Shown piece after piece: positions 1 to 64,000 of a stretch of 64,000 bases of DNA. Position numbers and translations under genes: made by a program. The notes below the pieces were generated by a model that was given only the letters and a program-made list of their open reading frames with translations, searched no databases and had not been told where the DNA came from. Origin of the DNA: a virus. Numbering within the stretch: the stretch's first letter is position 1; each line of letters starts with the position of its first letter. The stretch covers positions 1-64,000 of the IMG/VR virus record IMGVR_UViG_3300044634_002252; one strand, written 5' to 3'.

Positions 1-2
1 AG

Positions 3-173
3 ATGACTGGTGATGAAATGAGAAAGCAAGTCATGGAGTGGTATCAGAAGTCTTGTGGCCTAAGGTTTATTTCAGCTGTTTCTACTAATCCTAGTTTTGG
101 TGAGGATGGTTGGGTTCACATTATTAGTCAGTTTGAAGATACTGATGACGATGAGGACGACGAAGACATGTAG
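3..173 (+). CDS. Small acidic-tailed protein, possibly 5'-truncated by the window edge
   Basis: An open frame runs from the left edge to a TAG at 171-173. The first ATG visible is at 3, giving 56 residues, but the frame may begin upstream of the window, so the start is uncertain. The C-terminus is a run of Asp/Glu ending DEDM. I do not recognise the protein. It lies at the head of a series of small same-strand genes, as is usual for early phage genes. Confidence 0.55.
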   Translation: MTGDEMRKQVMEWYQKSCGLRFISAVSTNPSFGEDGWVHIISQFEDTDDDEDDEDM

Positions 174-323
174 CGCATTCCCTTACTTCCTTTCTGGAGT
201 GCACTACGGTCCTGGCTATGACCTAAAACTGGCTACAACTTTAGGCGCACCACATAAATGGATCAGTATCAACAGTTTAAGAAGAATTAAGAAAACGTCC
301 CGAAACCCCTTGATAATGTCGGT

Positions 324-348
324 GGGTAGTAGTAAAATGATACTACCC
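324..348 (+). promoter_or_regulatory. RNA hairpin upstream of the 367 gene
   Basis: GGGTAGTA (324-331) and TACTACCC (341-348) form a perfect 8-bp stem with a 9-base loop. It ends about 12 bases before the Shine-Dalgarno AAAGGA of the next gene. There is no following T-run, so it looks like an untranslated-leader structure and not a terminator. A role in RNA stability or translation is inference. Confidence 0.45.
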
Positions 349-366
349 GAAAAGAAAGGAACCCCA

Positions 367-870
367 ATGGGAACCAGAAACCTAACAGTAGTAAAAGACA
401 AAGCAGGGAAAAACAAGATTGCTCAATACGGACAATGGGATGGCTACCCTAGCTATTCAGGTGTTCAGGCTTTAGAGTTTCTAAGAGATGAAGGAAACCA
501 GGCCTTGCTATCAGCTAAGCTAGACCTTGTACAGTTTGTTGGTGATGAGGAAGTAGACACATTGTATAAACAGTATGAGTCTACTGATTGGGAGAATAAA
601 GATTTCCTAAACGCATACCCTGGACTTCACAGAGATACTGGTGTCGGTATCCTATCGGTAGTTGCTAACGCCATTACACCTATCAAGACTGTTGATAATA
701 CAGAGTTTGCTAAAGATGAACTGTTTTGTGAAGGCATCTATGAAGTAGACTTCAAGACTAATAAGTTTATTACTACCTATGCTGACAAGAAGGTTGAGTT
801 TGACCTTTCCAATCTGCCAACAGATGAAGAATACCTATCCCAGTGGGAAGTACAACAAGTTGCTGGATAA
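367..870 (+). CDS. Conserved phage hypothetical protein (MGTRNLT family)
   Basis: This 167-residue protein begins MGTRNLTVV, followed by AQYGQWDGYPSYSG. I recognise this N-terminal signature from many phage hypothetical proteins, but no function is known to me. The start at 367 is chosen because AAAGGA lies 7-10 bases upstream. The same frame is open back to base 97, but that stretch overlaps the preceding gene and looks non-coding. The last part overlaps the next gene by 47 bases. Confidence 0.85.
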   Translation: MGTRNLTVVKDKAGKNKIAQYGQWDGYPSYSGVQALEFLRDEGNQALLSAKLDLVQFVGDEEVDTLYKQYESTDWENKDFLNAYPGLHRDTGVGILSVVANAITPIKTVDNTEFAKDELFCEGIYEVDFKTNKFITTYADKKVEFDLSNLPTDEEYLSQWEVQQVAG

Positions 871-1039
871 TCTAGATACTAAATACCTAACAGGGGACAT
901 CGCAAAGGATGTTCAGTTTATCAAAGATAGCCTTAGTATTGATGACAAAGAGTTCTTTAGAAGGGCTATGGCTAACATAATGTCTGAGGGTAATGCTAGA
1001 ATTGACTTACTTACTGGAGAGGAACTAGAACAGCTATGA
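824..1039 (+). CDS. Small hypothetical protein, overlaps both neighbours
   Basis: It encodes about 71 residues from the ATG at 824 (MKNTYPSGKYNKLL). The frame could open earlier at 779, but that would deepen the overlap with the preceding gene. No good Shine-Dalgarno precedes 824, so the start is uncertain. Its stop overlaps the next start. No function is recognised; the product is acidic and probably helical. Confidence 0.6.
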   Translation: MKNTYPSGKYNKLLDNLDTKYLTGDIAKDVQFIKDSLSIDDKEFFRRAMANIMSEGNARIDLLTGEELEQL

Positions 1040-1230
1040 TGAAACTAACAAGCACAGACCTAAAGACTTGGCAAGTAGAGTATTCGGCTGCTTACTGGGT
1101 AGAGGCTACAAGTGAAGATGAAGCTATTGAAAAGGCTATGGAGATACACGCTGATTTGCCAGACGGTAGTTGGGAAGCTATGATTGACCCCTATGATAGC
1201 AACAACTTCAATACCCTTGGAGAAAAGTAA
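1036..1230 (+). CDS. Small DpnD/PcfM-like hypothetical protein
   Basis: This is a 64-residue protein with the pattern YWVEATSEDEAIEKA followed by a Trp-rich end. It resembles the small DpnD/PcfM-like fold, in which a beta strand leads into an (A/S)-(D/E)-E-A helix. The 1635 gene has the same pattern (VEADSEEEALSLA), so the two are probable paralogues. It overlaps both neighbours by 1-4 bases, consistent with translational coupling. Confidence 0.7.
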   Translation: MMKLTSTDLKTWQVEYSAAYWVEATSEDEAIEKAMEIHADLPDGSWEAMIDPYDSNNFNTLGEK

Positions 1231-1424
1231 TGGCAAAGGCTAAGATAAGCATTGTTCTAGAGTATGACCTAGATAACCACTTTGAAAGTTTGGGGTATAG
1301 AGACCTAAAGCCTGAAACTATTATTGATGACCTAGAAGATAATGTGTATGAGGATTTGATTGACCTTATGCGTAATGATAAGCTAAAGTCTTGGGCTTAC
1401 TATGAGATAGTAGATGGGAAATGA
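1230..1424 (+). CDS. Small acidic hypothetical protein
   Basis: This is a 64-residue acidic protein that starts within a TAATG overlap with the preceding gene and ends overlapping the next tiny frame. It contains alternating Asp/Glu/Leu stretches and ends WAYYEIVDGK. No family is recognised. Tight packing in a four-gene coupled run supports it being real. Confidence 0.65.
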   Translation: MAKAKISIVLEYDLDNHFESLGYRDLKPETIIDDLEDNVYEDLIDLMRNDKLKSWAYYEIVDGK

Positions 1425-1495
1425 TGGAGCACGAATGCGTTCCACTTCTCGATGGAGACACTTGGTGTCTATGTGGAAAAGATCTGGAAACCTAG
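1421..1495 (+). CDS. Micro-protein with possible zinc site
   Basis: The frame begins ATGATG at 1421-1426 and overlaps the preceding TGA. It encodes 24 residues with an HEC and a CLC motif separated by 11 residues, a spacing that could bind one metal ion. It follows four coupled genes and ends 5 bases before a stable hairpin. It may be real, but it is very short. Confidence 0.4.
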   Translation: MMEHECVPLLDGDTWCLCGKDLET

Positions 1496-1499
1496 CCAG

Positions 1500-1513
1500 A
1501 CCCCGAAAGGGGT
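1500..1513 (+). terminator. GAAA-tetraloop hairpin at the end of the first small-gene run
   Basis: ACCCC-GAAA-GGGGT is a perfect 5-bp stem capped by a GNRA tetraloop, immediately after the last coupled gene. No strong T-run follows, so it may be a weak terminator or an mRNA 3'-end stabiliser. The next promoter lies 57 bases downstream. Confidence 0.45.
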
Positions 1514-1569
1514 GCGCCAGCTTTATGTATATATAAACTATTAGATCTAAAAAATTAATTACGAAGCAC

Positions 1570-1598
1570 TTGACTTTCCCCCCAGATTCTGAGATAAT
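1570..1598 (+). promoter_or_regulatory. Sigma70-type promoter for the 1635 gene run
   Basis: TTGACT (1570-1575) and GATAAT (1593-1598) are separated by exactly 17 bases. Transcription would start near 1605, leaving a 30-base leader with Shine-Dalgarno TAGGAG before the ATG at 1635. Confidence 0.8.
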
Positions 1599-1634
1599 TG
1601 AGTATCAAAATCCAAAGACCCCTTAGGAGATAAA

Positions 1635-1814
1635 ATGCCAGAATTCAAAGTACAAAGAGAATACACCAACTGGGAAGAGATTACAGTTGAAGCTGATTCA
1701 GAAGAGGAAGCTCTATCTCTAGCAGAAGATGAAAGTATTTGGGAGTACGCCTATGACGTAAACTCATACAACTACACAGGTGAGACTTGGATTGGAGATA
1801 TTGCAGATGAGTAA
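1635..1814 (+). CDS. Small DpnD/PcfM-like hypothetical protein
   Basis: It encodes 59 residues starting MPEFKVQREY, preceded by TAGGAG at a proper distance. It shares the pattern V-E-A-D-S-E-E-E-A with the 1036 gene and ends in an acidic, aromatic segment (WEYAYDV). It is the first gene after the promoter at 1570-1598. Its stop overlaps the start of the next small gene. No biochemical function is known to me. Confidence 0.75.
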   Translation: MPEFKVQREYTNWEEITVEADSEEEALSLAEDESIWEYAYDVNSYNYTGETWIGDIADE

Positions 1815-1914
1815 GAAGCATGTTCATTACTATAGCTATGGAGCTTGCACATGGTGTGGCAAGGCAGTAAACAAAGGCCTTGGCGTAGACTTATTAAGAG
1901 GGAAGAAAGTATGA
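1807..1914 (+). CDS. 35-residue CxxC micro-protein
   Basis: The ATG at 1807 overlaps the preceding stop, and the TGA at 1912-1914 overlaps the next ATG at 1911. The product contains CTWC, a zinc-knuckle-like CxxC, and a basic C-terminus (LLRGKKV). The two-sided 4-8 base overlaps are typical of translationally coupled phage genes and are the main evidence for coding. Confidence 0.55.
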   Translation: MSKKHVHYYSYGACTWCGKAVNKGLGVDLLRGKKV

Positions 1915-2144
1915 GCCAGATTTATGCTGATAAGAAGCCTAGTGTAAAAGATACTACTTGGACAAGGATCTTCCACTACAATACCGTCCAGGTTATGGAA
2001 TCAGATCGATACTACGACTTTTATAAGTTAGTTATTGATGGACAAAGACCTAAGTATTTCTTTGGTGAGACAGCTTGGATGGATTGCCAGAGAGCAGCAG
2101 TTGACAAAGTTGGCATGTCAGGCTATAATATATTTAGGAAATAA
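1911..2144 (+). CDS. Small hypothetical protein
   Basis: It encodes 77 residues starting MSQIYADKKPS. The start at 1911 is chosen over an earlier in-frame ATG at 1845 because GGGAAGAAAG precedes it and it forms an ATGA overlap with the previous gene. The sequence has aromatic-rich strands (YYDFYKLVIDG) and no recognised motif. Confidence 0.7.
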   Translation: MSQIYADKKPSVKDTTWTRIFHYNTVQVMESDRYYDFYKLVIDGQRPKYFFGETAWMDCQRAAVDKVGMSGYNIFRK

Positions 2145-2166
2145 CCCCAAGTAGAAAGCAGACCCC

Positions 2167-2709
2167 ATGCATGTATTACAGTGGATAGCTACACAAGCTG
2201 AAGATAAAGATGAAGCATATCGTAGAGTAGAAGATACTCTACAGACTATGCTAGGCGACTTTGAATCACCAACCCATACTTGGTATGATTGGTTTGTTGT
2301 TGGTGGTGGACGGTGGAACATGACCGAGGAAGACGACAACGATGAGGCCTATACTGAGGGCAAGACTAATATGATTCTTTCATATGACGAAGACCCAGAA
2401 CCTTTCCTAACTCGTATCCTAAGGACTATGGAAGACCGTAAGTCAGAGTTTGACGGATATGCTAAGGATGTGGATAGCAGTATCTTAGATAAGATAATCA
2501 AAGACTATAATCCCAAAGAGTTCGACTTCCCTGCATTTCAGTCTCTTTATCCTATCAAGAAGCTAATTGATATGGCTTATGGTACTTGGGACTTCAATTC
2601 CTATTTCTATGACATGGTCAATGATACAACTACTTCAAAATATTTGTATGATTCTATTGACACAGGCAACAAAAACTGGTATCTTGTACCTGTAGACTTT
2701 CACTTCTAA
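2167..2709 (+). CDS. Conserved actinophage hypothetical protein (DWFVVGGGRW motif)
   Basis: This 180-residue acidic protein opens MHVLQWIATQAEDK and contains WYDWFVVGGGRWN, a signature I associate with conserved but uncharacterised actinophage proteins. The C-terminal half is aromatic-rich and ends in a hydrophobic strand. No catalytic motif is visible. It is followed 10 bases later by the next gene with a strong AAGGAG site. Confidence 0.8.
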   Translation: MHVLQWIATQAEDKDEAYRRVEDTLQTMLGDFESPTHTWYDWFVVGGGRWNMTEEDDNDEAYTEGKTNMILSYDEDPEPFLTRILRTMEDRKSEFDGYAKDVDSSILDKIIKDYNPKEFDFPAFQSLYPIKKLIDMAYGTWDFNSYFYDMVNDTTTSKYLYDSIDTGNKNWYLVPVDFHF

Positions 2710-2719
2710 GGAGACCCCA

Positions 2720-3112
2720 ATGACAAATTATGTATCCCTAACTTGGAAAGAGTTTGAGGAACAGTTCAAGCCTATCAAGAATCACTTAGTTCCTGACCCC
2801 AACCAGCAGATGTTTGAGACCTACGGTGATGAGGTAGAGTTTGTTATTTCTCAGGTTGTAGATAGAAAGGTCTGGACCTATGCTGACGGAGACTACTGTA
2901 GCTTTGTTAGCAATGGCTATCACTATGTAAATAGGATTGGCTATTATGTTTGTGAGGTTCCTTATGACGAGGATACCGAGTATGAGATTATCACTAGCAC
3001 CGAGGAAGAATGTGAGTGCTACAACGAAGATGGTTATGAAGATGGAGAGATGGGCAAAGCAGATTGCCCCAATTGCGAAGGGTATGGACTTGTCACTAAA
3101 TACAATGACTAG
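2720..3112 (+). CDS. Hypothetical protein with C-terminal zinc-ribbon-like cysteines
   Basis: This 130-residue protein is preceded by AAGGAGACCCC. Residues 1-90 are unknown and aromatic-rich. The C-terminal 35 residues carry CEC and CPNCEGYG, resembling half of a DnaJ-type zinc module (CxxCxGxG). A structural zinc site is likely, but no enzymatic role can be assigned. Its stop overlaps the start of the next gene. Confidence 0.75.
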   Translation: MTNYVSLTWKEFEEQFKPIKNHLVPDPNQQMFETYGDEVEFVISQVVDRKVWTYADGDYCSFVSNGYHYVNRIGYYVCEVPYDEDTEYEIITSTEEECECYNEDGYEDGEMGKADCPNCEGYGLVTKYND

Positions 3113-3458
3113 AAACAAGAATGCAGGCCGAGAGAGGCATGTGTATGATTTGAACATTTACCAGCTGGAACAGCTTAATGGGGATGGTGAGTATGAGTAC
3201 ATGGGGCCATGGTATATACACATCTATGACTACTATGAAAAGAATATCACGGAGGTATCTGCTCCGATCGAATTAACACCACAAGAGACTGAAGCGCTTA
3301 TCACTAATGATTCTTACTATGATGAGTTGGACGTCTGGTATGGCCTAGATGGGTTTATGTTGGAGAAGTGGAATGTAATGTCAGACAGGCTAAAGATGAT
3401 TTTTGAAACCCTCCCCAAGTACCGTGACGACGTAGAAGGATATTTAGTATATAACTAA
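3105..3458 (+). CDS. Acidic hypothetical protein
   Basis: It encodes 117 residues starting MTRNKNAGRERHVYD. The start at 3105 overlaps the upstream stop by 8 bases; the same frame is open from 2937, but that part lies inside the preceding gene. The protein is rich in Tyr, Asp and Glu, with no recognised domain. It is the last gene before a densely structured intergenic segment. Confidence 0.7.
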   Translation: MTRNKNAGRERHVYDLNIYQLEQLNGDGEYEYMGPWYIHIYDYYEKNITEVSAPIELTPQETEALITNDSYYDELDVWYGLDGFMLEKWNVMSDRLKMIFETLPKYRDDVEGYLVYN

Positions 3459-3463
3459 ACAAG

Positions 3464-3529
3464 GAGTGATGCGTCGAGCCTAGCTCCGCATCATGGATAG
3501 CTGGTTAGGGGTAGCCAGGGTATCCAATC
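3464..3529 (+). other. Two consecutive strong hairpins after the 3105 gene
   Basis: TGATGCG and CGCATCA pair across a 13-base loop. Immediately after, TGGATA...TATCCA encloses CTGG...CCAG. With the 14-base dyad beginning at 3530, three hairpins lie in about 110 non-coding bases. This could be a terminator cluster or a structured leader or small RNA. No T-run follows the first two. Confidence 0.45.
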
Positions 3530-3573
3530 GGGGTGTCAGGACTTTTCCTACTTTCAGTCTTGACACCCCACCT
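3530..3573 (+). promoter_or_regulatory. 14-bp inverted repeat overlapping the -35 box
   Basis: GGGGTGTCAGGACT (3530-3543) and AGTCTTGACACCCC (3556-3569) pair with one G-T wobble across a 12-base loop. The right arm contains the TTGACA -35 hexamer of the promoter at 3560-3588. It could serve as terminator for the upstream run, as an operator, or both; which one is inference. Confidence 0.6.
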
Positions 3574-3588
3574 AATTTTTGGTACAAT
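3560..3588 (+). promoter_or_regulatory. Consensus promoter for the 3606-4071 gene pair
   Basis: TTGACA (3560-3565), 17-base spacer and TACAAT (3583-3588). Transcription from about 3595 gives a short leader containing the Shine-Dalgarno AGGAGAA before the ATG at 3606. Confidence 0.85.
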
Positions 3589-3605
3589 GACATAGGAGAA
3601 TAATA

Positions 3606-3806
3606 ATGAGACACATAAAGCCAACAAAAGAACTGCGAGTGGCAAAGACAATGTCGGACTTGGTAAATGACCTAACGCTTGACCTTGAGCAAGTTGGAAT
3701 CTACTTAGCAACCAACAATGGAATCTCGTACAGGCGTATTCAGATGATAGCTGAATCTGCTAAGCACGAGAGGGAAGAAGCTTGGAGGGAAATTTCAATT
3801 GACTAA
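3606..3806 (+). CDS. Small hypothetical protein
   Basis: It encodes 66 residues (MRHIKPTKELRVAKT) with AGGAG 8 bases before the ATG and a near-perfect promoter. The sequence is mostly helical, with a possible helix-turn-helix-like stretch around YLATNNGISYRRIQMIAE. A DNA-binding role is only a guess. It is coupled by 8 bases to the next gene. Confidence 0.75.
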   Translation: MRHIKPTKELRVAKTMSDLVNDLTLDLEQVGIYLATNNGISYRRIQMIAESAKHEREEAWREISID

Positions 3807-4071
3807 GTTTTCGGATAAATGTGGCATCCTAGGTGAGCTATGGATGGACTACAGAGATGACGAAGAGTTCCTAGACTTCATAGAATATAATGACCTAGGA
3901 CTTCCTTTGGGTTACATGATTTCTGCTGGCATAGTTCAGACAGCAACGCCTAAGGGTGAAGAGATTATCGAAGAAACGTTCGACCTATTTCTAGGTGCTA
4001 TGAACATCAAGGATACTGGGTTCGACACTTTGGATGATGTTTTCGACAAGGCTTCAGAGGCAAAGGACTAA
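3799..4071 (+). CDS. Acidic hypothetical protein with TTG start
   Basis: It encodes 90 residues. The start is TTG at 3799, with GGAGGG 10 bases upstream, overlapping the preceding stop by 8 bases. The protein is strongly acidic (LWMDYRDDEEFLDFIEY), with no recognised domain. It ends 10 bases before a UUCG-capped hairpin and is the last gene before the gene-poor origin-like region. Confidence 0.7.
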   Translation: MTKFSDKCGILGELWMDYRDDEEFLDFIEYNDLGLPLGYMISAGIVQTATPKGEEIIEETFDLFLGAMNIKDTGFDTLDDVFDKASEAKD

Positions 4072-4081
4072 ACTAAATGAT

Positions 4082-4095
4082 CTGGCTTCGGCCAG
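4082..4095 (+). terminator. UUCG-tetraloop hairpin
   Basis: CTGGC-TTCG-GCCAG is a perfect 5-bp stem with an extra-stable UUCG loop, placed directly after the 3799 gene. No T-run follows, so termination efficiency is uncertain. Confidence 0.5.
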
Positions 4096-4274
4096 GCATT
4101 TGGCGCACCACATCTTTGCCTATTTGTCAAGGGTATTAAGATAACGATTTGATTACGATCGATCTATATTTTTCCCTGAAATATACAAACCTTTTTACCC
4201 TATAGACATTACGATCCAAACCTAAAAAATCCCAGAAAGTTGGATATAAGGTTTGGGGGTATCAATGAATACAC

Positions 4275-4283
4275 TGCTATACT
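4275..4283 (+). promoter_or_regulatory. Extended -10 promoter, leaderless for 4290
   Basis: TGC-TATACT is an extended -10 element that ends 6 bases before the ATG at 4290, so the predicted first transcribed base is the A of the start codon. No -35 hexamer is visible at the expected position. Confidence 0.6.
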
Positions 4284-4289
4284 TGATAT

Positions 4290-4484
4290 ATGAGCCCTAG
4301 AAGATACTTCCAAGTATTTAGCAATATGCCTATACCTGACTATGATAAAGATCTAGGTACTACTCTATGGTCTGCCTTTACTGCTATCAGTGGTTTTGAT
4401 AAGTTATTTAGATTTACCCCGCCTACAATCACTAATGGTTTGGATAATGATAAGGCATCTACAGATCAAGATCAAGATAAATAG
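4290..4484 (+). CDS. Small hypothetical protein inside the origin-like region
   Basis: It encodes 64 residues (MSPRRYFQVFSNMPIPDYD) ending in an acidic, Gln-rich tail. There is no Shine-Dalgarno, but the start codon is placed exactly 6 bases after an extended -10 box, as for many other genes in this window. The frame includes one of the GGTTTG repeats. Coding status is moderately supported only. Confidence 0.5.
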   Translation: MSPRRYFQVFSNMPIPDYDKDLGTTLWSAFTAISGFDKLFRFTPPTITNGLDNDKASTDQDQDK

Positions 4485-4663
4485 ACATTACGATAGTCTA
4501 AAAAATTTCGGGGAATAACCAAATCATTCTGACAAATATCCCCTATATATATAACAATAACAAACCATTTATCCCTGATATCTGGATATTTTTATAGGGG
4601 TTTTTAGCTACAAATATACAAGGTTTGGAGCTATAAAGGTTTGATATTTATATGGTTTGGCTA

Positions 4664-4692
4664 TTGACATTATGATGGTTTGAGTGTATAAT
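4664..4692 (+). promoter_or_regulatory. Consensus promoter pointing into the DnaA-box cluster
   Basis: TTGACA (4664-4669), 17-base spacer and TATAAT (4687-4692) match the consensus perfectly. The predicted start near 4699 lies 250 bases before the next start codon (4950), which has its own -10 box. The transcript would run through all four DnaA boxes, so a non-coding or primer role is possible. Confidence 0.7.
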
Positions 4693-4797
4693 GGTTTGAG
4701 AAAGATTACGATCCTTGATATTATAGGTTCCATTACACTATACTAATATCAAAACCTCTCTTCGCTATCCAAACCAATACAATCAGTAAGATCTATC

Positions 4798-4849
4798 TGT
4801 GGATAACTCTGTGTATAACTATGTTAATATGTGGATAACTTGTGTATAA
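4798..4849 (+). other. Four perfect DnaA boxes in direct orientation
   Basis: TGTGGATAA occurs at 4798-4806 and 4830-4838, and TGTGTATAA at 4810-4818 and 4841-4849. Their complements TTATCCACA and TTATACACA are the strong R1/R4-type and R2-type DnaA boxes of bacterial origins. All four have the same orientation and alternate in type, with starts 12, 20 and 11 bases apart. Confidence 0.85.
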
Positions 4850-4853
4850 AAAT

Positions 4854-4897
4854 GGGGGTATCCAAACCTCTATATGGGGGGATATGGGGCTATGGGG
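4854..4897 (+). other. Four G-tracts with quadruplex potential
   Basis: G-runs at 4854-4858, 4876-4881, 486-series 4886-4889 and 4894-4897 lie just after the DnaA boxes; the last three are separated by 4-base loops. A G-quadruplex on this strand is possible but untested. Confidence 0.4.
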
Positions 4898-4934
4898 ATA
4901 TCGCCTATCATGGTTTATTATCACTAGGGATAAG

Positions 4935-4943
4935 TGTTATACT
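4935..4943 (+). promoter_or_regulatory. Extended -10 promoter, leaderless for 4950
   Basis: TGT-TATACT ends exactly 6 bases before the ATG at 4950, the same geometry as the 4290 gene. Confidence 0.65.
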
Positions 4944-4949
4944 TAGGAT

Positions 4950-5495
4950 ATGATTGTTGATATAAATACCCCAGATTTTTCTGTAGTCCATTTCCCTAGG
5001 TCAGGTGGAAAATACTTTACTCTTAACTATTGCTCTATGAGCAATGTTGAAGGGATTCATACCCATGATATGTCCAAACTTGAAAACAAGAATGTTCTTT
5101 CTATAGTAAGAGATCCTGTAGACTGCATTGCCTCCACTGTGATAGTTGCAATTTCTAGTAATCCATTAATTGATCCAGCAAGACTGGTTGATGAATGGAT
5201 AGAGGAATACCTGGAAGCGTATAGTGCCATTTTAGACTCTAGCTCTATTTTGGTTAGGTTTAACCACGTCATAAATAGGTTTGAAGTAATTGCCAAACAG
5301 CTCTCTAGTATATTTGGACACACCATCTTAAATAACTTTAGGAATGTTGCAGCTGAGAGCATAGCCAACTATTTGCCTAGTTCAAAGCCAAATCCCAACT
5401 ACGATGATGTACGTCAGCTAGTCTCTGCTAATCCACGTATTGAGCTATGCTATGAGATATACAATGAAGCATTATCTAAGTGCATGCGGATATAA
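4950..5495 (+). CDS. Putative sulfotransferase
   Basis: This 181-residue protein has the sulfotransferase 5'-phosphosulfate loop as VVHFPRSGGKYF (residues 12-23) and a 3'-phosphate motif SIVRDPVDCIAST near residue 51. Such enzymes move sulfate from PAPS to a hydroxyl or amine. The length is short for the family. It starts 6 bases after an extended -10 box and is probably leaderless. A second sulfotransferase lies at 26799 and an APS-kinase-like protein at 25766. The acceptor is unknown. Confidence 0.7.
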   Translation: MIVDINTPDFSVVHFPRSGGKYFTLNYCSMSNVEGIHTHDMSKLENKNVLSIVRDPVDCIASTVIVAISSNPLIDPARLVDEWIEEYLEAYSAILDSSSILVRFNHVINRFEVIAKQLSSIFGHTILNNFRNVAAESIANYLPSSKPNPNYDDVRQLVSANPRIELCYEIYNEALSKCMRI

Positions 5496-5531
5496 AAAGG
5501 ATTACGATGCTTGAGCTTTGTTCCCCGAAAT

Positions 5532-5735
5532 TTATTTGATCTTTACGAACTTAGCCCAGATGCGCTCATGGATAAAGTATCCAACAGCTTCCCAAGCAAT
5601 GTAGAGCAAAGCTCCTAGAGTGGCATACTCCCATTCTCCTGTAAATAGGTAGATTACTCCAGCTACACCAATAAGGTGAAATGCTTCCCAGCTTAGGGTC
5701 TTAATCAAACTTCTCTTTGTGGTTTCCATACTCAT
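5532..5735 (-). CDS. DUF2061 small membrane protein
   Basis: It encodes 67 residues (MSMETTKRSLIKTLSWEAFHLIG), possibly starting at the second Met (5729). The pattern K-R-S-L-x-K-T-x-x-W, two hydrophobic helices and a terminal Y-F-I-H-E-R-x-W is that of DUF2061 membrane proteins. A paralogue lies at 6148-6348. Function is unknown; it is an inner-membrane protein by prediction. Confidence 0.8.
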   Translation of the reverse strand: MSMETTKRSLIKTLSWEAFHLIGVAGVIYLFTGEWEYATLGALLYIAWEAVGYFIHERIWAKFVKIK

Positions 5736-5736
5736 C

Positions 5737-6087
5737 CTATTCTGTGACCAGCCAGTCCATAAGTTCTGGATTATCTCTCATGAACATGAGCAAAGCGTTC
5801 TCATAGATACCGATAAAGTAGTGCTCCCACTTTTCATACTCTGAATCCTTCTCTGGCAAACCATTCTCAAAGATCATACGCATAGCATGAAGAATCTCAT
5901 GCATTAGTACTACCTTCTGTTTGCTTAATGCTATGTCGTTTGCTACGACAATTAAATTACCCTGGTCAAGAGTATATCCCTGAGAACCATCGTTTAGCAT
6001 ACCATCTAAATTGGTATCACGATATTCTACTTCATACGTCTGTGGCCCAACCTTGACAGACTTGGGTCTTGCATCTTTTACGACCAT
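5737..6087 (-). CDS. Putative zinc metallopeptidase (HEILH)
   Basis: This 116-residue protein contains VVLMHEILHAMRM, an HExxH zinc-binding motif at about residues 83-87. A downstream Glu-rich helix could supply the third ligand. The small size and arrangement resemble phage ImmA/IrrE-like or DUF-type peptidases. No export signal is seen, so it is probably cytoplasmic. It has its own promoter (6115-6144) and leader with AAGGAAGA. The substrate is unknown. Confidence 0.65.
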   Translation of the reverse strand: MVVKDARPKSVKVGPQTYEVEYRDTNLDGMLNDGSQGYTLDQGNLIVVANDIALSKQKVVLMHEILHAMRMIFENGLPEKDSEYEKWEHYFIGIYENALLMFMRDNPELMDWLVTE

Positions 6088-6114
6088 GATTCTTCCTTAG
6101 CTTAATTTACTACA

Positions 6115-6144
6115 ATTATACCGTATTTGGGGGTTGGCTGTCAA
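6115..6144 (-). promoter_or_regulatory. Promoter for the 6087 leftward genes
   Basis: On the minus strand, TTGACA (6144-6139) and TATAAT (6120-6115) have an 18-base spacer. Transcription from about 6108 leaves a 21-base leader. Confidence 0.75.
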
Positions 6145-6147
6145 GGA

Positions 6148-6348
6148 CTAAAATACCCCCCATTTAACCCTTAGCCAGAACCTCTCGTGGAGGTAATATA
6201 AAATGAAATTAATAAGGTTAGACACTATGGACAGGGAGGCAGCAACTTCCCAGCTTCCAGTCATTACATATCCAACCAGGAAAGTCACTACAACGGCTAT
6301 CAGCCTCCAGGTAATGGATTTAGCTAGCGAGCGTCTCTTACTTACCAT
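6148..6348 (-). CDS. DUF2061 small membrane protein
   Basis: It encodes 66 residues with the DUF2061 pattern: R-R-S-L-A-K-S-I-T-W-R, two hydrophobic segments and a terminal LYYLHERFW. It is more typical of the family than its paralogue at 5532-5735. It overlaps the upstream gene by 11 bases. Predicted to sit in the host inner membrane; role unknown. Confidence 0.85.
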   Translation of the reverse strand: MVSKRRSLAKSITWRLIAVVVTFLVGYVMTGSWEVAASLSIVSNLINFILYYLHERFWLRVKWGVF

Positions 6349-6547
6349 CTAGATCCCAGTCTCCAGCATACCCAAAGCATACCCCACCTGTAGTCATATC
6401 CCAGACAGCGATCTCTCCAAGCTGTAGATACTTTGTCTGGTTAGGAGACGTAATGTGGAACATCCACTTACCCTCTGGTATAGCAAACTCAGTATCAACA
6501 TCACTCATTAGGTTAATGTGTGTGTCCCTCTTAGCTGTTGCAAACAT
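6338..6547 (-). CDS. Small hypothetical protein
   Basis: It encodes 69 residues (MFATAKRDTHINLMSDVD), predicted mostly beta with alternating hydrophobics and GGVCFGYAGDWDLDGK at the end. It is packed between the 6549 gene and a DUF2061 gene and overlaps the latter. It is not recognised as a known family. Confidence 0.65.
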   Translation of the reverse strand: MFATAKRDTHINLMSDVDTEFAIPEGKWMFHITSPNQTKYLQLGEIAVWDMTTGGVCFGYAGDWDLDGK

Positions 6548-6548
6548 G

Positions 6549-6827
6549 CTAGAAGATAGTGTTTTCGTCTTCGGAGATTACGATAGGTACAATAATCTCC
6601 TTAATCTTATTAAGCATGATTACGTCTGTACCCTTGCCAGATTCCAATGCCCATTGGATATGCATATCTAGGATAGTCTGGATCCTTTCTCGCTCAGCCT
6701 CAGCACCTGTGTTAAATGCCTCTAGGGCATAGTTGTCTCTGTAGTCAGCAAACCCAGCATCGTACCCATTGGAGTAGTATCTATTAGCGTACTTCTCAAT
6801 CTTCTTGGTTATTTTTTTTATGTTCAT
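6549..6827 (-). CDS. Hypothetical protein, paralogue of 11598-11915
   Basis: It encodes 92 residues with a basic N-terminus (MNIKKITKKIEKYANRYY), a YSNGYDAGFADY segment and a helix ending MLNKIKEIIVPIVI. The 11598 protein matches it in layout (KIKEIIIPIKI and DTHIKWAMESGRG versus DMHIQWALESGKG). The ATG lies exactly 6 bases after a consensus -10 box, so the mRNA is probably leaderless. Function unknown. Confidence 0.75.
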   Translation of the reverse strand: MNIKKITKKIEKYANRYYSNGYDAGFADYRDNYALEAFNTGAEAERERIQTILDMHIQWALESGKGTDVIMLNKIKEIIVPIVISEDENTIF

Positions 6828-6833
6828 ATAACC

Positions 6834-6862
6834 ATTATACCTGGGACAGTAGAGAATGTCAA
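6834..6862 (-). promoter_or_regulatory. Full-consensus leaderless promoter for 6827
   Basis: TTGACA (6862-6857), 17-base spacer and TATAAT (6839-6834), then 6 bases to the ATG at 6827. The predicted transcript starts at the A of the start codon. Confidence 0.85.
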
Positions 6863-6901
6863 GACGGAGTCTTGTATTAATCTCTTATTTTCGCCGAACT
6901 C

Positions 6902-7660
6902 TTAGTTATTAGTTTCAATAATGCGAGTGTAGGTAATTTCGCTGTTACCGTTACCTTTGGCCCAGCCCTTAATAGAACGTATCTCGGTCCTGTCTCCTGG
7001 CTTACCGCCTGCGTGAATCATCTCATCGGGGCCTATGTAGATTCCGATGTGATAGGCGCTACCATAGCTTTGGTAATTAAAGGATACAAGGTCTCCGATC
7101 TTGGGCTCAGTTACTATAGCTCCAGACACTCTTTGAACAGAAGCTCTGTGCTCAAGGTCAACGCCAAGATGGGCATAGGTCCACTTAACAAGTCCTGAAC
7201 AATCCCAGGCTTCTGGAGTGGATCCACTAAAGACCCAGGGGGTTTTGCCAACCTGCTTCTTGACCAAGACTAAGGTTTCGTTTAATGTCTTAGTATCGCT
7301 GGCAACCTTCTCCAGCCTAGCAATCTCTGCTTCTAGCTCATCCTGCTTTTTTTCAGCATCGGACTTGAGCTTATCCTTTGCTGCCTTTTCCTGGGCCATC
7401 CAATCGACTGAGCCGACAAGGGGTGGATCTGAAGCCAGGACTGGCCCAACAGCCAGCTCTAGAGCCTTCACTGGCCCTGAGAAGATAACTTCCTTTGTTA
7501 CTGGAGAATCAATTATCGGTGTTGGTTTTGTTACTTGTGTTACTGGTTGTTCTTTGTTCGATGTTTCTGTGGTTTCTAGCATAGCTCCAAAAGCTACCCC
7601 AGTACCACTTGTAAGTAGCAATGCAATCATACCAATTGCGATGAACCTTTTTCTTTCCAT
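6902..7660 (-). CDS. Secreted NlpC/P60 peptidoglycan endopeptidase
   Basis: This 252-residue protein has an N-terminal signal or membrane anchor (basic MERKR then a hydrophobic run to about residue 26). A Thr/Pro-rich linker and a coiled coil (about 88-125) follow, then an NlpC/P60 domain. The catalytic residues are visible: Cys154 in DCSGLV, His204 in YHIGIY and a third polar His216 in MIHAGG. Such enzymes cut gamma-D-Glu to diamino-acid bonds in peptidoglycan. AAGGAGG precedes the start. Its role could be lysis or virion release; the architecture resembles host RipA-type enzymes. Confidence 0.88.
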   Translation of the reverse strand: MERKRFIAIGMIALLLTSGTGVAFGAMLETTETSNKEQPVTQVTKPTPIIDSPVTKEVIFSGPVKALELAVGPVLASDPPLVGSVDWMAQEKAAKDKLKSDAEKKQDELEAEIARLEKVASDTKTLNETLVLVKKQVGKTPWVFSGSTPEAWDCSGLVKWTYAHLGVDLEHRASVQRVSGAIVTEPKIGDLVSFNYQSYGSAYHIGIYIGPDEMIHAGGKPGDRTEIRSIKGWAKGNGNSEITYTRIIETNN

Positions 7661-7800
7661 TTGGCGACCTCCTTATTTATTTCTTGGTCGTTTATTGTTA
7701 GCGGGGGGTTCCCCTATTAAATTATAAACCCTCGTGGTTGAATAAATCCAGTCCAAAAGGGATACTACTATTTTACCACGAATTATGCAAAAATGGCATA
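7661..7800 (-). promoter_or_regulatory. Long leader and promoter of the NlpC/P60 gene
   Basis: An extended -10 (TGG-TAAAAT) lies at 7778-7770 on the minus strand, giving a leader of about 100 bases. It holds TCGTGGT/ACCACGA arms (7732-7738 and 7775-7781) flanking the promoter and a GGGG-AA-CCCC hairpin at about 7703-7714. Post-transcriptional control is possible but unproven. Confidence 0.5.
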
Positions 7801-8055
7801 TTACTTGGTGCTATCCTTCACCTTTGGCTTTAGGGTTTTAACTCTCTTTAGCCAAGGCTTTTCCGAATATCTAGCCCACTCATAGATAAAGATACAAACT
7901 GCAATAAGAAGCCCTAGTGAACCAGACTGTACAATGTAGTAGGTGCTTGGATCAATTAGATAGGTTTCCCATGGGAAGCTGTATGCTACTACTGGGAAGG
8001 CAATGATATTACCAAATACCACGGCAATTACAATACTCTTGTAAACGTTTTTCAT
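7801..8055 (-). CDS. Small two-helix membrane protein
   Basis: It encodes 84 residues with hydrophobic helices at about 8-27 and 41-61 and a basic C-terminus (KRVKTLKPKVKDSTK). AAGGAG precedes the start, and a consensus promoter lies at 8087-8115. The layout is compatible with a class II holin or other small phage membrane protein. Its position next to the NlpC/P60 gene favours a lysis-related role, but this is inference. Confidence 0.65.
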   Translation of the reverse strand: MKNVYKSIVIAVVFGNIIAFPVVAYSFPWETYLIDPSTYYIVQSGSLGLLIAVCIFIYEWARYSEKPWLKRVKTLKPKVKDSTK

Positions 8056-8086
8056 TTGTTCTCCTTGTTATAAAATCTTATCTACC

Positions 8087-8115
8087 ATTATACAGGGGCT
8101 ACTAGAGGATGTCAA
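8087..8115 (-). promoter_or_regulatory. Consensus promoter for 8055
   Basis: TTGACA (8115-8110), 17-base spacer and TATAAT (8092-8087) on the minus strand; the short leader contains AAGGAG. Confidence 0.85.
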
Positions 8116-8166
8116 GTGCTTGCACTTGTATTTAGCTCTATTTACCGCCGAACTTTATGGCGAATC

Positions 8167-9213
8167 TTAGCCAGTTTTTCTTGTAGCCTTTGTAACAGAA
8201 GTTTGCCTCAAACTCCTATTTGTTGGACGTTGGACATTAGCGATGAAGTCTTCAAACTTTTCCAACTCTTGAGACTGACGGTCCTGTAGCCATTCGGCCC
8301 TGGCCCTGGCAGCTTCACTGTAAGCCTGATAGTTGCTCTCTATAAGCTCTATTCCCCTAGCTGTTTCTTCTACGCTCGGACTAACCAAAACTGCCGCCTC
8401 TCCAATGCCCTCACGAACATGGGGGGTATCTACGTGAACGCAAGGTATTCCATAGCCAGCTGCCTCAATCGCAGACATTCCATAAGTTTCATACCTGGAT
8501 GGTACTAACAATATTCTTGTTTGCTCAAAATATTTATATACTTCTTCTGGTGGGACCCTGGGGTGCAGCTCTAAATTAGGTATTTCAGATGCTATTTCTT
8601 CTAAATCAGCAAGGCCGTGTGTTGGCTCAGCAGGCGATCTAACAACAATAAATCTTTTGTTGGGATATCTTTTTGCTAGCTCAATCACTACATTGATACC
8701 TTTGTTCAATAAAGAAGATAATACAGTATATGCATCACCATTAGTACTAATACTGTTAGGGATTTTGCTAATAGGTGGATGAAGGACTATGGCGTTTGGT
8801 TCTCCCCACTCTTTTGCAGAAGCCTCAGTATTGTATATGGCATAGTCGGCCTGAATAACTGCTTGCCTAATGCTTCTTCCATACTTTGGTGGGGCATGGA
8901 CGTTTATAATAGAGATGGCTCCCGCTGCTCTAGCGGCTAGCACTGCAGGAAGGGAGAGTTCGCTTTGACCTATTACAACTCTTGCATTAAGTTGCTTAAG
9001 CTGTTCGGCAATTGGCCCTGGACTTGAATTAATGTTTAGAACATTTGGAGTGTTTACTTGTTTTACCTTTACGCCCTCGAAAGAGTAGTCTTTTTCTGTA
9101 CTAGTAAGAACAACAACTTCTTCTTTTAATGATGCCAAAGTTCTATGTAGAGATACTTCTCCGCCCATGTTCCAAAGTGGAGGGTATCCATGAGATATTC
9201 CAACAATGGTCAT
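8167..9213 (-). CDS. GT4-family glycosyltransferase
   Basis: This 348-residue protein has the GT-B two-Rossmann layout. The N-terminus has GYPPLWNMGGEVSLHR, and the C-terminal half has the GT4 nucleotide-sugar motif LLVPSRYETYGMSAIEAAGYGIP with the E-x7-E pattern. It overlaps the FkbM methyltransferase by one base and forms a three-gene operon with it and a second glycosyltransferase. It probably transfers a sugar to a surface polymer or virion protein; the acceptor is unknown. Confidence 0.85.
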   Translation of the reverse strand: MTIVGISHGYPPLWNMGGEVSLHRTLASLKEEVVVLTSTEKDYSFEGVKVKQVNTPNVLNINSSPGPIAEQLKQLNARVVIGQSELSLPAVLAARAAGAISIINVHAPPKYGRSIRQAVIQADYAIYNTEASAKEWGEPNAIVLHPPISKIPNSISTNGDAYTVLSSLLNKGINVVIELAKRYPNKRFIVVRSPAEPTHGLADLEEIASEIPNLELHPRVPPEEVYKYFEQTRILLVPSRYETYGMSAIEAAGYGIPCVHVDTPHVREGIGEAAVLVSPSVEETARGIELIESNYQAYSEAARARAEWLQDRQSQELEKFEDFIANVQRPTNRSLRQTSVTKATRKTG

Positions 9214-9869
9214 TAGCTTTTATACCTTTCATGTCTTGTATTTATCCAAATTTGGTCTTGAAGGCTCCATCCCCACTGATAGCTAACGTTTGCCAAAGAA
9301 AATCCAAGATCTTGCATGACATTCATAACTTTTAAATTATTTGAAGGCTCTCCCCAAGCTTTTCTTTCTGGGGTTTCAGTCTCTATGTGAGCCAAAAGAA
9401 CATCATGCATCCTTTCACCCATACCAGAAATAACTGGGACAGACTGACCTTCAACATCAATTTTTAAAATGTCTATGGTTCCTGAAGGGATAATTATATC
9501 TAGTCTGGTTACTGGAACAGTAATTATTGCGTTTGGTGTTGCATAAGCAGTTTGTCTTTCCATCATTAAAGAAGATGATCCAGAAAACTCTTCTTCCGTC
9601 ATTTCAACAAACTTAGAGCTTCCGACAAAGTCAGATACTGCTGTAGCAAAAACTAAAAAGTTTGGATATTTTTCTTGGATAGCTTCGGCTGCGTTCTTTC
9701 TTGCTTCTACACAAATAACCTGAACATCTTCTTTAGCAGGCAGCCTTTCTAAAATCCATTGTGCATCATCGCCATCTCTAGATCCTGCGTCAACAATCTT
9801 AGAAATTGGGCCGTCAAAATACTTTTGATATTCTTCAACAATAGGCTGAAGCCAAATGCCACTATCCAT
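9213..9869 (-). CDS. FkbM-family SAM-dependent methyltransferase
   Basis: This 218-residue protein has the SAM motif KIVDAGSRDGDD (about residues 24-35) and acidic VEARKN. It also has the FkbM signature LDIIIPSGTIDILKIDVEGQSVPVISGM. FkbM enzymes O-methylate sugars or small molecules. It lies between two glycosyltransferase genes with 1- and 8-base overlaps, which suggests methylation of the sugar they add. Confidence 0.85.
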   Translation of the reverse strand: MDSGIWLQPIVEEYQKYFDGPISKIVDAGSRDGDDAQWILERLPAKEDVQVICVEARKNAAEAIQEKYPNFLVFATAVSDFVGSSKFVEMTEEEFSGSSSLMMERQTAYATPNAIITVPVTRLDIIIPSGTIDILKIDVEGQSVPVISGMGERMHDVLLAHIETETPERKAWGEPSNNLKVMNVMQDLGFSLANVSYQWGWSLQDQIWINTRHERYKS

Positions 9870-10542
9870 TATTATTTCTCAAGGCTTGTTTAGCAATCTG
9901 CAAGCCCTCTCCGTCTCTCCAAGTTTCAAATGCTAGCCTATCATCTTCACGTTTTTTCTTATCGTTTGCTTCTTGATAAGTCTTGTCGTCAGGGGCTGCT
10001 TTGTTCCAACGATGTAGGTGGCTTAGTTTTACCTCTGGAAGATAAATAAACTCAGTTAGCTTTCCTAGCTCTCTCCAGGCATTGTCAAGAAATAGATGTC
10101 TGCTTGTTGGCAGTCCTAGCCAACCCAAACGACGGTACATCTCCATAGGAACCACAACGTGTGTTGGCAGATCTTGACCGTGCAAGTGCTCTAATCCATC
10201 ACTACCGTATACCACACCAAGCTCAGGAAGGGCTTTTACCATTGCTTCATCCCATCCAACTGTTTCTGGAAGAACATCATCTCCGAGAATCGCAACGTGC
10301 GTAAAGTCTTCTCTAGAGGCTATTTCTGCCAATTCATTTAAAGATGCTGTAAAGAATATTCTTGGGCCAGTGAAATACCTAACTTTTTCCAGGGCTGGAT
10401 AGGCAGACTTATCATCTTGGTCTATTCTTGCAAGAATTTCGTAATCTAATTTACAGGTTTCTTTTACAGCTTTTGCAAGTCTTTCTAGGTTGTGTGGTCT
10501 GCCACGTGTGGGCACGGTAATTGCCAATTTAATTTTAGTCAT
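9862..10542 (-). CDS. GT-A (GT2-like) glycosyltransferase
   Basis: This 226-residue protein begins KLAITVPTRGRPHNLERL, the usual GT2 start. It has RIDQDDKS and AILGDDVLPETVGWDEAM as candidate nucleotide-sugar and metal-binding regions. It heads the operon with the FkbM methyltransferase and the GT4 enzyme. The ATG lies exactly 6 bases after TGG-TATACT, so the message is probably leaderless. It is divergent from the 10590 micro-gene with a 47-base gap. Confidence 0.82.
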   Translation of the reverse strand: MTKIKLAITVPTRGRPHNLERLAKAVKETCKLDYEILARIDQDDKSAYPALEKVRYFTGPRIFFTASLNELAEIASREDFTHVAILGDDVLPETVGWDEAMVKALPELGVVYGSDGLEHLHGQDLPTHVVVPMEMYRRLGWLGLPTSRHLFLDNAWRELGKLTEFIYLPEVKLSHLHRWNKAAPDDKTYQEANDKKKREDDRLAFETWRDGEGLQIAKQALRNNNG

Positions 10543-10548
10543 ATTTTC

Positions 10549-10557
10549 AGTATACCA
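10549..10557 (-). promoter_or_regulatory. Extended -10, leaderless promoter for 10542
   Basis: TGG-TATACT on the minus strand, 6 bases before the ATG at 10542. It is divergent from the plus-strand extended -10 at 10575-10583. Confidence 0.7.
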
Positions 10558-10574
10558 TGGTCCTTTCAGCTTTA

Positions 10575-10583
10575 TGCTATAAT
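10575..10583 (+). promoter_or_regulatory. Extended -10, leaderless promoter for 10590
   Basis: TGC-TATAAT is a perfect extended -10 ending 6 bases before the ATG at 10590. Confidence 0.75.
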
Positions 10584-10589
10584 TTACCT

Positions 10590-10703
10590 ATGTCAGGTAA
10601 GAAAACTAAGGGCGAACGTAATTCAAATCGCCAGAACGGCAAGGCTCAAAAGAAGCATCCTAAAATGTTTGACCCAGCCAAGCGTCGTTTGGTCAAAGCT
10701 TAA
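10590..10703 (+). CDS. 37-residue strongly basic micro-protein
   Basis: The sequence MSGKKTKGERNSNRQNGKA continues to PAKRRLVKA. About a third of residues are Lys or Arg, and no hydrophobic core is visible. The perfect extended -10 box 6 bases from the ATG is the main support. A nucleic-acid-binding or host-takeover role is possible but not shown. Its stop overlaps by 3 bases the stop region of the opposite-strand 10700-10798 frame. Confidence 0.6.
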   Translation: MSGKKTKGERNSNRQNGKAQKKHPKMFDPAKRRLVKA

Positions 10704-10798
10704 TCTATTAGAATCTCTTCTAAAATTTCAGCCAGTTCAAGATCTTCAAGGTCTTTGTCTGTATAGCCTTCAGCGTGTAGGCTTGCCATTTTAGCCAT
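10700..10798 (-). CDS. 32-residue acidic micro-protein
   Basis: The frame MAKMASLHAEGYTDKDLEDLELAEILEEILID would form one acidic amphipathic helix. It follows the 10813 gene on the same strand with a 14-base gap and ends tail-to-tail with the basic 10590 gene. Coding is plausible because it fills the only gap between the two genes, but the ribosome site is weak (AGAGATG). Confidence 0.4.
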   Translation of the reverse strand: MAKMASLHAEGYTDKDLEDLELAEILEEILID

Positions 10799-10812
10799 GG
10801 TGCATCTCTTTT

Positions 10813-11034
10813 CTAAACCTTAGCATCTTCTCTCCAATGTAAATAAGATCTAATATACACTGCAGCGTAGGCTACAGCAGATACTATAAATCCATACTGC
10901 TCTGTAATGATAGCATATGCTACCCAAAGAGTTTCATTAAACAAGAGGACAAGCCAGCCCCAAATGGTTTTCTTTCCAACAAAGTAAATGCCAGATACAC
11001 CAATGGCAGCGAGAATCCATGACCAATACTCCAC
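10813..11034 (-). CDS. Small PnuC-like membrane protein
   Basis: It encodes 73 residues with three short hydrophobic segments (about 5-22, 26-43 and 48-63). The KKTIWGWLVLLFNETLWVAYAI segment resembles small PnuC-like proteins often found in actinophages. It is far too short to be a full NMN transporter. It sits downstream of another small membrane-compatible gene. Role unknown. Confidence 0.65.
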   Translation of the reverse strand: MEYWSWILAAIGVSGIYFVGKKTIWGWLVLLFNETLWVAYAIITEQYGFIVSAVAYAAVYIRSYLHWREDAKV

Positions 11035-11036
11035 GG

Positions 11037-11231
11037 CTACCCCTTATGCCAGATCTCTACACCCATGAACAGGTTGAAGATTTCAAGACTAATAGATCTA
11101 TCATAGAAATTGACTGCAGCAGCAATTCCCCAATGATCTGTTCTACCTGCGTATATGCAAATAGTATTAAAGATTACGATGGACCCAGAAAGTCCCCAGG
11201 AACTTTTGTCAAATCTAATCCACTTGCTCAT
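11037..11231 (-). CDS. Small hypothetical protein
   Basis: It encodes 64 residues with a central hydrophobic stretch (SGSIVIFNTICIYAG) and ends in VEIWHKG. It overlaps the upstream gene by 4 bases and is followed 2 bases later by the PnuC-like gene. A single membrane pass is possible. No family is recognised. Confidence 0.6.
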   Translation of the reverse strand: MSKWIRFDKSSWGLSGSIVIFNTICIYAGRTDHWGIAAAVNFYDRSISLEIFNLFMGVEIWHKG

Positions 11232-11581
11232 TTTATAATCTCCCTTATTTTAGCAAACATAGTTTCTTGATATAGCGGTGTTCTTGTTGCATGAGACTGA
11301 TCCTCTAGTTTTTTGATACCTTGCAAAATCCTATATCGCTCATCCAATGTTCCAGCCTGGTATCCAAGATTATAATCTTCCATGTCATCATCGTCCAAGA
11401 AGCTGTCGTCGTCAAACATATCTTCATCGATAGCATCTAAAACTGGCAAAAGATAGCCACCACCACGAAGGTAGTCGTCTCCACCATCGATAAAGGATTT
11501 ACCACACTTACACTTTACAAAGTCATGCCTATGCTTAGACTCTATGATGTCCTCACACTCTAAACACTGGCCCCTACTCAT
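11228..11581 (-). CDS. Zinc-ribbon protein with acidic middle and C-terminal helix
   Basis: The 117 residues start with a zinc-ribbon-like head: CLEC, then IESKHRHDF, then CKCGKSFIDGG (Cys at about 6, 9, 24 and 26). This pattern is known from conserved phage proteins of unknown function. A run of 12 acidic residues follows. The C-terminus (LGYQAGTLDERYRILQGIKKL and FAKIREIIK) resembles the C-terminal part of the 6549 and 11598 proteins. Confidence 0.7.
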   Translation of the reverse strand: MSRGQCLECEDIIESKHRHDFVKCKCGKSFIDGGDDYLRGGGYLLPVLDAIDEDMFDDDSFLDDDDMEDYNLGYQAGTLDERYRILQGIKKLEDQSHATRTPLYQETMFAKIREIIK

Positions 11582-11597
11582 ACCACTACTTCGCTAT

Positions 11598-11915
11598 CTA
11601 AAAACCGTCTTTTTCCAAAGACTCTTGGTATGCTTCTTCTGAGTAGTCTATCTTTATTGGAATTATAATTTCTTTAATTTTAGATAGTGTGATGGCTTCG
11701 CCGCCTCGTCCAGATTCCATAGCCCACTTGATGTGAGTATCTAAAATAAACTGTATTCTTGACTGCTCAGCTGAGATTCCCTCAGAAAACTTCTCTGGAT
11801 CCTGCTCTAGCAGATTAGCAGCCTCATAGCCAGTGTCATAGCCATCGTTCCAGCCATCCTGGTATGAGCTAAGTACTTCTTGCTTTATTAGCTTCTTTAT
11901 TTTTTTTATTCCCAT
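11598..11915 (-). CDS. Hypothetical protein, paralogue of 6549-6827
   Basis: It encodes 105 residues (MGIKKIKKLIKQEVLSS) with YQDGWNDGYDTGYEAA, ILDTHIKWAMESGRGG and LSKIKEIIIPIKI. These match the 6549 protein segment by segment, so a gene duplication is likely. The ATG is 6 bases after a TAAAAT -10 box with a consensus -35 (leaderless). Function unknown. Confidence 0.75.
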   Translation of the reverse strand: MGIKKIKKLIKQEVLSSYQDGWNDGYDTGYEAANLLEQDPEKFSEGISAEQSRIQFILDTHIKWAMESGRGGEAITLSKIKEIIIPIKIDYSEEAYQESLEKDGF

Positions 11916-11921
11916 AAATAT

Positions 11922-11950
11922 ATTTTATACTAAAGGAAGCAGGTTGTCAA
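11922..11950 (-). promoter_or_regulatory. Leaderless promoter for 11915
   Basis: TTGACA (11950-11945), 17-base spacer and TAAAAT (11927-11922), then 6 bases to the ATG at 11915. Confidence 0.8.
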
Positions 11951-12522
11951 GGCTTTTTGGGAAACTGAGAGATCCAATAAACAGTCTTATCAGTCATTCC
12001 TGCCCAGGCTGACCAGTTCTTTCCACCATCAGACATCTGATATGCAATCTCAGCATTACGAACTGGATCAAATAGATCCTTGTTTGATTCTAGCTCATAC
12101 TTTTCTAGCCTAGCAGGACCTAGACTGCCAATCATATTAATCTGGAATAGTCCATAGGAGTTGTCCCCCGTATCACTGTTTTTATTATGTGATCTTGGCC
12201 TGCCAGTAGATTCCTTCATGGCTACCGCCCAAGCCTGGACCAATGCCTCTCCATGAAATCCAACGCTAGATAACATATCCCTCAAATCTACTGGAGAAAG
12301 CTGTTCATTTCTGGCATAGTCTTTTTTTTCAACCTCAACAATCTTGACACTCTCAAGCCTTGTAAAGCTAGGTGATACAGCCTCTGACGATATGCTCAAG
12401 TTTTGAGTATTGCTAGTATTATCTAGCATGGTTAGGCTAGTGATAACCATAAAAGCTATTCCAAGCAAAGAGTACGTGATAATTTTTTTAACAGGCTTAT
12501 CGCCTTCTACTTTATTAAACAT
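11947..12522 (-). CDS. Membrane-anchored lytic transglycosylase-like protein
   Basis: The start MFNKVEGDKPVKKI at 12522 gives 191 residues with one hydrophobic segment at about 13-32 (signal anchor). A linker then leads to a lysozyme/SLT-like domain: ALVQAWAVAMKESTG with candidate catalytic Glu104, SYGLFQINM, and a C-terminal NAEIAYQMS/WSAWAG region. Such enzymes cleave the MurNAc-GlcNAc bond. The frame is open further upstream, but that part overlaps the divergent promoter and is hydrophobic nonsense. It is the second of three wall hydrolases here. Confidence 0.82.
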   Translation of the reverse strand: MFNKVEGDKPVKKIITYSLLGIAFMVITSLTMLDNTSNTQNLSISSEAVSPSFTRLESVKIVEVEKKDYARNEQLSPVDLRDMLSSVGFHGEALVQAWAVAMKESTGRPRSHNKNSDTGDNSYGLFQINMIGSLGPARLEKYELESNKDLFDPVRNAEIAYQMSDGGKNWSAWAGMTDKTVYWISQFPKKP

Positions 12523-12528
12523 AACGTT

Positions 12529-12558
12529 AATTGTACACACAAAACAACAACCTGTCAA
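12529..12558 (-). promoter_or_regulatory. Consensus promoter for 12522
   Basis: On the minus strand, TTGACA (12558-12553), 17-base spacer and TACAAT (12535-12530). The ATG lies 7 bases after the -10, so the leader is absent or one base long. Confidence 0.8.
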
Positions 12559-12568
12559 GAGCTTGACA
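12553..12568 (+). promoter_or_regulatory. Palindrome formed by two back-to-back -35 boxes
   Basis: TGTCAAG-AG-CTTGACA is an inverted repeat with 7-bp arms. Its left arm is the -35 of the leftward 12522 promoter and its right arm the -35 of the rightward 12598 promoter. The two genes therefore share a 16-bp element that could act as a common operator. Confidence 0.65.
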
Positions 12569-12591
12569 TTATCACCAAGTTTTGCTATTAT
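12563..12591 (+). promoter_or_regulatory. Leaderless consensus promoter for 12598
   Basis: TTGACA (12563-12568), 17-base spacer and TATTAT (12586-12591, preceded by TGC), then 6 bases to the ATG at 12598. Confidence 0.85.
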
Positions 12592-12597
12592 GTAGCT

Positions 12598-12765
12598 ATG
12601 AAAGAATATGATAAAGAAAAAGTGCTGTTTGTAGAGGGTGCTAAAGAAGACCTTCAAATATTCCTTGCCACTGCTGGCAGAGATACTACAGAAAAAGAAT
12701 TAGAGGCTTGGCAAGTTGGTTACTTAGCTGGTGTCAATCGAGCGATGGGGATCCGTGGTGTCTAG
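12598..12765 (+). CDS. Small hypothetical protein, first of a tandem pair
   Basis: It encodes 55 residues (MKEYDKEKVLFVEGAKE) with TEKELEAWQVGYLAGVN near the end. The next gene carries TEKEVRAWQAGYVAGVN at the equivalent place, so the two arose by tandem duplication. The start is at the predicted transcription start of a near-perfect promoter (leaderless). Function unknown. Confidence 0.75.
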   Translation: MKEYDKEKVLFVEGAKEDLQIFLATAGRDTTEKELEAWQVGYLAGVNRAMGIRGV

Positions 12766-12928
12766 GCAGCATAGGCGCAAGGCTGTACGAGAAACCAAAG
12801 TCCTTGTAGAGAAAGCAAAGAAAGCTATGGCTATTTGGATGACTAGCCTTGAAGAGATTCCAACAGAAAAAGAAGTTCGTGCATGGCAGGCTGGGTATGT
12901 TGCAGGGGTAAATCAACATGACAACTAA
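12758..12928 (+). CDS. Small hypothetical protein, second of a tandem pair
   Basis: It encodes 56 residues from GTG at 12758 (an earlier in-frame GTG at 12731 would overlap more of the previous gene). It has a basic N-terminus (SRQHRRKAVRETKVL) and TEKEVRAWQAGYVAGVN, matching its upstream neighbour. It overlaps the previous stop by 8 bases and the next start by 11. Function unknown. Confidence 0.65.
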   Translation: MSRQHRRKAVRETKVLVEKAKKAMAIWMTSLEEIPTEKEVRAWQAGYVAGVNQHDN

Positions 12929-13328
12929 CTTCCAAGCTGAGTCCACTATATCTGGCAACAAGTTTGAGGATATAGTTTTGAACGATTTAAAAAGAATGGG
13001 CTTTAAGAATATTCAAAAAAGAATAGTCCTAGAAGATCTTGGAATTGAAGCTGACTTTGGTCACAAGAGCTATGCTGGCAATCAGGTTTATGTTGAAGCA
13101 AAGGGTGGCGAAGCTGGCTACAAGAAAAGACCAGGGGCCAGAAGAACTGACAGTGTAAAAAAAGCAATAGCAAATGGAGCCTTAATTAAGTCGCAGTATC
13201 CAGATGCTCAGTTTGTTATATATTTTTCCGAACTCCCCAAGCATGGCAGCTTTTCTCATAAGATGATTAAGAATGCCATTATTGCTGGCTATGTAGATGC
13301 GGTTAGGTATCTAATTAATCTCAAGTAA
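12918..13328 (+). CDS. Putative PD-(D/E)xK endonuclease
   Basis: This 136-residue protein has a restriction-endonuclease-like core. KFEDIVLNDLKRMGF is followed by LGIEADFGH with the candidate catalytic Asp, then QVYVEAKGGE carrying the E-x-K. A basic helix (KKRPGARRTDSVKKAI) follows. The layout fits small single-domain nucleases such as resolvases or VSR/DUF-type enzymes. The phage role is unknown; recombination or host DNA degradation is possible. Confidence 0.7.
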   Translation: MTTNFQAESTISGNKFEDIVLNDLKRMGFKNIQKRIVLEDLGIEADFGHKSYAGNQVYVEAKGGEAGYKKRPGARRTDSVKKAIANGALIKSQYPDAQFVIYFSELPKHGSFSHKMIKNAIIAGYVDAVRYLINLK

Positions 13329-13365
13329 GCTTACCACTCTGAGTCAGGGCACTTGGAATGTGGTA

Positions 13366-13371
13366 TATAAT
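13366..13371 (+). promoter_or_regulatory. -10 box, leaderless for 13378
   Basis: TATAAT ends 6 bases before the ATG at 13378. No clear -35 or TG extension is seen. Confidence 0.55.
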
Positions 13372-13377
13372 ATTACT

Positions 13378-13638
13378 ATGACTCAAAAAGAGATTCTTGA
13401 AATTAACCTGCAGCGCTCTGATGTCACAGAGGAAATCCCAGCAGAGATTGATAAAATTTTATCGGAAGATCCAGAAATCATTTATACTAAATTAAATTAT
13501 GAGGATGATTCAAATCTTATAAAGAGCATAGTTAGCTCTAGTCAGCCAATAGCATCCCCATTTTTCTTGGCACTTCGTGATGGCAAGGTATTTAATTCGT
13601 TTACGAATCCAAGCCTTATAACTAATTCAGATATCTAA
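13378..13638 (+). CDS. Small hypothetical protein
   Basis: It encodes 86 residues (MTQKEILEINLQRSDV). The start is placed at 13378 and not at the GTG at 13360, because 13378 lies 6 bases after a perfect TATAAT, the spacing used by many genes here. The sequence is acidic with no recognised domain. It converges on the zinc-ribbon gene at 13659. Confidence 0.65.
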   Translation: MTQKEILEINLQRSDVTEEIPAEIDKILSEDPEIIYTKLNYEDDSNLIKSIVSSSQPIASPFFLALRDGKVFNSFTNPSLITNSDI

Positions 13639-13658
13639 TCTATTGCCACAAAGGGCAA

Positions 13659-13826
13659 CTAAATAACTTCTGGCTCTTGACAGTGTAAACAAAAATAATT
13701 GTAGCCCTTTTCCTTTGGACCACCCAAGACAAGCTTATCTTCACGGGCTAGGAATATCTCATTACTGGTTGGCATACCATACCAAATTGGCACAAGGCCA
13801 GACTGACTACAAATCGAACATATCAT
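13659..13826 (-). CDS. 55-residue zinc-ribbon protein
   Basis: It encodes MICSICSQSGLVPIWYG and ends YFCLHCQEPEVI, giving two CxxC knuckles 42 residues apart, as in small zinc ribbons. The ATG lies 6 bases after TGC-TAAAAT on the minus strand, so it is leaderless. It is divergent from the 13914 structural gene. Confidence 0.65.
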   Translation of the reverse strand: MICSICSQSGLVPIWYGMPTSNEIFLAREDKLVLGGPKEKGYNYFCLHCQEPEVI

Positions 13827-13832
13827 GTATTA

Positions 13833-13841
13833 ATTTTAGCA
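13833..13841 (-). promoter_or_regulatory. Extended -10, leaderless for 13826
   Basis: TGC-TAAAAT on the minus strand, 6 bases before the ATG at 13826. Confidence 0.6.
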
Positions 13842-13898
13842 TACATGCTAGGATTATGTGCTAGATTTGTGGCAAATTGATAATAAATTTTATAATAG

Positions 13899-13907
13899 TG
13901 ATAAAAT
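13899..13907 (+). promoter_or_regulatory. Extended -10, leaderless for 13914
   Basis: TGA-TAAAAT, then 6 bases to the ATG at 13914. Confidence 0.6.
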
Positions 13908-13913
13908 GTTATT

Positions 13914-14195
13914 ATGACTATACATTCCCTAACCACACTTAGTAGCTCAACTGCTACTCGCCTAACTCCTCCTGGACTTCACTCTGGGATGGACATTACC
14001 ATTCAAAATGTTCACGAATCTGCTACCGTTTATGTTGGTGGAGAAGGTGTTACTTCCTCTAACTACGGATACCGCCTTCTAGCTGGTAACGCCATCTCAT
14101 TTGAACTTCCAGGAAGGGATGCCCTTTATGCAATCACATCTACCAACAACTCTCAGGTTGCTATCATTAAGACAAATCTGGAAGCTGGTAACTAG
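13914..14195 (+). CDS. Small beta-rich protein before the fibre gene
   Basis: It encodes 93 residues, Ser/Thr/Gly-rich and predicted beta: ITIQNVHESATVYVGGEGV and AISFELPGRDALYAIT. It resembles small phage structural or head-decoration proteins. Its stop overlaps the GTG start of the collagen-like fibre, which supports a virion role. It is leaderless by promoter geometry. The exact function is unknown. Confidence 0.7.
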   Translation: MTIHSLTTLSSSTATRLTPPGLHSGMDITIQNVHESATVYVGGEGVTSSNYGYRLLAGNAISFELPGRDALYAITSTNNSQVAIIKTNLEAGN

Positions 14196-15478
14196 TGGCT
14201 AGGTTTAGTGGCAGCTCTGGTAGTGGAGAAGGTACCGTAGGACCACAAGGGCCTGCAGGTGCTGACGGTGCAGACGGAGCTGATGGTGCTGACGCTCTAT
14301 GGAGCTTTGAAGGCGAATGGGTAAATGGAGTTGACTATGCTCCTGGATCTGTAGTCCAGCTTGAAGGATCATCTTACTACCACCCAGATGGTCAGTTTTC
14401 TTCATATGCCCCTCCAGGATATGGTTGGCTCTTGGTGTCTGCCAAGGGTGCAGATGGAGCAGACGGTGCCGATGGTACTAACGGTAGCCCAGGACTTGTC
14501 TATTTAGGTAACTATGTTTCAGGCAACGGATACCTTGCAAACGTTGCTGTTGTAAAGGGAAGCGATGACAATCTGTACATTGCAACATCAAGCGGTGGAC
14601 TAAGCGATCCAGTTGGAAATAGTGCAGAGTGGAGCATCTTCCTACCAAAGGGTGCCCCAGGTGCTGATGGAGAAGATGCAGTTCTTCCACAGGATTTGTC
14701 AACAACAGACAGCCCAACATTTAGCAAGATCATACTTACAAACAACGGCACAATAGACAATATAACAATTGGCGATGATGTACTCCTCGGTGACGGAAAT
14801 GTTGCAAACCACCTAGTAATTGTTGGAAATCAAGATGCAACGCAGGGTGGTATTGTTCTTGGTAATAATAAAACTGAACAGGTTTCATCAGATGGATCTA
14901 ATTTAAATCTTGAAGCAGACAATGATATTATTCTTTACCCAGGAAGTTCATATGCCTATGTTGGTACACCGACTGTTGGTGGGGAAACAAGAATTGCTAC
15001 ACGTGGAGATCTTAGTGCTGCATCAACTACATTGTTTGAATCAGTTAGATACACTCCAACATTTACCGCAACTGGTTTAACATTTACTGGAACAGGTGCA
15101 ACTCATCCTACCTATAACTCTTACTATGTCAAGGCAGGTAAATTAGTTAGCTTTGTTATTGAGGTTGACCTATCTACCGTGACAAATTTCGGAACTGGAC
15201 AGTACAAACTACAGCTTCCGTTTACTCCAGCGGTTGGATTTAACCACTTTACTGGTTGGGCCTGGGCTGACCCAGATGTGGACCCAGATACTGGAACTGG
15301 GCACACAATTATTAATGCTGATACTGCAGGAGTCACTGACGTTCTAGATTTGCACTACCTTAAGTCAGCAGGTGGTGCTAATGCTCCAATTAGAGAGGGC
15401 CTATTTGTCCAGGGTACACCAGTAACACTGTCAACCATTAGCAAAATTTACATTAACGGTACTTACATAGCTGCTTAA
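14195..15478 (+). CDS. Collagen-like tail fibre or adhesin
   Basis: This 427-residue protein starts at GTG 14195. Three Gly-X-Y blocks are visible: GPQGPAGADGADGADGADA (about 17-35), a second (about 84-98) and a third (GAPGADGEDA, about 153-162). They are separated by carbohydrate-binding-like modules (LWSFEGEWVNGVDYAPGSVV) with repeated aromatic positions. The C-terminus (about 275-427) is a beta-rich receptor-binding-like domain. Such layouts are typical of trimeric phage fibres. Pro occurs in GPQ, GPA and GAP triplets, possible hydroxylation sites. Confidence 0.8.
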   Translation: MARFSGSSGSGEGTVGPQGPAGADGADGADGADALWSFEGEWVNGVDYAPGSVVQLEGSSYYHPDGQFSSYAPPGYGWLLVSAKGADGADGADGTNGSPGLVYLGNYVSGNGYLANVAVVKGSDDNLYIATSSGGLSDPVGNSAEWSIFLPKGAPGADGEDAVLPQDLSTTDSPTFSKIILTNNGTIDNITIGDDVLLGDGNVANHLVIVGNQDATQGGIVLGNNKTEQVSSDGSNLNLEADNDIILYPGSSYAYVGTPTVGGETRIATRGDLSAASTTLFESVRYTPTFTATGLTFTGTGATHPTYNSYYVKAGKLVSFVIEVDLSTVTNFGTGQYKLQLPFTPAVGFNHFTGWAWADPDVDPDTGTGHTIINADTAGVTDVLDLHYLKSAGGANAPIREGLFVQGTPVTLSTISKIYINGTYIAA

Positions 15479-15493
15479 CGGAGGCAACGCCTT

Positions 15494-15694
15494 ATGGATA
15501 ATCCTAATGAAATAGATATGGATATCTCCAAAAATATCGACGGTATCGATCCAATGACCGTTGAATTAATTAGAATGTCTGAAAGAATTAAGCTTTTCTC
15601 TAAGCTTCGTAATCTTATTTATGAAAAGCAATATGAGAATGACCATGTTGCTGAAGAAGTACTTGGCTGGGCATACGAAAGATTATCTGATTAG
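15494..15694 (+). CDS. Small helical hypothetical protein
   Basis: It encodes 66 residues, acidic then helical (VELIRMSERIKLFSKLRNLIYEK), with CGGAGG 11-16 bases before the ATG. It follows the fibre gene by 15 bases, so it is likely co-transcribed. A chaperone role for the fibre is possible from its position but not shown. Confidence 0.65.
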   Translation: MDNPNEIDMDISKNIDGIDPMTVELIRMSERIKLFSKLRNLIYEKQYENDHVAEEVLGWAYERLSD

Positions 15695-15737
15695 CCCTAC
15701 CCCTTGATTTTTACCACAACTTAAGGTAAAATAATGT

Positions 15738-15890
15738 ATGGAAGATTTCCTAAAAGAAATAAAAGAAATATCTCAAAAGCTTGACGCCATTGAGATAGAG
15801 TTATTTATGAACCAAGAAGCTGCCGAGTCTATAGAAATGGATCTTAGATTTTTAAAAGCACAATTAGATTATGAAACTGAGGGGCAGTAG
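15738..15890 (+). CDS. 50-residue helical protein whose 3' end overlaps a tRNA
   Basis: It encodes MEDFLKEIKEISQKLDAIEIE and continues as one long amphipathic, probably coiled-coil helix. A TAAAAT -10 box ends 5 bases before the ATG. The last codons GGG CAG TAG lie inside the acceptor stem of the downstream tRNA (15881-15887), so one DNA segment serves both. Confidence 0.6.
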   Translation: MEDFLKEIKEISQKLDAIEIELFMNQEAAESIEMDLRFLKAQLDYETEGQ

Positions 15891-15954
15891 CTCAGCTGGT
15901 TAGAGCAGCGGACTCATAATCCGTCGGTCACGGGTTCAAGTCCCGTCTGCCCCA
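15881..15954 (+). tRNA. tRNA-Met-type (anticodon CAT)
   Basis: The acceptor stem GGGGCAG/CTGCCCC, D-stem GCTC/GAGC, a five-pair anticodon stem around loop CTCATAA, and a perfect T-arm (CGGG-TTCAAGT-CCCG) all form. No CCA is encoded. CAT could be elongator Met, or Ile if lysidine-modified. It is followed one base later by a second tRNA. Confidence 0.9.
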
Positions 15955-15955
15955 C

Positions 15956-16028
15956 GTCCCTGTATCCCAATGGCAGAGGAAGTGGACTTAAAATCCATTC
16001 AGTGTCAGTTCGAGTCTGACTAGGGACA
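15956..16028 (+). tRNA. tRNA with UAA anticodon (Leu codon UUA), short variable loop
   Basis: The acceptor stem GTCCCTG/TAGGGAC, a short D-stem (TCC/GGA), the anticodon stem GTGGA/TCCAT with loop CTTAAAA, and the T-stem GTCAG/CTGAC all form. The anticodon TAA reads UUA. The variable loop is only 5 bases, whereas bacterial tRNA-Leu normally has a long class II arm, so charging identity is uncertain. Confidence 0.8.
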
Positions 16029-16037
16029 CAAATAGTG

Positions 16038-16043
16038 TATAAT
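16038..16043 (+). promoter_or_regulatory. -10 box, leaderless for 16050
   Basis: TATAAT ends 6 bases before the ATG at 16050 and lies 10 bases after the tRNA 3' end. Confidence 0.6.
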
Positions 16044-16049
16044 AAAACT

Positions 16050-16646
16050 ATGAGCATAAACGCATGGGGAAGCATTAGCCCAAGACGCAGAGAAAGAATG
16101 CAGAGGCTATCTCCAGAGACTGCTGTCCAAGCTACCAAAGATAAGGTAGAGGACCAGATGCGCAAGCGCTATGAGGCACAAGAAGCTAAACGTGCACCAA
16201 AAATTCAGGTAGATCAAAAGATTATCCTTTGGACCTGGCTTATTGGAATCTTAGCTGCATTCATATCTTCTGCTGTAGTGTCTTTTAATGGGATTACTTC
16301 TGTGGCTGCTTTTGTTGGGTTATCTCAATCTTGGATGGCTGGATTGTTCTTTTTCTTTATTGAGCTTATGTACCTACTGTTCCTTGTTGCTTACTTAGTT
16401 TTGGCTTCTCGTATTGATGAAGATGGGAAGAAGGAAAAGACTGGCGGTGCACTAATTGGAATGATTGCCTTCGGCGCTATTGCTGTTCTTGCTAATGCGT
16501 TCCATACCTTTGATTTTTGGGAATGGGATTATCTTGAGCCAAGGATGTGGGCTGGAACAGTTCTAAGTATTGCTGCTCCAATTGCAATCATTGCTGCATC
16601 TAAAATGGCTTCAAGAGTTGTGTTTGCAAAAGCTATCAAGCTTTAG
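16050..16646 (+). CDS. Multi-pass membrane protein
   Basis: This 198-residue protein has a basic, soluble N-terminus (about 1-55) followed by four hydrophobic helices at roughly 60-80, 86-118, 134-153 and 167-186. I do not recognise the family. The start at 16050 is preferred to 16035 because of the -10 spacing. Its 3' end meets the opposite-strand 16643 gene. It could be a superinfection-exclusion or lysis-related protein, but nothing in the sequence shows this. Confidence 0.7.
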   Translation: MSINAWGSISPRRRERMQRLSPETAVQATKDKVEDQMRKRYEAQEAKRAPKIQVDQKIILWTWLIGILAAFISSAVVSFNGITSVAAFVGLSQSWMAGLFFFFIELMYLLFLVAYLVLASRIDEDGKKEKTGGALIGMIAFGAIAVLANAFHTFDFWEWDYLEPRMWAGTVLSIAAPIAIIAASKMASRVVFAKAIKL

Positions 16647-17341
16647 ACCTCCAAGTAACTCTTTTGACTAAACATACCTTTTAAAAGATCTCGCTCTATT
16701 AGTTTAAAAGAAGAGTCATTTGTTGATAAGAATGGCGATTCCCCAGAGTAATAGTCATAGTCCTTGAATTCCATATTATCAGTTAAATAAACTTTTACAT
16801 CGGACATCATGTCTCCACCTACATTAAACATGTTTCCATACATTGATCTCCACAGCAAATTTTTATATTTAACAACTTTAGAAAGCTTTTCTTTTTCTAC
16901 TAAAAATGGAATATGCAACTCATAGGACAGGGGGTCTTGAATCCCAACTCTGACAAGCTTATCGTGTGTGCTTGTTATTTTTTTCACATATGAGTAGCTA
17001 GCATAAGCGTTTAAGTATTTCTTGTATTTGTCTTTCAAAGTACCCTCGTGGATATAGCCTATGCTGTCAATCTTTTCCATAATATAGAAATCATCGTTCA
17101 TAACTACAAACTTATCATTTATTTGTGGTGCAGCAATCGCAGCTTCTAGATTTTTGTGTACATTTGCATACTTTGTCTCATCCTGACTTACAGATATAAA
17201 ATTCCCAGTATACCAAGGTGGGATGTTGCCTATTAACACTATGTTTGGATCTTTAAAGTTTTTAATTAATGATCTTATTGAGTACTTAAGCTCCTCGGCC
17301 GTCCCAGGCCCACACAAGTAAACAAACTGCATACCACTCAT
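16643..17341 (-). CDS. Glycosyltransferase/Stealth-like protein
   Basis: This 232-residue protein begins MSGMQFVYLCGPG. It has SIRSLIKNF, a nucleotide-sugar-domain-like start, and FVVMNDDFYIM, which resembles the N-D-D-F motif of Stealth-type phosphotransferases and GT-A enzymes. The C-terminus is Tyr/Ser-rich. The ATG at 17341 lies 6 bases after TATAAT; an ATG 3 bases earlier is also possible. It probably modifies a surface glycan or virion component; the substrate is unknown. Confidence 0.6.
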   Translation of the reverse strand: MSGMQFVYLCGPGTAEELKYSIRSLIKNFKDPNIVLIGNIPPWYTGNFISVSQDETKYANVHKNLEAAIAAPQINDKFVVMNDDFYIMEKIDSIGYIHEGTLKDKYKKYLNAYASYSYVKKITSTHDKLVRVGIQDPLSYELHIPFLVEKEKLSKVVKYKNLLWRSMYGNMFNVGGDMMSDVKVYLTDNMEFKDYDYYSGESPFLSTNDSSFKLIERDLLKGMFSQKSYLEV

Positions 17342-17347
17342 CATACA

Positions 17348-17353
17348 ATTATA
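17348..17353 (-). promoter_or_regulatory. -10 box, leaderless for 17341
   Basis: TATAAT on the minus strand, 6 bases before the ATG at 17341; the expected -35 region lies within the large palindrome at 17365-17433. Confidence 0.55.
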
Positions 17354-17364
17354 TCCTATCGGAA

Positions 17365-17433
17365 AGGGCTAGAGGCTTATATGCAAATTAGGGGGGTATA
17401 TGTATACCCCCAGCAACTATAAGAGCCCTATGG
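17365..17433. repeat. Large nested palindrome
   Basis: Centred on GGGGGTATA-TG-TATACCCCC (17392-17411), outer arms TGC/GCA, CTTATA/TATAAG and AGGGCT/AGCCCT pair in register with small bulges. The whole structure spans 69 bases between the 17435 and 17341 minus-strand genes. No T-run follows, so it is unlike a standard intrinsic terminator. Confidence 0.7.
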
Positions 17434-17434
17434 C

Positions 17435-18430
17435 TTATCTGAAAAGCTCTGGAAGCCCACGTGAGGTAGTCCAGTCTTTGCCAAAGTTAGAGAACAAAGC
17501 TTTATTCTTTGCACTTTCAGCGATCCTGCGAGACCAGGAATATCCTGCATCTCCACCCCACGCTAGCCACATGATGTATCCGTTAGAAGGATTGGCCTGG
17601 TTCCCCCAGTCCTTGCCCTTCTTATCTACCTCATGACGGGAGAAATAAGAATACATACGCTTTACGGTGCTGAGCGATAGCGTCTCTCCATTAGCCAACT
17701 GTCTAGCTCTTGTCCATCCAACTGCAGTTCCTGCTCCTGTTGCTTTACCGTCTTCTTTGAACTTGATAGCACGACGAGCAGCACTCCTAGCCCCAGCAGG
17801 AGGGCTGTAGCCTTCAGCTTTGTCCATGTATTCATTATCATTATCCTCATAATCTTCCATACTAATGTTTGGCATGTTAATTCTTTCAACGTCTGACATC
17901 AATGCACCAATTGAATATGGTGTGTAATAGTAGACTCCATCGTCTTCTTCTAAAATTCTAATTGCTACCGCTGGGTTTTCTGGAGTAGACTCTACTGCAT
18001 AAGGATTTCCTGGCTCTCCATATGTGCCACCTTCAATCATGATATGCTCTACCTGACCTACGATCATACCTTCGGTAGTTCTTGCCATTACAAAGTCTCC
18101 TTCGGTCAGGGAAGCGTCGGCCTTTGATACTGGAACACAGTTAGGAACCATCCTGCCGTTATCCCCTGGCTTCATGCCACGCTGAGTGTATCCTTCCCAA
18201 CAAGGGTCTGCTTTCTTTACTGGCCATTCATCTGGATTCTTAACACTCATGCCACCGTCATTGGTAATCATTTCTTTTTCGTCAATGTTGTCCTCAGATT
18301 GATTGATAGCATAGATTTGATTAGCAGCTTCTTCAGCTGTGGTGTGGCAACCCATTACGGTGCCGTCATCTTTTAGTGCAGGGTATCCCGAGCAACCGTA
18401 CGATCCCTTTTCTCCAACGTGATATGGCAT
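17435..18430 (-). CDS. Conserved phage protein of unknown function
   Basis: This 331-residue protein starts MPYHVGEKGSYGCSGYPALKDDG, 6 bases after TGC-TATAAT (leaderless). The middle is acidic (about 60-190). The C-terminal 110 residues contain PPAGARSAARRAI, GWTRARQLANGE, YFSRHEVDKKGKDW and WLAWGGDAGYSWSRRI. I associate these motifs with conserved phage proteins encoded near virion or DNA-processing genes, but I cannot name a function. A basic, Trp-rich C-terminal domain suggests nucleic-acid binding. Confidence 0.65.
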   Translation of the reverse strand: MPYHVGEKGSYGCSGYPALKDDGTVMGCHTTAEEAANQIYAINQSEDNIDEKEMITNDGGMSVKNPDEWPVKKADPCWEGYTQRGMKPGDNGRMVPNCVPVSKADASLTEGDFVMARTTEGMIVGQVEHIMIEGGTYGEPGNPYAVESTPENPAVAIRILEEDDGVYYYTPYSIGALMSDVERINMPNISMEDYEDNDNEYMDKAEGYSPPAGARSAARRAIKFKEDGKATGAGTAVGWTRARQLANGETLSLSTVKRMYSYFSRHEVDKKGKDWGNQANPSNGYIMWLAWGGDAGYSWSRRIAESAKNKALFSNFGKDWTTSRGLPELFR

Positions 18431-18436
18431 ATAAAT

Positions 18437-18445
18437 ATTATAGCA
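18437..18445 (-). promoter_or_regulatory. Extended -10, leaderless for 18430
   Basis: TGC-TATAAT on the minus strand, 6 bases before the ATG at 18430. Confidence 0.75.
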
Positions 18446-18453
18446 CATAGCAT

Positions 18454-18500
18454 AAAAAACCCCTACACAGGATCGTCAAGACCTTTGAATAGGGGTTTTA
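18454..18500 (-). terminator. Intrinsic terminator of the M23 gene
   Basis: On the minus strand, CCCCTA and TAGGGG enclose a 24-base loop with inner AGG/CCT pairing and are followed by TTTTTT. On the plus strand a T-run also follows, so it is potentially bidirectional. It separates the M23 peptidase gene from the 18430 gene. Confidence 0.75.
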
Positions 18501-18516
18501 TTATAATGCTTTTAAG

Positions 18517-19218
18517 CTACTGAGCTTGCTTTGGCTTTCCGCCGCCACTAGAATTTTTACCAGCTGCTTTCTTTGGAGCCGATCCAAAACCTGGAACTGG
18601 GTTTACTAGCTTAGCTCCCTTTCCTGGCTTTGGCTTAGCTGCAAGCTTGTCGACATCTAAACTAGGAAGTGCTGTGCTGATAACTCCATCATCTGGGGTA
18701 ATGTCCTTTGCAGAATCCCTTAGCTTTTCCCAGGCCATTACAGCCTCAACAAACTCAATAGGGCTAACAAAGCCCTTGCCATTTAGATCCCAACGGTGCA
18801 CCTTACCCTCTACAATTTCAAAGTGAAGGTGACGACCAGCAGATGCTCCAGTGTTTCCCATGACGCCTAGGATGGTTCCAGCTTCAACCTTCTGACCAGT
18901 CTTAACCTTTAAAGAACCTTCGGCCATGTGTCCATAGCGAGCTACATACAACTTACCATTAATCTGGCTTCTTATGTCTACATACCATCCAACTCCACCA
19001 ATAGAGCCATCTGCATTCTTTAGTTTAGACGGACCTGCATAAACTACCTTGCCATCATGCCAGGCTTCGCAATAAATTTTTGGGTTAGGGCCCCAAAGGT
19101 CCGTGCCATTATGATGCTTCTTAATTTTCTCTATAGGATGCACCCTCCATCCGAAGGGACTTGTAATCTTCCAGTCCTTGCCCTTTTTCCCATCGATAGG
19201 GTATTGTGTCTTTGCCAT
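18517..19218 (-). CDS. M23 (LytM/lysostaphin-type) peptidase
   Basis: This 233-residue protein has TSPFGWRVHP, H36-x3-D40 (KHHNGTD) and the H130-x-H132 pair (GRHLHFEI), the zinc-binding set of active M23 peptidases. These cut peptide cross-links in peptidoglycan. There is no signal peptide, which fits an endolysin or virion protein. The Lys/Gly/Ser-rich C-terminus ends GGGKPKQAQ, nearly the same as the end of the holin-like 22089 protein (GTKPKQVQ). AAGGAG precedes the start, and its promoter is divergent from the 19303 gene. Confidence 0.88.
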   Translation of the reverse strand: MAKTQYPIDGKKGKDWKITSPFGWRVHPIEKIKKHHNGTDLWGPNPKIYCEAWHDGKVVYAGPSKLKNADGSIGGVGWYVDIRSQINGKLYVARYGHMAEGSLKVKTGQKVEAGTILGVMGNTGASAGRHLHFEIVEGKVHRWDLNGKGFVSPIEFVEAVMAWEKLRDSAKDITPDDGVISTALPSLDVDKLAAKPKPGKGAKLVNPVPGFGSAPKKAAGKNSSGGGKPKQAQ

Positions 19219-19265
19219 AAAATCTCCTTATTAAGCGTTGTAATTATTAAAATTAACGCATATAT

Positions 19266-19285
19266 ATTATAGCATATGGTAAAAT
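19266..19285. promoter_or_regulatory. Divergent extended -10 boxes
   Basis: Minus strand TGC-TATAAT (19274-19266) serves the M23 gene; plus strand TGG-TAAAAT (19277-19285) serves the 19303 operon. The two lie back to back within 20 bases, so polymerase occupancy should be mutually exclusive. Confidence 0.65.
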
Positions 19286-19302
19286 AGAACAAAAGGAACA
19301 AT

Positions 19303-19992
19303 ATGCCTAAAATTCCAACCAGATGGCTAGACCCCTCTGATACTGTCAACTTTCCAGACGATCGGGTTGAGAGTGCTAGAGAGATTTCAGAATCTCAATT
19401 AAAAAATTGTAAGATTATACCAAGCAGAGAACACTTTATAAAATATCTTCCAGAAAATCTTAGATACTTAGAGATAGGCGTTGCCTGGGGATATTATGCT
19501 GATCTAGTCTGCTCTAAAAATCCCACAGTATTTCACTTAATGGACACCTACAACCAGGATCTAAAGTGCTGGTCTTGGAGAAAGTTTGAAGAATGTAAGT
19601 GTGAGGGCAAGAAGCATGAACTTCTTTACTCTCCCGAAACACATCAAGATTATATAAATAAAAGATATAGTGCGCATAATGCCTTGACTATAAAAGGCAA
19701 AGCTCCTGACCAAATTGATGACTCTTACGAGTACGACTATATATATATTGATTTTATTAATGAAAGATTTGCAATTCGTGACACTCTTAACAAGTGTAAG
19801 GACATGGTTCCTATTGGTGGCTACCTTGGCGTTAATGACTACTTAATCTATGATGGAGTTATTGAGGACTCTCTCTATGGCACATACCAGGCAGTAAATG
19901 AATTTCTACACTTTAATAAAAATTGGTCAGTGGTCGCTTTAGCTTTACATCCCTTGGGATTTTATGATATCTATTTGAGGAAAGATCTATGA
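19303..19992 (+). CDS. Class I SAM-dependent methyltransferase-like protein
   Basis: This 229-residue protein contains LRYLEIGVAWGYYADL (SAM motif I, about 49-64), LMDTY as the acidic loop and DYIYIDFINE as motif IV. It ends with PIGGYLGVNDYL, as in macrocin-type or domain-24 methyltransferases acting on sugars. AAAGGAAC precedes the ATG. It is coupled by 4 bases to the SGNH-like gene, so both may modify the same glycan. Confidence 0.75.
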   Translation: MPKIPTRWLDPSDTVNFPDDRVESAREISESQLKNCKIIPSREHFIKYLPENLRYLEIGVAWGYYADLVCSKNPTVFHLMDTYNQDLKCWSWRKFEECKCEGKKHELLYSPETHQDYINKRYSAHNALTIKGKAPDQIDDSYEYDYIYIDFINERFAIRDTLNKCKDMVPIGGYLGVNDYLIYDGVIEDSLYGTYQAVNEFLHFNKNWSVVALALHPLGFYDIYLRKDL

Positions 19993-20891
19993 AAGAAAAA
20001 ATACTTACAGATGATTTTGAAATAATTCCAAGCCATTCCTCAGTTGTAAATGAAATATTCCAAAATGATTTTGACATAACTTGGCATGATGGATATAGGG
20101 CCAGCGGCTCTACTCAGAGAGTATGGGGTATCATTCCAGGAGAAAATGCCAAGGATGATGGAACGATTTCTTACCATTATAATAATAATTACTTTAGGTC
20201 TGATGAGTTTGTGGCGGAGCACAGTGGAAGGCATGTTCTTTTTGCAGGATGCTCAGAAACTGAGGGTCAGGGTGGGGATATAGAAAGTTCTTGGGGAAAA
20301 ATACTTTTAAATAAAATAGAAAATGTTTCTGGATTTTATAATCTGGGAAAGTCTGGATATGGCTGGCAAAAAGTAATTAGCCAATTACGGATATATATAA
20401 ACAAGTATGGAAAGCCAGACAATCTGTTTGTTTTATTACCCAACATAGGCAGATCAATAGAGTGGTCTGAGGAAGACAAGGACTGGTATGCTAAGCAGTT
20501 TTATCCAAGACTTGGACCAACCAAGGCTTTAGGTTTTCAAAGCATGTACCTATCTGAACAATCAGTTGAGCAATATAAAAAAACTTTTATAGATTTTGTA
20601 ATATCTTGGAGATTATTTGAGGATTTTTGCGAAGCTGCAAACATAAAATTAGTTTGGGGTACCTGGCAATCAATAGATGATTATAACTTTAGCAAGCTTC
20701 AGTTATTTAAAAACTTTGTCCCCTTGCCTAAGCAGCAACTTCCAAGCCTAATTGACAGATATAGAGAAAACGCTAAGCTAGAAAAGTTTGACCTAGACAA
20801 AAGGGATGGGCATCACGGAAAACTTTTCCACGAGTACTGGGCAGATATTATGTTTGAAGAAGCCAAGAAAAAAGGATTTTTAAATGATTAA
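19989..20891 (+). CDS. SGNH/GDSL hydrolase-like protein
   Basis: This 300-residue protein has HVLFAGCSETEGQGGD as block I, with Ser in place of the GDS serine, and NLGKSGYGWQ as the Gly block. The C-terminus has DGHHGKLFHEYWAD, supplying the Asp-x-x-His pair of block V. SGNH enzymes de-acylate or acylate sugars and lipids. It is coupled to the upstream methyltransferase. No signal peptide is seen. The substrate is unknown. Confidence 0.7.
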   Translation: MKEKILTDDFEIIPSHSSVVNEIFQNDFDITWHDGYRASGSTQRVWGIIPGENAKDDGTISYHYNNNYFRSDEFVAEHSGRHVLFAGCSETEGQGGDIESSWGKILLNKIENVSGFYNLGKSGYGWQKVISQLRIYINKYGKPDNLFVLLPNIGRSIEWSEEDKDWYAKQFYPRLGPTKALGFQSMYLSEQSVEQYKKTFIDFVISWRLFEDFCEAANIKLVWGTWQSIDDYNFSKLQLFKNFVPLPKQQLPSLIDRYRENAKLEKFDLDKRDGHHGKLFHEYWADIMFEEAKKKGFLND

Positions 20892-20964
20892 AAAAATTAT
20901 TAAGTGGTACAGAATTAGAAAAATAAAAAAGTCTTTAAAGAAAAAAAGAAATTTTATATATTAA
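20884..20964 (+). CDS. 26-residue cationic amphipathic peptide
   Basis: The ATG at 20884 lies within the 3' end of the SGNH gene (ATGATTAA overlap). The peptide MIKKIIKWYRIRKIKKSLKK plus KRNFIY has about half its residues Lys or Arg alternating with Ile/Trp/Tyr/Leu, giving a strongly amphipathic cationic helix. Its stop overlaps the convergent 20961 gene by 4 bases. Coding is suggested by position; function is unknown. Confidence 0.4.
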   Translation: MIKKIIKWYRIRKIKKSLKKKRNFIY

Positions 20965-21242
20965 TTTTCTGAATCTTCGCCAGCAAACATTTTGGCAAGT
21001 CTTACCTCGCACAGTTTTCCCTGGTGCTTGTCGGTAATTACACCATCGATCTTAGCTGTGAATGCAGGGGTCGCACTAAATCTCCAACCGTCAGATAGCT
21101 TGGCAAACTGATCTTCATCCTGCCCAGCCCTGAGTCTAATAATAGATACTTCTGGGTGCTGCTGGCTAAATAAATCAACCTTTTCCTGCACCTCTTCTGA
21201 GGCAGAGCAGTTATCTCCACTTACAAAAATTAGTTCTTTCAT
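20961..21242 (-). CDS. Thioredoxin-fold-like protein lacking CxxC
   Basis: It encodes 93 residues starting MKELIFVSGDNCSASEE, with GAAAGGAAC upstream. The beta-Cys-helix start, a middle VSIIRLRAG strand and the SATPAFTAKIDG segment (cis-Pro-like ATP) match a thioredoxin fold. The active-site pair is reduced to a single Cys followed by Ser-Ala-Ser. Oxidoreductase activity is therefore doubtful. Confidence 0.6.
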   Translation of the reverse strand: MKELIFVSGDNCSASEEVQEKVDLFSQQHPEVSIIRLRAGQDEDQFAKLSDGWRFSATPAFTAKIDGVITDKHQGKLCEVRLAKMFAGEDSEN

Positions 21243-21274
21243 GAGTGTTCCTTTCATATTGAACAATTAATTGT

Positions 21275-21296
21275 ATCAGGTTTTGTGATATAATTT
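21275..21296. promoter_or_regulatory. Divergent extended -10 promoters for 21242 and 21319
   Basis: The plus strand has TGA-TATAAT near 21287-21295 upstream of the GTG at 21319; the minus strand has TGA-TACAAT near 21280-21272 upstream of the 21242 gene. Both genes have Shine-Dalgarno leaders. Confidence 0.55.
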
Positions 21297-21318
21297 TTAT
21301 ATAATTGAGAGGTAATAA

Positions 21319-22026
21319 GTGAACAAAGAACGTTTAGAAAATGCTCAAAATAACGTTACAAAAAGTCGTAAAGATAACGTATTCCCATACGAGTCTCCAA
21401 TTCCTGGTGTACACATTTATAGTAATGTCTGGCCAAACTCTATAGACTTCTTTAATAAAATTGAGAATGATGAGTATTGGGATCAAAATCCCAACGGAAA
21501 CAGGAAATGGGTTAGGGAGGATTACCTTGACGAAGATACTGGTAAAAAAAGTAGCACATGTTGGATTTGGAGCGATCCAGAGGTTACAGAAAACCTTGAG
21601 GAAGTTATCGACTCTTATCTATACCACTGGAATCTGGGTCCAAAAAGCAGGGAAGATTTAAGAATAACAAAATTTACTGGCCCAGGAGAATTTTTTGGAT
21701 CACATTCTGACGACACCTTTGCCACACCAAGAACGGTGTCCTTAGTTTACTATCCTAATGATGATTATGATGGTGGGGAGCTAGAGTTTATTCATTTTGG
21801 CGTAAAGGTTAAACCTAAGGCTGGACAGCTATTTCTTTTCCCATCTGGATATAGCTATGAGCACAAGGTTTACCCTGTAAAGAGTGGTACTAGAATTACT
21901 ATGGTCTGCTTCTTTAATGAAATTACTTTTAGTGAAAGAGAACAAAGACAGGGTCTGCTGGATCCTAACAAGTACTACCAGCCAAAAGTTGAGTATGTTT
22001 TCAGCCCCACTTTTGGAAACAATTAA
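21319..22026 (+). CDS. 2OG-Fe(II) dioxygenase (prolyl-4-hydroxylase-like)
   Basis: This 235-residue protein starts at GTG with GAGAGGT upstream. The iron and 2-oxoglutarate sites are intact: H129-x-D131 (GSHSDDTF), H182 (YEHKVYPV) and R192 (KSGTRIT). The double-stranded beta-helix region DDYDGGELEF and KPKAGQLFLFPSG are typical of P4H-type enzymes. Such enzymes hydroxylate protein or small-molecule substrates using O2 and 2-oxoglutarate. One of six in this window. Confidence 0.88.
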   Translation: MNKERLENAQNNVTKSRKDNVFPYESPIPGVHIYSNVWPNSIDFFNKIENDEYWDQNPNGNRKWVREDYLDEDTGKKSSTCWIWSDPEVTENLEEVIDSYLYHWNLGPKSREDLRITKFTGPGEFFGSHSDDTFATPRTVSLVYYPNDDYDGGELEFIHFGVKVKPKAGQLFLFPSGYSYEHKVYPVKSGTRITMVCFFNEITFSEREQRQGLLDPNKYYQPKVEYVFSPTFGNN

Positions 22027-22048
22027 GCTAAATAAACAATAAGAAAAA

Positions 22049-22072
22049 GCGGCCTACAAAAATGCAGGCCGC
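22049..22072. terminator. Bidirectional hairpin terminator
   Basis: GCGGCCT (22049-22055) and AGGCCGC (22066-22072) pair perfectly over a 10-base loop. They are flanked by A-rich sequence on the left and T-rich on the right, between convergent genes 21319(+) and 22089(-). Confidence 0.85.
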
Positions 22073-22088
22073 TATTCTTTATTTTAAA

Positions 22089-22436
22089 TTACTGAACTTG
22101 CTTTGGCTTTGTGCCACTTCCCGAACTTGGCTTCTTGGCTGCTGGCTTCTTCTTTGCACTGCTTGATGAAGATGCCTTAGCGCTATCGCTAAGCTTCTTG
22201 GAAACAGAGGAAGCCACTACGGTTGCAACAGCACCGAAGGCTGGATCTGCCTTGTTAACCCAACGAAGAATTACTGGGATAAGAGATGCCCAGAGTGCGT
22301 TCGCTACTAGTAGCCACTCGCTTCCCCCAAAATCAATTGGTGAGCTAACTCCAGATGTTTGCATCACAATCATGATGGCTCCAATGACCTGGCCGAGGAG
22401 GTTCCTCAGGTAGGACTCAATTACTGCTTTATTCAT
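22089..22436 (-). CDS. Holin-like membrane protein
   Basis: The start MNKAVIESYLRNLLG at 22436 has AAGGAG upstream. The 115 residues hold two hydrophobic segments (about 10-27 and 40-60) with FGGSEWLLVANALWASLIPVI, a pattern seen in actinophage holins. A Ser/Lys-rich C-terminus ends GTKPKQVQ. That tail resembles the end of the M23 peptidase at 18517, so the two may work together in lysis or share a virion-binding tail. Confidence 0.7.
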   Translation of the reverse strand: MNKAVIESYLRNLLGQVIGAIMIVMQTSGVSSPIDFGGSEWLLVANALWASLIPVILRWVNKADPAFGAVATVVASSVSKKLSDSAKASSSSSAKKKPAAKKPSSGSGTKPKQVQ

Positions 22437-22453
22437 TTTTCTCCTTATTATAT

Positions 22454-22642
22454 TTACCACAATACCTCCGAAGAGATAGTCGTGTAATGTATTTTACAAA
22501 ACGGCAAAAACCGCTTTTCTGTATTTTGGTATACCTTATATACACCGCTATCACAATTAAAGATGCAGCATACACCATCTTCGCCTTTGAAAAAATCAGC
22601 TAGGCTGGTGTCTATATTGCTTGGATCTTTTAGTGGTAGCAT
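22454..22642 (-). CDS. Small cysteine-containing hypothetical protein
   Basis: It encodes 62 residues with GVCCIFNCDSG and FCKIHY. The Cys/His spacing could bind zinc as in the DUF7455-like proteins at 26269 and 27410. It is packed between the holin-like gene and a membrane protein gene. Function unknown. Confidence 0.6.
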   Translation of the reverse strand: MLPLKDPSNIDTSLADFFKGEDGVCCIFNCDSGVYKVYQNTEKRFLPFCKIHYTTISSEVLW

Positions 22643-22644
22643 CT

Positions 22645-23031
22645 TTATTCCGCCACTCCTGAATTTTCAGATGGCAGAAGACTAATTAGTTTTTTATAGC
22701 AGGCATCCACATCTGAGGCTGATCCATCAGAATCAACTAGTGACTTCAGCTCTAAAAGCGTGGCCTGCACATCCTCTATATATTCATATGCGCTAGATCT
22801 TGAGTCCGACAAAAACTTAATAAAGTCATTCTCAATGCTAGGAGCATTGTTTGCCATAAAAGAAAGCTTCTTTATCTCATCGGACATAATCTGCTTATCT
22901 ACAACAAGCTGTGCAATTACAGAATATAGCTTAGTATTCTTAGTTTTGAGAATAACAGAAAGTATGAAAAGGCCAAGCAGTGCAGCTACAAGAAAGCCCA
23001 TGACAATTATTTCAATTAGATCGAAGCTCAT
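22645..23031 (-). CDS. Single-pass membrane protein with coiled coil
   Basis: It encodes 128 residues: an N-terminal transmembrane helix (about 5-29) followed by a long helical, acidic region rich in Leu/Glu heptads (DVQATLLELKSLVDSD). The layout resembles spanin- or Rz-like inner-membrane proteins, but actinobacterial hosts lack an outer membrane, so this is not a firm call. It overlaps the dimer-glycosylase gene by 4 bases. Confidence 0.6.
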   Translation of the reverse strand: MSFDLIEIIVMGFLVAALLGLFILSVILKTKNTKLYSVIAQLVVDKQIMSDEIKKLSFMANNAPSIENDFIKFLSDSRSSAYEYIEDVQATLLELKSLVDSDGSASDVDACYKKLISLLPSENSGVAE

Positions 23032-23498
23032 GCGACTCCTTCATGCGTTACCCAATAATACTGGCACTTATCACAACAAGGGTTGGCTTTGTCATGAACA
23101 AAGTCCATATAAAATTCTGGATCTTTTCTATATAGATTTGCCCTGTGTGATTCTGTTAGCCTGTTTATAATAGGCGTATTGTTGAGCCAGAATGGCTTGT
23201 TGGTGCCCCACCTGCCCCTAGTGGCATTACGAAGGTTATTTATATTCTCTAAATTCTTATCTGTCTTGATGCCCCTGGCAGTTGCAACGCTAGCCATAGC
23301 CAATACGTATTCGTAAAGGGTAGACTCTGCACCCTTCCACATCTTAACAGCTGGGTGGTTTCTCCAAGCAGCCCTGGGGTCGTCGCTATTTAAAACCTTG
23401 AGAATCTGATAGCCCTCTAGGATTTGCTTGTTGAGGCGTTTATTATCTAGTACCTCAGCAGACTCTCTAAAGTCTCTATATGGTAGAAAGGTTTGCAT
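23028..23498 (-). CDS. Pyrimidine-dimer DNA glycosylase (Pyr_excise family)
   Basis: This 156-residue protein begins MQTFLPYRDFRESAEVLDNKRLNKQ and continues YQILKV...WRNHPAVKMWKG. These are the family signature of DenV-type pyrimidine-dimer glycosylase/AP lyases and their actinobacterial homologues. The T4 enzyme uses its N-terminal amine (Thr after Met removal), with a conserved Glu; here the second residue is Gln. It probably repairs UV damage, useful for a sunlit-water phage. A Cys pair (CCDKC) near the end may bind metal. Confidence 0.78.
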   Translation of the reverse strand: MQTFLPYRDFRESAEVLDNKRLNKQILEGYQILKVLNSDDPRAAWRNHPAVKMWKGAESTLYEYVLAMASVATARGIKTDKNLENINNLRNATRGRWGTNKPFWLNNTPIINRLTESHRANLYRKDPEFYMDFVHDKANPCCDKCQYYWVTHEGVA

Positions 23499-23740
23499 TA
23501 CTGTTCTACTCCACCTTCTCGTACAAGTAGTACGATTGCTCCATTATCCTCGAGAGCCTTTTTGACCCTTACCATATATTCTACAGCACGGCGCTTGTCT
23601 TCGTCAACCAGCTTCATAAAAATATCTTCTTTTGCCTTTACGGTAACAAAGTTGTCATTATCTATAACCTGCACCCCAAATCCTTTGGGAGCAAAGTGAT
23701 CTAGAGATCTAAAGGCTCTTTGCATTGCATCTGTATACAT
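23498..23740 (-). CDS. Small hypothetical protein
   Basis: It encodes 80 residues with an alpha/beta pattern: VQVIDNDNFVTVKAKE then KRRAVEYMVRVKKAL and a terminal VLLVREGG. Its boundaries touch both neighbours, the dimer glycosylase and WhiB. No family is recognised. Confidence 0.65.
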   Translation of the reverse strand: MYTDAMQRAFRSLDHFAPKGFGVQVIDNDNFVTVKAKEDIFMKLVDEDKRRAVEYMVRVKKALEDNGAIVLLVREGGVEQ

Positions 23741-24024
23741 TAGTTATCCATCGTTAAATATTTCCAAGTTTCTGCCCACTCGGATTTGCTTCTATGTTTA
23801 TTAAACTCTCTAGAGATTTTTCCACCTTCTAGATAAACCCCACCCCAAACTCCCCACTCTTTTTGAGAAATTCCAACAGCAAAACATTGTGTTGCAACTG
23901 GGCATTTAGAGCATAGCTTATCTATAGCAGGTCTAAGAGTTAAGTCTTCTTCATATTTATCAAAAAATAAATTTGAATCGTAGTCTTGGCACGAAGCCTC
24001 GTTTTTCCATTCATTGGGTTGCAT
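23740..24024 (-). CDS. whiB: WhiB-family iron-sulfur transcription regulator
   Basis: This 94-residue protein has the four WhiB cysteines at 12, 38, 41 and 47 (SCQDYD, LCSKCPVATQC), the G-V-W-G-G turn (about 58-62) and a short basic tail. WhiB proteins are restricted to Actinobacteria and their phages; they bind a 4Fe-4S cluster and contact the primary sigma factor. This is the strongest single host marker in the window. Phage WhiB proteins can interfere with host regulators, but which promoter this one controls is unknown. Confidence 0.93.
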   Translation of the reverse strand: MQPNEWKNEASCQDYDSNLFFDKYEEDLTLRPAIDKLCSKCPVATQCFAVGISQKEWGVWGGVYLEGGKISREFNKHRSKSEWAETWKYLTMDN

Positions 24025-24028
24025 TTAG

Positions 24029-24244
24029 TCACCCCATGAACTTGTTTGGAATCTCCCAGCCATTGGTGGACAGAGCAAATATCTTTTGAATGTGCCACCT
24101 ACCCTTGACATAGGCACCGTCTGGCCTTGACCAGGCAGCAGGGTTTGGAACAAGATATACTACATCCCATCCGTTCCAAGAAAGAGATTTGTTAGATTCA
24201 ACAATCTTTTCCATTTGTTCAAGTGATTTGATTATCATCATCAC
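24029..24244 (-). CDS. Small hypothetical protein
   Basis: It encodes 71 residues (MMMIIKSLEQMEKIVE) with the central SWNGWDVVYLVPNPAAW and a C-terminal RWHIQKIFALSTNGWEIP. The Trp-rich pattern recurs in uncharacterised actinophage proteins. It sits 4 bases from WhiB and overlaps the upstream gene by 4. No function assigned. Confidence 0.65.
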   Translation of the reverse strand: MMMIIKSLEQMEKIVESNKSLSWNGWDVVYLVPNPAAWSRPDGAYVKGRWHIQKIFALSTNGWEIPNKFMG

Positions 24245-24630
24245 TCCTTATAATAGATACTATCTTTTTTATTTTGTTTTATTTCGTGATATCTATGAAT
24301 CTGGACATCTACATCCTTTGACTCTAGAAAATTTACAAGATCTGGCAATGATTCTTTGCTGTTACAAAAAAAAGAAAACATTTCTAGTTTGTAAAAATTG
24401 TTTTTAAACCATGACTCAGGAACGCTGACAAGCTTTACCTTTATGCCACGGGACTTGAAGTTTGAAACATTTACAAACTCAAGTGCCATATCTTTTATTC
24501 TCTTTGGACCGCCACTAAAAATTACTAACTCTTCGTCTAAATCTTTTAGCCTGCGCAATACCATTGCCATGCCAGAAAGGAAAATAGCATAGTCATTAAA
24601 GGCCTTTGAACCCTCTACCCCTACCATCAT
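24241..24630 (-). CDS. SLOG/DUF2493-like hypothetical protein
   Basis: The start MMVGVEGSKAFNDYAIF at 24630 has CGGAAGG upstream. The 129 residues include a Rossmann-like opening GSKAFNDY and LVIFSGGPKRIKDMALEF. This resembles the SLOG nucleotide-binding fold of DUF2493 proteins, which begin with a G-S-R-x-F-x-D-Y motif. A nucleotide-sensing role is possible only by analogy. Confidence 0.5.
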   Translation of the reverse strand: MMVGVEGSKAFNDYAIFLSGMAMVLRRLKDLDEELVIFSGGPKRIKDMALEFVNVSNFKSRGIKVKLVSVPESWFKNNFYKLEMFSFFCNSKESLPDLVNFLESKDVDVQIHRYHEIKQNKKDSIYYKE

Positions 24631-25030
24631 TTTTCTTGCCTTCCGTAAGCTTTTGAACAATAAAAAACATCTTGTCTAATTCTACCTTATTCATACCCAT
24701 TGTGTCAACTACTTTTTTAGAAAAATCATCAATTTTTCCTTCAATAACGTTGGCCTGGTAGAAGCAGTTATCTTTAACCCAGTAGGCAAGGCCATCTACA
24801 AAGACAACTCGCAGCTCATCGTTTGACACAAGGTTCCTGGACTGCGTGTTTTTAGCTTTAGGAAAGCTCATTAGTCTATTTATCTCAGAGCCAACCAGGT
24901 CATGGATATGACTTTGCCTATATATCACTTTGTTAATAAGATACTTTTTTTCAAAGTTTGACCTTAACAACCCAGACCTTATTAAAATAATTAATACTAT
25001 TGTAAAAATGGATCCCGCTAAAAATTCCAA
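24596..25030 (-). CDS. Membrane-anchored hypothetical protein
   Basis: It encodes 144 residues with an N-terminal transmembrane helix (about 4-22), then a basic soluble domain with VVFVDGLAYWVKDN and a Leu-rich helix, ending GRGRGFKGL. It overlaps the downstream gene start. No known family; similar single-pass proteins are frequent in actinophages. Confidence 0.6.
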   Translation of the reverse strand: MEFLAGSIFTIVLIILIRSGLLRSNFEKKYLINKVIYRQSHIHDLVGSEINRLMSFPKAKNTQSRNLVSNDELRVVFVDGLAYWVKDNCFYQANVIEGKIDDFSKKVVDTMGMNKVELDKMFFIVQKLTEGKKNDGRGRGFKGL

Positions 25031-25049
25031 GAGAGCACCCCGCTATACA

Positions 25050-25382
25050 CTACCATTGTCTTAAAACCTCGGTAATACTTATTAGCGATGTCCTGTGAAT
25101 TTCTGGCAAAAGAGCAACCTCGTTAGGATCTAAAGCTTTTTCTTTTAGAGTTACTGTAGGATTATCGGACTCGATGTCCATCTCTAAAAATCCGTGCTCC
25201 CATAAATAGGTTATTGACTGGTAGAATTCTTCATCTAGCTGTCTTCTAAGATCTGGAATTACTCTTTTAGCCTTTTCTGTAAAAGAGTATAAGAAATTTT
25301 TAGTTTCCGAATCTATTCCAGAAACCTCTACATATCCATTTAGAATTAAATATTCTAAGGATTCTTCTGAATTATTTTCCAT
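25050..25382 (-). CDS. Hypothetical protein
   Basis: It encodes 110 residues (MENNSEESLEYLILNGYVEV), acidic and helical, with LWEHGFLEMDIESD. It overlaps the thermonuclease gene by 11 bases and is probably translated with it. The repeated pattern of YLxxxGYxE might indicate winged-helix-like segments, but no clear family is visible. Confidence 0.6.
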   Translation of the reverse strand: MENNSEESLEYLILNGYVEVSGIDSETKNFLYSFTEKAKRVIPDLRRQLDEEFYQSITYLWEHGFLEMDIESDNPTVTLKEKALDPNEVALLPEIHRTSLISITEVLRQW

Positions 25383-25773
25383 TTCTTTTAGCTAGGAGTG
25401 CGTCAAAGTCTTTTACTTTTGTGTCTCCCAGATACCCCCAGGCATAACCCTTCTCAATCATTTCGTGGTTTACAGAGTTACCCTCACCATCAAGATAAAT
25501 CCAACCAAGGATACGACCATACTTCTCAGAGCTATCAAGCTTCTCAGTCTTAATAATAACATTCTTTGCTGACTTAATCCTGGTCTCAAGATACTTCTTT
25601 GACTCTAGGCCCAGAGCTTTTTCTTTCTTATCAGTAGTGCGAGATTCTGGGGTATCAATGCCAGCTAGTCTAACCCTAGAGGCAAACATAATATCAAAAC
25701 CTAGATCAATAACAACATCAATGGTGTCTCCATCAACAACCTTTACAACTTCTTTTACGTAATACTCATACAT
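25372..25773 (-). CDS. Staphylococcal-nuclease-like (thermonuclease) protein
   Basis: This 133-residue protein has VVDGDTIDV, R35 and D40-T-P-E43 (VRLAGIDTPESR) and R87 (EKYGRILG). The residues fall at the same positions as the catalytic R35, D40, E43 and R87 of SNase. It probably cuts DNA/RNA with Ca2+. No signal peptide is present, so it acts in the cytoplasm, perhaps degrading host DNA to feed the ribonucleotide reductase and polymerase. Confidence 0.9.
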   Translation of the reverse strand: MYEYYVKEVVKVVDGDTIDVVIDLGFDIMFASRVRLAGIDTPESRTTDKKEKALGLESKKYLETRIKSAKNVIIKTEKLDSSEKYGRILGWIYLDGEGNSVNHEMIEKGYAWGYLGDTKVKDFDALLAKRNGK

Positions 25774-26272
25774 TTCTAGTCTCCTTAATTTTATCTAGAA
25801 TAACTCTTACCCAATAGCTTGAGGAATTGTCATCGTCGTTTCCAAAATTAGTTATGTGGATGTCATACTCGCTAGGGTCTGGCTCTTCCCAGTAGTTTAA
25901 CTCTTGAAATTCTATGTTGTCGTGGTTATCTACTAGCTGAACCTTACGCTCAAGATACCCAGGAATCTTGTCAAAGTCTTCGTGTGGGATGCTATCTACA
26001 TAGATTGCCAAGTCTGGCATCGCCCTGCCTTCTTCAATTTTATATTGTTCTCTGGCTTCTGCAGTGGCAAAATATCCGCTAGTAATAATATCTCCATGAT
26101 AGTTTCTATCAAATAGTTTGGAGACCACTCGAAGCCATCTGGCCTGTTGGGGTTGCGTATGCCCCATTGGAAGATCTGTACTATCTAAATACCAAGCATC
26201 TAGCTCTTTTGCGAGCTGTTTGCCAATTATATTCCTGGCATTTGCATCCATGCCAAACATTTGAATAATCAA
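25766..26272 (-). CDS. P-loop-kinase-like protein (APS-kinase-like?) with degenerate Walker A
   Basis: This 168-residue protein begins MIIQMFGMDANARNIIGKQLAKEL, which follows the strand-loop-helix pattern of adenylylsulfate kinases and other small kinases. However, the expected G-x4-G-K-S/T loop is replaced by GMDANARN, with no P-loop Lys. WYLDSTDLPMG resembles the substrate-binding acid after strand 2. Catalysis is doubtful, but its presence near sulfotransferases is suggestive. The assignment is tentative. Confidence 0.4.
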   Translation of the reverse strand: MIIQMFGMDANARNIIGKQLAKELDAWYLDSTDLPMGHTQPQQARWLRVVSKLFDRNYHGDIITSGYFATAEAREQYKIEEGRAMPDLAIYVDSIPHEDFDKIPGYLERKVQLVDNHDNIEFQELNYWEEPDPSEYDIHITNFGNDDDNSSSYWVRVILDKIKETRNV

Positions 26273-26511
26273 TTTTCACCAACCAAACGATTCTCTATTA
26301 ATCTTTCACGCTCATCTACGATCTCATATGCAAATTTCATCATCTTGTCATAGCCAACTGCATTGTCTACAATTTTTTCATAATGGTGACCACAAAACAT
26401 TAGGTCTCCAGAAACTCCAGTAACCTGGACATAGGCCTGAGCTCCACAACTATCGCATCTATCGGACACCGCTAGCTGCCACTCAACTTTATCATTTACC
26501 ATAGTTTCCAT
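26269..26511 (-). CDS. DUF7455-like zinc-ribbon protein
   Basis: It encodes 80 residues with CDSCGAQAYVQVTGV and LMFCGHHY, i.e. CxxC plus CxxH, followed by a helix with IVDERERLIENRL. This pattern is common in actinobacterial and actinophage small zinc-finger proteins. The 27410 protein looks like a two-unit version. It overlaps the kinase-like gene by 4 bases. Confidence 0.75.
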   Translation of the reverse strand: METMVNDKVEWQLAVSDRCDSCGAQAYVQVTGVSGDLMFCGHHYEKIVDNAVGYDKMMKFAYEIVDERERLIENRLVGEN

Positions 26512-26513
26512 GA

Positions 26514-26696
26514 CTATCCTTTATTATCTGTTGAATAAAATCCGCCGCCATTAAAGGCAACACCTATAGGAGAGTATACCCTAGTTAGGGGAATTTTGCA
26601 AGACTGGCACTGTGGAAGAGATTCCTTGTCTGAAATGCTTCTAACGACAGTTTTAGATAGGCCGCAGGTCTTACATTTGTATTCGTAGAGAGCCAT
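26514..26696 (-). CDS. FmdB-family zinc-ribbon protein
   Basis: It encodes 60 residues: MALYEYKCKTCG, then CQSCKIPLTRVYS and a C-terminal FNGGGFYSTDNKG. All are hallmarks of the FmdB regulatory zinc ribbon. It is the first gene of a leftward run, with TTCC-type Shine-Dalgarno AAGGAAATT and a full promoter at 26749-26777. Possibly a small transcription or redox regulator. Confidence 0.82.
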   Translation of the reverse strand: MALYEYKCKTCGLSKTVVRSISDKESLPQCQSCKIPLTRVYSPIGVAFNGGGFYSTDNKG

Positions 26697-26748
26697 AATT
26701 TCCTTGTTTTTAATTTATCTTTGTCACATTATTAATATTGACATATAC

Positions 26749-26777
26749 ATTATATACTAGAATAGGTCAAAAGTCAA
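26749..26777 (-). promoter_or_regulatory. Consensus promoter for the 26696 leftward run
   Basis: TTGACT (26777-26772), 17-base spacer and TATAAT (26754-26749). It is divergent from the extended -10 of 26799. Confidence 0.8.
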
Positions 26778-26783
26778 CGCTTA

Positions 26784-26792
26784 TGCTATCAT
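26784..26792 (+). promoter_or_regulatory. Extended -10, leaderless for 26799
   Basis: TGC-TATCAT ends 6 bases before the GTG at 26799. Confidence 0.55.
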
Positions 26793-26798
26793 TATTAA

Positions 26799-27383
26799 GT
26801 GACCGCCTACACTCCAGAAATTATAAGATTTCTCAATTTAATCCCAGAACCCTTTGAGGCTATAATAGTTTGCTACCCAAGATCTGGGTCAACCTATTTG
26901 GGCAGATATATGGACCAAAGAGCTATGGTACATTTAAAAAAGTCTCATGCTTGCGAGGTAGTGCCTGGATACAAGATAGTAGGAACCTTTAGGAAACCTG
27001 AAGAGTCCATAACATCTTTTGTCTCTATGGAAAGTTACTATCAAAATAGAACCGACTATCAGGTTATGATAAACAAAGAGATAGCAAAATATAATCAAAT
27101 GTTAGATTTTTTAATTAAAAACGCTGACATCATGGTTGATTACCAAAGAATGATTATGGCCCCAGAAGAATCTATAAAACTTGTCTGCAATGCTCTAGGC
27201 ATTAATGTTAAATATCATTTTGACTACATAGATCAGATAGAAGATATGCCAAAAGACAAATTCCTAAAATCTAGTAAGTATTTAAAACAATACAGGCAAA
27301 TCGAAAATATGGTTTTAGAGTCTGATCTAGAGGCTTCCAAAAATCTATATAGCATGGCCTTAAAGCTAGATAAAACTATTTAG
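26799..27383 (+). CDS. Sulfotransferase
   Basis: This 194-residue protein has the PAPS 5'-phosphosulfate loop VCYPRSGSTYLGRYM (about 24-38) and the 3'-phosphate motif VGTFRKPEESITSF. A C-terminal region completes the compact sulfotransferase fold. It is leaderless by promoter geometry with a GTG start. It probably sulfates a glycan, peptide or lipid; the acceptor is unknown. The other sulfotransferase is at 4950. Confidence 0.82.
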   Translation: MTAYTPEIIRFLNLIPEPFEAIIVCYPRSGSTYLGRYMDQRAMVHLKKSHACEVVPGYKIVGTFRKPEESITSFVSMESYYQNRTDYQVMINKEIAKYNQMLDFLIKNADIMVDYQRMIMAPEESIKLVCNALGINVKYHFDYIDQIEDMPKDKFLKSSKYLKQYRQIENMVLESDLEASKNLYSMALKLDKTI

Positions 27384-27409
27384 ATTTATTATAGCAATCT
27401 TGTGCTTTT

Positions 27410-27937
27410 TTAGATATTAGACAACTGCTCTGCCTCTTCTGAGACAGAAAGTTCTAGCTTTATTCTTTCATCAATTACGCTGTAGTCATCGGACATTTTT
27501 CTTCCATTTGATAGATATCTAAAGAAAAGTTTTCTATAATGAAAATTGCAAAAAAAGCTGTGGTGTCCGTTATCATGTCTTGTTGCTTTTACAAGACTGC
27601 TGTATCCACACCAGCACTTTCCAAAACTATTTGAAATGCCTTTTCCAGATATTTCTGGAAAGCTTTCTCTTATTAGCTCTCTCTCGTCTATGACTATTTT
27701 AGCTATCTCATCCCATTGGTCTGGTGTTCTACGAAGAGTTATATCCTTCTCGTAATAATAGTGATAGTCGCACAAAAAACGTTTACCCCTGCTACCCTCA
27801 ATATAAACAGAAGCTGGAGCAACACAAGATGTATTTGCTTTCATTGGATCATCAATAATATAGTTAGTTTTTTCTGGAATAATCATTATTGGGTCAAACG
27901 CTTGGCACAGCTGATCCTCTGAGATAGATCTTGTCAT
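27410..27937 (-). CDS. Double zinc-finger protein (duplicated DUF7455-like unit)
   Basis: This 175-residue protein holds two similar halves. The first has SCVAPASVYI, FLCDYHYYYEKDI and IVIDERELI; the second has CWCGYSSLVKA, FFCNFHYRKLF and VIDERIKLEL. Each half matches the CxxC...FCxxHY...DERE pattern of the 26269 protein. It is therefore an internal duplication of that zinc-ribbon unit. Function unknown; DNA or protein binding is likely. Confidence 0.7.
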   Translation of the reverse strand: MTRSISEDQLCQAFDPIMIIPEKTNYIIDDPMKANTSCVAPASVYIEGSRGKRFLCDYHYYYEKDITLRRTPDQWDEIAKIVIDERELIRESFPEISGKGISNSFGKCWCGYSSLVKATRHDNGHHSFFCNFHYRKLFFRYLSNGRKMSDDYSVIDERIKLELSVSEEAEQLSNI

Positions 27938-27948
27938 TCTTTACTTCT

Positions 27949-28593
27949 TTATTCCGCACCCGTGGAGCCTAGCATATTCTCAGTATTATGATACCAATGT
28001 GGCATTGAGTACCTTAGTCCTGATTTTATAGGCCATACCTCATGTACATACAAAAAGTTAGACGGGAAAAATATAATACTTCCAGCTTTTGGCTTTAGCT
28101 TTACTCCAGAGTTTACAAACTCAATTTCTCCGCCATCGTAGTCATCATTCAAATACATTACCGAAGACAAAACTCTTGTTGAAATTCCCTGATCTTGATG
28201 AGCTGGAAGGTGACCACCTGGGCCATACTTTAACAAATGAATGCTTTCCTCTCTAGATTTTATGTTTTTTTCTGCAAATGGATAAATTTCTTTAGAGTAA
28301 TGACTAAAAGCTTGTTCTAAAGATCCATATAGAATCTTTGAAATTTCTTTCATTTCTTTAGCATAGTAGTCATCATCAGATACGTCCTGCTGCTCTGGAA
28401 AAAATTTTTGCATATTAAAAACAGTATCGCCATACATCCAGGGAGACCACGTCTTAACAAAAGTATACTGGTCTCCATGCTCATTTGCTAAAAATCTTTT
28501 ATCAATATCTTCTATTAGCTCAATAAGCTTGTCGGGATTTTCAATAGCTTCTTTGTAATATACAAGACCTAAATCTAAAATTTCATACTTCAT
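27949..28593 (-). CDS. 2OG-Fe(II) dioxygenase (prolyl-4-hydroxylase-like)
   Basis: This 214-residue protein has H132-x-D134 (PAHQDQG), H184 (YVHEVWPI) and R194 (KSGLRYS), a complete iron and 2-oxoglutarate set. The conserved core MYLNDDYDGGEIEF and KPKAGSIIFFPS resembles the 21319 enzyme. It is overlapped by the carbamoyltransferase gene stop/start (4 bases), so the two are likely co-translated. Confidence 0.88.
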   Translation of the reverse strand: MKYEILDLGLVYYKEAIENPDKLIELIEDIDKRFLANEHGDQYTFVKTWSPWMYGDTVFNMQKFFPEQQDVSDDDYYAKEMKEISKILYGSLEQAFSHYSKEIYPFAEKNIKSREESIHLLKYGPGGHLPAHQDQGISTRVLSSVMYLNDDYDGGEIEFVNSGVKLKPKAGSIIFFPSNFLYVHEVWPIKSGLRYSMPHWYHNTENMLGSTGAE

Positions 28594-30002
28594 CTAATTA
28601 TTTCCGTTCCGTAAGTCTGCTCCCAATCAATTATATCATTTTCATCATTGAGAAGTGGCTGTCCTTTTATGTTCAGGCTAGTATTTAAAAGCAGCGGAAC
28701 TCCAGTTTTTTCATAAAACATCTTGAGCAAATCGTATAGTCCTGGGTGCTGAGATCTATTAACCGTCTGTACCCTGGAAGTACCATCCACGTGGACCACA
28801 GATGGAATTAGCTCTGGCTTTAAACACCTAGGAGTGTATTGCATATAAGGGCTTGCATAGTCCATGTCAAACCATTCGGAGGCATGCTCCTCCATTACCA
28901 CTGGAGCAAATGGCCTGAAGAGCTCTCTCTTCTTTATTCTGTTAACCTTATCCTTGATGTTTGGGTCACGTGGGTCTGCCAGGATGCTTCTGTTTCCCAG
29001 TGCTCTTGGTCCAAACTCTGCCCTACCGCTGGCTACTGCAGCAATCTGGTTTGTCATAATCTCATTAAAAATCTTGTCTACTGGATATTCTCCGCCAAGA
29101 TCGTATCCAAGATAGGGTCCCTGCCAGTTTAGGTGCTTGCCGTATAGTGCAGCTGCTGCTCCAAGAGAACTTCCAGCATCTCCTGGATTTGGCATTATCC
29201 AGACATCTGGGAATATATCCCAAAGCATTGTATTAGCCTTGCTGTTCAGGGCACAGCCGCCCATAAATACTAGATTAGGACTATCTAGTTCCTGTCTGAC
29301 TATGTACATAAAGTCCCACAGCCTTTCTTCGTAGACTCTTTGAACTGCTGCTGCGATATGAAACTTATCGTTGTCTGTGACATCCTGACCCCAGTCAATA
29401 ATCCCTTTGTGGAAGTTATACTTTTGCTTATATACTGATGGAAAGTACTCAGAAACTCTTTCAAAGTACAGGTCTGGATCACCATATCCTGCCATCCCCA
29501 TCATGATGTACTCTTCCTCATTGGGTTTTAGCCCAAGCAACTGTGTGAATGCAGAATAGAATAGTCCAAAACTAAATGGGTATTCCCACTTCTTGTGAAG
29601 ATTAATTTTTTCTCCATCACCAATCCATACGCTAGAAGTGGCAAACTCTCCTATTGCATCCAGCACTACAATAGCTGCCTTATCAAATGGGCTCGTGTAA
29701 TATCCTGCGCAAGCATGAGAGTAGTGATGCTTAAAGGCTTTATCGTATCTGTGCCATGGCTTCCAGTCCGCCTTCCCACCGTGTAGCAATAGCCTTAGCT
29801 GCTTTAGTCTTGGCTTTTCATAATATGCTATGGCATCTGGATTTCCAAACTTTAAGCCGTCATCCCAAAGAGCTTTGTTCGTGTACCAGTCATTCTTCTT
29901 CTTGCTATATCTTTCGGCATGACCTGCAAATAAAATTGTATCCCCTTCAATTACTGCAAGTGCAGCATCGTGAGATGTCTCGTTAAATCCAAAAACTTTC
30001 AC
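28590..30002 (-). CDS. NodU/TobZ-type O-carbamoyltransferase
   Basis: The start is GTG at 30002, with AAGGAG 5 bases upstream, giving 470 residues (MKVFGFNETSHDAALAVIEG). The N-terminal Kae1-like half has the iron-binding histidines (KHHYSHACAGYYTSPF) and a VVLDAIGE nucleotide motif. The C-terminal YrdC-like half has SGRAEFGPRALGNRSILADPR. The family transfers carbamoyl from carbamoyl phosphate via ATP to hydroxyls of sugars or antibiotics. It lies between two 2OG oxygenase genes; it might act on a hydroxyl they create. Confidence 0.9.
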   Translation of the reverse strand: MKVFGFNETSHDAALAVIEGDTILFAGHAERYSKKKNDWYTNKALWDDGLKFGNPDAIAYYEKPRLKQLRLLLHGGKADWKPWHRYDKAFKHHYSHACAGYYTSPFDKAAIVVLDAIGEFATSSVWIGDGEKINLHKKWEYPFSFGLFYSAFTQLLGLKPNEEEYIMMGMAGYGDPDLYFERVSEYFPSVYKQKYNFHKGIIDWGQDVTDNDKFHIAAAVQRVYEERLWDFMYIVRQELDSPNLVFMGGCALNSKANTMLWDIFPDVWIMPNPGDAGSSLGAAAALYGKHLNWQGPYLGYDLGGEYPVDKIFNEIMTNQIAAVASGRAEFGPRALGNRSILADPRDPNIKDKVNRIKKRELFRPFAPVVMEEHASEWFDMDYASPYMQYTPRCLKPELIPSVVHVDGTSRVQTVNRSQHPGLYDLLKMFYEKTGVPLLLNTSLNIKGQPLLNDENDIIDWEQTYGTEIIR

Positions 30003-30004
30003 TA

Positions 30005-30607
30005 CTACTCCTTGACGTACGGATGCTGCTCTGCATGCCAAATACTTCTGTCAACTTCTGGATGAAATTCTGGATCTAGATGTTTGGGAATGCTAGTATG
30101 CATATATAGCGCAGTATGTCTTGACCCAGACTTGATAGTTGTGATGCCATGAATGTACTCAGAGCCTGATGATGGGAAGAATACAGCAGAATATTTCCTT
30201 GGCTTGTACTCAAAATTTTGATTGGGGAAGTATATAACTCCACCATCATACTCGCTAGGATCATTTAAATAAATGATTGTGCTCCACTCTATAAATGGCT
30301 CAGGGTCTTGAGCATCTATGTGTAGATCGCCTTTAGTTCCTGGATTCCACCAAGAGCCAAACGCCTTGAATACATAAATAGGATTAGCAAATCCATTTAA
30401 TTCTTTATGAACATCATTAGATTTGTGCCCATACTTGATTAACAAATCCATTACCCTTTTATTGTATGGAAACGCTGTACCACCATACCTTTCAGAGTAG
30501 TACTCTGGGTATGGGTTTCTTTCAGATGGATTCTTTTGTTCATCAATAAGTGCCTGGGCATCCTCTGGTGTTATAAAATCATCAATGATAGTTATTCTAT
30601 GCGTCAT
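30005..30607 (-). CDS. 2OG-Fe(II) dioxygenase (prolyl-4-hydroxylase-like)
   Basis: This 200-residue protein has H96-x-D98 (DLHIDAQD), H153 (YIHGITTI) and R163 (KSGSRHT). The core IIYLNDPSEYDGGVIYFPN and FFPSSGSEYIHG is of P4H type. AAGGAGAAAAA precedes the start, and the carbamoyltransferase follows 2 bases after its stop. Substrate unknown. Confidence 0.87.
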   Translation of the reverse strand: MTHRITIIDDFITPEDAQALIDEQKNPSERNPYPEYYSERYGGTAFPYNKRVMDLLIKYGHKSNDVHKELNGFANPIYVFKAFGSWWNPGTKGDLHIDAQDPEPFIEWSTIIYLNDPSEYDGGVIYFPNQNFEYKPRKYSAVFFPSSGSEYIHGITTIKSGSRHTALYMHTSIPKHLDPEFHPEVDRSIWHAEQHPYVKE

Positions 30608-30620
30608 TTTTTCTCCTTCT

Positions 30621-31430
30621 TTAGTGTATTGACTTTACGTTAGATATAAACTTTCTAGAATCTATATCGTTTATCTTAAGACTATTTGGATTGTAGGGTA
30701 CATCATCATTTGCATAAGGCAATGGTAGGATTGGACACTTATCTAAACCTATGTGCCTCCAAAAGCTGAGTGTAATGATGTCAAGTACTTTGCCATATTT
30801 ATGTTCTATAGAAAATGTCCTATACTTATTTTCTATGGTTCTTTGATTTAAGTCTGAACCAAGACTGCTGGGAGCATTATAAACAGTATATCCATTCTCA
30901 AAACATCTGAAAGACAATAGCTCGTCTTCACCCAGATACTTAACATATATAGGATAGCTAACTGGCTTTAGTGTGCTGGTCTTCGAAAAAATTAAATTCT
31001 TGCTTACTATATTGCTTTCATTAAACTGATCTGACTCTTCGGATTCGGAGATCACTGTAAATAAGTCTCTGTTTTTAAAGCGCTGCCTCCCAATTCCAGA
31101 GACAATAGTTTTGTCATCTTTAATAAAATCTATTAAAATATCGTCCCAGCCTTTTCTAACTAAGATGTCGTCTGATAATACCAAGAAATACTCTGAAGAG
31201 CTTTCGTGAATTGTTTTTGACTTGTACTCGCAAGGACTATTTAGGTAATCCCAAAAGATATGAGTATAGGATATTTGTGGGCCAGAAAACATTTCTTTTC
31301 TGTCTAAAGGGTGTTGATCATAAACGTATATGTGAATATCATTACTGGTTGACGCAATAAGATTGTCAACAATCTCTTTTAAAAATTTATTTTTATACGA
31401 ATAAATAACGGCATCAATCGTTGTCATCAT
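30621..31430 (-). CDS. Glycosyltransferase (GlcNAc-transferase-like, GT-A)
   Basis: This 269-residue protein starts TTIDAVIYSYKNKFLKEIVDNLI and has IYVYDQHPLDRK and YFLVLSDDILVRKGWDD. The pattern is like the PF11397 GlcNAc-transferase family, which in eukaryotes adds GlcNAc to hydroxyproline in Skp1. That link is notable beside prolyl-hydroxylase-like genes, but identity must be checked. It overlaps the 31414 gene by 17 bases. Confidence 0.65.
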   Translation of the reverse strand: MMTTIDAVIYSYKNKFLKEIVDNLIASTSNDIHIYVYDQHPLDRKEMFSGPQISYTHIFWDYLNSPCEYKSKTIHESSSEYFLVLSDDILVRKGWDDILIDFIKDDKTIVSGIGRQRFKNRDLFTVISESEESDQFNESNIVSKNLIFSKTSTLKPVSYPIYVKYLGEDELLSFRCFENGYTVYNAPSSLGSDLNQRTIENKYRTFSIEHKYGKVLDIITLSFWRHIGLDKCPILPLPYANDDVPYNPNSLKINDIDSRKFISNVKSIH

Positions 31431-32181
31431 GACTTACCTCTGGAGATCTCTTATTAAATATGCCAAAATTCTTTTTTCTCCAAGCAAATTTTTTATAATA
31501 TCCATAAAGCATTGATCGCCTATTTTCAGCCATAAGTTCATGCTTATCTAGCTCTTCGTCAGTATCTATAACCTTTGATTCCCAGTCTTCTCTTTTAAAT
31601 GGAATTATTTGAAATATTGGCGTACCCTTGGGAATCACACCTCTAAAATTTCTCTTAAGAAAAAATGCAGTAAAGACTGGAAGTCCCCAAATATCAGACT
31701 CTACAATTCCAGATAGGGTATAAAACGGAAGGTCATGCCTGTTCATTGGTTGTGTAACTAGTACAGAGTACCCTGGAGGAGTTTCATAATACCAGTTCAT
31801 CCTCCAGCCATAGTGAATTGGATGGCAATTATCTGGAACTGGAACCTCTATCGTTGGCCTAGTGTCGACAATCATTACATCGCCCTTCCAGGACAAGACT
31901 GGGACTCCGTTTTCATCCAAGTCTACATACAGATCATCCTCTAAAACATACTGGTATCCAGCGGTTAGCGCATCAAAGAAGGGCATGCACATCTTTGTAG
32001 CTACCTGCGCTCCATCTGTTCCTAAAGAGTTTTGGGGGCTTAGGGTTTTATCACTATTTGATTTTTCAAACTTTGCCAAGCTTCTATACCATTCTGGTAC
32101 ATGCTTTGTAGCTGGTTGTGGTGCCGTTAGCCGATCGCCAGGCATTCTAAAAGATGGAACAAAATTAATTATGTTAGACAT
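31414..32181 (-). CDS. DUF6065-like protein, copy 1
   Basis: This 255-residue protein has KHVPEWYRSL, CMPFFDALTAGYQYVL, PPGYSVLVTQPMNR and RGVIPKGTPIFQIIPFKREDWE. The same motifs appear in the next gene (KFVPDWYKKQ, CMPVFDIMTAGYMITM, PGYSTLFLNPVHR, IKRGTPLVQVIPVKRDSWE). I associate this layout with DUF6065 proteins of phages and aquatic bacteria; no activity is known to me. The two copies overlap by one base. Confidence 0.7.
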   Translation of the reverse strand: MSNIINFVPSFRMPGDRLTAPQPATKHVPEWYRSLAKFEKSNSDKTLSPQNSLGTDGAQVATKMCMPFFDALTAGYQYVLEDDLYVDLDENGVPVLSWKGDVMIVDTRPTIEVPVPDNCHPIHYGWRMNWYYETPPGYSVLVTQPMNRHDLPFYTLSGIVESDIWGLPVFTAFFLKRNFRGVIPKGTPIFQIIPFKREDWESKVIDTDEELDKHELMAENRRSMLYGYYKKFAWRKKNFGIFNKRSPEVSHDDND

Positions 32182-32903
32182 TAATTATATTCTTTCTTTG
32201 ACCTAAAGATAAGTTTATATCCATTTGCAAACATACTACGCAGCTTAAGTCTCTGGTTTGATAAAGTTTTCTTTGAGTCTTCGGCATCAACGACCTCGGA
32301 CTCCCAGCTATCTCTTTTAACTGGGATGACTTGTACTAGAGGAGTGCCACGTTTGATTACACCCTTAAATCCCTTTTCTACAATAAAAGATAGGTGACCT
32401 TCTGTAATAAATTTATCAGAGTCGACAAAAGCTGGTATTGCAGTTAATGGATAGGTGTCTCTGTGAACTGGATTTAAAAATAGGGTGCTATAGCCAGGCT
32501 CTGTCTTCATGTACCAGAAAGGCATTACCCTAAATAATGTTTCGTGTTGACGACTTTTATCTATTGGGTATTCGTCATATTGCTGTTTTTCATGGGAAGA
32601 AAACATATCTGCTTGGAATTGTTTAATTGCAATTGGTATAGACCATGTTAACTTTTCTGGATCAGTAGCGTCTAAATAAACATCGCATGGCATAGTGATC
32701 ATATAGCCAGCTGTCATTATATCAAACACTGGCATACATCTTTTAACAGTTGAAGTAGAGTAGCCTTTTGGAAGAGTCTCGGAATCATTTACTGTGCCCT
32801 TTTGCTTTTTGTACCAATCTGGAACAAACTTTACTGCTGGCTCAGGCGGGTCTGTGTATGCGGAGGTGCCTTCACTATGTTGATAAAATCTAATCTTTGG
32901 CAT
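32181..32903 (-). CDS. DUF6065-like protein, copy 2
   Basis: The ATG at 32903 follows AGGAGTTTT. The 240 residues share the motif order of the 31414 protein at moderate similarity, so this is a tandem duplication that has diverged. The beta-rich layout with conserved His, Trp and Arg positions (PVHRD, KRDSWES) could suggest a metal- or ligand-binding cupin-like fold, but this is a guess. Confidence 0.7.
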   Translation of the reverse strand: MPKIRFYQHSEGTSAYTDPPEPAVKFVPDWYKKQKGTVNDSETLPKGYSTSTVKRCMPVFDIMTAGYMITMPCDVYLDATDPEKLTWSIPIAIKQFQADMFSSHEKQQYDEYPIDKSRQHETLFRVMPFWYMKTEPGYSTLFLNPVHRDTYPLTAIPAFVDSDKFITEGHLSFIVEKGFKGVIKRGTPLVQVIPVKRDSWESEVVDAEDSKKTLSNQRLKLRSMFANGYKLIFRSKKEYN

Positions 32904-33561
32904 AAAACTCCTCAATTCCTAAATCTATTATAGCATTCCTGGGAATTATCATATCGTAAATAGGCGATAGTCTTTTGACTTTTCCAAACTCATTATCTAT
33001 CATATGACTGCCTTCTTTTTTAAATCTAAAAGGTATCATAAATGGCTCTAAATACCTTGTGTCTTCAGGAATTTTAATGCAATGTCTTGTAGTTTCAAAT
33101 ATCTTAAATGCAGACTCTTCTTCTGGAACTACAAATCTAACCTCACAGCTTGAATCGATTATCCAAGGAGTATAGGCCACAAAAGTATCTTCAAAGCACT
33201 CCGAGTCTAGGCCTGCAACATATGACGATCTATAAAATTGTCGCAACCATGGCCTATCTAAAAACTTTCTCTCTTTATTATTTACTAAAATAAAAACTTC
33301 TGCATGACTATATTGCCTCAGTCTAATAAAATTATCATCAATGCCGATTAGCTTTGGTGCTGGATAAAGAGCCTCTGCGTATTTATTAATTGGCTTTATT
33401 ACGCTGTTCTTGTATTTTTCCAATGACTTTATTTTTTGAAAACTTAGCCACTTTTCTGGAACTCTAGAATTAAAAGAAATTTCTACAAAGCTTGGATCAT
33501 ATGTTGACTTCCATATTCCAAAATCATAGTCAGTATTATTAAGTATTTCTGGTTTATCCAT
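32890..33561 (-). CDS. Hypothetical protein of the modification island
   Basis: This 223-residue protein starts MDKPEILNNTDYDFG at 33561. It contains many aromatic residues and ends RNAIIDLGIEEFYAKD. It overlaps the DUF6065-like gene by 14 bases and the RsmI-like gene by 8, so it belongs to the same translationally coupled operon. No motif or family is recognised. Confidence 0.65.
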   Translation of the reverse strand: MDKPEILNNTDYDFGIWKSTYDPSFVEISFNSRVPEKWLSFQKIKSLEKYKNSVIKPINKYAEALYPAPKLIGIDDNFIRLRQYSHAEVFILVNNKERKFLDRPWLRQFYRSSYVAGLDSECFEDTFVAYTPWIIDSSCEVRFVVPEEESAFKIFETTRHCIKIPEDTRYLEPFMIPFRFKKEGSHMIDNEFGKVKRLSPIYDMIIPRNAIIDLGIEEFYAKD

Positions 33562-34267
33562 TAGGGCCTGCAATTAAAACAGATATGAAATCTGACTGGT
33601 TAATCTTCATGCTAAGAACTTTATCAATAACGGCAGACACGCTATCTCTGACTATTGTTTGATCTATCATGGTGACATTAATTCCAATTCCTACGGGATG
33701 ATGCTTTCCAAAAACAGTTTGAATATCTTTTAAAATTTCTATGATTTTAGAGTTGTCGTCTTTTCTATTTTTAACTAAAAATAAATATGAAGTATGACTT
33801 TGCTTAACCCAATCAAACTTTTCTAGCCTGCCTTTTGAAGACGAACCTGGAACATCATCTTCGAATATAAAAGACTTGCCACCTACTCCAAGTATAGCAG
33901 GCAAGGCTGAAATAATTGATGGTCCTGGAATTACCTCAACTGGAAGGCCTTGCTCATGAGCAATAACAATTATTTTGCCACCTGGATCTGCTACTCCTGC
34001 CATCCCATCGTCTGGGCAGATCAAAACATTTTTGTTGTTTTTTAGTGCTTGAATAACTTCCAAAATTATTGGAACCTCAGACTCTTCGTCCATTGGGGCG
34101 TAGTACTCAATTATAGCGCCAGACGGAACAATAGCTAAGTCTTTGCAAAGATTGTCAAACATATATCTATTTTCTACTAAAACAATGTCACAATCTTTTA
34201 TCGCAGATATCATCCTAAGACCAACGTCTAGCCTATTGCCAATGTCTACTCCGCCAACGATTAACAT
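33554..34267 (-). CDS. RsmI-like tetrapyrrole-methylase-family methyltransferase
   Basis: This 237-residue protein begins LIVGGVDIGNRLDVGLRMISAIKDCDIVLVE. The signature CPDDGMAGVADPGGKIIVIAHEQGLPVEVIPGPS corresponds to the G-x-P-x-(I/V)-S/A-D-P-G and P-G-P-S motifs of RsmI-type enzymes. RsmI 2'-O-methylates C1402 of 16S rRNA. The phage copy could modify host ribosomes or another substrate; it lies just downstream of the five-tRNA cluster on the same strand. Confidence 0.75.
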   Translation of the reverse strand: MLIVGGVDIGNRLDVGLRMISAIKDCDIVLVENRYMFDNLCKDLAIVPSGAIIEYYAPMDEESEVPIILEVIQALKNNKNVLICPDDGMAGVADPGGKIIVIAHEQGLPVEVIPGPSIISALPAILGVGGKSFIFEDDVPGSSSKGRLEKFDWVKQSHTSYLFLVKNRKDDNSKIIEILKDIQTVFGKHHPVGIGINVTMIDQTIVRDSVSAVIDKVLSMKINQSDFISVLIAGPNG

Positions 34268-34282
34268 CTGTTCCTTTCTTTG

Positions 34283-34354
34283 AGCCTCCTGTCAGGATTG
34301 AACTGACGACCTACGCATTACAAGTGCGTTGCTCTACCACTGAGCTAAAGAGGC
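34283..34354 (-). tRNA. tRNA-Thr (anticodon TGT)
   Basis: On the minus strand the acceptor GCCTCTT/AGGAGGC pairs over 7 positions, the anticodon loop is CTTGTAA, and the T-arm is intact (GTCAG-TTCAATC-CTGAC). No CCA is encoded. Confidence 0.92.
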
Positions 34355-34355
34355 G

Positions 34356-34428
34356 TACTCCCAACGGGATTCGAACCCGTGCTACCGCCGTGAAAGGGCG
34401 ACGTCCTAGGCCACTAGACGATGAGAGC
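34356..34428 (-). tRNA. tRNA-Glu (anticodon TTC)
   Basis: The acceptor GCTCTCA/TGGGAGT pairs, and the anticodon loop is CTTTCAC. The T-arm is CACGGG-TTCGAAT-CCCGT. It lies one base from tRNA-Thr. Confidence 0.92.
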
Positions 34429-34432
34429 AGTG

Positions 34433-34506
34433 CGACCCTGACCAGACTTGAACTGGCGACCTCCTCCGTGACAGGGAGGCGCTCTAACCAACTGAGCTAC
34501 AGGGCC
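34433..34506 (-). tRNA. tRNA-Asp (anticodon GTC)
   Basis: The acceptor GGCCCTG/CAGGGTC pairs with one G-T, discriminator G73 is typical of Asp, and the anticodon loop is CTGTCAC. Confidence 0.92.
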
Positions 34507-34560
34507 CTTGTCCACTTTTATCCCTTCTCTCTGCGGGAGTGGTGTAGACTAAACCATTAG
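34507..34560 (-). repeat. tRNA spacer, copy 1 of a related pair
   Basis: On the minus strand this spacer reads CTAATGGT, then CCACTCC, then AAGGGATAAAAGTGGACAA. The spacer at 34632-34684 repeats this order (CTAATGGT, CCACTCC, AAGGATAAAAATGGGCAA). They are related leaders or processing elements. Confidence 0.65.
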
Positions 34561-34631
34561 AGCGAATGGAGAGAATCGAACTCTCACCGTCAGTTTGGAA
34601 GACTGAGGCACTACCACTATGCAACATTCGC
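34561..34631 (-). tRNA. tRNA-Gly (anticodon TCC)
   Basis: The acceptor GCGAATG/CATTCGC is perfect, the anticodon loop is CTTCCAA, and discriminator T is typical of bacterial tRNA-Gly. Confidence 0.92.
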
Positions 34632-34684
34632 ATTGCCCATTTTTATCCTTATACCCTTAGGAGTGGTATGGGCCACACCATTAG
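34632..34684 (-). repeat. tRNA spacer, copy 2 of a related pair
   Basis: It matches the 34507-34560 spacer in block order and most bases. It separates tRNA-Asn from tRNA-Gly. Confidence 0.65.
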
Positions 34685-34756
34685 CTCCCCTCCGTGGATT
34701 CGAACCACGAACCGACGAGTTAACAGCTCGTTGCTCTGCCATTGAGCTAGAGAGGA
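34685..34756 (-). tRNA. tRNA-Asn (anticodon GTT)
   Basis: The acceptor TCCTCTC/GAGGGGA pairs, the anticodon loop is CTGTTAA, and G73 is as expected. It is the first tRNA of the leftward cluster. Confidence 0.92.
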
Positions 34757-34788
34757 TTGTGCCCGTTAAGGATGGGCTTCCATTTTAT

Positions 34789-35826
34789 TTAATTATTATA
34801 CACTGAGTCGAGCTGGCTTGCAAGATCCCTAAGGGTCTTTGCTAGTTCAGATGCAGACGCTCTATCTAAAGTGTCGGTAGAAGCAGCATTGGCACGAACC
34901 TTTTGAATCAAAGATGCCAAACTGTCTAGCGATCCCAGCAAAAGCTGTCTTGAAGATACAGTGGATGTTGTTGCTGGTGTTTCAGCTACCACTCCTACAA
35001 CCTTAGAAACTGTAGGTTCTGGAGCTTTTGCCTTAACTGTAGGAACTGAGGCTACTGCAGCAGTCACCGTTGCTACTGATGTTGTAAAGCCAACCATAAA
35101 TGGATTAGGGCCTGTAGTGGTAATTGGAAAAGAGTCGTGCAACCCCTGAACGGCAGTCCTAATAGACTTTAAACTCTTACTAGTATATGCATTGCCAGAT
35201 AGCACTAGGTCAGATCGCTGAGTGCTGCCTGCAAACTGAGTAGAACCAACTGCAACAGAGTCTGAAATACATGCTGGATAGTCAATGTTGTTTCCGCTTC
35301 CATAGTTTCCAGATGAGGCATAAAAATCAATCTTGGATGCCTTGAGTACGGCGATTGCATTAACAACATTGTTATGAGTTGTCAAAATATTTACACCTGG
35401 AGATGCTGGCGTACAGCTTGAGCCTTTTCCAGCATTGTAAGAAAATGACACTGCTTTAATATTATACTTAGCTGAATTAGCAATTACCCAATTAAGAGCA
35501 TTGGATAACTGAATTCCAGTAATTACACCAGTCTTGTCTGTTCCTGCCTCAATTAAAACTAAGGGAATATTTGCGTTATTTGATCTAGCAACATCTGCCA
35601 TGATTGTGCCATGATTAAATGCCTTAAACTGTGAAGTGTTTCTTGGAGTTGGAGCTGAGCTACACACCGAAGGTGCAGCCAAACAAATCTCTGTTACCTC
35701 TCCACTAATTAAAGTAGATTCAAAATTTACATCAATAATTGCAACGGCCCCAGTTGTTTCTGCCTGAGCTGGAACAATTCCAACAAGTGCAAGGATTGTG
35801 ACAAATGCAATAGCTAGTTTCTTCAT
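34789..35826 (-). CDS. Secreted subtilisin-like (S8) serine protease
   Basis: This 345-residue protein has a clear signal peptide (MKKLAIAFVTILALVGIVPAQA, cut near residue 22). The catalytic triad is recognisable: D32 (VAIIDVNF), H72 (NHGTIMADVA) and S250 (GFTTSVATVTAAVA), with the oxyanion Asn174 (ASSGNYG). Motifs around His and Ser are divergent. There is no obvious propeptide. The C-terminal 80 residues are a Ser/Thr/Ala/Val linker and a helix. An exported protease is unusual for a phage; it may process surface proteins. Confidence 0.8.
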   Translation of the reverse strand: MKKLAIAFVTILALVGIVPAQAETTGAVAIIDVNFESTLISGEVTEICLAAPSVCSSAPTPRNTSQFKAFNHGTIMADVARSNNANIPLVLIEAGTDKTGVITGIQLSNALNWVIANSAKYNIKAVSFSYNAGKGSSCTPASPGVNILTTHNNVVNAIAVLKASKIDFYASSGNYGSGNNIDYPACISDSVAVGSTQFAGSTQRSDLVLSGNAYTSKSLKSIRTAVQGLHDSFPITTTGPNPFMVGFTTSVATVTAAVASVPTVKAKAPEPTVSKVVGVVAETPATTSTVSSRQLLLGSLDSLASLIQKVRANAASTDTLDRASASELAKTLRDLASQLDSVYNN

Positions 35827-35839
35827 ATTATTTTTCTTT

Positions 35840-36058
35840 CTATTGACTGATTAATTTAATTACTGGGGCACACGGGTCTCCGCCGTCTTCCCATTCTTTT
35901 TCTTCTTCTTCTGTCATGTACGGATCTCCGTCATGAGTATAGCAGAATGGCTCAGTTACCCAACCATTGCTAATGCCAATCATAAGCCATTCATCAAAGT
36001 CAGGCAAAGATGGCTCATTGTCTATAATGTTTTTCATAGAAAAACCCCTTTGAGTCAT
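35840..36058 (-). CDS. Small conserved actinophage protein (leaderless)
   Basis: It encodes 72 residues with WLMIGISNGWVTEPFCYTHDG, DPYMTEEEEKEWEDGGDPCAPV. This motif is frequent in uncharacterised actinophage proteins. The ATG at 36058 lies exactly 6 bases after a consensus TATAAT; a second Met 8 codons later is possible. Function unknown. Confidence 0.75.
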   Translation of the reverse strand: MTQRGFSMKNIIDNEPSLPDFDEWLMIGISNGWVTEPFCYTHDGDPYMTEEEEKEWEDGGDPCAPVIKLISQ

Positions 36059-36086
36059 ATATATATTATATACAATCCAAAGGGGC
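36033..36086 (-). terminator. Terminator hairpin enclosing a promoter
   Basis: On the minus strand, CCCCTTTG (within the -35 to -10 spacer) and CAAAGGGG followed by TTTTT pair around the -10 box and start codon of the 36058 gene. Transcripts from upstream carry both arms; transcripts starting at 36058 carry only the second. Confidence 0.65.
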
Positions 36087-36093
36087 TTGTCAA
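36065..36093 (-). promoter_or_regulatory. Consensus leaderless promoter for 36058
   Basis: TTGACA (36093-36088), 17-base spacer and TATAAT (36070-36065), then 6 bases to the ATG. Confidence 0.85.
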
Positions 36094-36097
36094 CTAA

Positions 36098-36364
36098 TTA
36101 CTTAGCGTTTTTATCTACCTTGGAAAAGGCCTGGTTGATCTCTTCTAGGGTTAACTTTCCATCATCCAAGAATGCTCTAGCTAGTCTTTCAACTACTGAT
36201 GCTACTCCAAGAATACCTGCCATAAGTACGGCAGAAATCATGTCAACGCCTACAACTGCTCCTGCACCCAGAACGGTAAGTCCTGATGCTGCGAATACAG
36301 CTAAGATTCTCCAGAATACATTCTTGATGGTTGCCCATCCTCCTGCTACTCCTTGTTCTTCCAT
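36098..36364 (-). CDS. Holin-like membrane protein
   Basis: It encodes 88 residues with two hydrophobic helices (about 13-37 and 40-57). A C-terminal DDGKLTLEEINQAFSKVDKNAK follows, resembling tails of actinophage holins (G-K-x-T-x-E-E). It is followed on the same strand by the terminator/promoter element. Together with the 36379 protein it could form a holin pair. Confidence 0.65.
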   Translation of the reverse strand: MEEQGVAGGWATIKNVFWRILAVFAASGLTVLGAGAVVGVDMISAVLMAGILGVASVVERLARAFLDDGKLTLEEINQAFSKVDKNAK

Positions 36365-36378
36365 GTTATCCTCCTATT

Positions 36379-36564
36379 TTATTTATCTTCTTTTTCATAA
36401 CGAAAAATCGGAAATGTTACTATCCATACTAATAGTGTTATTAGTATTAGGTTTCCTGTAAGTTCCTTGGCGGAACCCTCAAGAACAAGCCAAGCGATAA
36501 CCATTCCAAGCAATGTCCATGCTTGCTCTAGAATATCCTTAGCTAATGCTGTTAAGAATTTCAT
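36379..36564 (-). CDS. Small two-pass membrane protein
   Basis: It encodes 61 residues from MKFLTALAKDILE at 36564, with AAGGAG 11 bases before. Two hydrophobic segments (about 14-30 and 38-54) and a charged tail RYEKEDK follow. It is adjacent to the holin-like 36098 gene and overlaps no coding frame, apart from the extreme end of the 36566 gene. A holin or antiholin role is possible. Confidence 0.6.
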   Translation of the reverse strand: MKFLTALAKDILEQAWTLLGMVIAWLVLEGSAKELTGNLILITLLVWIVTFPIFRYEKEDK

Positions 36565-36565
36565 C

Positions 36566-38545
36566 TTAAGATCCACTCCTTATGTTTACTGTTGTTGCAA
36601 TACCGCTTATTGAAACTGCGGATAGGGCTGCTTGCACTCCAACGATTGCTGCGACCACTACCTTTTCTGATTGCTCTCTAATCTGGGGACTCATATCTGC
36701 CCCAGCATTTCCCAAAAAGTTAACAAGTTCTGTAGCTCCCCCAAGAACGTCTCCAAGGAGCGGGATAGCTGCTAGCGACTCATCTAGAACTATGTCATCC
36801 TGTTGAGCGGCCACAAACAGGGCCTCCAAGGCCTGCTGGTACTCCTCTGAGCCCTGCTCAGCAGTTTCAAAGGTTTCTATGGCTGCGGCCACTAAAGCCT
36901 CTGCCTGAGCCTCTGAAAGCTCTGTAGGGTCTATTTGAGCTAGGTCTACCTGCATCAATTCTTCAGCAGAAAGCTCCTCTGGTAATTCTTCCGCAGATGT
37001 GATAGACTCTTCTTCTGGTTCTATAATAGGAGGTTCAATTGGTTCAGGTTCAATTGGAGAGGGTTCTACAGGTTCTGTGGTTGGCTCTTCTGGTTGCTCT
37101 AATTCCTCTGGCTCTGGTGTGGGCAGTACTTCTGGCTCTGGCTCCAGTGACGGTTCTGGTTCTGGGATTACTGGTATGGAGGGCTGTGGCTCTGGTACAA
37201 CGGGCACGACTGGGGATGGCTCGGGAAGAGTCTCAATTGGAATATCTTCATAAGTAATAAGAAGAATCAATACCTTTACAGTCCCCCCTGCTGGATCATT
37301 CTGAAAAGTGTCGTTTGATACTTCTACTGTTGCTGAGGTTTCTCCAGCCAGTAGTTCAAACAAAATAGAAGAGACGTCTTGTCCACGAGTGGAGTTATTG
37401 GGGTCTCCGTAATAACCAACTGCGCTCGCAATCCTTTGACCTTCTGGCGCAACTATCTCGACGAATGATCCTTCATTTGTAACTGTTGCACCATTTGGAA
37501 CTGTAGGTGCAGGAGGTGGAGGAGACGCCACTACTGTCGAAGCAGTTGCGGAGAATGAAGAGTAGACGGCAGCTGTGTCGTTGTCAGAACGAATTCTGAA
37601 TTGGTAAGTCTGATCTAATCCACCTGTAGTTGCAAATGAATCTCTAGGTATGGTGATGCTGTTTGTGGTTGAAGCAATTCCCCATCCTGTATCAAAGTTG
37701 TTTGTAGACCAACTAATTGCATAACGCTCTACGGCAGTGTTGCTTTGCACTGGAACATCCCAAGTAAGTTGAACTGAGCCATCTGAAAGCTGCGTAGCTG
37801 TAACGTTTGTTGGTGCGTTAAGTACTAGAGGTTCTGGGGTTGGGGTAGGTTCTGGTGTTGGTTCTGGGGTGGGGGGAGTGAACGGTGCCTCTTCTGTTGG
37901 CTCTGGAGCTAGCTCTGGAGTCTCTTCTGTTTCTTGGATTCCGTAAGTCTCGAAGTCAACAACTGAGCCATCGTTTAGACGAACTCCAGTTCGTGGGTTG
38001 TTCTGTGGGTACTCTGGGCCACTGAGGGTATAAGCCATAGCAACTGTTCCATCTGAGAGGATAGCTGCAGTAATTACGATATGAGTTGGTTCTGCTGTGC
38101 CTTGTAGCCAAATAGGTCTAGCTGAAATATCTACCTGGAATCCACCATCTGATGAACGAATGATTAAATGTTCGTCAGATCTCCACTGTGGGTAGACAAC
38201 CCAGTCGAAAGAGTATAGTGAGATAGACGGTGTGGTTGGGTATGTCCAGTAAGTTCCATCTGGCTGACCAAAGGTAATTACTGAGTTAGTGGTGGCATAA
38301 ATATTGCTGTAAGTTACTCCGTCAAAAGTTACGGTAGTTGTCAATGGGATCTGGTAAGAGACGTCATCTCCACCGCAGGTGGCTATTTCAGTGACTACTG
38401 GCTCAGTTGAGCCGTTTTGCTGAGCGGCTGCTACGGCAGCAACCTGTCCAGGATTGACACAGTTAGCGTGTGCAAAGCTAGAGCCCATAAAGGATGGGAA
38501 AAAAGCTAAAGACAATGCTATAAAGATTTTAAGTGGGGTTTTTAT
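36566..38545 (-). CDS. Large exported FN3/Pro-Glu-rich surface-type protein with ATA start
   Basis: The only Shine-Dalgarno (AAGGAG at 38557-38552) points to ATA at 38545-38543, giving MKTPLKIFIALSLAFFPSF, a typical signal peptide ending AHA. No ATG, GTG or TTG lies between the upstream in-frame stop and this ATA. The TTG at 38515 is the first conventional start but lacks a ribosome site. The roughly 659-residue product has a beta-rich N-terminal domain (about 30-205), a PEPTPEPTP linker, an FN3-like domain (about 245-340), a second beta domain and a long Pro/Glu-rich stalk. A hydrophobic C-terminus completes it. It looks like a host-type cell-surface protein. Confidence 0.8.
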   Translation of the reverse strand: MKTPLKIFIALSLAFFPSFMGSSFAHANCVNPGQVAAVAAAQQNGSTEPVVTEIATCGGDDVSYQIPLTTTVTFDGVTYSNIYATTNSVITFGQPDGTYWTYPTTPSISLYSFDWVVYPQWRSDEHLIIRSSDGGFQVDISARPIWLQGTAEPTHIVITAAILSDGTVAMAYTLSGPEYPQNNPRTGVRLNDGSVVDFETYGIQETEETPELAPEPTEEAPFTPPTPEPTPEPTPTPEPLVLNAPTNVTATQLSDGSVQLTWDVPVQSNTAVERYAISWSTNNFDTGWGIASTTNSITIPRDSFATTGGLDQTYQFRIRSDNDTAAVYSSFSATASTVVASPPPPAPTVPNGATVTNEGSFVEIVAPEGQRIASAVGYYGDPNNSTRGQDVSSILFELLAGETSATVEVSNDTFQNDPAGGTVKVLILLITYEDIPIETLPEPSPVVPVVPEPQPSIPVIPEPEPSLEPEPEVLPTPEPEELEQPEEPTTEPVEPSPIEPEPIEPPIIEPEEESITSAEELPEELSAEELMQVDLAQIDPTELSEAQAEALVAAAIETFETAEQGSEEYQQALEALFVAAQQDDIVLDESLAAIPLLGDVLGGATELVNFLGNAGADMSPQIREQSEKVVVAAIVGVQAALSAVSISGIATTVNIRSGS

Positions 38546-38554
38546 TTGTTTCTC

Positions 38555-38580
38555 CTTGTTAGTGGGGTAAGACTAACAAG
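38555..38580 (-). promoter_or_regulatory. 5'-leader hairpin overlapping the Shine-Dalgarno
   Basis: On the minus strand, CTTGTTAGT (38580-38572) and ACTAACAAG (38563-38555) pair perfectly over an 8-base loop. The last three paired bases are part of the AAGGAG ribosome site. This could mask the site and repress translation. Confidence 0.7.
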
Positions 38581-38583
38581 ATA

Positions 38584-38592
38584 AGTATACCA
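38584..38592 (-). promoter_or_regulatory. Extended -10 of the 38545 gene
   Basis: TGG-TATACT on the minus strand, with transcription expected at about 38577, inside the 5' arm of the leader hairpin. Confidence 0.6.
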
Positions 38593-38607
38593 TTTTATTT
38601 AGATATA

Positions 38608-41661
<3,054 letters not shown>

Positions 41662-41675
<14 letters not shown>

Positions 41676-42081
41676 ATAGAATCCTCATCCTTTGTTTTAC
41701 TTTGTCTACGTCTTCGGGTGTGCCGAATATTTCTATCCTGGCAACAATTGGTACTCCAGTTTTTTTAGAGATTAGTTCTGCAGCTTTGCAAAAATGTTCT
41801 CCAAAGTTTGTATTCCCAAATCCGACTACTCCTCTAAGGAGGTCTCTATTTTGGGGTACATTTAAAAATTGTCTGACTTGTCTGGGAATCGCACTACGTT
41901 CGGATCCTCCACCGTAAGTCGGTACAAAGAGTATATAAGGAGCACTGGAAATAAAAGGAGCATTCCCAATCCCAGAACTAATAGGAATCCTAGCAATATT
42001 AAAGCTTCCATCATCTACCTTATTTACAAATCTTTTTGTATTCTCAGAGTAGTTTGAGAAATACACAATGTTTATGGACAT
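41662..42081 (-). CDS. nrdI: NrdI flavodoxin-like activator of NrdF
   Basis: This 139-residue protein starts [17 protein letters not shown] (FMN-binding start). It has [10 protein letters not shown] and [14 protein letters not shown], the NrdI motifs. NrdI supplies superoxide to assemble the dimanganese-tyrosyl cofactor of NrdF. It heads the nrdIEF operon, with AGAGAGG as ribosome site. Confidence 0.94.
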
Positions 42082-42119
42082 TAATTATACCTCTCTTTTT
42101 TTACTTGGGGATAAACAAA

Positions 42120-42143
42120 GGGAAGGGCAAAATAGCCCTTCCC
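42120..42143 (-). terminator. Intrinsic terminator after the 42163 gene
   Basis: GGGAAGGGC and GCCCTTCCC form a perfect 9-bp stem with a 6-base loop; on the minus strand a T-rich stretch (TTTGTTT) follows. Confidence 0.85.
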
Positions 42144-42162
42144 CAAGTCTATCTTGTTTCAA

Positions 42163-43047
42163 TTACTTAATTAGCTTAACTCGCTTGTTCTTTTTTACCA
42201 GCTTGTTGTACTTGGTAGCTAGCTTGTTAAAGTCGCTCTTTAGCTTTGCATTCTCTGCATTCAAAAGAGCTACCTGAGTAACTAGATCTGCAGTTGCAAT
42301 AGAGAAAGAAGTTTCTGTTACTGCCTTTGGCAAACCAGTCACATCTGTAGCAGAAATGTTTGCAATACCAGCAACTGTACCAGCAGTAGCAGGAGTGGTA
42401 ATTACACCCTTGTATAGCTTGGCGGTTGAGCTCCAGGTTAGTGCTGTCTTAACAGTTCCACGAAGAAGTGTTGTTGTAATTGTTGCATTTTCAACTGCGT
42501 TACCAAAAACGTCAGTAGCGGTTGCTGTAAAGTCCACATCGGAGCCGAGGCCAGCAACAGTTGGAACTGAAACTGACAGGTTGTATGCAGAGCCAGCAAG
42601 ACCCTTTAGGTAATAGGTGGAAGATGATCCACCAGCTGTAACAACTACTGAGCCAGTAGTAGTCTTAGTTGTAAACGCATAGAATGTAGCGGTAGTTCCT
42701 GAACCAGTGTTAATCTCAACACTAGAAGTTCCTGCCGAAGCTGAAACCTCAGCACCCACTGCATCCAAAGCTGTTACTAGCTTTGCATCGGTTGCTGTTG
42801 CACGAACAACTGTACCAGTTGGCACTGTAACAACAAACTTAACAGTGTCAGCAAGGTCGACCTTGTTGTCTGATGGAACTGTTGGTGTTGCTGGAGTTGT
42901 TGATACCTTAGATGTAGTTGCTACGTCTGTTGCACCTACGGTTACTGCTGCATTTACTGTTGCGTTAGCTGGAACTGCCAGAATAGCAGTTGCAACTAGA
43001 GCTACTGCTGAAGCAATAGCAATTAGTGGCTTCTTTAATGAAGTCAT
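42163..43047 (-). CDS. Exported Ig-like-domain protein with C-terminal coiled coil
   Basis: This 294-residue protein has a classic signal peptide (MTSLKKPLIAIASAVALVA...ANA, cut near 30). It is followed by Thr/Ala/Val-rich beta domains; VTVPTGTVVRAT and LSVSVPTVAGLGSDVDFTATATDVFGNAV resemble bacterial Ig-like (Big) domains. A heptad helix (LLNAENAKLKSDFNKLATKYNKLVKK) and a basic end follow. AAGGAG precedes the start, with a promoter inside the terminase gene. It looks like a cell-surface protein; its phage role is unknown. Confidence 0.75.
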   Translation of the reverse strand: MTSLKKPLIAIASAVALVATAILAVPANATVNAAVTVGATDVATTSKVSTTPATPTVPSDNKVDLADTVKFVVTVPTGTVVRATATDAKLVTALDAVGAEVSASAGTSSVEINTGSGTTATFYAFTTKTTTGSVVVTAGGSSSTYYLKGLAGSAYNLSVSVPTVAGLGSDVDFTATATDVFGNAVENATITTTLLRGTVKTALTWSSTAKLYKGVITTPATAGTVAGIANISATDVTGLPKAVTETSFSIATADLVTQVALLNAENAKLKSDFNKLATKYNKLVKKNKRVKLIK

Positions 43048-43061
43048 GTTTGTTCTCCTTA

Positions 43062-44837
43062 TTATAATAAATTGAATCTATCCAAATACTCTTTAACATC
43101 GTTTGGCATAGGCTTATATTTTATCACATCTGGCCTGTCTTTGTCAAGATCTGATTTTGACCTATCACTAAAAGTATGAATCTCTACTTCAAGGTTTTGG
43201 TCTTTTGGAGTATGGGACAGGGCACCAAAGATAGCCCCACAAACGGCGTCTGCAAGGTCTTTAGAAGACTTTCTTGGGTGGTCAACTCTATTATTTTTCA
43301 TAATCTTTAACTCGGTAAGCTCTTCAAACAAAAGCTCAATAGCTGGCATTGCAAGTCTTTCTTCATACATTAGCATTGCCATGTCTTCGTAATGCTTTTT
43401 AGCTACCGAAACAGTCTCTGTTCTCATACCCACAGACTTAAGTTCATTCTGGATATCAAAGGACTGCCAGCGGTCAAATGATACCATTCCGATATCAAAC
43501 CCTTGTCTACGCAAATTCTGGATCCACTGTTTAACCTCAGACAAGTTCACTGGGCCCTCTACCTTTGGCTCCCAGTAAACAACAGCATCAACAATTACCA
43601 TGGGAACCACCTGCTCGTAATCTTTCATAACCTGAACAGATACCCACTTTTCTACGTGAGCAATCGCTACCGCACACTTGTCATGCTTTTGTGCAAGGTC
43701 AGCATGAACAAAATATTTTTTATTTGGATCTGGCTTAAAGGTTTCGTCAAATCTTTTTGCAGAATCAATGGGGTTTCTTATTGTCATGCAGGCACGAACT
43801 TTTTCCTGCTGTTTAAAGAATGCATCTGAAGCGAAGGTTGGAACACAGGCAAAGCGTTGCATGGCATCGCCTATGTCTGTATAAAATGCAAGCTTAAAAT
43901 CATCAATTTTTCTAGTAGGATTGACTTCCCATGTTGGCTTTTTTAGTGCAAACATTCCTGGATACTTGTAAGAAATTATGTTGTCTTCGTCCCAAGAAAT
44001 TTCCATAGAGTTTCCTGGAGAATCTTCTGGAAGATCTTCGTTCATGATGAACTTGTGGGTCTTAGAAACTACTTCCTTCTCCATAATAACATCATCATAT
44101 CTTTTAGAGATAAAGTCTCCTGGATATCTTGGAAATGATAGCAGTGCTACTTTTCCAAGGTCTGGGAATCGTGAATCTACAGATGCACGGAAAGCTTTAT
44201 ATATGTTGTCGGCTGTCTTCCCCTGGTCATTACCAGTACCAATCTCTTGAGCAAATCCTGAAATCTCGTCGAGTACTGCTAGGATAAGGTTGAGCCCTTC
44301 GTGAGACTCTCGCTCCGAATGTCCAGAGTAAACTGTAATGGCTTTGTCAAACTCAACGCTGTCTGCCTTTGCATAAAACTTTCCAGCAAACCATGGCGAC
44401 TTTTCTATCTTGCTTTTAAATCCTTTAAAGAAAACATTCTTAGCCTGTTGAGCGTTAATAGCAACGTTAATAATATCTATAGCATCTCCACTTGGCTTTC
44501 CAAAATACCTGGACGGATCTTTTAGACATAGAAGTTTATAAACAATATATGCACAGGCAACCGTAGATGTAAAGTCCTTTCCAGACCCTTTACCAAGCTG
44601 CAAGATTACTTCGTTCTTTGTATACTTCTTATAATAGCGGCGGCCCTCTTCTTCTCCCATAAGGTCGATTAGATCTTCTACCCTATAGATTTGACTCATG
44701 GCTTCAACGATATCGTACTGAACTTGAGAAAGTGGAGGCTGCTGAAGAAAGTCATCCCCTTCAACAAATGTCTTGGCGTCTACTGGCTTCTCTTCAAAGT
44801 TATCTGCTTTAAGAACTTCTAAGAACTCATCAAACAT
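43062..44837 (-). CDS. terL: Terminase large subunit
   Basis: This 591-residue protein has the ATPase Walker A LGKGSGKD (81-88) and Walker B ILAVLDEIS. An RNase-H-like nuclease domain has acidic residues in FVHADLA, VSFDRWQ and KSSKDLADAV. The enzyme packages DNA into proheads and cuts concatemers. It overlaps the small-subunit-like gene by 8 bases. Capsid genes are not adjacent: replication genes separate it from the tail genes. Confidence 0.95.
   Translation of the reverse strand: MFDEFLEVLKADNFEEKPVDAKTFVEGDDFLQQPPLSQVQYDIVEAMSQIYRVEDLIDLMGEEEGRRYYKKYTKNEVILQLGKGSGKDFTSTVACAYIVYKLLCLKDPSRYFGKPSGDAIDIINVAINAQQAKNVFFKGFKSKIEKSPWFAGKFYAKADSVEFDKAITVYSGHSERESHEGLNLILAVLDEISGFAQEIGTGNDQGKTADNIYKAFRASVDSRFPDLGKVALLSFPRYPGDFISKRYDDVIMEKEVVSKTHKFIMNEDLPEDSPGNSMEISWDEDNIISYKYPGMFALKKPTWEVNPTRKIDDFKLAFYTDIGDAMQRFACVPTFASDAFFKQQEKVRACMTIRNPIDSAKRFDETFKPDPNKKYFVHADLAQKHDKCAVAIAHVEKWVSVQVMKDYEQVVPMVIVDAVVYWEPKVEGPVNLSEVKQWIQNLRRQGFDIGMVSFDRWQSFDIQNELKSVGMRTETVSVAKKHYEDMAMLMYEERLAMPAIELLFEELTELKIMKNNRVDHPRKSSKDLADAVCGAIFGALSHTPKDQNLEVEIHTFSDRSKSDLDKDRPDVIKYKPMPNDVKEYLDRFNLL
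43118..43147 (-). promoter_or_regulatory. Promoter inside terL for the 43047 gene
   Basis: TTGACA (43147-43142), 18-base spacer and TAAAAT (43123-43118, preceded by TGA), lying in the last codons of terL. Confidence 0.65.
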
Positions 44838-45366
44838 CTGTATGAACCACCGTTATAATTTCTTGTTTTCTAGATACATCTGAAAGCCTTCTCATAATCT
44901 TGTCTCTAATTTCTGGATGCTCAGACGCAATGTCCTTAAGTATCCCGACTAAAATCTCTTGCTTGTTTTCAATCTCTAGCATTTCTTCTGCTAGTTCTTT
45001 ATTTTCTAGAAGACCAGCCTTTTGTAGCATTTCAATTCTAGTTTTTTCAATATCCATAACTAATTTAATTGAAGCATTCTTTGCACCAAGATTTGCAGTA
45101 GTAGTAGCATCATCCATAACCTCATAGGCTTTTTGAATTAACTTGTTATAGTGAGCGTCTGCACCTGCCAGAGCTTCCCTGGCACGTCCTCGAATAGCCG
45201 CATTGTCTGCAGCCATAACTCTCCACTCATTTATATATGCAACAACCTTTTGTCTTGGCATATCTAATTCTTTAGAGATTTGGGTTGGCTCATTTCCAGC
45301 CAAGTATTTCTCGACTACCTTGTTTACTTCATCAAGGTGCTCTACGGTTAGGTCTTCAAATGACAC
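44830..45366 (-). CDS. Terminase small subunit-like DNA-binding protein
   Basis: The GTG at 45366 (MSFEDLTVEHLDE), with AAAGAGG upstream, gives 178 residues. An N-terminal helix-turn-helix (LAGNEPTQISKELDMPRQKVVAYINEW) is followed by long coiled-coil-like helices, the usual layout of terminase small subunits. It is directly upstream of terL. The conserved pair suggests recognition of the packaging site; that site was not identified. Confidence 0.7.
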   Translation of the reverse strand: MSFEDLTVEHLDEVNKVVEKYLAGNEPTQISKELDMPRQKVVAYINEWRVMAADNAAIRGRAREALAGADAHYNKLIQKAYEVMDDATTTANLGAKNASIKLVMDIEKTRIEMLQKAGLLENKELAEEMLEIENKQEILVGILKDIASEHPEIRDKIMRRLSDVSRKQEIITVVHTDV

Positions 45367-45640
45367 GTTTGGCTCTCTTTCCTCTTTGTGGTATACGCTT
45401 AATACTATCAGACTTGAAGCTCCTGTATGCCCCAACTTGTCCACGCTGGACCTCAAAGCAGTCTATCCACTGAGCACCAGTATCAAGATTAGTTGTAAGG
45501 CTTTGGAACTTAAACTTGGACCCATGCTCGCCTTTAACCTTGACTAGGTCTCCTTTAGTAATTAAAAATCCATCAAGCATGATCTCTGGATTTTTCTCAA
45601 ACCTTGTGGGCTGCTCTGTTGTGGGGTTACGCCTTCTCAT
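45356..45640 (-). CDS. Small conserved actinophage protein upstream of terminase
   Basis: It encodes 94 residues with VKVKGEHGSKFKFQSLTTN, GAQWIDCFEVQRGQVGAYRSF and KRIPQRGKRAKRV. I recognise this pattern from actinophage genes near terminase. It is basic and beta-rich, perhaps a nucleic-acid-binding barrel. It overlaps both neighbours by 11-14 bases. Confidence 0.72.
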   Translation of the reverse strand: MRRRNPTTEQPTRFEKNPEIMLDGFLITKGDLVKVKGEHGSKFKFQSLTTNLDTGAQWIDCFEVQRGQVGAYRSFKSDSIKRIPQRGKRAKRVI

Positions 45641-45899
45641 TGGCTCCTCTTTCTTTAGAAATTTTAAGAAGAATTAGATATCCGATCAAGTCATCGATGT
45701 CATTATCTCCTGGGTATTCGGTCCCCCTTGCAAACCTAGATAACTTATCGTCAATCCTGACTAGCAGCTGTTCCATGCCATTTGATTTAGAAAAAATTCT
45801 AACTGGATTTAGGGCTGAGTCTCCATATGCTAGATTTTTTTCCATTAGCATACGCTTAATCTCATCGCATATTCTGTTAATATCATTTATAGTATTCAT
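45627..45899 (-). CDS. DUF1599/Nmad1-like protein
   Basis: It encodes 90 residues with KNLAYGDSALNPVRIFSK, IDDKLSRFARG and DDLIGYLILLKI, the motif order of the nucleotide-modification-associated domain 1 (DUF1599) proteins common in phages. They may bind nucleotides or modified bases. It overlaps the HTH gene by 4 bases. Confidence 0.72.
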   Translation of the reverse strand: MNTINDINRICDEIKRMLMEKNLAYGDSALNPVRIFSKSNGMEQLLVRIDDKLSRFARGTEYPGDNDIDDLIGYLILLKISKERGANEKA

Positions 45900-46051
45900 C
45901 TGCGGGATTTCCTTAATCCGAACTTAGCAAGATAAACGTAGACTGTTTCTACGCTCGTCCCGCATTCTTTTGCAATTTCTTCTGGGCTTTTCTTGTCTAG
46001 CCAGTAGCGTTTCTTTAGCCATGCTTCATTAGTGTATAGTTTAGCAGCCAT
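45896..46051 (-). CDS. 51-residue helix-turn-helix protein
   Basis: The protein is MAAKLYTNEAWLKKRYWLDK followed by KSPEEIAKECGTSVETVYVYLAKFGL. The second half is a clear HTH (S-P-E-E-I-A-x-E-C-G-T-S-x-x-T-V). The ATGA overlap with the downstream gene supports coding. It could regulate local genes or assist terminase. Confidence 0.75.
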   Translation of the reverse strand: MAAKLYTNEAWLKKRYWLDKKSPEEIAKECGTSVETVYVYLAKFGLRKSRR

Positions 46052-46062
46052 GATCTTTTCTG

Positions 46063-46638
46063 TCAATCCCCCAGCTTGTCCCAGTTTCGCAATGCGTAAT
46101 GACCAATTCCAATTGCATCTGCAATATCATTGTCGGTAATTTCTAAATCATAATTAATATTAATAAAGTTTATAGTCTTTTGCTTTCTTGCCTCACGTTC
46201 GTGTTGCTTATACCAAGACTCTGATCTTTCTGGATTTTCTTTTCTCATTAAAAGTTTTGCATCTTTTGTGACTTTGCCATTTCCAATATATGTTTGCCAG
46301 GCTATAGGGTTTGTCCCCTTAAAAATTTTGATTCCTGCCAATGAGGCTCCAGCTAAGATTGCACCCTGTACCATAGAAAGTTCGGACATTGTTTTTGGAC
46401 TATTTATAAAGATTGCTCTTTCTATAACTAGTGCTTCTGGAGCAATGTCTTTTATAACATCTACAACGGATCCTATTGCACTAGATATCTTTTGGTAAAC
46501 GTTTTTCCCTAAAAACTCAACTTTACCATTAAGAATAAGTTTTTTATCTTCGAAGACTGCGTAAGCTATGCTTGTTGTGCTAGCATCAACTGTAATAATT
46601 TTATTTGGAATAATAGAGAACTTAGTCAAATTTACCAT
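46063..46638 (-). CDS. RuvC-like Holliday-junction resolvase
   Basis: This 191-residue protein has the RNase-H/RuvC acidic set: ITVDAST (Asp near 18), VIERAIF (Glu near 73) and NDIADAIGIG (Asp near 169). It also has WKTYI-like IAWQTYIG and KKxT-like segments. It would resolve branched DNA before packaging. It overlaps the upstream zinc-finger gene by 17 bases. Confidence 0.85.
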   Translation of the reverse strand: MVNLTKFSIIPNKIITVDASTTSIAYAVFEDKKLILNGKVEFLGKNVYQKISSAIGSVVDVIKDIAPEALVIERAIFINSPKTMSELSMVQGAILAGASLAGIKIFKGTNPIAWQTYIGNGKVTKDAKLLMRKENPERSESWYKQHEREARKQKTINFININYDLEITDNDIADAIGIGHYALRNWDKLGD

Positions 46639-46915
46639 CAGAAAGACCTTTTATTTCTTTTATGGCTTTTTTAACGTCTAGCGGATTGACAAGGCACTTA
46701 ACGCACAGAGGATCATCATTGTAAACTGACAACGAAGCATTACAGCTTTTACAAAGTCTTTCCTTGCCTACCCTTTTAGCTCTTCTATTTTGAGCATACT
46801 TCTGGGCCATCTTCTCTTTGGTTGCAGCTTCTCTGCATTCTGAAGAACAGTATATTTGATAAGAAATCTCTGTCTGAAATACAGAGTCACACCAGCTACA
46901 ATGCTTGTTTGTCAT
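46622..46915 (-). CDS. Zinc-finger protein
   Basis: It encodes 97 residues with CSWCDSVF, YCSSECREAA (first finger) and CKSCNASL, CVKC (second). A basic helix QKYAQNRRAKRVGK joins them. It overlaps the Cas4-like and RuvC-like genes, so it may belong to a recombination complex. DNA binding is likely; specificity is unknown. Confidence 0.72.
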   Translation of the reverse strand: MTNKHCSWCDSVFQTEISYQIYCSSECREAATKEKMAQKYAQNRRAKRVGKERLCKSCNASLSVYNDDPLCVKCLVNPLDVKKAIKEIKGLSDGKFD

Positions 46916-47693
46916 CCAGAGGCTCCAAGGAATTAATCTTTATTAGTCCCTTGCCAGCTTCTGCGCATGCCATTTGTATTGGACATGTCTTGCAAATTTT
47001 AGAATTAGATCGATAGTTTTTTTCTGGAAGAGTTTTAGTCTCCCATGCACTACGCACGGTCTTCATCCAATCGAACGCCTGGTTTACCCACCTGACATAA
47101 TAATCATTAATCTCTACTGGGATTACCAGAAGGTCATGATTATTTTTGTTTTCATAAATCAAGACGGCCTTTGTCTTGTTTAAGATCTTCATATAGATAA
47201 GCAGCTGAATGAGGTGACCTAGCTTAGCCTTACCGCTTGCTTTTCTGTACTCAAAGCCTTCGGCTGGCATTGTCTTGATTTCTCCAAGAAGGTCCTCGCC
47301 TGCCCAATCTAAAATAACATCCCCAAAACCAAAAATTGGAGGATCGCTATAAGTAACTTTAAATTCTGAATCCTTTAAGATTCCAGCGTCAGCCATAGCT
47401 TGCTGGATTCTTTCGTGTGACTTTGTTCCAGCAGTCATGTTAGCTCCGCCGTAAGCATCTGCATTATCTTCAAAGGTTGCACCCTCAAAGGCTAGGTACC
47501 AATACCTAGGGCACTCTCCATGGGAGTATGCTATTGTGCTTGGAGCAAATGACTTTTTCTGTGTAAACTTTGGCAGCCGCTTAGAAATGTAGCCATAGTT
47601 AATCTTTTCAATAAGCTCCTTAGTGTCAAGAAATGACGGGCCAGAGTTTTGTACATTTTTTAGCATTACCTGCTGTAATAAATTTTTAGCCAT
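46896..47693 (-). CDS. Cas4/RecB-like PD-(D/E)xK exonuclease with Fe-S cysteines
   Basis: This 265-residue protein has GECPRYWY (first Cys), GTKSHERIQQ, GFGDVILDW (Asp), LGEIKTM (E-x-K) and a final CKTCPIQMAC triplet, i.e. four Cys for a 4Fe-4S cluster as in Cas4 and AddB. Stand-alone phage Cas4-like nucleases act in recombination or DNA-end processing. No CRISPR array is present. Confidence 0.85.
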   Translation of the reverse strand: MAKNLLQQVMLKNVQNSGPSFLDTKELIEKINYGYISKRLPKFTQKKSFAPSTIAYSHGECPRYWYLAFEGATFEDNADAYGGANMTAGTKSHERIQQAMADAGILKDSEFKVTYSDPPIFGFGDVILDWAGEDLLGEIKTMPAEGFEYRKASGKAKLGHLIQLLIYMKILNKTKAVLIYENKNNHDLLVIPVEINDYYVRWVNQAFDWMKTVRSAWETKTLPEKNYRSNSKICKTCPIQMACAEAGKGLIKINSLEPLDDKQAL

Positions 47694-47699
47694 AGCTAA

Positions 47700-48005
47700 T
47701 TAACGAATGATATATTTAAGCGCAGCAACTAAACTATTAATTGATTCTGCTGCAGTATAATAAATATTCTTTTTCGCTCTATCTCCTTTTTCTACGTTTG
47801 TCAACCAGGTTGCACGAAATGCCATTTTAGCTGCAATTGCCTGTAGACGAACGATTTCTAGTGTTACCACACTCATTGGGATGTCTGGTTTTAATATAAC
47901 TTTTGAAATAAAAACTAGAGCAGAAGTAAGCTCTTCGTCATTCATATAATCTGCCACTTCAGACAGCCCATTAATCATATCTATTGTTGAAACGTTATTT
48001 TCCAT
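47700..48005 (-). CDS. Small helical hypothetical protein
   Basis: It encodes 101 residues from the ATG at 48005 (MENNVSTIDMINGLSEVADY), helical, with AIAAKMAFRATWLTNVEKGDRAKK. A TGC-TAGAAT -10 box at 48023-48015 would start transcription about 3 bases before the ATG. The motif AIAAKMAFRAT recurs in uncharacterised actinophage proteins. Function unknown. Confidence 0.7.
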   Translation of the reverse strand: MENNVSTIDMINGLSEVADYMNDEELTSALVFISKVILKPDIPMSVVTLEIVRLQAIAAKMAFRATWLTNVEKGDRAKKNIYYTAAESINSLVAALKYIIR

Positions 48006-48033
48006 AATCACTCTATTCTAGCATACCCTGCCA

Positions 48034-48786
48034 CTACTTGCCAATATTTTTAGCAAGTGAATTGTACATATCCCAAGCTGAGGTGAACTCTTCACGCTCT
48101 TTGAGGGTCTCTAAATACTCTCTATGAGCCTCTGGCTTTCTTAACGGATCTATTGGATCCTGTTCTCCAGAAAACGCCCAGTCAGTTGGTGGGCAGTAGT
48201 CAAATGTAACTATCTCTAAAAATTCCCCCTCTTTCCACTCACGCTTTGGACGCCAGTGTACCTGGTTAACTGCACTAAAGATTATAGCGTCTCCAGTTTT
48301 AAGACTATATGGCTTATTGTCTATATAAATATCCCAATCTATATTTCCGTCTAGCTGGTAATTAAAAGTCACCAAGTTTTCTGTGCTATCTATATGTGGT
48401 GGCAAGGATGGCTCATACCTGCCATCACCGTATTTTAAATTATAATCAATGTAGCTATAGTGAGCAAGCTTTATTTCATTTTTATGCAATGGCTTAGAAT
48501 AAGAATCCATAACGCCTTCTACAGATTCTGGGCAGTCAAACTCAACAATGAGTCTAGACATGTGTGTCATAAGCCTAGGCTCTAGCCTGCTCTCTGTGCT
48601 TATGAATTCTTCTTTATCTCCAGGGAGGGGGTGAGATGCTAGAGGAGTTTGTTTGATTAGTTCAATTGCTTCTCTTAGCTCTGAGATCTGCTCTTCAGAA
48701 AACGGTTTTTCTATGTAGATTGGCAGGGTTGCGTTGTAATCTTTAAAGCCCGACAAAAATTTGTGCATCTTTGCAACATTAGCCAT
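48034..48786 (-). CDS. 2OG-Fe(II) dioxygenase-like protein, tandem copy 3
   Basis: This 250-residue protein has H131-x-D133 (PPHIDST), H177 (QVHWRP) and R179. The core FNYQLDGNIDWDIYI and YSLKTGDAIIFSA is shared with the two genes upstream, so three tandem paralogues exist. The N-terminal 100 residues differ between copies. This family is distinct from the P4H-like enzymes at 21-30 kb. Substrate unknown. Confidence 0.82.
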   Translation of the reverse strand: MANVAKMHKFLSGFKDYNATLPIYIEKPFSEEQISELREAIELIKQTPLASHPLPGDKEEFISTESRLEPRLMTHMSRLIVEFDCPESVEGVMDSYSKPLHKNEIKLAHYSYIDYNLKYGDGRYEPSLPPHIDSTENLVTFNYQLDGNIDWDIYIDNKPYSLKTGDAIIFSAVNQVHWRPKREWKEGEFLEIVTFDYCPPTDWAFSGEQDPIDPLRKPEAHREYLETLKEREEFTSAWDMYNSLAKNIGK

Positions 48787-49363
48787 TTGCTTCCTCCAAC
48801 TTTAAACGCCATACTTCTGACTTGTCATCCATTAACTTCGTGTGTTCTGGACCAAGCTGATTGATGTTCTCTTTAAGATATAGATGGCAGAATATCATTT
48901 CTAAAAACTCACCAACAACAAAACTTCTTTCTGGCCTCCAGTGTATCTGATGTGTTCCACTAAAAGTTAATGCCTGGTTATTCTTTAAAACAAATTCCTT
49001 GCCTTCTACGTATATTGGCCAATCAATGTTTGACCCAAGCTGGTAGTCAAATGTGAATCGTGGCTCGATAAAGGCGTCAAAGTGTGGACGTAAATTTGGG
49101 ACTTCTACTTTTCCATCGATGTCTAGCAGCTCATATCTAGAAAATTGATATTCTAACTCAAAGCCAGAAAGCCCTGTTATGTTTTCAACATGAGAAATTA
49201 TTTTGTCTTCTATGCTTTTTGGCATTCTAAAATCTGAAATTTGTTGCACATGAAGGTCCATAACATAATTGTTATAAGGCTTTTTAATTGAGCTATACAG
49301 GTCAGAAATTTCTGAGTCTGTCAATAGGTTCTCTATGACTACATTTTTTTCATCAAATTTCAA
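48779..49363 (-). CDS. 2OG-Fe(II) dioxygenase-like protein, tandem copy 2
   Basis: This 194-residue protein has H94-x-D96 (RPHFDAF), H141 (QIHWRP) and R143. The core FDYQLGSNIDWPIYV and VLKNNQALTFSG is close to copy 3. It overlaps copy 3 by 8 bases and copy 1 by 11. The shared W-x-I/L-x-V pattern suggests a common fold and possibly related substrates. Confidence 0.83.
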   Translation of the reverse strand: MKFDEKNVVIENLLTDSEISDLYSSIKKPYNNYVMDLHVQQISDFRMPKSIEDKIISHVENITGLSGFELEYQFSRYELLDIDGKVEVPNLRPHFDAFIEPRFTFDYQLGSNIDWPIYVEGKEFVLKNNQALTFSGTHQIHWRPERSFVVGEFLEMIFCHLYLKENINQLGPEHTKLMDDKSEVWRLKLEEANG

Positions 49364-49991
49364 TTGATTCCTCCATACTGTTAATGCCAGTCTTATTAAT
49401 TAAAAAGTTGGCTCGTTCTCTTAACACTTCATCCTGATCATTCTCTAGTGGCAAATCAGCTGTATACTCTAAATGACAAAATATCATGTCGATTTCTGCA
49501 TCATCTGCTATTTGCTTGTCTTCTCTCCAATGTATCTGCTGAGTTCCTGCAAAAACTAATGCCTGATTATCTTGTAGGTTATAGACATCTTCTTCTACGA
49601 CAAGCGCCCATGGCTCTGATGTTTTTAATTGAATATCAAATGTTACCCTCTGGCTTGGTCTAGTGTCATAGTGTGGGAAAAGCTTGGCCTTGTATCCAAA
49701 CTTAGGGGAGTATCTTGCAAAAGAATAATCTTTTCTAAGTACTAGATGGTCCCCCAAAGAGTTTTTGACAACTTCGTTAATCCTATCTTCAATCTCCTGG
49801 CCCAAAGATACATCCCAAACCTTGTGGCTAGCCCAAGGCTGGACCCTAGTCTGATCTTCAGAGGTATTATCAATAACTTTATAAATCTTATCGATATGAT
49901 CCTGCTCAAATATATGATCTACTACCATCACTTCAAAGTCTTGATTAGAAATATGTCTTTGAGCTGCCTTAAAGTCTTTATAAGATGTCAT
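49353..49991 (-). CDS. 2OG-Fe(II) dioxygenase-like protein, tandem copy 1
   Basis: The ATG at 49991 lies 6 bases after TATAAT (leaderless), giving 212 residues. The metal and co-substrate residues are H107-x-D109 (FPHYDTR), H154 (QIHWRE) and R156. The core FDIQLKTSEPWALVV and NLQDNQALVFAG matches copies 2 and 3. It heads the three-gene run. Confidence 0.83.
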   Translation of the reverse strand: MTSYKDFKAAQRHISNQDFEVMVVDHIFEQDHIDKIYKVIDNTSEDQTRVQPWASHKVWDVSLGQEIEDRINEVVKNSLGDHLVLRKDYSFARYSPKFGYKAKLFPHYDTRPSQRVTFDIQLKTSEPWALVVEEDVYNLQDNQALVFAGTQQIHWREDKQIADDAEIDMIFCHLEYTADLPLENDQDEVLRERANFLINKTGINSMEESIEI

Positions 49992-49997
49992 AATTAA

Positions 49998-50003
49998 ATT
50001 ATA
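49998..50003 (-). promoter_or_regulatory. -10 box, leaderless for the 2OG-oxygenase trio
   Basis: TATAAT on the minus strand, 6 bases before the ATG at 49991; no clear -35. Confidence 0.6.
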
Positions 50004-50011
50004 CACTATAC

Positions 50012-50620
50012 CTAGTAGACTTCAGTTGCCTCTATGATAGCCTGCTTCTCTTTGCTGGATACCCTGCCACTAGTAACAAACCATGGCAACAGAATGTCGT
50101 ACAAATCTATTAGCAGGTTAACGTCCTGGATCTGATACTTTTTCATTTCTTTCCAAGAGTCCTTGTCACCAGCCATACATCCAAGCCATAATCTAAATCC
50201 AGAGTGCTTGACCTTCGCTCCAACCTCAAGCTTTTGTGCCACATAATCTAGCTTGTTTGAAGGAAACATAAAGTTTGCTTTTGTGACGCTCATTAAATCT
50301 AGATCCTTAACTGGTGATGGCGGTAGCATGCCATTTTCCAAGAATTCTCTATTTATATGTTTGTGATCAAATGATGCTGAATTCCAGCCAACAAGAACAT
50401 CTGCCTCCTCCATAAGTTCATGCAGCTCTTCTAGCATTGCCTCTTTGCCGTCATGGTGAACTGACTTAAAGATAACCTTCTTGCTACCAAGCCACCTGGC
50501 TCCGAAGCAAAGCATTTCAGTACTCTTAATGATTTGGTCTATGCTAATGTTTTGGTCCCATAGCCCCCAGGTATAAACCTGCATTGGTGTAGTTTCAATA
50601 TCTAAAAATAATGTTTTCAT
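50012..50620 (-). CDS. Stand-alone DnaQ/PolB-type 3'-5' exonuclease
   Basis: This 202-residue protein starts LFLDIETTP (Exo I, Asp and Glu). It has VGWNSASFDHKHINREFL (Exo II) and a C-terminal YQIQDVNLLIDLY (Exo III, Tyr-x3-Asp). It is probably the proofreading partner of the phage DNA polymerase III alpha subunit, which itself carries only PHP and polymerase domains. Confidence 0.87.
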   Translation of the reverse strand: MKTLFLDIETTPMQVYTWGLWDQNISIDQIIKSTEMLCFGARWLGSKKVIFKSVHHDGKEAMLEELHELMEEADVLVGWNSASFDHKHINREFLENGMLPPSPVKDLDLMSVTKANFMFPSNKLDYVAQKLEVGAKVKHSGFRLWLGCMAGDKDSWKEMKKYQIQDVNLLIDLYDILLPWFVTSGRVSSKEKQAIIEATEVY

Positions 50621-50904
50621 AATTTATCCTCAATTAGTTGCTCTAATAGAGATAGCTCTATTATTGCTAGTCTAGTTTTTTTATTGCCTTCCCCCAGTAC
50701 CACGATGATAGCTGGGTCATTTTTATTTTTCATTGCATCTGTAGTTGCTTTTGCCCAGTTATCCTGGTTTACGGTAAATCCTTTTGGATACTCCTTAAAA
50801 TCCACTGTAAAGTTTTCAAAGACTGCATCGCCCTTAGTTGTTCCTCGACCACTATTTTTTATAGCTTTGGCACCTAAGCGTTTAATCTCAGACCTCTCGC
50901 TCAT
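50617..50904 (-). CDS. Putative small nuclease/resolvase-like protein
   Basis: It encodes 95 residues with SGRGTTKGDAVFENFTVDFKEYPKGFTVNQDNWAK. The order G-D...V-D-F-K resembles the catalytic core of small PD-(D/E)xK enzymes such as archaeal Hjc or T7 endonuclease I. The protein is short, so catalysis is uncertain. It overlaps the exonuclease gene by 4 bases. Confidence 0.55.
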   Translation of the reverse strand: MSERSEIKRLGAKAIKNSGRGTTKGDAVFENFTVDFKEYPKGFTVNQDNWAKATTDAMKNKNDPAIIVVLGEGNKKTRLAIIELSLLEQLIEDKL

Positions 50905-51064
50905 AGTCTTTCTTCGTTTTAGGTTTTAAAGAAACTTCGCTTAAATGCTTTTCAGAGCATAGCCAAGTTATCAATTTGTCTGTCGCATAGTGCCTAAGAC
51001 TAGTGACCTCGGCATTGCAAACTTGGCATTTAAACTTTCCCTGATAGACTGTATATTTAGACAC
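50888..51064 (-). CDS. Small zinc-finger-like protein
   Basis: A GTG at 51064, with AAAAAGG upstream, gives about 58 residues. CQVCNAEVTSLRHY and WLCSEKHL supply a CxxC and CxxxH set. It overlaps recA by 8 bases. It may be a small DNA-binding accessory factor; function unknown. Confidence 0.6.
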   Translation of the reverse strand: MSKYTVYQGKFKCQVCNAEVTSLRHYATDKLITWLCSEKHLSEVSLKPKTKKDYEREV

Positions 51065-52067
51065 TGTGAACCTTTTTGTATAAGGAGTCATATAGCTCTT
51101 TATCTTCTCTAACTTTTGTCACAAAAGCATCACGACCTTGCAACTTAGATCCGTCATCAAGCTGGTACCATGCACCAGTCCTATTTACAAACCCAAGCAT
51201 CTCTGCAGTATCTACTAAATCTCCTACAGAGTCGATACCTATCATGTCTCCTCTATAGTAGAAGTCGTACTCGGCAGAATCTCCTGGAGCTGATGTCTTA
51301 GAATTAAGAACTTCCCATCGAACCTTTCGACCAATTTTTTGCTCTATCAGCTTGTCTCCAGATTGGATCTTAGCTTTAATTGCTTGAGAGTCCGAACTAG
51401 ATGAGAACAGCTTAACTATTGTAGATGACATAAACTGCGTTGTCAGTCCTCCTGTTGGAGCTGCCTGAGTATACGTAGCCTGGATGTTATTCCTGGCCTG
51501 AGAGATTGCAACTATAAGAGCTGGCTTCTCACGATTGTTAGCGTAGTTAAGCATTAGCCAAGCATGCTTAAGGTCTTTAGACTCTGCGCCAATTTGCTTA
51601 GTCTGGTCTAGAGCCTTTAGCTCATCTGAGTCTTTTTCAAAGTAAACCGCTGGTAGCAGAGAGCTAATGCTGTCGATTACAATAATGTCAACACCTGCTT
51701 GAAGAAGTGCAACACCTACGTCTACCATGTCATTTATACTTCTAGCTTCAGAGTATATTAGCTTGGATGTATCTACCCCCAGCTTTTTTGCCCACTCTTC
51801 ATCGTAGGACATTTCTGCGTCTACCCAAGCACAGAGCTTTCCTTCTTTTTGCGCCATTGCAATCATTTGCAAACATAGCGATGACTTTGCGCTAGACTTA
51901 CTACCCCAAAGAAGGACCTGCCTGCCATAGGGAAAGCCACCGCCTAGAGCACGGTTTAACCCAGCGCTTGGCGTAGGCTGCATCTCTGTTTTAATACCAA
52001 CACCAGTAGTTAGTCTTTTTCTAATTTTTGGATCTAGCTGAGCCATAGCCTCTTCGATAGTAGTCAT
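51057..52067 (-). CDS. recA: RecA-like recombinase with variant Walker A
   Basis: This 336-residue protein has the RecA core: TPSAGLNRALGGG, Walker A GSKSSAKSS (55-63), WVDAEMSYDEEW with the catalytic Glu, and Walker B IIVIDSISSL. The L2-like SSTIVKLF region is also present. In host RecA, Walker A is GPESSGKTT; here the Gly before Lys is Ala, reminiscent of T4 UvsX, which has Phe. Strand exchange and recombination-dependent replication are likely roles. It lies next to NrdH and PolIII alpha. Confidence 0.9.
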   Translation of the reverse strand: MTTIEEAMAQLDPKIRKRLTTGVGIKTEMQPTPSAGLNRALGGGFPYGRQVLLWGSKSSAKSSLCLQMIAMAQKEGKLCAWVDAEMSYDEEWAKKLGVDTSKLIYSEARSINDMVDVGVALLQAGVDIIVIDSISSLLPAVYFEKDSDELKALDQTKQIGAESKDLKHAWLMLNYANNREKPALIVAISQARNNIQATYTQAAPTGGLTTQFMSSTIVKLFSSSSDSQAIKAKIQSGDKLIEQKIGRKVRWEVLNSKTSAPGDSAEYDFYYRGDMIGIDSVGDLVDTAEMLGFVNRTGAWYQLDDGSKLQGRDAFVTKVREDKELYDSLYKKVHSV

Positions 52068-52288
52068 TAGCTCACCAATCCTGAAATCTTATCTGGATTA
52101 AACCCTGACCAGGACTCGCTATCAGTAATAACTACTGGTGCTGCTCTAAAGCCTTTAGAAACTATCAAGTCTAGCGCCTCTTCGTTTACTGTAATATCTA
52201 CAGTCGTATACTCAATATTCAACTTGTCCATCATTCTTTTAGTTGCATCGCATTGTACGCACGATGGCTTTGTATATACTGTAATCAT
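52067..52288 (-). CDS. nrdH: NrdH-redoxin
   Basis: This 73-residue protein has CVQC (positions 10-13), TVDITVNEEAL, and the specific NrdH end FRAAPVVI...WSGFNPDKI. It reduces NrdE and accepts electrons from host thioredoxin reductase. It is separated from nrdIEF by 10 kb but lies one base from recA and dnaE. Confidence 0.93.
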   Translation of the reverse strand: MITVYTKPSCVQCDATKRMMDKLNIEYTTVDITVNEEALDLIVSKGFRAAPVVITDSESWSGFNPDKISGLVS

Positions 52289-55200
52289 TATTTTATATCC
52301 TCCAAGATAATTGTTCCGTCTTTTGTTTTTCCAAACTCAAAAGTATATGCTGCCCCTTCTTTGATATTCATGTATGCCTTTGGAAAGGCTGTTGGGAATA
52401 CCGTTACGGAGTGAAGATTTCGGGAAGTGTCTGCCAGTGTTAGAGATGCCATCTTTTTACCAGCCTTTGTAACCCTTGGCTTAAAGGAAATAACAAACAT
52501 CTCATCTTCCTTATATGGCAACATCTTATAGTTTAAGAATTTAACTAGGGCTGATTCAGAACCCTTAATCTCGTCAACTCCGATGGCACTAACAATCCTA
52601 TTATCATTACATAAAAGAAGGTAGGTTCTGCCAGTTTCAATAGTAGTTTGCTCTTCATCAAAGATCCCGACGCTTCCTGTCTTGTCTAAAATTTCTACAC
52701 GTGACCAGCCCTTGCCACGCTTAACTGTTTTAACCATTCCCATAAGAACGTATGCGCCCTTTTCCTCGAACTCTTCTACATCATTAATAAATGCATAGTA
52801 GTGAGATGGAATATCTATGTTGAACTCTGGAAGGTTTAGATATTCATAAAGATTTTCTCTTACTTCATGCTCGTCCCTGGGATTATCTTCAAAGGTGGCA
52901 GCACCAACAAGCTTTAGGGCCTGTAGCGCACGACTATTAACTCCATTACCCTTACCAAAAGTAAAAGCCTCTAGGTCCTTATAAGAAGAGAATGGCCTTC
53001 TTGCAATATACTTTTTTGCAATATTGTCTGAGATATACTTAATCGAGCTTAAGCCAAATCTAATCCCCTTGCCCTCAATCTTAAAGTCCATGTCAGACTC
53101 GTTAATGTGTGGCAAACGAATAGAAATATTCATCCTTTTAGCCTCAATCAAATATTCAGTACGAGCATCCTTGTCCTTTTCGTTCTTAAGAACCGAATAC
53201 ATAAACTCTATCGGATAGTACTTTTTTAGCCATGCAGTCCAATAAGATAGTGTTGAGTATGCTACTGCGTGAGACTTGTTAAACGAGTATCCTGCGTGAG
53301 CTTCAAAGTCTGTCCAAAGATTTAGAGCATCATTTGGAGATAGGTACTGAGATGCTCCCTTAACAAACTTTTCCTTAAACTGATCAAACTCTTTAGCATC
53401 TTTTTTCTTACCAATAATCTTACGAACCTTGTCAGCTTCTGCCATAGTCATTCCGCCAAGCTCTGTACAGGCTTGCATAACTTGCTCTTGGTATAAAATA
53501 CATCCATAAGTTTCTGCAGTAAAAGCTTTCATTACTTGGTGGTGGTAAGAGATGTTCTGCTTACCGTGCTTACGAGCAATGTAGTCTTTACCAATAGTGT
53601 TGGCAGCACCTGGACGAACCAAAGCGTTAGATGCAGCAAGCTCTGCAAAGTTTTTAACACCCATCTTTACTAGCAAGTTTGTATATGGAGTAGCTTCACA
53701 CTGGAACACACCCTTGGTATAACCAGAAGAAAGCATTTCGTAAACTCTCTCATCTTCCATGTCAATCTCTAAAAGATTAATATCTTTTCCGCTTCTATCT
53801 TTAATAATATCAAGCGTATCTCTCAGAACAGACAATGTCTTTAGACCTAGAGCATCAATCTTGATTAGCCCAATACGCTCTGCCTCTTCCATATCTACCG
53901 CAACTACTGGGATTCTTTCTCCGCTTCCAGGAGAAGTTCTTGTTTCCATTGGAGCGTACTTGAATATCGGAGACTTTGATGTTACAACACCTGCAGCATG
54001 AATTCCTGTTCCACGAATTCGACCTCGAAGCTGCTCTCCATATTTTTCAATTTCTGGATACTTCTCACGGAACCAGACTGCCTGCTTTGATGTGCAGTAG
54101 TCATCCCAAGTATCTACAACTTTCATAACCTTATTAACATCGGTTAGAGGTATATTTAAAACACGAGCAATGTCTCTTACAACACCCTTGTCTTTAAACT
54201 GCAGAAATGTAGCAATAGATGCTACGTGACGATATTGACGAACAAGGTAGTCCTTTACCTCTTCACGACGTGAGTCCTGGATATCGGTATCGATGTCTGG
54301 AAAGTCGTTACGCTCGGGATTAATAAAGCGAAAGAAAAGCAATCCATGTGGGATAGGATCAATGTCTGTAATCTCAAGTGCATAGCACAGAAGCGAGCCA
54401 GCGGAAGATCCACGACCTGGACCAACCATGATGCCTTCCTTTTTAGCCCAAGAAATCATATTACGAACAACTAGGAAGTAAGGCCCAAAGTTCTTATCCT
54501 CAATAACCTTTAGCTCTTCATCTAGTCTAGCTAGATACTCGTCTGTATGTACACCACGTTTCTGAAGACCTGCCACTGCAATATCTCTAAGCTCTTTATT
54601 AGGATTCTGATACTGAACTGGCAATAGGTCTAGGTGATCTTGAATGTCATAGGAACTAATCTTTTCAGAAATTTCTAGTGTGTGCTGGTAGATATCTTCT
54701 CTGTCGATTTCCTGAGACTTCATTGCAGCCTTCATCTCTTCATAAGATAGAAGGTGAATCTCAAACTTGTTGAACGACATCTGACGATCAGCACCGTATA
54801 GGTAATCAAGCTTGTCCATAAGATTTTCATGCTTAAGGGACTTTTCGTATGTAGCTTCCTTTGCAATCTTATTTGCATAAGTATTAAGAATTAGCTTTAG
54901 TTCTTGAATTTCTTTTTGTCCAGCATGAGAGTGGTGACAGTCTGGGGTCACTACAGCCTTTACCCCGTACTCATCTGCCAAAGCTAAAAGTTGATGATTT
55001 ACCTCTGCTGGGTTGTGTGGCATAACCTCAATGTAGTAGTCGTCTCCAAAGACACGCTTATGCCATTCAATAATGTGCTTTGCCTCAGCTAGCTCCTCTG
55101 CCTCAATTGCTTTAGCAAGAGCTCCAGATAGACAACCAGAAAGGACTACAAGACCTTCAGAATACTTTTCCAAAACCTCATAGTCAATACGTGGCTTCTT

Positions 55201-55557
55201 GTAAAAACCCTCAGTCCACGCAATCTCATTTAGCTTATTTAAGTTTTCCAAACCAACATCATTCTTAGCAATAATGATAATGTGGTTGTAGACTAGGTCA
55301 AGCAGGCCCTTTCTTTCTTCTTTATCTCTTTGATCGAATCTGTCTTGAGTAATGTATCCTTCTACTCCTAATATCGGCTTAATGCCACTCTCACTAGCAG
55401 CTCTAAAGAACTCCCTGTGACCAGAAAGAGATCCATGGTCAGTGATTGCTAATGCATTCATACCCAGCTCTTTAGCTCGCTCTACATATTCTAATGGAGT
55501 AGCGATGCCGTCAAACAAGCTGTAATGAGTGTGGACATGTAAGCCAACATAGGACAT
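52288..55557 (-). CDS. dnaE: DNA polymerase III alpha subunit (DnaE type)
   Basis: This 1089-residue protein has an N-terminal PHP domain with intact metal ligands (HVHTHYSLFDG, ITDHGSLSG, DCHHSH). The polymerase signature GPGRGSSAGS is at 379-388. Catalytic Asp421 and Asp423 are in PDIDTD, with the third Asp at 568 in KIDALG. It has an HhH/OB C-terminal part (FISFKPR-like nucleic-acid barrel). An intact PHP may give Zn-dependent proofreading. It is the replicative polymerase of the phage; no clamp or clamp loader was seen. Confidence 0.96.
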   Translation of the reverse strand: MSYVGLHVHTHYSLFDGIATPLEYVERAKELGMNALAITDHGSLSGHREFFRAASESGIKPILGVEGYITQDRFDQRDKEERKGLLDLVYNHIIIIAKNDVGLENLNKLNEIAWTEGFYKKPRIDYEVLEKYSEGLVVLSGCLSGALAKAIEAEELAEAKHIIEWHKRVFGDDYYIEVMPHNPAEVNHQLLALADEYGVKAVVTPDCHHSHAGQKEIQELKLILNTYANKIAKEATYEKSLKHENLMDKLDYLYGADRQMSFNKFEIHLLSYEEMKAAMKSQEIDREDIYQHTLEISEKISSYDIQDHLDLLPVQYQNPNKELRDIAVAGLQKRGVHTDEYLARLDEELKVIEDKNFGPYFLVVRNMISWAKKEGIMVGPGRGSSAGSLLCYALEITDIDPIPHGLLFFRFINPERNDFPDIDTDIQDSRREEVKDYLVRQYRHVASIATFLQFKDKGVVRDIARVLNIPLTDVNKVMKVVDTWDDYCTSKQAVWFREKYPEIEKYGEQLRGRIRGTGIHAAGVVTSKSPIFKYAPMETRTSPGSGERIPVVAVDMEEAERIGLIKIDALGLKTLSVLRDTLDIIKDRSGKDINLLEIDMEDERVYEMLSSGYTKGVFQCEATPYTNLLVKMGVKNFAELAASNALVRPGAANTIGKDYIARKHGKQNISYHHQVMKAFTAETYGCILYQEQVMQACTELGGMTMAEADKVRKIIGKKKDAKEFDQFKEKFVKGASQYLSPNDALNLWTDFEAHAGYSFNKSHAVAYSTLSYWTAWLKKYYPIEFMYSVLKNEKDKDARTEYLIEAKRMNISIRLPHINESDMDFKIEGKGIRFGLSSIKYISDNIAKKYIARRPFSSYKDLEAFTFGKGNGVNSRALQALKLVGAATFEDNPRDEHEVRENLYEYLNLPEFNIDIPSHYYAFINDVEEFEEKGAYVLMGMVKTVKRGKGWSRVEILDKTGSVGIFDEEQTTIETGRTYLLLCNDNRIVSAIGVDEIKGSESALVKFLNYKMLPYKEDEMFVISFKPRVTKAGKKMASLTLADTSRNLHSVTVFPTAFPKAYMNIKEGAAYTFEFGKTKDGTIILEDIK

Positions 55558-55565
55558 AGACTATA

Positions 55566-56222
55566 TTACCAATCTATGTTCGAACTAGCGGTGGATGACG
55601 GTGTGTCAAACCCTAGGTAGAAAGCCTCTTGCTCAGCGTATGGCACCTTGCTCAAAGCAGACTCTAGTGGGTATGGACGGATATCGGCCCATACAAATGG
55701 TTCCTTGTCTGGAGTTGAAGGGATAAGGGTGTAGCTTGTCTCTGTACCCTGACCATTCCTCTTTAGCTTCCAGGTCTGGTTTGAAATGCTTCCAGTCTCA
55801 AGCGCAAACTCACGAATAGTGTTGAATGCAGACTGCTTGCTTACACCCATAGACCAGATAGCAACGTATGGGTCTTCTAGTCCATCGTCAACAAGGACGT
55901 TGCAGTAGAAGCGGAGACGTGCTCTCCATCCAGCCTTTGGATCTTTTCTGTGCATCTCTTCTGCCCAGTCTCGACCTTCGGTGTCCATAGTATCTACAGC
56001 CTTACGTCTGTAATCCTTCGGATTTGTGTGTTCCTTTACAACAAGTGCAAGACCACGCTCTTCAGAATAGCTTGAGCTATCCTCGTCCAGCTCTTCAATG
56101 AAACGAATCTTTACAGACTGTCCATCTGCTAGCTTTAGCCAGCGAACCTTAGCCTTGTTCTCATCATACTTTGGCTTATCAAGTAATGCGTTGATATTCT
56201 TTAGCCCTTTTACTACGCTCAT
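55566..56222 (-). CDS. Putative single-stranded DNA-binding protein
   Basis: This 218-residue protein begins SVVKGLKNINALLDKPKY. It has an OB-like central region (SVKIRFIEELDED and ARLRFYCNVLVDD) and ends SSTASSNIDW, an acidic-aromatic tail typical of SSBs. It sits between dnaE and primase, where phages such as T4-like and actinophages carry gp32-like proteins. An embedded promoter precedes it. Confidence 0.65.
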   Translation of the reverse strand: MSVVKGLKNINALLDKPKYDENKAKVRWLKLADGQSVKIRFIEELDEDSSSYSEERGLALVVKEHTNPKDYRRKAVDTMDTEGRDWAEEMHRKDPKAGWRARLRFYCNVLVDDGLEDPYVAIWSMGVSKQSAFNTIREFALETGSISNQTWKLKRNGQGTETSYTLIPSTPDKEPFVWADIRPYPLESALSKVPYAEQEAFYLGFDTPSSTASSNIDW

Positions 56223-56245
56223 TTTTTCTCCTATATATTAGTTTA

Positions 56246-57190
56246 TTATTTTAGCATTGAAGCGATTGATTTGTCAAATGATTCGTCCAATTGCTTGATT
56301 TCGTCATCTGACATATCGCCTATATCTTTATATTTTTTATTTAGTTGTATTACGATAACACGAGATCCAAGATTTTCTACAATCTTGTCTTTCATGTTAC
56401 CGCCTGCTTCATCATTATCTGCAATAACGCAAATGTTATTGAAGTATTTTTTGAGTAGGTCTATTTGGTAGTTAGAGACATTCGACCCTAGAGTAGCTAC
56501 CGCTGGGAAGCCACACTGATCTAGCCTAATTGCATCAAAAGATGACTCAACTACGTAAACTTTTTTAGATGCCTTGACCCTGTGGAGATTAAATAGCACC
56601 TTTGCTTTTGGAAGTCTTGGGGTGTTTTTAAAGTCTTTGCCCTCAACTGATCTACCCACAAATCCAACTTCCATACCGTCTGGAGAGTGAACTGGAACAG
56701 TTACCATATCTTGTTTTTCAGAATAACCAAGCCAAAACTTTTTTACAGAAGCTTCTGAGATGAGTCTGCCTTCAAAATACCTCATGGCTCTTGGTGACTC
56801 TAGTGCCTGAGAGTTAAGTCTTTTAATAGACACCTGATCGTACTGAACGTATTCTGGAATATCCACTAGCTTCTTGTTGACTCTATCTAAAACAGAAGAG
56901 CTCTCTTCTTTGCTTTTTATAAATCTAACAGCCTCAAAGTATTTTCTACCAGAGAAATGCATGACCAGCTCAATAAAGTCACAAACGTGGTGGCATGAAA
57001 AACAAAAGAACACTCCAGTGACCTTGTCAACTTCTCCTGCTGGAGTTCTGTTGTTGGCGTGAAATGGACAAAAGATAATAAAGTCAGTATCTACTTCTGA
57101 CTGGACCTCTAGGCCCGTTCCTTCAAGAACTCTCTTAATTTGCTCTCTTGTATATAGATTGGTTTTGTTTCGTCTATTCCCAGTATCCAT
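56246..57190 (-). CDS. dnaG: DnaG-type primase
   Basis: This 314-residue protein has the CHC2 zinc motif C41-P-F-H44 and C63-F-S-C66 (FFCFSCHHVCDFI). The TOPRIM catalytic residues are in YVVESSFDAIRL and VIADNDEAG (D-x-D). It is shorter than bacterial DnaG and lacks the C-terminal helicase-binding domain, as is common in phages. It overlaps the upstream gene by 82 bases, and a promoter lies inside that gene. Confidence 0.92.
   Translation of the reverse strand: MDTGNRRNKTNLYTREQIKRVLEGTGLEVQSEVDTDFIIFCPFHANNRTPAGEVDKVTGVFFCFSCHHVCDFIELVMHFSGRKYFEAVRFIKSKEESSSVLDRVNKKLVDIPEYVQYDQVSIKRLNSQALESPRAMRYFEGRLISEASVKKFWLGYSEKQDMVTVPVHSPDGMEVGFVGRSVEGKDFKNTPRLPKAKVLFNLHRVKASKKVYVVESSFDAIRLDQCGFPAVATLGSNVSNYQIDLLKKYFNNICVIADNDEAGGNMKDKIVENLGSRVIVIQLNKKYKDIGDMSDDEIKQLDESFDKSIASMLK
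56248..56277 (-). promoter_or_regulatory. Promoter at the 3' end of the primase gene, for the SSB-like gene
   Basis: TTGACA (56277-56272), 18-base spacer and TAAAAT (56253-56248, preceded by TGC). The leader carries TAGGAG before 56222. Confidence 0.72.
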
Positions 57191-57435
57191 TCGCTTTGTT
57201 TCTTCCCTATATATATTCCGTATAAACTTAGTTTAAATTCAAAAAAATCTTTTAGCTCGTTATAGTATATCGTAAAATCTGGATTGATGTCAAGCCTTGG
57301 TACATACCCAGAAAGCCTCATCTCAGTGACAATCAGCCTTATATACTCGCCTTTGAGTCTAGGAATGGCAGAGTCATCGTGGATATTACCGTCCAAGCTA
57401 AATTTCTTAATTGGCTTGTGGTGTAGATTAAGCAT
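57109..57435 (-). CDS. Hypothetical protein upstream of primase
   Basis: This 108-residue protein starts MLNLHHKPIKKFSLDGN, 6 bases after TATAAT (leaderless). It has LKGEYIRLIVTEMRLSGYVPR, and its last 27 codons overlap the primase gene. It is not recognised. Its frame contains a second consensus promoter (57264-57293). Confidence 0.68.
   Translation of the reverse strand: MLNLHHKPIKKFSLDGNIHDDSAIPRLKGEYIRLIVTEMRLSGYVPRLDINPDFTIYYNELKDFFEFKLSLYGIYIGKKQSEWILGIDETKPIYIQESKLREFLKERA
57264..57293 (-). promoter_or_regulatory. Promoter inside the 57109 gene, for primase
   Basis: TTGACA (57293-57288), 18-base spacer and TATACT (57269-57264). Transcription would start near 57257, giving a leader of about 65 bases with GGGAAGAAA before the primase ATG. 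Confidence 0.65.
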
Positions 57436-57441
57436 GTATTA

Positions 57442-57447
57442 ATTATA
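57442..57447 (-). promoter_or_regulatory. -10 box, leaderless for 57435
   Basis: TATAAT on the minus strand, 6 bases before the ATG at 57435, directly after the helicase stop. Confidence 0.6.
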
Positions 57448-57448
57448 A

Positions 57449-58669
57449 CTACTTATCCTCAAAGTCCTTGTATCTGTACCAGCCCTTATCAAAGTCTACC
57501 TGGACCAAAAAGTCGCCCATAAACCCATTACGATTCTTTCTAAATACACACTCAATAATATCGCTGTTTGTTGCACGGCCCAACGCTAAGACCCAGTCTG
57601 CATCGTAAGCAATCTGTCTAGACCAAGCTGTTTGACCAAGCGTTGGAACAGTGTCAAGCTTTGTTACGTCATCTGGAGTTGCTGAAGAGATTGCCATAAT
57701 TGGGACCTGCTCAGAAATTGCCATAAGCTTTAGCTCTCTAGAAAGATTCTTCATCCTAACAGTTTCATTCTCGGACTTCTGGTTTGGAGACATTAGTTGC
57801 AAATAGTCTACGACAACAAAGTCTGGCTTGTACTGATCTAGCTTTCCTCTAAGTACAGAAGGGTTTACATCTCCACCACTATCATTGGAAATAATATGAA
57901 ACTCTGGCTTGCCTTCAAGATTCTTTTCGTGCCACTTAGCTAAGTCTTCTAGATCTACCTGACCACTCGAAAGCTTTCTATGTGACCAAAGGCCTTCGCC
58001 CATGATTGCATAAACACGATTACGAACTTCGGTTTCGCTCATCTCAAGACTTACGATCATTGGAGACTTACCCTGCTTCCAAGCCTGTACCGCAAAGTAT
58101 AAAGATAGCCAAGACTTACCGATACCAGGATACGCAAGAAACACGCCAAGCTGTCCTGGCATAATTCCAGAAGGAAGGTAGTTGTCAAAACCTGGCAAAC
58201 CAGTTTTGATTCCAAGCATACCCAGCTCTTGCTCTCTTTGAAGCTTCTTATAGTATTCTACAGCGGAAGCCAAATCAGTAGCATCAATATCTCGAATTGC
58301 AGAGGTATTCTTTTTAAGCTCTGAGGTCTTTGTAATAAGTGTCTCAAGGGCGTTAACACTACTACCGCCCTGGATCTCTGTCGCTGCAGAAACTAGAATT
58401 TCTTTTATGCTGCTTTCAAGGTACTCCCCTTGCAGCTCTTCTAGGTGGTGCTTGGTGGCACCCACTCCTTCAACTGGAGAAAAGTCTCTAAACTTGTCGA
58501 CTACTACTGACTTGGGCGGAACTGATCCATTAATCTCAGCATACTTACGAATAAACTCCCAAATATCTGTGTGCGTTCTTAGAAGCTTTTCTACGTCTGC
58601 TTGAAGCAGGACGTGCAGCTGCTTATCCTCCAGGACTGCAGATATTAGTTTATCTTCTACGCTACTCAC
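57449..58669 (-). CDS. dnaB: DnaB-type replicative helicase
   Basis: This 406-residue protein has the RecA-like ATPase with Walker A YPGIGKSW (180-187), IVSLEMSETEVRNR and Walker B FVVVDYLQLM. It also has a C-terminal LGQTAWSRQIAYDADWVLAL sensor region. The N-terminal helical domain is shorter than that of bacterial DnaB. It overlaps the upstream small gene by 8 bases. It unwinds DNA at the fork with phage primase. Confidence 0.93.
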   Translation of the reverse strand: MSSVEDKLISAVLEDKQLHVLLQADVEKLLRTHTDIWEFIRKYAEINGSVPPKSVVVDKFRDFSPVEGVGATKHHLEELQGEYLESSIKEILVSAATEIQGGSSVNALETLITKTSELKKNTSAIRDIDATDLASAVEYYKKLQREQELGMLGIKTGLPGFDNYLPSGIMPGQLGVFLAYPGIGKSWLSLYFAVQAWKQGKSPMIVSLEMSETEVRNRVYAIMGEGLWSHRKLSSGQVDLEDLAKWHEKNLEGKPEFHIISNDSGGDVNPSVLRGKLDQYKPDFVVVDYLQLMSPNQKSENETVRMKNLSRELKLMAISEQVPIMAISSATPDDVTKLDTVPTLGQTAWSRQIAYDADWVLALGRATNSDIIECVFRKNRNGFMGDFLVQVDFDKGWYRYKDFEDK

Positions 58670-58970
58670 TTAGCCACTCTTTCGCTTTCTTTCTTCTTTC
58701 AATTCTTTCAACCGTATCTTCTTCGATACGTGATTTAGATTCAATTAGTTTATCTATATTGCTTGCAAAGTTTTTCCAATTTGGAGTTGGGTGCACATCG
58801 AAGTAATACTCTAGCATTTCATAGCATACATGAATTCCATAAGAATCTATGATTGCATCTGCTGCCCAGGCTTCTGCCCATCTGTTAAGGTTTGGCTTTA
58901 TGTCATATTTGAACTTGTAGTGCTTTTCAAATTTGCTGAGCAAGGCCATTTGGTCTTTACGCTCAGCCAT
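58662..58970 (-). CDS. Small helical protein, possible helicase loader
   Basis: It encodes 102 residues (MAERKDQMALLSKFEKHYKFKYDI), with WAADAIIDSYGIHVCYEMLEYYF and PNWKNFASNID. It is overlapped by the helicase gene start, the usual place for a phage helicase loader (for example gp59-like proteins). The helical, Trp-rich sequence is compatible with that role, but no signature is certain. Confidence 0.5.
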   Translation of the reverse strand: MAERKDQMALLSKFEKHYKFKYDIKPNLNRWAEAWAADAIIDSYGIHVCYEMLEYYFDVHPTPNWKNFASNIDKLIESKSRIEEDTVERIERRKKAKEWLSE

Positions 58971-58971
58971 C

Positions 58972-59181
58972 CTACTTAGCCTCTACCTCAGCTGAAGCTT
59001 CTTTAACCTTGGAGGCAAGCTTGTCTTCAACAAAAGCATAGACACGCTCAAAGGCATCTCCAATGTTTTCGCCATCACGCTTGTTGTCCTGGATCTCTAC
59101 GTCAATTCGCAAAGACTGAAAGTTTCCTAGGTTAAGGGTATAGCCTAAAGCGACCCTTACCTTAGTTTCTTCGTTATTCAT
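58972..59181 (-). CDS. Small hypothetical protein
   Basis: It encodes 69 residues with VRVALGYTLNLGNFQSLRIDVEIQD and a C-terminal helix (VEDKLASKVKEASAEVEAK). The opening strand pair resembles conserved actinophage proteins found beside helicase genes. The promoter embedded in the 59194 gene lies about 70 bases upstream. Function unknown. Confidence 0.7.
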   Translation of the reverse strand: MNNEETKVRVALGYTLNLGNFQSLRIDVEIQDNKRDGENIGDAFERVYAFVEDKLASKVKEASAEVEAK

Positions 59182-59193
59182 ACCCGTTTCTTT

Positions 59194-59724
59194 CTATATA
59201 GATTCTGACCAAATTGGAATGAATCTTCCATCTTCGGTTCTTGTATATGTCAGTATACCATCACCCATCCTTCTTGTCAACTCTTGAGTGGATGGAGTTA
59301 CATCATTTGTAATTAACTTATCTTTCCTAGGTCTTCCCATATGGTAGGATGCAAGTATATCACGAATCTCTCTTATTTGCGACTCTGAGTAGTAGCTTCT
59401 TACTTGCCACCCAGTGCTTCCACCCTTTTGAGATCCAGTTGGATGTGGAATTATACCACGCTTCATTAAATTTGGCAAATACTTTTTGTGACGATTTACA
59501 AGTTCAGCAGTTTGTCCAACAGTGTATGCCCTTTGCCTACTTTTTTTAAAATCTGAGATCAGACAGCTTTCTATTTGATCTTTAGTTATATTATAAACAG
59601 ACATAATTCCATTAGACTTATTTAAATGATGAACTCTTACAAGACTGTCATTTAAAAACCAAACTTTTTTGCTTCCAGGAATAACTGGAGCAGCGTTGTA
59701 GAGACTCATGTCCGTTAGTGGCAT
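59194..59724 (-). CDS. MerR-like helix-turn-helix protein
   Basis: This 176-residue protein has a central HTH (AYTVGQTAELVNRHKKYLPNLMKRGII) and a wing-like RSYYSESQIREIRDI, as in MerR/excisionase DNA-binding domains. The N-terminal half is beta-rich. It sits between the tail genes and the replication operon, so it may regulate the switch between them. A consensus promoter lies in its last codons. Confidence 0.7.
   Translation of the reverse strand: MPLTDMSLYNAAPVIPGSKKVWFLNDSLVRVHHLNKSNGIMSVYNITKDQIESCLISDFKKSRQRAYTVGQTAELVNRHKKYLPNLMKRGIIPHPTGSQKGGSTGWQVRSYYSESQIREIRDILASYHMGRPRKDKLITNDVTPSTQELTRRMGDGILTYTRTEDGRFIPIWSESI
59252..59280 (-). promoter_or_regulatory. Consensus promoter inside the 59194 gene
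   Basis: TTGACA (59280-59275), 17-base spacer and TATACT (59257-59252, preceded by TGG), oriented to transcribe the helicase/primase/polymerase block. Confidence 0.78.
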
Positions 59725-59732
59725 GAGTAATC

Positions 59733-60185
59733 CTAGCTTGGAATTCCTATTGCAAGAATATTAATTCCTATGGAGGCAGTACCGCTTGTTCCGAACCTTG
59801 CAACACCTTCTACCCTAGAGGTAGTCACCAAAGTCAGAACAACAGAAACGTCTCCACCACTTGCAGTACCAGATATGTTGATTGGTGTTGCTGTTACAAT
59901 TGGTGGATACTTAAAATCTGCTGCAGGGAAGTTGTAGGAGAAGCTAGCTGTAGACCCAGCAGTAACCTCTGTATTAGGCGATAGCTCATAATACCCACCA
60001 ACCATCCTACTGTCAGTAATACGCACATCCTGCCTACCAATGTTTGCTGCTGGGGTTTCGATTGAGCTAAACTTGTTGGAAGAGTAGGATGCCTGAGTCG
60101 ATAGCTGATTTACTGCATTTGCAAGCTGATAAATGTATGAAAGATCTAGAGGTTGCCCACGCTCTGGTACTGGAATATTTGCCAT
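59733..60185 (-). CDS. Putative minor tail protein
   Basis: The start MANIPVPERGQPLDLSYIY at 60185 has AGGAG upstream. The 150 residues have a short helical head and a beta-rich domain with IVTATPINISGTASGGDVSVVL and GINILAIGIPS, typical of a phage tail or fibre beta-sandwich domain. It follows other tail genes. The exact role is unknown. Confidence 0.68.
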   Translation of the reverse strand: MANIPVPERGQPLDLSYIYQLANAVNQLSTQASYSSNKFSSIETPAANIGRQDVRITDSRMVGGYYELSPNTEVTAGSTASFSYNFPAADFKYPPIVTATPINISGTASGGDVSVVLTLVTTSRVEGVARFGTSGTASIGINILAIGIPS

Positions 60186-60203
60186 TATTTCTCCTAAACT
60201 AAT

Positions 60204-60212
60204 ATTATACCA
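60204..60212 (-). promoter_or_regulatory. Extended -10 upstream of 60185
   Basis: TGG-TATAAT on the minus strand near the end of the 60205 gene; a short leader with AGGAG follows. Confidence 0.55.
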
Positions 60213-60627
60213 GAGGTATAACTCCTGATTCATAAATTTCTAATGCTTCGCTTCTGGTCTTGGCTATTCCAGATACCTGAATAGCGAACCTAAAGGAATC
60301 TTCTGCATTATTAATAAATGTATATGTATGAACAGATGATGTTCCATGATAAAAGTAGTTTTCATTATCAAACTTGACAAAGATGTCATACTGTGGACGA
60401 CTTTCCTCGTCTCCCCAAACAAGTGTAACCACTCTTCCATTTATAGAGTATTCTGCATCTACGGTTTGTGGTGGCTTAGCGTTTAAGGAAAAAACTGAAG
60501 ACCAGGAGGAAACCCTGTTTTTGTCGTCTGACACTATCCTATATCTTACTAGATATTTGTTTTCTGAGGTAACATCAGTCAAAGAGGATTTTGGGATTAC
60601 TACCTTTTTGATTCCTGCGTCTGCCAC
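60205..60627 (-). CDS. FN3-like minor tail protein
   Basis: This 140-residue protein has NKYLVRYRIVSDDKNRVSSWSSVF and VTLVWGDEESRPQYDIFVKFDN. These are consistent with one or two fibronectin-III-like beta sandwiches (Trp and Tyr at the usual spacing). Such domains decorate tail and baseplate proteins. It overlaps the upstream tail gene by one base. Confidence 0.7.
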   Translation of the reverse strand: MADAGIKKVVIPKSSLTDVTSENKYLVRYRIVSDDKNRVSSWSSVFSLNAKPPQTVDAEYSINGRVVTLVWGDEESRPQYDIFVKFDNENYFYHGTSSVHTYTFINNAEDSFRFAIQVSGIAKTRSEALEIYESGVIPLV

Positions 60628-61802
60628 TACTCTACCCCAATTGCAATTCTAAACTCTATGTAGTTTGAAGTGTTTGAAGCTTTTACAATAGGTAAAGCTC
60701 CGTCCGACTTGACTACCGAATACCCTGTCAATCCATATAAAGGATTGGTTGTTGTCAAATTTTCAAGTTTCATTCCATCTAAAGCAATATAGTAATCCGA
60801 AGACGGCTCATCGTCTTTTGACACCTGGGCATAAATCCTTGCAGTGTTTGCAGTATTCCAGTTAAAACCAGAAGTATAATAAAGATTTTGAATTTCTTTT
60901 GAAACTACAAAATATCTGTTTTCAGAAAAGTCACCAACTTCGGGATCTTCTTCCTGAGTAGTAACAACACCGTTATCTATATTTACTGAAAAGCTTGCAT
61001 ATTGCTGAGGACTTGCTGATGAAAAGAATTTAACCAAAATCTTAACATTGTCTGGAACATTTGCATCTTCTCCATCTTTATTTATTAAAGAAAACGCAAG
61101 CTTAATTTTATCAGTTGGCGCATTTTTGCTAAAGCTAAATGATGTCTCTGCTCTTTCTATGTAGCTACCAGAAGTAATGGAGACGCCTTCCGTTATGCTA
61201 GATGCTAGCTGAGAACTGTCTCCAGCAATCATAATCATATTATTAAAGAATCTGCATCTTTCATTTCTGCCAACTCTTGTGCTATCTGTAAAGATTCTGT
61301 TATCCGCATTAGTATGGAATGTAGGAGTTTCGACCATTGTTCCATTTACAATATATTCTCCAGTAATTACGTTATTTCCAGCCGTATCTAGTGGCGCATA
61401 AACTGATGGAATCTCGTCTGATCCCTGCAGCTTCCAGCCTTCATTCTGATTAAACAAAAAAAAGTTTTTGCTGTCGAATGAGCCTGCAGAGGGGTTTGAT
61501 TGTGCTGGAAAAATTCCAACTTCTGTAATTTCATATCTCTCTTCTGTGGGCAATTCAGCAGTCAGCACTAGCTTTGTTAAATTATTTTCATTAATATATC
61601 CCTTTGAAATAATTGGAACACGAAACATCTCAAAGTCTAATGATTTTTTTTCTGAATATTCTGTTTTTTGAGAATTGGTAAATCCAGACTCTTCGCTATT
61701 CAGAGCCGATGGCCCACAGCCCACAGCAATATAAGAGGCATAAGCTGGTGCTTGTCCGATAAGGTATTTAGCCAATATACCTTTTCCAGTATTTGTAATC
61801 AT
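60627..61802 (-). CDS. Large minor tail/baseplate protein
   Basis: This 391-residue protein begins MITNTGKGILAKYLIGQAPAYASYIAVG, which resembles the N-terminus of structural proteins that assemble on the tail (T4-gp12-like or DUF-type). LTAELPTEERYEITEVGIFPA follows. The rest is beta-rich with a carbohydrate-binding-like middle (NTARIYAQVSKDD). The A-G-I-F-P motif is known from baseplate wedge or fibre-attachment proteins. Exact family not certain. Confidence 0.7.
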   Translation of the reverse strand: MITNTGKGILAKYLIGQAPAYASYIAVGCGPSALNSEESGFTNSQKTEYSEKKSLDFEMFRVPIISKGYINENNLTKLVLTAELPTEERYEITEVGIFPAQSNPSAGSFDSKNFFLFNQNEGWKLQGSDEIPSVYAPLDTAGNNVITGEYIVNGTMVETPTFHTNADNRIFTDSTRVGRNERCRFFNNMIMIAGDSSQLASSITEGVSITSGSYIERAETSFSFSKNAPTDKIKLAFSLINKDGEDANVPDNVKILVKFFSSASPQQYASFSVNIDNGVVTTQEEDPEVGDFSENRYFVVSKEIQNLYYTSGFNWNTANTARIYAQVSKDDEPSSDYYIALDGMKLENLTTTNPLYGLTGYSVVKSDGALPIVKASNTSNYIEFRIAIGVE

Positions 61803-62326
61803 TATGAAGACTCCTCAGAGTATATTGTATCATGTAGCTGGCCTATGTTGGAAATAACTTGCACTTCTACTTGCTCCTCTGGTTTCAGATTAATTAGATC
61901 TATAACCAAATCGCCAGTATTAGGGTCTACATAGACATACTTACAGTTTGGAACCTCAACGTCATCCAGGATATCATAGCCGCTACCGCATTCTGGAGTC
62001 TTGGTATAAATAGAAATTGCAAAATTCTTAAAATAGTCTTTGTCAGTTCTAGATAGCGGAACTATGTTTTCTGATCTATACTGATAGGCCAAGTCTGAAA
62101 GATTTTTTACAAGTTGGTATGTAACGTTTTGACCATTTATAATATCATTTCTAACAACGTTGATTATTTCTTGACCACCAATGTCTTCAAAAATAAGATC
62201 CACCATTACGTCTTCTGTAAGTGTGCTGTCAGAAAAGTTCAGCAGGTCTGGGGTAGCAATTTTTACGGAGCTGCTGGTGTTTGAGGCATAAGCTCTAGTT
62301 TCTGTTGATAATGGTCTAGAATCCAT
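61802..62326 (-). CDS. Putative minor tail protein
   Basis: It encodes 174 residues (MDSRPLSTETRAYASNTSS), acidic, with LLNFSDSTLTEDVMVDLIFED and KYVYVDPNTGDLVIDLINL. It is embedded with 1-base overlaps between two tail genes, which is the main evidence for a tail role. No domain is recognised. Confidence 0.6.
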   Translation of the reverse strand: MDSRPLSTETRAYASNTSSSVKIATPDLLNFSDSTLTEDVMVDLIFEDIGGQEIINVVRNDIINGQNVTYQLVKNLSDLAYQYRSENIVPLSRTDKDYFKNFAISIYTKTPECGSGYDILDDVEVPNCKYVYVDPNTGDLVIDLINLKPEEQVEVQVISNIGQLHDTIYSEESS

Positions 62327-64000
62327 TATGCCACCTCACTTAAAAATACAGACATCTCTGGGCCGTCTGAGGATACTGAGTACTCTATCTGATAAACTAC
62401 AAACCTATCGCTATCGTCTGATACTTGATTTATATTGTTTGTATCCTTATAGTTAATATTAACAATATCTCCTAGCTGTAATATTGGCACTCCAAAAACA
62501 TTAACCCCAACAGATTTTCTTGGCTTCATAACTTTAGATATCATCCAAGACATTAGATTTTCTGCATCGTCATGTGACTGTATATATGGTGCATCTAGGG
62601 TAAAATCTTTTTTACCATGAGTTAGTCTGCTAACCTTTATGTCCTGATAATCTTGCTTAAATTTTGTTGGATAACTAACTAATTGCTGACCATCAAATTG
62701 TGGATTAGATAGGTCGCTATTTTTATCAAAGTATTCATCTACAGTTAGCTCGTGAGTAGACTGCTGAGTAAAGGTAACTCCCTGAATTCTTAAGTAGTTT
62801 CCGCTTGTCTCATCTAAACTTAATGCTGTGTCAGTTGCATTAAATATTAAGAACTCTGCTCCATATGCAGTAGCCATAAATCCAGAAGTAGTGTATCCCT
62901 TTATTTGATTAAATGTTGGAGATAGCTTTGCATAAAGAGCTGGAAAAGCTTTGTCATATCTTATATTGAAGTAAGCGGCCTCTCTCATAATTGTTCCAAA
63001 CTCTTCAAAATAGATGTTGTATCTTGGCGGTTCTGATGGGCTAATTCCAGATAGATATGTTGACTGCACTACGCCACTTAGGGCATACTTTCTAAATGAT
63101 TCATTCATGCTTATCTCCTCTCCAGAGAAGACGTCGCTTATTGGAGTATCCAGTGCATACGCTGTATTTTGAGAATAATTATTTGTAATTGCATAAATAT
63201 TTTCAAACATGGCTCTGGATCCACCACGAACAAATAAACACATGTTTCTGTGTATTGGCAATGGATTGTCGTCTACGACTGTAGCTATTAGCTTATTATT
63301 AATATATAAGAAGAATCTTCTAGATGTTCCAATATCCTGGTACTCAACTGCTAGGTCATAGACAGTTGGTTTGTCTTCATTCGCCATTCTATATTGACCA
63401 GTAAAATTACCATCATCTACTAAGATTTGTGCGAAGCCGCCAAATAGCTTTACTGGCATAGCTTTGGTTTCAGAGCTATTGGTTGACTTTGCTACCTTAT
63501 AGAATAATACATTGTGTATTTCGTCTGAGTTATCGTACGAATTTATGTTATTTTCGGTAAGTGCAACTATCTCAAAAAAGTATCCATTGTTTGTTTCTGG
63601 ATTTACTAAAATTCCTAGACCGCCACTGGCACCAGAAATTATTGATGCTTGGCTTGGTGTGCTTGATGATCCTAAATAGTAAGATGACGATCCAATTGGA
63701 GTTTGTGCACTATTTACATTATTCTCAACTTTGCCAACAATCCTCATCCTAGAGCCAAAGTGTTTATACTTATCATCTAAAGGTTTGTATACGTATGATA
63801 TAAAGTCTGTTGGAGTATCGGCAGTTGTGAATGCTGGACCAGTAAATACAAAAGCTGATGACTGGATTGTTCCAGGAGCCATGGACTCTTCTGAAACATT
63901 TTCTAGCTGAGGTTTATAGGTTAGAAAGTTTTTAAGAATTCCAGTTCTAGAAGAATTTTGTGCAAGAGAATTATTAGAACCAATTGCTCCAGAAATAACT
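62326..64000 (-). CDS. Large minor tail protein, 5' end beyond the window
   Basis: The frame is open from the stop at 62326 to the right edge, so the gene continues beyond base 64000. The first Met in the window is at 63882, but the coding stretch (GSNNSLAQNSSRTGILKNF) extends further. It contains a LamG/jelly-roll-like region (QDIGTSRRFFLYINNKLIATVV) and a C-terminal part with GVPILQLGDIVNINYKD, typical of minor tail proteins that bind the tail tip. Virion role likely; receptor binding possible. Confidence 0.72.
   Translation of the reverse strand, partial: VISGAIGSNNSLAQNSSRTGILKNFLTYKPQLENVSEESMAPGTIQSSAFVFTGPAFTTADTPTDFISYVYKPLDDKYKHFGSRMRIVGKVENNVNSAQTPIGSSSYYLGSSSTPSQASIISGASGGLGILVNPETNNGYFFEIVALTENNINSYDNSDEIHNVLFYKVAKSTNSSETKAMPVKLFGGFAQILVDDGNFTGQYRMANEDKPTVYDLAVEYQDIGTSRRFFLYINNKLIATVVDDNPLPIHRNMCLFVRGGSRAMFENIYAITNNYSQNTAYALDTPISDVFSGEEISMNESFRKYALSGVVQSTYLSGISPSEPPRYNIYFEEFGTIMREAAYFNIRYDKAFPALYAKLSPTFNQIKGYTTSGFMATAYGAEFLIFNATDTALSLDETSGNYLRIQGVTFTQQSTHELTVDEYFDKNSDLSNPQFDGQQLVSYPTKFKQDYQDIKVSRLTHGKKDFTLDAPYIQSHDDAENLMSWMISKVMKPRKSVGVNVFGVPILQLGDIVNINYKDTNNINQVSDDSDRFVVYQIEYSVSSDGPEMSVFLSEVA

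Follow-up and report, generated by a model that had tools for sequence, protein, structure and literature searches.

The DnaA-box cluster and its noncoding gap

The window considered here, which is the whole stretch of 64,000 nucleotides that was analysed and which belongs to a 90,139-base IMG/VR contig without end repeats, contains a noncoding gap with an origin-like module. The gap, delimited by the ORF list, follows a plus-strand ORF ending at 4071, precedes the plus-strand ORF 4950-5495, and is poorer in GC (34.5%) than the contig (40%). The features of the module are as follows:

4072-4949, no strand: noncoding gap with the origin-like module, 878 bp
4841-4849, minus strand: DnaA box TTATACACA, R2 type, exact match
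4830-4838, minus strand: DnaA box TTATCCACA, R1/R4 type, exact match
4810-4818, minus strand: DnaA box TTATACACA, R2 type, exact match, distal member of the trio-proximal pair (3-bp gap)
4798-4806, minus strand: DnaA box TTATCCACA, R1/R4 type, exact match, trio-proximal
4793-4797, minus strand: 5-nt spacer, GATAG on the box strand
4772-4792, minus strand: seven DnaA-trio-like triplets, ATC TTA CTG ATT GTA TTG GTT on the box strand, with T periodicity; predicted start of unwinding
4724-4818, minus strand: whole conserved module (box pair, spacer, trios and flank), matched at E=2e-11 by a profile whose training set left this genome out

The earlier note had described four perfect DnaA boxes in tandem at 4798-4849, and this description is exact: the boxes lie where it placed them, all on the minus strand, co-oriented and alternating in type, with start-to-start distances of 12, 20, and 11. 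It had also held that they exceed chance expectation, which is borne out by their clustering and by their conservation in relatives (see below). The six TTWTNCACA words in the 64-kb window are not above chance (mean 7.5), and the 90,139-base contig holds only one further TTATMCACA (at 65801). In 20,000 Markov-1 simulations with the composition of the gap, however, no sequence had more than two TTATMCACA, nor did any of 300 Markov-1 windows of 64 kb contain a 52-bp segment with more than two TTWTNCACA. The unusual feature is the clustering of the boxes, not their total. The ORF that adjoins the module (4950-5495) has by eye a sulfotransferase-like N-terminus (FPRSGGKYF, RDPVDC) and no Pfam or PHROG match.

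A DnaA-trio-like track beside the boxes

The search for elements of the bacterial basal unwinding system (BUS) in PMC8287927 looks for two boxes separated by no more than 3 bp, a spacer of up to 16 bp and at least three 3'-NAN-5' triplets, while a GC-rich spacer of about 4 bp is described as typical, yet is not demanded by the search program. At the phage locus, the co-oriented boxes starting at 4798 and 4810 are separated by 3 bp, the spacer measures 5 nt, as in most homologues, which is within the range of 0-16 bp, and seven consecutive triplets follow (three to seven in relatives), whose middle T on the box strand corresponds to 3'-NAN-5' on the other strand. GATAG, with G or C at two of five positions, is not GC-rich, but this is an optional and not a defining feature of the BUS. 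On these sequence features the locus qualifies as a putative BUS, save for the optional GC-rich spacer. The polarity of boxes relative to triplets appears to agree with what we take to be the arrangement in Bacillus subtilis, and is the same in the bacterial locus L376. Seven middle T's in a single AT-rich sequence would not be remarkable by themselves.

Conservation among viral contigs

Comparison of relatives revealed a conserved word, AT(C/G)TTACTG, after the boxes. The module TTATCCACA-N5-AT(C/G)TTACT occurs in at least about 80 IMG/VR contigs, and the scan pattern TTATCCACA-N(2-28)-ATSTTACTRA matched at least 120 stretches. Among the matches listed, the gap between box and word is nearly always restricted to a few fixed lengths, since the boxes of the pair are 11-12 bp apart and the trio-proximal box lies 5 nt from the word; the box pair with its 2-3 bp gap is likewise kept in the listed relatives, and some listed loci (e.g., L277, L302, and L316) resemble chance matches. 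With spacers of 1-9 nt permitted, the spacer is 5 nt long in 93 and 3 nt in 6 of the approximately 101 listed loci (one of 102 was left out of the phase count).

Since the loci were chosen by a word that covers the first three triplets, those three carry no independent weight. Outside the searched motif, T occupies the middle position at frequencies of 0.88, 0.83, 0.90, and 0.60 in 48 non-redundant loci (mean 0.80), against an average of 0.49 in one of the remaining phases and 0.36 in the other; at the next predicted middle position it falls to 0.25, and the off-phase position 15 is also T-rich (0.90). The three-base periodicity of T is clear, though imperfect. The word is moreover present in all six contigs that were picked without it, namely this window and G014, G028, G029, G031, and G032, the latter five having been picked by their polymerase and box pairs.

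A profile built without the test genomes detected a single complete module per contig in all 14 large contigs, with E-values from 9e-20 to 6e-4 (the weakest in G014), while its other matches in these contigs were partial, mostly isolated box pairs. In 11 contigs whiB and the module are on one stretch; there, with the direction of the module taken as forward, whiB is on the same strand and 12-22 kb upstream. The same applies to G029 and G059 if the contig is taken as circular; the fourteenth, G053, gave no whiB match. In many relatives, AGTGGA repeats about 10 bp apart come right after the trios; these are degenerate in this phage. The count of boxes over contig and relatives that the earlier note had proposed gave a single extra TTATMCACA in the contig and a box cluster in 14 of 14 large relative contigs that carry the module. 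Conservation in close relatives, on which its reading was made to depend, extends to all 14 module-bearing large contigs and, in looser form, to most of the cultured Streptomyces relatives examined.

Several relatives have extra intergenic DnaA box pairs exactly 12 bp apart (G028:64468-64488 and 68304-68324, G029:5845-5865, G031:82858-82878, G032:8109-8129, and G014:111085-111105). Some stand beside small genes, and such pairs are possible DnaA-controlled promoters or titration sites. In another IMG/VR scan, TTATACACA-TTATCCACA pairs, commonly 11-13 bp apart, were also seen in many viral contigs that lack the trio word (L089-L208), and box pairs seem to be common in viruses.

Strand-specific repeats downstream of the module

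Downstream of the module lies a bipartite motif, approximately CGGGGAAAATTA-N-TCGTAATCTCTTTT (in short form GGGGAAAA...TCGTAAT), which is always on the box strand there. The copies near the module of this phage are:

4705-4712, minus strand: octamer ATCGTAAT, copy 1, weak bipartite site (score 15.1)
4487-4494, minus strand: octamer ATCGTAAT, copy 2, bipartite site (score 25.5)
4208-4215, minus strand: octamer ATCGTAAT, copy 3, bipartite site (score 26.1)
4152-4159, minus strand: octamer ATCGTAAT, copy 4, bipartite site (score 24.5)
5501-5508, minus strand: further copy of the bipartite motif

When a weight matrix was trained on other loci and applied to the 14 genomes, it found 72 forward and no reverse sites between -100 and +1200 of the module. 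In 60 further loci, none of them from these genomes, the octamer ATCGTAAT occurs 99 times in forward and never in reverse orientation within 1 kb downstream of the module, against an expectation of about 9. Other copies of the bipartite motif occur elsewhere in the genomes, mostly in the same orientation, and some lie within about 100 nt of leftward gene starts. The flanks contain no fixed second element beyond the GGGG part and no consistent gene start follows, which makes an ordinary promoter seem less likely. The motif could serve in priming or loading, in binding a protein, or in regulation. A different repeat, GGTTTG/CAAACC, has 12 of its 58 copies in the contig within the gap, in both orientations; it is strongly enriched in this phage and in 5 of 13 relatives, and was rejected as a general origin component because it is near background in 8 of the 14 genomes.

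Replication genes, host and the search for an initiator

The earlier note had credited the phage with polymerase, primase, and helicase genes; all three were matched, together with a single-strand DNA-binding protein (SSB):

57449-58669, minus strand: DnaB-like replicative helicase (phrog_19, E=5e-65)
56246-57190, minus strand: DNA primase (phrog_47, E=1e-53)
55566-56222, minus strand: SSB (phrog_9721)
52288-55557, minus strand: DnaE-type DNA polymerase (57% identity to that of Streptomyces phage BillNye)
23836-24009: whiB (gene match)

An exonuclease subunit and a RecA/UvsX-like recombinase are encoded as well. The full-length polymerase is 57% identical to the enzymes of Streptomyces phages of the Stanwilliamsviridae, and the phage has the traits of that family in its DnaE-type polymerase, SSB, primase, helicase, and whiB. 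Blastn of the module region against named phages gave no match. WhiB is an actinophage marker (PMC10202952). Because of WhiB and the relatives of the polymerase, the host is likely an actinobacterium, an assignment to phylum level; more narrowly, we infer a low-GC freshwater actinobacterium. Neither an integrase nor ParA was found in this phage or in 16 relatives, and the module is therefore not obviously a prophage origin or a maintenance origin of a plasmid-prophage. Elsewhere in the window, three consecutive ORFs (48034-50006) each weakly match phrog_2954, labelled ferrochelatase, and are possibly a tandem duplication.

Profile searches of 17 phage genomes, in which control genomes were positive, gave no match to Pfam Bac_DnaA, nothing above the cut-off for Bac_DnaA_C and only sub-threshold matches to IstB (the DnaC-type loader). 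The one sub-threshold Bac_DnaA_C match (80185-80277) was rejected as a DnaA, being far under the cut-off (E=0.007, 13 bits) and missing from the relatives. The IstB matches were rejected as well, since they cover about 30 profile positions within a frame of 406-410 amino acids that in this phage is the DnaB-like helicase. No Rep initiator was seen among the annotated proteins that were searched, a minority of the phage's proteins, and the repeats of the region are irregularly spaced. The view that the phage has no initiator gene of its own thus stands as far as DnaA and a DnaC-type loader are concerned, in genomes where many genes have no assigned function; a novel initiator among the uncharacterised proteins is possible.

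Proposed function and alternatives

In B. subtilis, DnaA sits on a co-oriented pair of boxes and directs an ATP-DnaA filament to the neighbouring triplets, where the filament captures bases and parts the strands (PMC6669920, PMC10721633). Because the phage module shares this anatomy, the opening of a phage origin by host DnaA is its most likely function. The site is probably a DnaA-dependent origin of a virulent actinobacterial phage, with binding, melting, and initiation all predicted from the sequence. Host DnaA would bind the tandem boxes from 4849 to 4798, and an ATP-DnaA filament would be guided from the trio-proximal pair over the 5-nt spacer onto one strand from 4792 to 4772. By capturing the central A of every triplet, it would melt the AT-rich DNA toward lower coordinates (from 4792 toward 4072). 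The phage's DnaB-like helicase, primase, SSB, and DnaE polymerase, or host equivalents, would then assemble, the helicase being the likely cargo of the opened origin. This is the role for host DnaA that the earlier note had predicted, and it gains from the conservation of the boxes in relatives, from the trio track that adjoins them and from the 17 genomes in which neither DnaA nor a loader was detected.

The GC-skew profile that the earlier note had proposed as a check gave no support. Read in the orientation of the boxes, skew is plus before the site and minus after it in most of the 14 genomes, the reverse of the textbook bidirectional bacterial origin, and the gene block downstream points toward the module in all 14. 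When third-codon-position skew was split by gene strand, the two strands gave opposite answers. Skew is uninformative here, because it tracks gene strand and because the strand-split results contradict each other.

That an AT-rich gap should have acquired box-like words by accident of composition can be dismissed almost entirely: the low GC content would favour such words, but the Markov simulations and above all the conservation of the module in 14 large contigs refute it. Titration of DnaA at datA-like sites is known in bacteria, and the boxes might be a sink that withdraws host DnaA and stops host replication, or a DnaA-controlled promoter, with phage replication beginning elsewhere or by recombination. 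The extra 12-bp-spaced pairs of the relatives, some of them upstream of small genes, and the RecA/UvsX-like recombinase speak for this; yet a sink would need neither a triplet track at a nearly fixed distance nor a single syntenic copy per genome, and a contig with one further TTATMCACA offers too few boxes for much titration, so that we hold this explanation to be improbable.

A phage initiator of an unfamiliar type could also be the true starter, acting at the GGGGAAAA...TCGTAAT or GGTTTG repeats with DnaA in a helper role, which is the situation at iteron origins like P1 oriR. In its favour are the strand bias of the bipartite motif, which clusters within 1.2 kb downstream of the module, and of the octamer, and the many phage proteins without assigned function. 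Against it stand the lack of any known initiator family among the annotated proteins, a minority, that were searched, the irregular spacing of the repeats, which is unlike that of iterons, and their copies elsewhere, some upstream of genes; the full arrangement of boxes and DnaA-trios would moreover be superfluous. This reading is unlikely, although we give it some weight. An extension of the preferred reading, opening by host DnaA, is a hybrid viral origin in which the host-type box/trio opener is coupled to the phage-specific, strand-oriented bipartite signal (GGGGAAAA-N-TCGTAAT, in several box-strand copies downstream), which would direct loading or priming of the phage replisome and set the polarity of replication. 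We propose this only tentatively.

Comparison with known origins

The closest bacterial counterpart is incC of B. subtilis with DnaA-boxes 6/7 and DnaA-trios (PMC6669920, PMC8287927, PMC10721633), with which the module shares co-oriented boxes, a short spacer, three or more triplets whose middle A is conserved on one of the strands, and AT-rich DNA beyond. It differs in belonging to a genome that has its own replisome and in which no dnaA was detected, in a spacer that is not GC-rich, in triplets of the form TAG/TAC-AAT-GAC in place of a repeated 3'-GAT-5', and in the phage-specific, strand-oriented repeat that follows. A scan of genome contigs for host origins with the same box-box-trio wording gave four matches, none in an actinobacterial chromosome and one probably in a misbinned phage contig. 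One module-bearing contig, binned in a Chitinophagaceae genome in GTDB (L374), is probably a misbinned phage contig. A contig of Candidatus Uhrbacteria (L376:2645-2677) shows a box-box-ATGTTACT arrangement near a parS-like TTTCACGTGAAA, possibly the chromosome origin of that organism.

Among phages, members of the Stanwilliamsviridae (BillNye, Wakanda, Blueeyedbeauty, Jay2Jay, and others) usually have two to four noncoding TTATCCACA sites at a similar position. In BillNye, four of the seven sites in 127 kb lie at 119.4-119.7 kb, beyond whiB, and the gene block for helicase, primase, SSB, and DnaE is common to the family and this phage. Of seven other Streptomyces phages, six have two or three sites at the apparently corresponding place and one, Bmoc, has a single site; in Wakanda and Blueeyedbeauty the box region is a noncoding gap of 1.4-1.5 kb, and the Loccivirinae have two groups of boxes with about 250 bp between them. 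No trio track was recognisable beside the boxes of the Streptomyces relatives examined, and no publication on these box clusters was located.

T5-like phages (Demerecviridae), an unrelated lineage with unrelated hosts, carry a conserved noncoding element of 121 bp in which DnaA boxes 12 bp apart are followed by TTATCCTACTG. It was matched in 544 phage records, mostly from phages of Salmonella, Escherichia, and Klebsiella, and among the matches listed it usually occurs at two places per genome (e.g., L435:930-1050, which is Salmonella phage vB_SenS_UTK0009, 5840-5960). By analogy, box-based phage origins may be more widespread. In phages lambda and P1, too, host DnaA boxes lie near the origin, and DnaA assists the phage initiator; unlike the present phage, in which no comparable initiator was detected, both rely on phage initiators (O and RepA, respectively) and on iterons.

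Significance for phage replication

For many phages, opening of the origin is ascribed to phage initiators or to transcription. The module described here would, by analogy, work like a bacterial BUS origin, and a literature search, incomplete in that most subscription journals were outside its coverage, turned up no description of a phage origin of this kind. If the module does work in this way, a large group of virulent freshwater phages would possess a compact BUS-like origin that ties their replication to host DnaA and its regulation. Their genomes would then offer many natural variants of the DnaA-trio for study, and the module would provide a sequence signature for locating origins in uncultured phages.
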